From: Spirochaetia bacterium
GTDB lineage: Bacteria; Spirochaetota; Spirochaetia; Treponematales; Breznakiellaceae
Reading direction: 5' to 3'
Assembly: GCA_025997595.1 (NCBI GenBank)
Contig: BNUU01000038.1
Coordinates: 1-15,234, forward strand
Length of the DNA stretch: 15,234 bases
The notes under the pieces were generated by a model, which saw only the letters and a list, made by a program, of their open reading frames with translations, was not told the DNA's origin and searched no databases. Position numbers and translations under genes: made by a program. Shown in pieces: positions 1 through 15,234 of the stretch (position 1 is its first letter; each line of letters starts with the position of its first letter).

Positions 1-346
1 CCGGATATGCCCTTTCCGCAGGGGATGCCACACACATATACAGGAGCCGGCCCATGGCAAAGTTGGAATAGAAATTTTCGGCGTCAAAGGAAAAAACCCC
101 ATAATCGTAAAAAGTATTCTGTCCGGTAAACCTGTCTTCGATGATTAGGGCGATATGGCCCCACCAAAAATAAAGCTCATCCCCGGGACCCATGACGGCC
201 ACCTTCAGGGTAAGATAGTCCCCCCGGCCGCTTTCCCCGGAGTTTCTGCCCTGCGCCCGGACTGGGGCGGGAAAAAAGCCCGCAAGTAAAAAACAGAAAA
301 GCGCCGCAAAGATAAAAGGGCCCCAAAAGGGGCGATGATGAAACAT
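1..346 (-). CDS. DUF4105/Lnb-like membrane acyltransferase, N-terminal part (runs off the left edge)
   Basis: The ATG is at 346-344 and 115 codons are open to the window edge. The first ~31 residues are a signal peptide (hydrophobic run FIFAALFCFLLAGFF, then PVRAQG). The rest (YLTLKVAVMGPGDELYFWWGH..., then YDYGVFSFDAENFYSNFAMG) matches the beginning of the periplasmic domain of the DUF4105/Lnb family. Members in Gram-positives N-acylate lipoproteins; for spirochaetes the role is inferred. Residues Q76 to Y114 are encoded by the left arm of a 118-bp inverted repeat whose other arm lies in the plus-strand gene at 659-1672. That gene carries the missing C-terminal part; joined, the two give about 434 residues. 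No convincing ribosome-binding site is visible. Whether the gene is complete to the left cannot be seen: the copies already differ at position 3 (Pro here, Gln there). Confidence 0.6.
   Translation of the reverse strand, partial: MFHHRPFWGPFIFAALFCFLLAGFFPAPVRAQGRNSGESGRGDYLTLKVAVMGPGDELYFWWGHIALIIEDRFTGQNTFYDYGVFSFDAENFYSNFAMGRLLYMCVASPAERAYP
4..121. repeat. Left arm of a perfect 118-bp inverted repeat
   Basis: Read base by base, 4-121 is the exact reverse complement of 593-710 (coordinates sum to 714). Beyond the inner end (122/592) identity stops. At the outer end position 3 mismatches and positions 2 and 1 match again, so the true outer limit may lie beyond the window. The arm is coding sequence of the Lnb-like gene, not a typical mobile-element terminus. 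Confidence 0.95.
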
Positions 347-440
347 TTGTTTATCATGTACCAAAAAGGGGTAAGCTGACAATAGACTGTTCGGTCGCAG
401 ACACGGAGAAGGGGTACATCCCCGTGTCCGGCAGGGTTGC

Positions 441-592
441 CTAATTTTCCCGCATTTTCAGGGCCACTTCAAGGTTCTGTTTTGCGGTGGCATAATTAGG
501 ATTAATGCGGAGCGCCGTGGTAAGGTCTTCTACGGCCCGGTCATAATCGTCACTTTTGCAATACGCGGTACCGCGGCTGGTATAGGCAACGG
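441..592 (-). pseudogene. C-terminal fragment of a TPR protein
   Basis: Reading leftwards, the frame from about 592 to the TAG at 443-441 encodes one canonical tetratricopeptide repeat (AYTSRGTAY...YDRAVEDLTTALRINPNYA) and a short tail ending KMREN. TPR repeats mediate protein-protein contacts; no more specific role can be read. The upstream part is missing: at 592/593 the frame runs into the inverted-repeat arm, which stays open but encodes arginine-rich sequence unlike a TPR. The stop lies about 94 bp upstream of the Lnb-like ATG at 346 on the same strand, so the natural order was probably TPR gene, then lnb-like gene. The gap (347-440) holds a 7-bp stem (400-406 with 422-428) without a T tract. 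Confidence 0.6.
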
Positions 593-710
593 CAGAATAC
601 TTTTTACGATTATGGGGTTTTTTCCTTTGACGCCGAAAATTTCTATTCCAACTTTGCCATGGGCCGGCTCCTGTATATGTGTGTGGCATCCCCTGCGGAA
701 AGGGCATATC
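593..710. repeat. Right arm of a perfect 118-bp inverted repeat
   Basis: This is the exact reverse complement of 4-121. It encodes residues Q76 to Y114 of the Lnb-like protein in the plus-strand reading. Its left boundary is the point where Lnb-like coding sequence abuts a TPR gene fragment of the opposite strand, so a rearrangement (or assembly) junction lies at 592/593. Confidence 0.95.
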
Positions 711-1672
711 AGGAGTACCGGAGGACCAACCGGGACATTACCCTTTACACCCTGGACCTCTCCCCGGCAAAGCGGGAGGATATTTGGCGTTTTGTGGAGA
801 CAAACGTGCTCCCGGAAAACCGGGAATACCGCTATCATCATTTTAAAACCAACTGCGCCTCCCCAATAATAGACATTATTGACAGGGCTGCCGGCGGCCA
901 GTTTAAGGAAAAATACGGGGAGGCTCCGGGCCGCTTTACCCTGCGGCAGCATGTACGCCGCCACACCTGGTTTGCACCCTTTTCCGACTGGCTCCTCAAC
1001 TTCCTCATGGGCCAGGATATCGACACCCCAATTACCGTCTGGGAGGAGATGTTTCTGCCTGGGGAGGTGGGGGCCCGGATTGCCGATTTCAAATATATCG
1101 ATGATAGGGGCGTTGAACGGAAACTTGTTTCCAATGTGGAGAGCCTGAACCGTGCGGTGAACCGCCCCGTGGTGCTGGATGTTCCCCGCCGCCAGTGGGA
1201 CCGGGAATTGGTCCTGGGCCTTTGCATTGCGGCTTTTTTTATCGGCCTTAACATACTGAGAAGAAAATGCCGGCGGATCGGGGAGCCCCTTTTCGGGATC
1301 GCCCAGGCCGCGTTGGGACTCTTTTTCGGCGCCGCCGGAACGGTGCTTTTTTTCATGACCTTTTTCACCAACCACGATTATACCTGGCACAACAGCAACG
1401 TTCTCTTTATCAACCCCCTGCTCTTTGCGGCGCTCCCCTTGGGTATACTCTATGCCGCCGCCCGTGACCCCGCAAAGCGCCGGCGGCGCGGCCGTTTTTT
1501 GGCATACCTCTGGACCTATGTCTTTATTGCGGGGCTTGTTACCATGGCGATCAAAGTCCTGCCCTTTTTCTACCAGCAAAACCAGGTGACCCAGGCGCTG
1601 GTACTGCCCTTCGCCCTTGTGTTAAGTGTGATTCCTGAAAAGGCGCGGAAATTAATCAACCACAAAAAATAA
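659..1672 (+). CDS. DUF4105/Lnb-like membrane acyltransferase, C-terminal part, 5'-truncated
   Basis: The frame has homologous sequence from 593, inside the inverted repeat, but the first ATG is at 659; signal peptide and first ~75 residues are absent. The periplasmic part contains HHFKTNCASP (Cys66), which matches the conserved Asn-Cys motif of the DUF4105/Lnb N-terminal domain, a Cys-dependent acyl-transfer or peptidase-like domain. From about residue 180 there are about five hydrophobic membrane segments (for example LVLGLCIAAFFIGLNIL, GLFFGAAGTVLFFMTFF, FVFIAGL-type runs), the usual architecture of a periplasmic domain plus C-terminal membrane domain. In Gram-positives Lnb moves an acyl chain between positions on the lipoprotein cysteine; several lipoprotein genes lie nearby, but the role here is inference. 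No ribosome-binding site precedes 659, so expression in this configuration is doubtful. It converges on the next gene with 15 bp between. Confidence 0.75.
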   Translation: MGRLLYMCVASPAERAYQEYRRTNRDITLYTLDLSPAKREDIWRFVETNVLPENREYRYHHFKTNCASPIIDIIDRAAGGQFKEKYGEAPGRFTLRQHVRRHTWFAPFSDWLLNFLMGQDIDTPITVWEEMFLPGEVGARIADFKYIDDRGVERKLVSNVESLNRAVNRPVVLDVPRRQWDRELVLGLCIAAFFIGLNILRRKCRRIGEPLFGIAQAALGLFFGAAGTVLFFMTFFTNHDYTWHNSNVLFINPLLFAALPLGILYAAARDPAKRRRRGRFLAYLWTYVFIAGLVTMAIKVLPFFYQQNQVTQALVLPFALVLSVIPEKARKLINHKK

Positions 1673-1687
1673 AGATGTTCAATAACT

Positions 1688-2392
1688 TCAGTTCTTGAAC
1701 AAATCTAATGCGCCGTTAACCTGCGCGACCTCTGTGCCCGTTTCCTGGTAGACGAACCGGTAGAGCTTTTCCAGGATGGCGGTGATTTTTTCCGCATAGC
1801 TCCGGTCTGTGGCCCAGGAGCCCGCAAGGCCATGGATGGTGGGGGCGGAGCCGTAGCGGACCCAGCGGTACCGGGGGTCCACCAGGTCCTGCTTGAGGGG
1901 CGCGTCGGTGGCATAGGCCTTGAGGTGCTGGATATGGGCCCGTACCCCGATCCGGGGTTCCGGAAAGCGTTCTCCGTTCTGGCCGGGGCCGATGGCGCCC
2001 AGGCCGCAGAAGTTGTTCATGTCCGCCGTAACCAGGTTCCCGTAACGGAGGAAACCCGTTTCCAGGCACATCTGGGCAAAGGCGATGTCGTGGTTTACCC
2101 CTTCGGCATCCGCTTCTTCCCGGTAATAGGCGGCCAGGTTCCCCACAAAGTTTTCTTCCGCTTCGGGATTGATGCTTTCCAGAAAGAGGGCAAGCTTATC
2201 CTGGGGGATCAAGCCCTGTCCCAGAATGCGTTCGGGAACCGGGGGCAGTTCAGGCCGCTCCGGCGGGGCTGGCGTCGTTGTCTGGGGGGGCACCGGCCTG
2301 GTCCGGGCCGCAGGAAGGCCGGCGCAGGAAAAGAACAGGACACCTGAAAAAACTGAGGCGCAAAGCGCCGCTAAAAAGGGTTTTGTATTCAC
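1688..2392 (-). CDS. Glucosaminidase-domain lipoprotein (peptidoglycan hydrolase)
   Basis: This 234-residue protein starts at GTG 2392-2390 with a lipoprotein signal: a hydrophobic run then FFSC, so Cys23 would be lipidated. A Thr/Pro-rich linker (about 30-55) follows, including a C7 tract in the gene. Residues ~80-225 match the FlgJ/endo-beta-N-acetylglucosaminidase fold (glucosaminidase family, PF01832): HDIAFAQMCLETGFLRYGN carries the expected catalytic Glu111, followed by NNFCGLGA, a ...RIGVRAHIQHLKAYA stretch and a GLAGSWATDRSYAEKI end typical of the family. It probably cleaves glycan strands of the wall from the periplasm, anchored to a membrane by lipid. It stands between the convergent Lnb-like gene and the divergent radC. 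Family confidence is high; substrate and partner are unknown. Confidence 0.85.
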   Translation of the reverse strand: MNTKPFLAALCASVFSGVLFFSCAGLPAARTRPVPPQTTTPAPPERPELPPVPERILGQGLIPQDKLALFLESINPEAEENFVGNLAAYYREEADAEGVNHDIAFAQMCLETGFLRYGNLVTADMNNFCGLGAIGPGQNGERFPEPRIGVRAHIQHLKAYATDAPLKQDLVDPRYRWVRYGSAPTIHGLAGSWATDRSYAEKITAILEKLYRFVYQETGTEVAQVNGALDLFKN

Positions 2393-2464
2393 AATGATAT
2401 ATCGGCGGAATTTGAAAAAGATTCATTTTTTTTCATTTTGATTGAAGCGCCTTCCATCCCAATG

Positions 2465-2476
2465 CCCTATATAGGG
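2465..2476 (+). promoter_or_regulatory. CCCTATATAGGG palindrome at the radC start
   Basis: A perfect 12-bp palindrome ends one base before the GTG of radC. It contains a TATATA that could act as a -10 box for a leaderless or nearly leaderless transcript. An ATTGA at 2441-2445 stands 24 bp before the palindrome, the same spacing as at 15123. The same palindrome occurs at 15147-15158, and a one-base variant at 10543-10554. Function (promoter, operator or translation control) is inferred from position only. Confidence 0.5.
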
Positions 2477-2477
2477 T

Positions 2478-3329
2478 GTGAATAATGATATTTATCCCGA
2501 TTTTATCAGACAGCTTGGGACCTCAACCGGGCTGCGGGGCAGCGTCGGACCGGAGGTCTGCGGTTCCCCCCTTGTGGTACGGGACACCGGAGGCCTGGCG
2601 CCGGCCCGCCGCATACAGGATCCTCCCGTGGTTGACCGTCCCCGGGAAAGGCTTTTTCATGAGGGACCGGCGGCCCTCTCGGATCATGAATTGCTGGCGA
2701 TCCTCCTTAATACGGGGATAAAGGGAAAGAATGTCACCGTCCTTGCAAAGGAACTCCTGGAACGGCTCGACCAGGATAAGGACATCCCCCCGGTGGAGGA
2801 ACTTGCCCATATTGATGGGATGGGGGAGTCCAAGGCAAGCGCCGTGGTGGCCATGCTGGAATTCGGCCGTCGGCGCTGGGGTTCCACGGGCCAGAGGATA
2901 CGGCATCCCTCGGATATTTATGGCTTTATCCGGCATCACGCCGACCGGAAGCAGGAGCGCTTCCTCTGCCTTTCCCTGAACGGCGCCCACGAAGTCCTGG
3001 CGGTAAGGATTATCACCATCGGCATCGTGAACCGGACCATGGTCCATCCCCGGGAAGTCTTTGCCGATGCCGTTGTCGACCGGGCCGCCGCGGTCATCGT
3101 GGCCCATAATCACCCTTCGGGGAAGCTTCAGCCCTCCCCGGAGGATGATGAGATCACCAGCCGTCTGAAATCCGCGGCGGATATCCTGGGAATACATTTC
3201 CTGGATCACCTTATCTTTACCAATGCCATCTGGTTTAGTTACCGTCAGAGCGGCAGGCTGGAAACCCTTCCACCCCCTGAAACCTTGGGGCCGGGCCCAA
3301 TAACCGCAAATGAGGGGGACCCGTACTAG
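2478..3329 (+). CDS. radC: RadC family protein (JAMM/MPN+ domain)
   Basis: Residues ~50-130 form the N-terminal helical/HhH part (DRPRERLFHEGPAALSDHELLAILL, then HIDGMGESKASAVVAMLEFGRR). Residues ~140-260 are the JAMM-fold domain with the metal motif HNHPSG at 210-215 and a downstream Asp at 223-224 (PSPEDDE), the RadC/UPF0758 signature. The family was named for DNA repair, but its biochemical role remains unsettled; it is common in mobile elements. The protein is 283 residues against about 225 usual. The first ~45 residues are unlike the family, so the start may lie downstream of GTG 2478; the palindrome next to 2478 is the reason for keeping it. The stop TAG (3327-3329) shares CTAG with the stop of the opposing coiled-coil gene. 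Confidence 0.9.
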   Translation: MNNDIYPDFIRQLGTSTGLRGSVGPEVCGSPLVVRDTGGLAPARRIQDPPVVDRPRERLFHEGPAALSDHELLAILLNTGIKGKNVTVLAKELLERLDQDKDIPPVEELAHIDGMGESKASAVVAMLEFGRRRWGSTGQRIRHPSDIYGFIRHHADRKQERFLCLSLNGAHEVLAVRIITIGIVNRTMVHPREVFADAVVDRAAAVIVAHNHPSGKLQPSPEDDEITSRLKSAADILGIHFLDHLIFTNAIWFSYRQSGRLETLPPPETLGPGPITANEGDPY

Positions 3330-6300
3330 TCCCGGGGGTTGAGTTCCAGGATCAGTTCCACTTCGCCAATCGAGCACTTGAGGGAATTGGCGATTTCCTT
3401 TGCGGTCCAGCCCTGGCGGGCAAGGGTGATGATGTTTTCCCGCACCCCTGGGGAAGGGGCGCCTTTGTTCGGAGTGACCCCTTTGCCCCCTTCATCTTTA
3501 TTAAGGCTGGCGGCCAGCTTGACCTGGTTCTGGGTCTGCTTGTTGAGTTCATTAAGCCGGGTTTCGGTATTGGCAAGCCATTCCCGGGCAACATTCATGT
3601 CCTTGATGCGTTTTTCGATGCCCACAAGGGTTGCGTCCAGGCTGGAAAGTTTCTCGGCGGCGGCTTCGGCCCGTTCGCTCCCGGCGGCGAGGGTTTCGAC
3701 GGAAAGGCGGATGCCCTCCAGCTCCCCGCTCATCCGGTCCAGGTCTTCCCTTACCCTGCGGACATCCTGTTCCGATTCCTGCAGGGCTTTGAAATTGCGG
3801 TCGATACCGTCGGTGGTGGCCTGCAGGGCCTGATTTTTCCGTTCCAGTCGCTGGTACCGCTCTTCGGTCTCCTTGAGGGCGTCCTCCAGGCGGCGTATCT
3901 GGATTTGCACGGCCTGAAGGGTGTCATCGGAGGAAGAAACCTGGACCAGTTTTTCCTCCACCGACTGGGAGGTCTGGAGGAGGCGGTTGAAATCCGCTTC
4001 CATTACTTCGATGCGGTGCTGCTCCCGGAGGAATTTGTTCATCTTGTCGTTTACATCATCCCCCAGGCGCTTGATCCTGACAAATTCGCCTTCCATTTGG
4101 GCCGCTTCGGATTTACGCTGATCCAGCCGGTCTATATCGCCCCGGAGATCCTCGATGCGCCGCTCCAGCTCTGTCCTGAGTTCGTCGGTTTTGTCGAAAA
4201 GTTTGGTCTGGGCGGTAAATTCCCGGATATGCCGTTCCGCTTCCGCCACGGCGGCCTCCAGGGTCTTTGCCTCTTCCCCGGTACGGGAGAAGATTTCCTG
4301 CCGGTAGGTCCCGGCTTCTTCCCGAACCTTTTCAATAGAAGCGCGTACCTGGGCGATCCGTTCGACGCTTTCGTCGATATTTTTCCGGTAACTGTCCAGA
4401 ATACCGGCGGTTTCGCCGCTTCGTTTTTCCACGGTATCGGCTATTTCCCTAAGCTGCTCCTCAAGCTCCCGCTGGTTTTGCTTGAGGGTTTCTGCGGAGG
4501 AAAGGGCGTAGCGGCCGATTTCCACCTTGACGGTGGCTTCGGCGGTCTCCCGGACCTCCTCCAGATCCCGGTCCAGCTGTGTGCGGAAGGCGGAGCGGGT
4601 TTCGTCGGCGCTCTGCATCTCCTCCCGGATTTGCGCTTCAAAGGCGCCGGTTTCGGCCTTGAGATGCTCAAGCTCCGCGATGAGCCGTTCGCTCTGATCG
4701 GCAAGGTTCTTGCGGAGTTCCTCGTTAAAGGCCAGTTCCATCTCCTGCCGGCCCGTTTCACCCGCTGCCGCAATCTCCGCAAGCCGGGCCTCCACCGATT
4801 CCTGCCATTCCGCAAGCCTCCGGTCGATATCGCCGCTCCGTTTGGAAAGATCCGCGAAGAAATCATCCTCAAAGCCCTTGAGTTTTTCCGATACATTATC
4901 GTATGCCCTGTTTTTAAGGCTATTGAGCTCCTGTTCCACCCCGTCGATTTCGGTTTTAAGGGCCGTGACCTGGGTGTTGAACTGGGAGGCAACCGCCTCC
5001 CGGCTGTCGGCGGACTCTTCTTCAAAATGGGTAAAGTCGGAGCGGACCCGTTTTTCCGCCTCCGCCATGATGCGCCGCAGTTCGCCTTCCAGCTGGGCCG
5101 TATCACCGGCCAGGGCTTCCAACTGCCTGAATTCCTCCGACTGGGCCGCCTTGTACTCCTCAAGCCGCGCCCCGGCGGACTCCAAAACCTGCTGTTCCGC
5201 TCCGGCGATGGCGGCGTTCCACTTTTCCCGCTGGGTGGACGCGGCGGTTTCCAGGGCTGCGGCTGCTTCCGCCCAGGATGCGCGCTGCTGCTTCGCGGCG
5301 GCTTCCAGGGACTGCCGCTCTACGGCAGCGGCGGCTTCCAACTCCGCGACAACGCCGGTCAGGGATTCCCGCTGACCGGTCAAGGCGGCATCCAGGGACT
5401 GCCGCTGCGCCTGTACGGCGGCTTCTAATTCCTCGGAGGCGGCGGCCCATTTTTCCTGCTGGGTACTTAAGGCGGTGTCCAGGGACTGCCGCTGTGCGGC
5501 GGCGGCGGCATCCAATTCCTCGGAGGCGGCGGCCCACTTTTCCTGCTGGGCACTTAAGGCGGCGTCCAGGGACTGCCGCTGCGCCTGTGCGGCGGCATCC
5601 AGTTCCGCCGCTGTCTGCGCCCATTTTTCCTGCTGACCGGCCAAAGCGGCGGCCAGGGATTCCTTGTGGACCTGTACGGAAGCTTCCAATTCTGCGGCTG
5701 TTTCCGCCCATTTTTCCTGTTGGGCGGCGAAGACGGCATCCAGTTCTGTGTCAATGCCGGTCCAGGATTCCCGCTGTGACCTGGCCAGGGCATTCAGTTC
5801 CTGGATATCCTTTTTCCATTCGTCCTGGTAGGCCTTCTGTTTTGCTTCGATTTCGCTGGTTTCGTTCTTCCATTCGTCACGGTGGGCCTTGAGCTGTTCC
5901 TGCATTTCCGTGATTCGGGTCTTGGCATTATCCTGTATGGATTTGAGTTTTTCTTCCACCGCAGTTTGGAGCCGCTTGACCCGTTCCTGGGCCTGATCCC
6001 GGAGCTTTACCAGGGCGGCGTCTTCCATTTTATCCGCCCTGAGCCCCGCCTTTTCCACCACCTCCCTGAGGGTCTTGTCTACCAGGGCCATATCCCGCTC
6101 AAGGTTCGCCGCCCGCGCCTCTTCGATCCTGTTCACCGCCTCCCGGTGATCTTCCACCTGGCGTTCGATGGTTTCCGCGTGAACCTCAAGGTCGGAAAGG
6201 GTGGATTTTACCGCGGCGATAAGGGCTTCGGATGTTTCTTCCAGGGCAACGCCGTTCTCCCGCTCAAAGCGGAGTTCAATTTCCCCCAGATCTTTTTCCA

Positions 6301-6739
6301 GGGCGGCAAGGCGGTTCTTTGTTTCGTTTACCTGCTTGCCGGTGTTTTCTACAAAGGAAGATTCTTCCCGGATGCGGCCCATGTTTTCCTGGACCCGGGC
6401 GGTCATTTTTACCAGTTCTTCCAGGGATTTGTCATAGGCGTTAATCCGTTCATCAATTTGGGCCACCGCCGCGGCCTTCTCCGCCAGCTCCTGATCGGTG
6501 ATCTGGAGGTGCTTCATCAATTCCCGTGCGGCCTTTTGTTCCACATCCAGATCGAGGGCATAATTTTTAACATCAACGGCCTTCTGCTCCGCAAAGGCCG
6601 AGAGATCCTCCTTGAGCTTGTCCGCGTACTTGCGTACATTGCTGATTTTTTTGTTGGTCCGGTCAAGCCGCCAAAACATAATCAGAGCCAAGGCGACAAT
6701 GCCGAGGGTTATCAGATTTCCTGCCGTAAATAAGCCCAT
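3326..6739 (-). CDS. Giant membrane-anchored coiled-coil protein with C-terminal HTH-like segment (SpiroCoCo-type)
   Basis: This protein has 1,137 residues. Residues ~5-24 (NLITLGIVALALIMFW) are a single membrane segment. From ~30 to ~1060 the sequence is almost unbroken heptad-rich, Glu/Ala/Lys/Arg-rich coiled coil. Residues 340-455 are four near-perfect 29-residue repeats (QQEKWA..AAELDAA..), decaying to about 520. The last ~40 residues (ITLARQGWTAKEIANSLK, then SIGEVELILEL) resemble a small helix-turn-helix of the kind that ends some bacterial membrane coiled-coil proteins. The layout fits the spirochaetal coiled-coil family that, as I recall, is called SpiroCoCo. A structural or scaffolding role at the inner membrane is likely but inferred. 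It is followed on the same strand, after the gap at 6740-6745, by nothing closer than the HAD gene upstream, whose stop lies 6 bp before this ATG, so the two are probably co-transcribed. Confidence 0.85.
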   Translation of the reverse strand: MGLFTAGNLITLGIVALALIMFWRLDRTNKKISNVRKYADKLKEDLSAFAEQKAVDVKNYALDLDVEQKAARELMKHLQITDQELAEKAAAVAQIDERINAYDKSLEELVKMTARVQENMGRIREESSFVENTGKQVNETKNRLAALEKDLGEIELRFERENGVALEETSEALIAAVKSTLSDLEVHAETIERQVEDHREAVNRIEEARAANLERDMALVDKTLREVVEKAGLRADKMEDAALVKLRDQAQERVKRLQTAVEEKLKSIQDNAKTRITEMQEQLKAHRDEWKNETSEIEAKQKAYQDEWKKDIQELNALARSQRESWTGIDTELDAVFAAQQEKWAETAAELEASVQVHKESLAAALAGQQEKWAQTAAELDAAAQAQRQSLDAALSAQQEKWAAASEELDAAAAAQRQSLDTALSTQQEKWAAASEELEAAVQAQRQSLDAALTGQRESLTGVVAELEAAAAVERQSLEAAAKQQRASWAEAAAALETAASTQREKWNAAIAGAEQQVLESAGARLEEYKAAQSEEFRQLEALAGDTAQLEGELRRIMAEAEKRVRSDFTHFEEESADSREAVASQFNTQVTALKTEIDGVEQELNSLKNRAYDNVSEKLKGFEDDFFADLSKRSGDIDRRLAEWQESVEARLAEIAAAGETGRQEMELAFNEELRKNLADQSERLIAELEHLKAETGAFEAQIREEMQSADETRSAFRTQLDRDLEEVRETAEATVKVEIGRYALSSAETLKQNQRELEEQLREIADTVEKRSGETAGILDSYRKNIDESVERIAQVRASIEKVREEAGTYRQEIFSRTGEEAKTLEAAVAEAERHIREFTAQTKLFDKTDELRTELERRIEDLRGDIDRLDQRKSEAAQMEGEFVRIKRLGDDVNDKMNKFLREQHRIEVMEADFNRLLQTSQSVEEKLVQVSSSDDTLQAVQIQIRRLEDALKETEERYQRLERKNQALQATTDGIDRNFKALQESEQDVRRVREDLDRMSGELEGIRLSVETLAAGSERAEAAAEKLSSLDATLVGIEKRIKDMNVAREWLANTETRLNELNKQTQNQVKLAASLNKDEGGKGVTPNKGAPSPGVRENIITLARQGWTAKEIANSLKCSIGEVELILELNPRD
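5375..5722 (-). repeat. Four tandem 87-bp coding repeats in the coiled-coil gene
   Basis: The marker TTTTCCTG(C/T)T recurs on the plus strand at 5451, 5538, 5625 and 5712, exactly 87 bp apart. Each unit encodes 29 residues starting QQEKW. Units two and three (counting from the N-terminus) and their neighbour are the most alike (QRQSLDAALS, AQRQSLDTALS). Twenty-nine residues equal four heptads plus one residue, so each unit adds a skip to the coiled coil. More diverged units continue to about 5180. Confidence 0.85.
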
Positions 6740-6745
6740 TTGCCC

Positions 6746-7444
6746 CTAGCTTAACACATATTTGCCTAATTGGCGATAGTCATGGAAGATAAACTCTGCC
6801 TGGGCGCGGCCTTTTTTTTGCAGGAGTCCCCTCAGGGGGTGACAGATCAGGGCGGCCTTCATCCCCGCTTTTTTTGCCCCCAAAATGTCGTAGGACACAC
6901 TGTTCCCCACATAGAGCAGCCGCTCGTTTTTCACACCCATGGCACGGGCAAGTTCCTCAAAGGACTCCGAGGCCGGTTTCAGCCGCCCCGTCCGTTCGGA
7001 GCAGCAGACCGCATCCCAAATGCCCCCCAGTCCCAGGTACTCAAGCTTTTGTTCCGGGGGAAAGTCCGAAAGAAGCCCCAGCTTGAGCCCCCCGCCGCGG
7101 ATGGCCCTCAATGTTTCCCCCACATGGGGAAAGGGCCGTATGTTTTTGAAGAGGGGCTCCCAGCCCCGGTAGATGAGCCTTTCGGTCCGTTCTTTAATGA
7201 AGGCCCCGTCCTTTTTGAGAAAGGCCCCCATGTGCCGCGCCTGGGCATCGTAGAAATCCTCCCCGGGAGCGGCTGTCGGCGCAGCCCTGCCCGGAATTTT
7301 CCCCCGCAGCACATCACGGGCCCGTCCAAAGGCCCAAAGGAGGGGGAACTCCTTCAGTATAAAGGGAATAAGCCTTAGGTTAAGGCGGTAGTTTGGGTAA
7401 AGGGTGCCGTCCAGATCAAAGGCAATGCCGTCAATGTTTTTCAT
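6746..7444 (-). CDS. HAD-family hydrolase (phosphatase-like)
   Basis: This 232-residue protein carries all four haloacid dehalogenase motifs: DLDGT at 10-14 (nucleophile Asp10, general acid Asp12), Ser126 in GLLSD, Lys156 in GRLKP, and YVGNSVSYDILGAKKAG with Asp186. A cap region lies between motifs I and II, fitting subfamily I hydrolases such as phosphoglycolate or small-metabolite phosphatases; the substrate cannot be told. The frame is open upstream to 7690, but that part is repeat sequence with no HAD resemblance, so I start at ATG 7444 (MKNIDGIAFDLDGT); ATG 7456 (MIKV) is the alternative. An AAAGGT lies only 2-3 bases before 7444. A hairpin with a T8 tail ends about 20-30 bp before the start. 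The stop is 6 bp upstream of the coiled-coil ATG. Confidence 0.9.
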   Translation of the reverse strand: MKNIDGIAFDLDGTLYPNYRLNLRLIPFILKEFPLLWAFGRARDVLRGKIPGRAAPTAAPGEDFYDAQARHMGAFLKKDGAFIKERTERLIYRGWEPLFKNIRPFPHVGETLRAIRGGGLKLGLLSDFPPEQKLEYLGLGGIWDAVCCSERTGRLKPASESFEELARAMGVKNERLLYVGNSVSYDILGAKKAGMKAALICHPLRGLLQKKGRAQAEFIFHDYRQLGKYVLS

Positions 7445-7468
7445 TACCTTTATCATAAATAAATTTGT

Positions 7469-7587
7469 AAAAAAAAGCAGCAGGCGTAGAGAGGCGACCC
7501 TTCGTTCGCCCGTCCTCGGCAATTCGGCCCTTCGGTCGAATTGTCTGCGGGTTCGCGAACTCAGGGTCACCTCTCTACGCCTGCTGC
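7469..7587 (-). terminator. Hairpin plus T8: possible intrinsic terminator before the HAD gene
   Basis: Read on the minus strand, the outer stem of the first composite hairpin (7587-7563 pairing with 7501-7477) is followed at once by eight T (A run at 7469-7476). This is the form of a rho-independent terminator for the gene at 7751-9163. It lies only 13-25 bp upstream of the possible HAD starts, so HAD expression may depend on read-through. The stem is far longer than ordinary terminators. Confidence 0.45.
7477..7587. repeat. Composite hairpin repeat, copy 1
   Basis: Outer arms 7477-7501 and 7563-7587 are complementary at 24 of 25 positions (GCAGCAGGCGTAGAGAGG...). Inside lie a conserved left module GTTCGCCCGTCCTCG (7504-7518), a variable inner hairpin CAATTCG...CGAATTG (7520-7543) and a conserved right module TCTGCGGGTTCGCGAACT (7544-7561). 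The left and right modules recur, in the opposite orientation and with a different inner stem, in copy 2. Confidence 0.9.
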
Positions 7588-7624
7588 CTTGGTTTGTCAG
7601 GTTTAGTTGGGTGGGGAACCAATA

Positions 7625-7737
7625 CAGCGGGGTGCAGAGAGAGGCCCCTGCAGTTCGCGAACCCGCAGATATTTTGAACCGGAGGTTCAAAATATCGAGG
7701 ACGGGCGAACAAAGGGGTCTCTCTCTGCACCCCGCTG
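7625..7737. repeat. Composite hairpin repeat, copy 2, inverted relative to copy 1
   Basis: Outer arms 7625-7649 and 7713-7737 match at 24 of 25 positions (CAGCGGGGTGCAGAGAGA...). Inside, on the plus strand: AGTTCGCGAACCCGCAGA (reverse complement of copy 1's right module), an inner hairpin TATTTTGAACC...GGTTCAAAATA, then CGAGGACGGGCGAAC (reverse complement of copy 1's left module). The modules are identical between copies while both stems differ in sequence but stay paired, so pairing appears to be conserved. Confidence 0.9.
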
Positions 7738-7750
7738 CTTTGTTTACGGC

Positions 7751-9163
7751 TTAGGGATCGAATTGACCTTCCACAGGAATCCGGACCAGGTTAACGTAGT
7801 GACCGGGGTAGCGGTTTTTGAAGCTGCTGAACTGGGTTTCCTCGGCGCTTTCAAAGACCGCCACCTGAAAATTGCCGTATTCGTTGAAGTAGGGGACCAG
7901 GACCGCAATGTGGAAGTGCTGGCGCATCCGGGGGCGGCCCCGGGGGTTGTCCTCGGTGGTGGGGGGGCCCATTTCGGTGTTGATTGAGGCCAGGTAGATG
8001 CGGCCCGGTTCGTCGATGGCCAGGGTGTAGAGCAGGGGGTGGATTCCCTCGAAGCCGAAGCCGGCGTTTTCCAGGAAGCCGGGGTAGGCTCGTACGGAGG
8101 CGCCCGAGGGGGTTTCCGGGAACCCGCCTGTGCGGGGGAGGCCGCTGCTGCCGGCGGCGGCGCCCCGGACTATTATCTGGGAGAAAGGCCAGTGCCGCAC
8201 TTCAAATTCTTCAAGTTTTGCGTAGGCCGGAGCCCGGAGGACGGTCATGGCACGGGAGGCAAGATTCCGGGTCCAGTCAAGGCCGAAGAAGGGGTCCCGG
8301 CTTTCTTCCCATGGTTTGGTAAACGATGAGCCCCGGTCGCCAAAGGACTGCTTGAGGGGCGTAACCGGCAGCCGTTCCCCGGTAAGGGGCCGCAGGAGTC
8401 CGTCCACCACCCATTTGGCAAAACCTGAACAGTTAAGCCCCGACGCGTCTTTTTGGGTTTCCAGGGTCTCGATAAACACATAGTTCCCGTTTTCATCGAA
8501 GGCGCCGTCGTCCTGAAACTCAAGCCCGCCCAGACGTTCCCGCATCCGGGCCATAAAAAGCCGGAGGTCCCGGTAGTTATCGGCGTCGGGATCAAAGTAG
8601 CGGCGGGGGAATTTATCCCCGGCGATGGAAAAAACTTCCTCCACGGGCATGGAAAGGAGCCGTTCAAAGGGAATGGGCAGGGGCTGGGAGCGGACCACGT
8701 AAGCTTCGTAGAGGACCACGTCCATCTGGCACCGGTCATCGCCGAGGGGTCGGAACTGGACATAGGTATAGGGGTCGCTCCGGGGGAATATCCTGATACG
8801 GCTTGCCTCCCCGGTATCCTGCCGGCGGGTAAGTATCCAGGAACCCTGGGCCCAGCCGGGATAGGTTCCGGTCGGCCCTGCGGGGCCGATAAGCTCCCTG
8901 GCAAGAACAACGGCGAATTCGTCACGCCCCGCTTCAACCCGTACCTGTACGCGCCCGCCTCCGCCCAGGGTCTGCATCTGAACCCTTTGGGAGAGCACAC
9001 GGGAGGGAATACCGGTAAACCAGCCCTCCCGGAGGGAAATCCGCAGGGCGGAATCATCCTCGATTTTACGGGTGGAGATATCCCGGCCATACAGGGGGAG
9101 GAGGGATGCGAAAAGGAGCAGTACGACGGCTAAAGTCCGGTGAAGCGGCAGTTTAAGATACAT
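7751..9163 (-). CDS. Secreted protein of unknown function with NCSGF cysteine motif
   Basis: The protein has 470 residues with a signal peptide (LAVVLLLFASLLPLYG, cleavage near residue 26). I do not recognise a named family. Residues ~30-160 look like a beta-rich domain. At 244-248 there is NCSGF, the form of the nucleophile region of NlpC/P60 and related papain-like cysteine peptidases (Asn-Cys-Ser-Gly), and near the C-terminus RQHFHIAVLVPYF (His416, His418) could supply the histidine. A cell-wall or lipoprotein-directed cysteine hydrolase in the periplasm is therefore possible, but this is inference from two short motifs. The ATG at 9163 is preceded by TATAGGAT, a poor ribosome-binding site. 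It is divergent from the HtrA-type gene with 63 bp between, which suggests a shared control region. Confidence 0.75.
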   Translation of the reverse strand: MYLKLPLHRTLAVVLLLFASLLPLYGRDISTRKIEDDSALRISLREGWFTGIPSRVLSQRVQMQTLGGGGRVQVRVEAGRDEFAVVLARELIGPAGPTGTYPGWAQGSWILTRRQDTGEASRIRIFPRSDPYTYVQFRPLGDDRCQMDVVLYEAYVVRSQPLPIPFERLLSMPVEEVFSIAGDKFPRRYFDPDADNYRDLRLFMARMRERLGGLEFQDDGAFDENGNYVFIETLETQKDASGLNCSGFAKWVVDGLLRPLTGERLPVTPLKQSFGDRGSSFTKPWEESRDPFFGLDWTRNLASRAMTVLRAPAYAKLEEFEVRHWPFSQIIVRGAAAGSSGLPRTGGFPETPSGASVRAYPGFLENAGFGFEGIHPLLYTLAIDEPGRIYLASINTEMGPPTTEDNPRGRPRMRQHFHIAVLVPYFNEYGNFQVAVFESAEETQFSSFKNRYPGHYVNLVRIPVEGQFDP

Positions 9164-9226
9164 ATCCTATACGAATATCGGCATATTTGATACAATTATT
9201 CAAGAAGAAAAACGGAGGGTTTGTCA

Positions 9227-10495
9227 ATGAAATTATACAGCCGGGGACAGGTTATCTTTTTTTCGCTCCTCAGCGGCCTTATTGTGGTGATGTTCGCCCT
9301 TGGGTTTGGACTGCTCCGTCTTCCCTTCAATAAAACCGAAGCGGACCCTGCCGCCGCAGCCTCCGCCGAAAACCCCGCCGCAGCTGCTCCGGGACCGTCT
9401 GTTCCGGCAAATGCTCAGGGCCAGCCGGCCCCGGCGTCAGGCGCCGTTTCCCCCCTGCTGCGTAATACCGCAGATATCGCCCCCTACACCGAGGACGAGC
9501 GGGAAAATATCTCCATATATGAACAGTTTAACGCGGCGGTGGTAAACATCACCACCGAGACCGTGGCCATCAACTGGTTCCTGGAACCGGTCCCCCAGGA
9601 CGGAGGTTCCGGGTCAGGGTCCATTATCGACATCCGGGGCTTTGTGCTGACCAATAACCACGTGATCGAAAACGCCTACAAGGTGTACATCAACCTGGCC
9701 GACGGGAGCCAGTACGAGGGCTCCATCGTGGGCACCGACCCGGAAAACGACATCGCGGTGCTGAAATTCACCCCGCCGCAGGGGGCGGAACTGCGGACCA
9801 TACCCTACGGCACCTCCGACAGCCTCCGGGTGGGCCAGAAGGTGCTGGCCATCGGGAACCCCTTTGCCCTGGAGCGGACTTTAACCGTGGGGATCGTCTC
9901 CGGCCTGGGGCGGCCCATTCAGATTTCCCGGCAGAACATCGTCCGGGACATGATCCAGACCGACGCGAGCATCAACCCCGGCAATTCCGGGGGCCCCCTG
10001 CTGGACACCCAGGGCCGGATGATTGGCATCAACACGATGATCTATTCCCCCTCCGGGGGCTCCGTGGGAATCGGCTTCGCGGTGCCCGTAAATACCGCCA
10101 AACGGGTGGCGGCGGAGCTTATCCAGTACGGCAAGGTCCGCCGGGGCTGGATAGACGCCACCGTGGTGCAGGTCTTCCCCGCCCTGGTCCGTTACGCCAA
10201 GCTCCCGGTTGAAACCGGCCTCCTGGTCTCCCGGACCCGGCGCTCCGGGCTTGCCGAAAAAGCCGGCATCCGCCAGGGCACCGAGGCCGTGCGCTACGGC
10301 AACGGCGTCATCTACCTGGGGGGCGATATCATCATCTCCGTGGACGGCATGAAGACCAACACCCTGGCGGACCTCTATTCCGCCCTGGAAGACAACAAAC
10401 CCGGCGAAAAAGTCGCCGTGGAAATCATCCGGGGCGGCAAAACCAGCGCCCTGGAAATGACCCTGGCGGACCGGGAAGAGGCGCTGTCGCAATAA
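9227..10495 (+). CDS. HtrA/DegP-type periplasmic serine protease
   Basis: The start is ATG 9227, set by GGAGGG at 9214-9219 with a 7-base spacer; an upstream in-frame TTG (9221) is less likely. The protein has 422 residues. Residues ~9-30 form an uncleaved membrane anchor or signal, followed by an Ala/Pro-rich linker (40-75). The trypsin-like domain carries the full triad: His145 in LTNNHVIENA, Asp175 in PENDIAVLK, Ser254 in NPGNSGGPLL. One PDZ domain follows (~290-420, with GGDIIISVDGMKTNTLADL). Such proteases degrade or refold misfolded envelope proteins, and a porin and several lipoproteins nearby are plausible clients. A TACAAT at 9191-9196 is a possible -10 box without a clear -35. It belongs to the HtrA family; I give no symbol because DegP, DegQ and DegS types cannot be separated here (one PDZ and an N-terminal anchor favour a DegS-like form). 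Confidence 0.95.
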   Translation: MKLYSRGQVIFFSLLSGLIVVMFALGFGLLRLPFNKTEADPAAAASAENPAAAAPGPSVPANAQGQPAPASGAVSPLLRNTADIAPYTEDERENISIYEQFNAAVVNITTETVAINWFLEPVPQDGGSGSGSIIDIRGFVLTNNHVIENAYKVYINLADGSQYEGSIVGTDPENDIAVLKFTPPQGAELRTIPYGTSDSLRVGQKVLAIGNPFALERTLTVGIVSGLGRPIQISRQNIVRDMIQTDASINPGNSGGPLLDTQGRMIGINTMIYSPSGGSVGIGFAVPVNTAKRVAAELIQYGKVRRGWIDATVVQVFPALVRYAKLPVETGLLVSRTRRSGLAEKAGIRQGTEAVRYGNGVIYLGGDIIISVDGMKTNTLADLYSALEDNKPGEKVAVEIIRGGKTSALEMTLADREEALSQ

Positions 10496-10542
10496 ATTTT
10501 AACAATTTTCCCCTCTCATACAAGCAAAACGGCCACCTGATG

Positions 10543-10554
10543 CCCTATATAAGG
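10543..10554 (+). promoter_or_regulatory. Variant of the CCCTATATAGGG palindrome upstream of the PD-(D/E)XK gene
   Basis: CCCTATATAAGG differs by one base from the perfect palindromes at 2465 and 15147 and shares the preceding TG with the radC copy. Here it lies 11 bases before the likely ATG (10566), with a good Shine-Dalgarno GGAGG (10556-10560) between. The upstream ATTGA seen at the other two sites is absent. No terminator is evident in 10496-10542. Confidence 0.45.
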
Positions 10555-10565
10555 TGGAGGTTTTC

Positions 10566-11429
10566 ATGGCCCAGGATCAAAAAACCAGGACTATTTCCTG
10601 GCATACCGCTTTCTATGACGCCATCCGCCTTGAACTGGAGGACTATGCCCAGGTCCTGGAATTCAAGTTCGAGCATCAATTAACCGCCGAACCGCTCCGC
10701 ATCGATACCCTGATCATCAAAAAATCCAAGGGTGTCACTATCGGGAAGAATTTTGCCCAAATGTTCCGGGCGGAAAACATCTGCGAGTATAAAAGTCCCG
10801 ACGATTATCTGTCCGTTAAAGACTTCTACAAGGTCTATGCCTATGCCTGCCTCTACGCCGCAATCACGGCGGAGGTGGATATCAGTGACATTACCCTCAC
10901 CTTTATCGGGACCCGATATCCCCGGGAACTGCTCAAGCACCTGCAAGAAGTCCGCCACTACCGGGTAGAAGAACCCTGGCCGGGGATATACCGGGTTTTG
11001 GGGGATTTTCTGCCGATCCAGATACTGGAGAGCAGAAAGCTTTCCGAATCGGACAATATCTGGTTACGGGGGCTGAATCCCGGCTTGGATTTGAAGAGCG
11101 CTAATGTTATACTGGAGAAGAGTGAACAGAAAGGGAAAGACGCCCCGATTTGGGCCTATCTTGAGGTATTTCTGCGGACAAATTCTTTGGTCACCGAGGA
11201 GGTTTATAAAATGGCAAGAAAATACCCAACACTGGAAGAAGCTCTCGAGCAAATCGGCATATTACCGAGGATGATAGAGCGGGCCGAGAAGAGGCTCGAG
11301 CAGGGGTACATAGTAAAGACTATGGAAAAAGACCGGGAATCTGCCCGGAAAATGAAGGCCGACCGGCTTCCCCTTGAAAAAATACAGGAATATACCGGCC
11401 TTCCTTCTGAAGAAATCGAAAAACTCTAG
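10566..11429 (+). CDS. PD-(D/E)XK nuclease-like protein (Rpn/PDDEXK_2-related)
   Basis: The start is ATG 10566 (MAQDQKTRTI) with GGAGG five bases upstream; a GTG at 10554 is in frame but overlaps the palindrome. The protein has 287 residues. The N-terminal half shows a restriction-like core: LRIDTLIIKK (Asp47) and, after one strand, ICEYKSPDD (Glu74-Tyr-Lys76), the D...ExK signature, followed by SVKDFYKVYAYACLYA. The C-terminal ~50 residues (SARKMKADRLPLEKIQEYTG, then LPSEEIEKL) resemble the tail shared by many Rpn-type transposase/nuclease proteins. Such proteins are often multi-copy, are thought to cut DNA, and include recombination-promoting nucleases; the activity of this one is unknown. 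It lies 16 bp from the convergent recombinase gene, but nothing shows that the two form one element. Confidence 0.75.
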   Translation: MAQDQKTRTISWHTAFYDAIRLELEDYAQVLEFKFEHQLTAEPLRIDTLIIKKSKGVTIGKNFAQMFRAENICEYKSPDDYLSVKDFYKVYAYACLYAAITAEVDISDITLTFIGTRYPRELLKHLQEVRHYRVEEPWPGIYRVLGDFLPIQILESRKLSESDNIWLRGLNPGLDLKSANVILEKSEQKGKDAPIWAYLEVFLRTNSLVTEEVYKMARKYPTLEEALEQIGILPRMIERAEKRLEQGYIVKTMEKDRESARKMKADRLPLEKIQEYTGLPSEEIEKL

Positions 11430-11445
11430 TGGCAGTTACCCCCCC

Positions 11446-12486
11446 TTACCGCTCCATGAGCGTAGGGGCCCCGGAAAATTTTTCCAGTTTACGCAGGGCA
11501 TTTCCCCTTTTCAGGTAGCCGCAGGTGGTTTCAACGCTGGAGTGGTTTAACAGGTCCTTGACGGCCATGATGTCCTTTGTTTCCCGGTAGAGTTTTATGG
11601 CCGAGTAGTAGCGCAGGGAGTGGCAAAGGCTGGTGAAATTAAAACCGTATTTGAGCTTTAGCTTTTTAATCGCCTTTTTTGTCCGTTCGGTGTCATAGGC
11701 GCCCCAGGTGTCGAAGACCCTGCCGCCCCTCCAGTTTGGTTTAGGGGCCTGCCGCTCTACCTTAAGACCTCCCCCTGAAAAGCCTGCCGTTTCCCTTTCC
11801 GTTATGGTCTCCGCCAAATCCAGGGGAACCGGTCCCCCTATCTCCTTTCCCTTGGAAACCGTGAGGTAGTCCCAGGTTCCATCCCCGTTGGGAAACACCT
11901 CCAGGCATTCCATGGCCCCCACCCGGAGCCCCATGGCGGCCATGATCCTGATGGCCAAACTGGTCTTGGGATCGGTTTCCCGGATCAGGGTTTCCACTTC
12001 CGGATCGGTGGCGACCCGGGGAATAGCCCTGACCCTTGGGGGCATCTTTATTTTCAGCTTTAAAAAATGGTTTTTGAACAGCAGGCCCTCTCCCACATTC
12101 TCCGTCAGGTGGGTGTAAAGGGAGCGGGCGGTTTTGATCCCTATGTTGAAATAGCTGCTGGACAGGCCGCGCCGGAGGCACTCTCCCTTCAAATAGAGGG
12201 CGTACCGCTCTGCCATGGCCCGGTCAATGAGCCGGGGATCGGCGCCTCTGCCCCGGCACCAGTTCAGGAATAAATTAACAGAGTGCCGGTACTTTGTCCG
12301 GGTGGAGGCGGAAACCTGAATATCGAGCCAGTGTTCTACCTCCCCCTCAAAATCGACCTTCAAAAGGGCTATTTCCCGCCCCCTTTTTGCCGCGTCAAGG
12401 TCAAGGTTTGCCTTTAATTCCACCGCATCAAGATAACGCTGGTTTTTAACTACCACCCGGCCTATGGCATCTGATGAATCATCCAT
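11446..12486 (-). CDS. Tyrosine recombinase / phage-type integrase
   Basis: The start is ATG 12486-12484, supported by AAGGAG with a 7-base spacer. The protein has 346 residues. Residues ~45-135 are a SAM-like core-binding domain (VEHWLDIQVSASTRTKYRHS, then VNLFLNWC). The catalytic domain has the complete set: Arg188 in MGLRVGAM, Lys212 or 214 in SKGKE, His289-x-x-Arg292 in CHSLRYYSA, His315 in LLNHSSVETT and nucleophile Tyr324 in GYLKR. It should catalyse site-specific strand exchange; its target is unknown. No excisionase, att repeat or phage gene is seen nearby. The 173-bp upstream gap (12487-12659) holds no further gene; it could include its promoter or an att site, but I see no repeat that shows this. 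Confidence 0.9.
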   Translation of the reverse strand: MDDSSDAIGRVVVKNQRYLDAVELKANLDLDAAKRGREIALLKVDFEGEVEHWLDIQVSASTRTKYRHSVNLFLNWCRGRGADPRLIDRAMAERYALYLKGECLRRGLSSSYFNIGIKTARSLYTHLTENVGEGLLFKNHFLKLKIKMPPRVRAIPRVATDPEVETLIRETDPKTSLAIRIMAAMGLRVGAMECLEVFPNGDGTWDYLTVSKGKEIGGPVPLDLAETITERETAGFSGGGLKVERQAPKPNWRGGRVFDTWGAYDTERTKKAIKKLKLKYGFNFTSLCHSLRYYSAIKLYRETKDIMAVKDLLNHSSVETTCGYLKRGNALRKLEKFSGAPTLMER

Positions 12487-12659
12487 AAAATTACTCCTTA
12501 CCTATTATGTAATAACAACCCTTTATACAGCTTAAAAGAGAGCCGCTCAAGGGAAGAGGTTCTAAAGAGGAATTGAATAAAAAACACTGCGCTCAGCATT
12601 GGCACGGCGAATCCGGGGGAAGGTTTACCGGGAAAAGGCTGCCGGCTGCCGATTAGGTC

Positions 12660-13361
12660 CTATTCGGCTTCCCGGTAATCATCGTCCTGGGCGGGGATGA
12701 GGTCTTCCGGAGTCGATTGGGGGCCGCTGAAGGAAAGAAGGTACTGCTGGTCAAAGAGTTTGGCCAGTTCATCGGCCTGGGCGCGGGTAAAGTAGGTGAT
12801 GATATCCAGGGAGTATTGCTTTACATCGTTAGCGTTCACAAGGTTCTCGGCGGACTGCTGGGTGACGGAAAAATAAGGGCTTTCCTGCTTGAACTGATAC
12901 CCCAGATTTACCCGGGGCCGGGCGCGGGAGGACATCAAAACATTGGCGGAAAACTGGCCCCATTCGGTTTTGCCGGACAGGGTTCCGTAGGCGCGGCGGG
13001 CGCGGGAACTTTTCAGGTTTAAATTTTTGGACGCATAATCGGCCTTGTATTTTTCCAGGGCGGTAATGAATTTCAGCCGGTTCGGTTTGTCCCAATACTG
13101 GCGGTACGTAACCGATTGGTACTTGAACTGGAGGAACACCTCATCGGTTTCGGGATCAAACCATACATCCACCTCTTTTTTTTCAATGACCGAGGAAAAC
13201 ATTTTGTCGAATTGCATTGCGGCGGAGCCAATGGCAACCGCATCACGGGTGCGGCTGGAAAAAAAATTCAGATGCGGCGACAGGGTACGTTTACCGCCGC
13301 CGGTATTCTGACAGGAGGACAGCAAAAGGAAAACACCCAAAAGGATACATAAACGTTTCAT
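12660..13361 (-). CDS. Lipoprotein of unknown function
   Basis: This 233-residue protein has a short lipoprotein signal: LCILLGVFLLLSSC, with Cys17 as the lipidation site, followed by a Gly/Ser-type linker. The mature part is mixed alpha/beta, with WFDPETDEVFLQFKYQSVTYRQYWDK and SLDIITYFTRAQADELAKLFDQQYL, and has no motif that I recognise. It may be specific to spirochaetes. The ATG is at 13361-13359. No Shine-Dalgarno is visible, but TATAAT lies about 15 bases upstream on the minus strand (13373-13378), which suggests a very short leader. Expression is separate from the porin gene, because a strong terminator (13394-13422) lies between. Confidence 0.75.
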   Translation of the reverse strand: MKRLCILLGVFLLLSSCQNTGGGKRTLSPHLNFFSSRTRDAVAIGSAAMQFDKMFSSVIEKKEVDVWFDPETDEVFLQFKYQSVTYRQYWDKPNRLKFITALEKYKADYASKNLNLKSSRARRAYGTLSGKTEWGQFSANVLMSSRARPRVNLGYQFKQESPYFSVTQQSAENLVNANDVKQYSLDIITYFTRAQADELAKLFDQQYLLSFSGPQSTPEDLIPAQDDDYREAE

Positions 13362-13393
13362 AGTTCAATTTACCATTATAAACAAAGGCTTTT

Positions 13394-13422
13394 AAAAAAA
13401 GCCGCCCCGCAGCCGGGGCGGC
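13394..13422 (-). terminator. Rho-independent terminator of the porin-like gene
   Basis: On the minus strand an 8-9 bp GC-only stem (13422-13414 with 13409-13401, loop of about four) is followed by seven T (13400-13394). It lies 28 bp after the porin-like stop, in the correct orientation to end that transcript. Confidence 0.9.
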
Positions 13423-13450
13423 CTTACCCTAAACCGGTATGAAGCCGAAA

Positions 13451-14960
13451 TTAGAGGCTGTATTCCCACATGATCGGGATAGAAATACTGGTGGCCTTCT
13501 TCTTGGCATTATCAACCTGAAGTTGAGTCCTGGCTGGACTGCTACCGGGGCCGGCGGTAAATACTTTATAAGCATCGCCGCCCGCCGCAAACTTGGACAG
13601 GAAACCGATGGTGAAAGCGCCGTTGGCAATGGGCCGTGAGAAGAACAGGCCTACACCAATCGAGTTCGCCCCATTACGGAAGTCCGTGACATCCTGGCTG
13701 TCACTTCCCTTGGTCGTCAAACTGAAATCCAGCCCGACAGTCCCGATTTCACCAAGCTTATAGGTAGGCTGCAGGCCAAGGAAAAACTGAGCGCCGTATT
13801 TTTTATCGAACGAACCGGCTGCAGCATATTTTTCTTTCTCCGCAAACCGGGTGCTGATACGATAGTTCACTGCGAAATCACCTGAACTAAGGGTATATTT
13901 ACCGCCCAGATGAATCCCGATAGGCGCCTGATAGACATCATCCTTAGCAAGCGTTATACCAGCGGCAGGAGTATTAACACCAGTAATCGGTATAGTACCA
14001 GCGTGCAATTCATCTACCGTAAGGGGGAGGGGATAGGTGAAACCCAGGTCGGCGCCAAGCCCTTCCACTGCCAGGAGATTGAAGGCAAACTGAATCTGGG
14101 CATAATCCTTGCTGCCATCCAGGTAAGAGACATCGTACCCATAACCAGGCTTTGGTGAACTGGAGATATTGCCTGCTGTTTGACCAGCGGCCCAAGCACC
14201 AGGCGCCACATCACTATCCTGTAATAATACATAGGAGGATTTGTCAATCTTACCGGCATACCTACCACCGATAAACTGGAAGCGGGCCAGGCCGATATTA
14301 GGAATGGTATAGCCGACCGCAACCTGGCTGCCGCCAAAAACATGGGCAATCTTACTCGTGTTGTTGCCGTCTACCCCGGTACCACTGGCGCCATCAGCAC
14401 CGGAGGAGGGGAAAGCCGCCTGCACGGAGAGACCCTGAAGCTGCTCAAATTCAAATTTGAAATGGACGGCGAAGGTTCCCCGCGCCGCAAAACGCCAGAA
14501 AATATCATCCTCAGCGGTCAGCCAGCTATTAATACCGGCGTTCCAGCCGTCGTTTCTGCCGAACTTACCACGGAAGGTGTCCCCCCCCCAGGTTACCACC
14601 ACCGCCGGTGATGGTAAGGAAGTTAAAGGGTTTTACCCACGCATAGGCCTGATTATCACTTGCAAAGTATTTGGCATCACTATAATCATACCGGGCTTCA
14701 AAAAAGAACCCGACGGTATTCGCTTCATTCTTCCCGCCTATTTGAAAGCGGAGGCCCGCCTCACCGTCACCTGTCCATCCAGGCCCGGAACCGGCGCCTA
14801 ATGCACCGGAAAACTCACCTTTGTCATTTGCATTTCCCGCACCGCCATTAAACACCATAGGAGCCCACCGGGCGCGGCCCCAACCACCGACCGTAACTTC
14901 CGCGAAAACTGCAGTAGTAACTAAACCAAGAACAATGAAAAGAGCGATTAACTTTTTCAT
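13451..14960 (-). CDS. Porin-like outer-membrane beta-barrel protein, broken by a frameshift in a G9 tract
   Basis: The start ATG 14960-14958 follows AGGAGG with a 5-base spacer. MKKLIALFIVLGLVTTAVFA is a signal peptide, followed by a chain of alternating polar/hydrophobic, Gly/Tyr-rich strands (TVGGWGRARW, NTVGFFFEARYDYS) and a last strand SISIPIMWEYSL, as expected for an outer-membrane barrel. The frame that starts at 14960 reads to ...NLGGGHLPW and stops at 14565. The matching continuation (GGDTFRGKFGRNDGWNAGIN...) is in another frame and runs to 13451. The change of frame falls in a run of nine G (plus-strand C9, 14581-14589). One G fewer gives a continuous protein of about 502 residues. 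The pieces overlap (13451-14602 and 14565-14960). I infer one gene that is either phase-variable or mis-sequenced. Homologous paralogue families are common in termite-gut treponemes as far as I recall. A -10-like TATATAAG lies ~110 bp upstream. Confidence 0.8.
14581..14589 (-). repeat. G9 homopolymer tract at the frameshift in the porin-like gene
   Basis: Nine consecutive C on the plus strand (G on the coding strand) stand exactly where the two halves of the porin-like frame separate. It is the longest C/G homopolymer I see in the window (others reach seven). Loss of one base restores the frame. Confidence 0.9.
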
Positions 14961-15065
14961 TTATTCCTCCTTGAACTTGCAAGGGAGAAGCAACCAACGG
15001 CTACTTAGATCCCCCTTTATCTTAAATCTCTTGTTACAGGAAACTGGGGGTTGGACTTAGGCCAC

Positions 15066-15099
15066 TTATATAGAAAGAAAAAACATAAACTTTTAACAA
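15066..15099 (-). promoter_or_regulatory. Possible promoter of the porin-like gene
   Basis: On the minus strand TATATAAG (about 15066-15073) could be a -10 box and TTGTTA (15099-15094) a -35 box, with a rather long spacer near 20 bases. The implied untranslated leader is about 100 nt and ends in a strong Shine-Dalgarno. The region 14961-15146 holds no gene. Confidence 0.3.
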
Positions 15100-15146
15100 T
15101 TTTTCAGAATTTTGATTTTTTCATTGATCCGCCACGCACGTGAACG

Positions 15147-15158
15147 CCCTATATAGGG
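15147..15158 (+). promoter_or_regulatory. CCCTATATAGGG palindrome at the start of the Rpn-like gene
   Basis: This perfect 12-bp palindrome is identical to the radC copy (2465-2476) and likewise ends one base before the start codon. An ATTGA at 15123-15127 stands 24 bp before the palindrome, as at radC, and several bases between agree (GCC, CA, AA, G). Confidence 0.5.
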
Positions 15159-15159
15159 T

Positions 15160-15234
15160 ATGAAAAAGCGGAGAAAGCCCCACATCTTCGACCGGCTGTT
15201 CAAGCAGCTGATGCACCTGTCAAAAAAGGCCGTA
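15160..15234 (+). CDS. Rpn-like nuclease/transposase family protein, N-terminal 25 residues
   Basis: The frame starts at ATG 15160, one base after the palindrome, and reads MKKRRKPHIFDRLFKQLMHL then SKKAV to the window edge without a stop. The DRLFKQLM...SKKAV pattern resembles the beginning of Rpn/PDDEXK-type putative transposases, where an Asp-x-Leu-Phe-Lys segment is typical. Only 25 residues are visible, so the family call is tentative. No separate Shine-Dalgarno is present except the AGGG of the palindrome itself, two bases from the ATG. Confidence 0.5.
   Translation, partial: MKKRRKPHIFDRLFKQLMHLSKKAV

Follow-up and report, generated by a model that had tools for sequence, protein, structure and literature searches.

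Two long hairpins of opposite orientation stand side by side between two spirochaete genes, each made of short modules that are the same in both and of stems that differ in sequence yet remain paired. The question raised by this locus is whether the hairpins belong to a repeat family and, if so, what reads the modules and keeps them fixed while the stems change. The window analysed here, 15234 bases long, is one entire contig (C38) of the 139-contig genome G000. One neighbour of the hairpins is a HAD-type hydrolase gene (6746-7444, minus strand), and the other is a 470-aa ORF (7751-9163, minus strand) that has no match in Pfam or NCBIfam.

Two composite hairpins with identical modules

Module GTTCGCCCGTCCTCG lies at 7504-7518 on the plus strand and, inverted, at 7696-7710; module TCTGCGGGTTCGCGAACT lies at 7544-7561 on the plus strand and, inverted, at 7652-7669. 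Both are absent from the rest of the window. The two copies have opposite orientation and the same nested build: the outer arms enclose the two sides of a 6-bp stem, which enclose the two modules, and between the modules lies the inner hairpin. We define as the B strand the one that reads CGCGAACCCGCA - inner hairpin - CGAGGACGGGCG; copy 1 has it on the minus strand and copy 2 on the plus strand. Copy 1 is predicted to fold with 24 pairs and one mismatch in its arms, enclosing a 6-bp GTTCGC:GCGAAC stem, inside which a conserved mismatched stretch is followed by the inner hairpin. None of 200 dinucleotide-preserving shuffles matched the fold energy of either copy, and a repeat search of the window returned the same relations between the arms and modules of both copies. 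The features are as follows.

7477-7588, minus strand: copy 1, whole element (fold z -12.2, computed on the plus strand; 107.7 bits with covariance model R1 at 7476-7590, minus; orthologous copy L062:1979-2093)
7477-7501: copy 1, left outer arm (from the fold)
7504-7509: copy 1, six-bp stem, side 1, GTTCGC (fold and copy alignment)
7510-7517, minus strand: copy 1, module 2, B strand GAGGACGG (the same 8 letters in 35 full-core copies, which were found by this module)
7518-7545: copy 1, inner hairpin with variable stem (copy comparison)
7546-7554, minus strand: copy 1, module 1, B strand GAACCCGCA (in 29 of 35 copies; GGACCCGCA in 6 of 35)
7555-7560: copy 1, six-bp stem, side 2, GCGAAC (fold and copy alignment)
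7563-7587: copy 1, right outer arm (fold)
7625-7739, plus strand: copy 2, whole element (fold z -13.7 on the plus strand, -10.7 on the minus strand; R1 118.8 bits at 7622-7738, plus; orthologous copy L062:2175-2292)
7626-7649: copy 2, left outer arm (fold)
7653-7658: copy 2, six-bp stem, side 1 (fold and copy alignment)
7659-7667, plus strand: copy 2, module 1, GAACCCGCA (copy comparison)
7668-7696: copy 2, inner hairpin (copy comparison)
7697-7704, plus strand: copy 2, module 2, GAGGACGG (copy comparison)
7705-7710: copy 2, six-bp stem, side 2 (fold and copy alignment)
7713-7736: copy 2, right outer arm (fold)

Both of the opposed composite hairpins described in the earlier note are therefore present, with identical modules and fold z between -10.7 and -13.7, and their inner stems and outer arms differ while staying paired, as it had said. 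Two further repeats were observed in the window: a 121-nt inverted repeat (1-121 and 593-713, 99% complementary) at the extreme contig end, which may be an assembly artefact, and 87-nt direct repeats (5210-5722) within a long coiled-coil-like ORF (3326-6739).

A repeat family with a fixed core and exchanged stems

A single-module search of G000 allowing up to 3 mismatches located five further places. With the covariance model R1, made from 14 copies, the total rose to 36 places spread over two genomes of a single spirochaete genus: G000 has 9, and its sibling G001 ('Spirochaetia bacterium PG1894_110', which we take to be of termite gut origin) has 27. Three of the 27 are incomplete, two being at contig ends (C105, C80:11218) and one lacking the right arm (C78:175). 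Antisense R1 matches (40.9-68.6 bits; 7 in G000 and 22 in G001) overlie known copies and were excluded from the places. Two candidates in G000 were also dropped, C3:73171 for its weak R1 match (20.7 bits) and C7:28693, found by a loose pattern, for a fold unlike that of the element.

Among the 35 copies with a full core, the second module was GAGGACGG in every one and the first was GAACCCGCA in 29 and GGACCCGCA in 6, a constancy that is partly ascertainment, since the copies were mostly found via their modules. The same 35 copies contain 21 distinct inner hairpins. Their 6-bp stem is CATCGC:GCGATG in 29, GTTCGC:GCGAAC in 5 and a diverged version with 4 pairs in one. In the folds, arms of 24 pairs accompany this stem and an inner stem of about 11-13 bp. 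The copies for alignments A2 (14) and A3 (16) were chosen by hand. The 14-copy alignment has 97.0% of its cells paired, and 25 of 43 pairs had changed on both sides, a number reached in 0 of 500 shuffles. The covariation score was 0.481, compared with a shuffle mean of 0.147 (0 of 500 as high) and 0.06-0.10 for slid structures; these shuffles take no account of relatedness among the copies. The consensus fold of A3 has 15 pairs and loses the outer arms. The repeat family that the earlier note proposed, with constant modules and two-sided stem changes, is thus borne out: the search for the modules in the genome and its relatives gave further copies carrying compensatory changes, and the covariance model, also proposed there, agrees.

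We searched 195 genomes of the taxonomic family for more distant copies. Under stricter filters R1 matched three of them at E of 0.01 or below, with 18 candidates scored per genome, so that absence from the others is weak evidence. The exact two-module pattern occurred in two of the 195, which are the two siblings. G139 (R1 29.4 bits, E=0.003) and G145 (27.5 bits, E=0.02), each of another genus, have in common CCGCAG, a palindromic apex and CGAGGAC, at two places in G139 and three in G145; one of these five, L160, has a fold unlike the others and was omitted from A3. The G139 and G145 copies are probably distant relatives of the element in two further genera. In a search of 38 relatives around G145, G145 alone matched. 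The loose pattern CCGCAGNCN{14,36}GNCGAGGAC hit 46 of the 195 genomes and its reversed control 45, which is chance level overall, and from it we kept the five G139 and G145 copies alone, on their common palindromic apex. Wider genome contigs gave 27 stretches with the exact two-module pattern, of which 18 belong to the sibling assembly and 9 are single matches in unrelated bacteria. We treat the latter as chance: R1 gave the four of them that were scored at most 21.5 bits, and at most 15.6 where its match overlapped the pattern site. One match in a viral contig had no R1 match at E up to 1.

The opposed pair is not supported as the unit of the family: 24 of the 36 places lack a second copy within 1 kb, and of the six close pairs three face outward and three stand head-to-tail, in a count that may miss some partners because contigs are short. 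A second outward-facing pair in G000 (contig C41, L121:2652-2768 and 3545-3659) surrounds a predicted 170-aa ORF whose start looks like that of a lipoprotein, upstream of an EF-G-like gene (both names by eye). The G000 copies fall between longer ORFs, and short ORFs across some of them were judged spurious by eye. Two attempts to find an empty site returned repeat matches alone, without orthologous flank.

Many copies in G001 belong to a sub-family, c, with longer arms that have the ends CAGCCCCCCTGCAACCG...CGGTTGCAGGGGGGCTG. The same ends, CAGCCCCCCTGCAACCG and CGGTTGCAGGGGGGCTG, are found in both genomes on a second family of palindromes with a different core, 162-179 bp in length (12 copies opened; L185, L190-L199), in which the apical parts are conserved and the inner stems are variable yet paired. 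No target duplication was seen by eye beside these 12 copies, and no parent element with a transposase sharing the sub-family c ends was found among the selected places opened. From the common arms, we take it as the simplest reading that palindromes have swapped cores and arms with one another; arm sharing between the two families suggests modular assembly.

Constraint at orthologous places and the folded strand

In G001 the orthologous place (L062) also carries copies 1 and 2 next to each other, with flanks 82% identical over 2785 columns; the two copies are older than the split of the two species. Two further orthologous pairs, C1 with L030 and C41a with G001:C56, were picked up through a module or the model and then matched by their shared 3' flanks; copies 1 and 2 had been matched through their flanks. 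The four pairs together show 1 difference in the 116 positions of the 29-nt core (P 7e-9), 14 in the 240 positions of the 30-nt arm segments (P 1e-7) and 12 in the 115 of the inner hairpins (P 0.03), compared with 241 in the 1393 (17.3%) of the 3' flanks, coding sequence included. The near-unchanged core beside diverged flanks indicates that the copies are constrained where they are located, and constraint on the core at fixed positions is accordingly supported by all four pairs taken together. In copy 1, five of 37 pairs have changed on both sides relative to the sibling and are still Watson-Crick, where 0.41 were expected; none of 200000 random placements reached five. Four changes in copy 1 were one-sided, comprising one broken pair, one G.T and two repaired A.C mismatches.

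Selection would not be needed for the stems if template switching at replication kept them paired and the core were inherited from a recent common source. As PMC8794818 reports, template switching can both generate paired stems and preserve their pairing, and two adjacent outer pairs of copy 1 did change together between the species. We nevertheless consider such neutral palindromes distinctly improbable, because the orthologous core is far less changed than flanks that include coding DNA, because the internal loop remains mismatched where correction would erase the mismatch, and because copies 1 and 2 predate the species split. Template switching may explain the paired stem changes but not the unchanged mismatched core.

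Among departures from Watson-Crick pairing on the B strand we counted by hand 15 G.T and 6 A.C column-events (two-sided P = 0.078), 11 to 3 in the outer arms and 4 to 3 in the inner stems. The tally covers outer-arm positions 4-27 and the inner stems minus loop positions in 34 copies and takes one event per column, type and lineage, a grouping on which the outcome depends. The G.T excess leans, not conclusively, to one folded strand, the B strand, as RNA or ssDNA; of the two, RNA seems the more likely.

A folded transcript could simply be an ordinary intrinsic terminator, possibly bidirectional. The strong stem is followed by a T-run 3' of the B strand in copy 1, C1, C3a and C3b, and copy 2 lies about 13 nt past the stop codon of the 7751-9163 gene and C3a 11 nt past an ORF. 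The T-run is missing, however, from C41a, C5, C26 and sub-family c; C1 and C41b are in divergent spacers, copy 1 and C1 lie about 30 nt before a start codon, and terminators do not need conserved mismatched modules. Copies occupy tandem, convergent and divergent spacers, with inconsistent place and orientation relative to genes, and a plain terminator therefore cannot cover all of them. We think this explanation very improbable for the family.

Candidate partners, known systems and the proposed reading

The earlier note had suggested looking for a REP-associated tyrosine transposase (RAYT) as partner, and the search did not support one. Y1_Tnp genes are present in G000 (1), G001 (1), G139 (2) and G145 (3), and also in five of eight comparison genomes; R1 had no match up to E=5 at any of the seven Y1_Tnp loci in the four element-bearing genomes. 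A loose module regex gave three matches in these loci, one inside a Y1 gene and two elsewhere, which we judged by eye to be chance. At three of the seven loci a GGACAGAGC motif was seen by eye upstream, which may mark the Y1_Tnp genes' own repeats. The window itself has a tyrosine recombinase gene (11446-12486), 3.7 kb from the element and with no shown link to it. Its product is related to XerA/C/D models at scores far below their cut-offs, and scored 35.6 bits with the integron integrase model, whose cut-off is 265. Completeness of the assemblies is 79% for G000 and 71% for G001, and a partner gene may lie outside them.

A short palindrome, CCCTATATAGGG, was also observed three times in the window (2465-2476, 10543-10554 and 15147-15158, one copy with one mismatch; 0.04 expected by chance). 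Two of these are just ahead of predicted starts, and another copy, L175:2480-2491, is just ahead of a Y1_Tnp start; it is possibly a promoter-like motif.

The earlier note had likened the hairpins to REP/BIME or MITE-like elements, and the second likeness fits better. At 36 places the element is a short, non-coding, interspersed palindrome, which is one mark of MITEs. The long MITE-like palindromes ERIC and NEMIS/Correia are likewise about 100-200 bp, non-coding, interspersed and palindromic, with a predicted stable RNA fold. According to PMC10969869, RNase III cleaves transcripts of Correia/NEMIS elements, and an RNase E effect is reported for ERIC. The element differs from these in having a fixed internal-loop core with exchangeable stems, in being GC-rich rather than AT-rich and in being without a known parent insertion sequence. 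By its sequence it appears to be a MITE/ERIC-like interspersed palindrome in build, with an unusual split into fixed core and exchangeable stems.

REP/BIME/REPIN elements with TnpAREP (RAYT) resemble it as palindromes with stem variants and a conserved mismatch that the enzyme requires (PMC8266576 and PMC3733652). E. coli REP depends on its conserved mismatch bulge, and TnpAREP was no longer active once the stem had been made regular (PMC8266576). REP stems, however, measure 5-13 bp and carry on one side an unpaired terminal GTAG or CGTC tag (PMC3733652), whereas the arms of the element alone have 24 pairs and inspection by eye showed no GTAG or CGTC tag at the hairpin foot. The element has CGTC solely between stems, as part of the complement of module 2; stem length, tag position and tail do not fit a CGTC-type REP, and together with the Y1_Tnp loci the first two count against REP with RAYT.

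Rfam 15 structured RNA families share with the element covarying stems around conserved loops. Nothing in the whole window matched Rfam 15 at gathering scores, and the ten matches at E up to 5 over 7420-7780 (eight microRNA models, one sRNA and one lncRNA) were all well below their own cut-offs, in keeping with the earlier note's candidate for an undescribed repeat family. We found no description of it in the titles or abstract openings of the literature searched, which leaves many subscription papers outside reach. Integron attC sites carry consensus boxes; none was seen by eye in the element. Nor was a cassette array seen, and copies lie between unrelated genes. What the element may share with attC is one-strand recognition by fold, which in attC involves flipped-out base contacts (PMC8266576).

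Such systems raise the alternative of a mobile ssDNA hairpin with no role in place, in which a strand-specific transposase or recombinase reads the modules on folded ssDNA, as in REP/TnpAREP or attC/IntI. High-copy dispersal in G001, the outer arms common to the second palindromic family, the lean of G.T over A.C on one strand, a Y1_Tnp gene in all four element-bearing genomes tested and the nearby tyrosine recombinase gene would all suit it. We still rate it as unlikely, since R1 places no element near any of the seven Y1_Tnp loci and mobility alone leaves the near-constancy of the orthologous core unexplained.

The reading we favour, tentatively and at slightly under an even chance, is that these are non-coding interspersed palindromes of about 115 nt whose folded strand, more likely a transcript, is recognised by a putative protein through two near-invariant unpaired modules held by exchangeable stems. 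Together the modules would make up an internal loop, mismatched and conserved, with stems of unrestricted sequence on either side, and the protein would read the folded single strand at this loop, as TnpAREP reads the E. coli REP bulge; by that analogy we infer recognition of a folded single strand. The elements would spread as non-autonomous mobile DNA, insertion being suggested by their dispersal, and fixed copies would still act in place, the simplest form being a hairpin close to a transcript end that is bound or processed; since the orthologous copies remain under constraint, such a local role is likely. A bolder version, which we find doubtful, is that a fixed internal-loop core, read by its own protein, passed between palindromic arm sets and genera and was then retained as a working RNA (or ssDNA) element.

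Dispersed bacterial palindromes are often regarded as decaying mobile debris; here the orthologous mismatched core is near-constant while the stems change in paired steps. This contrast separates the part that is likely recognised, the core, from the stems as its mere holder, and makes the element a natural experiment for weighing selection for fold against template-switch repair.
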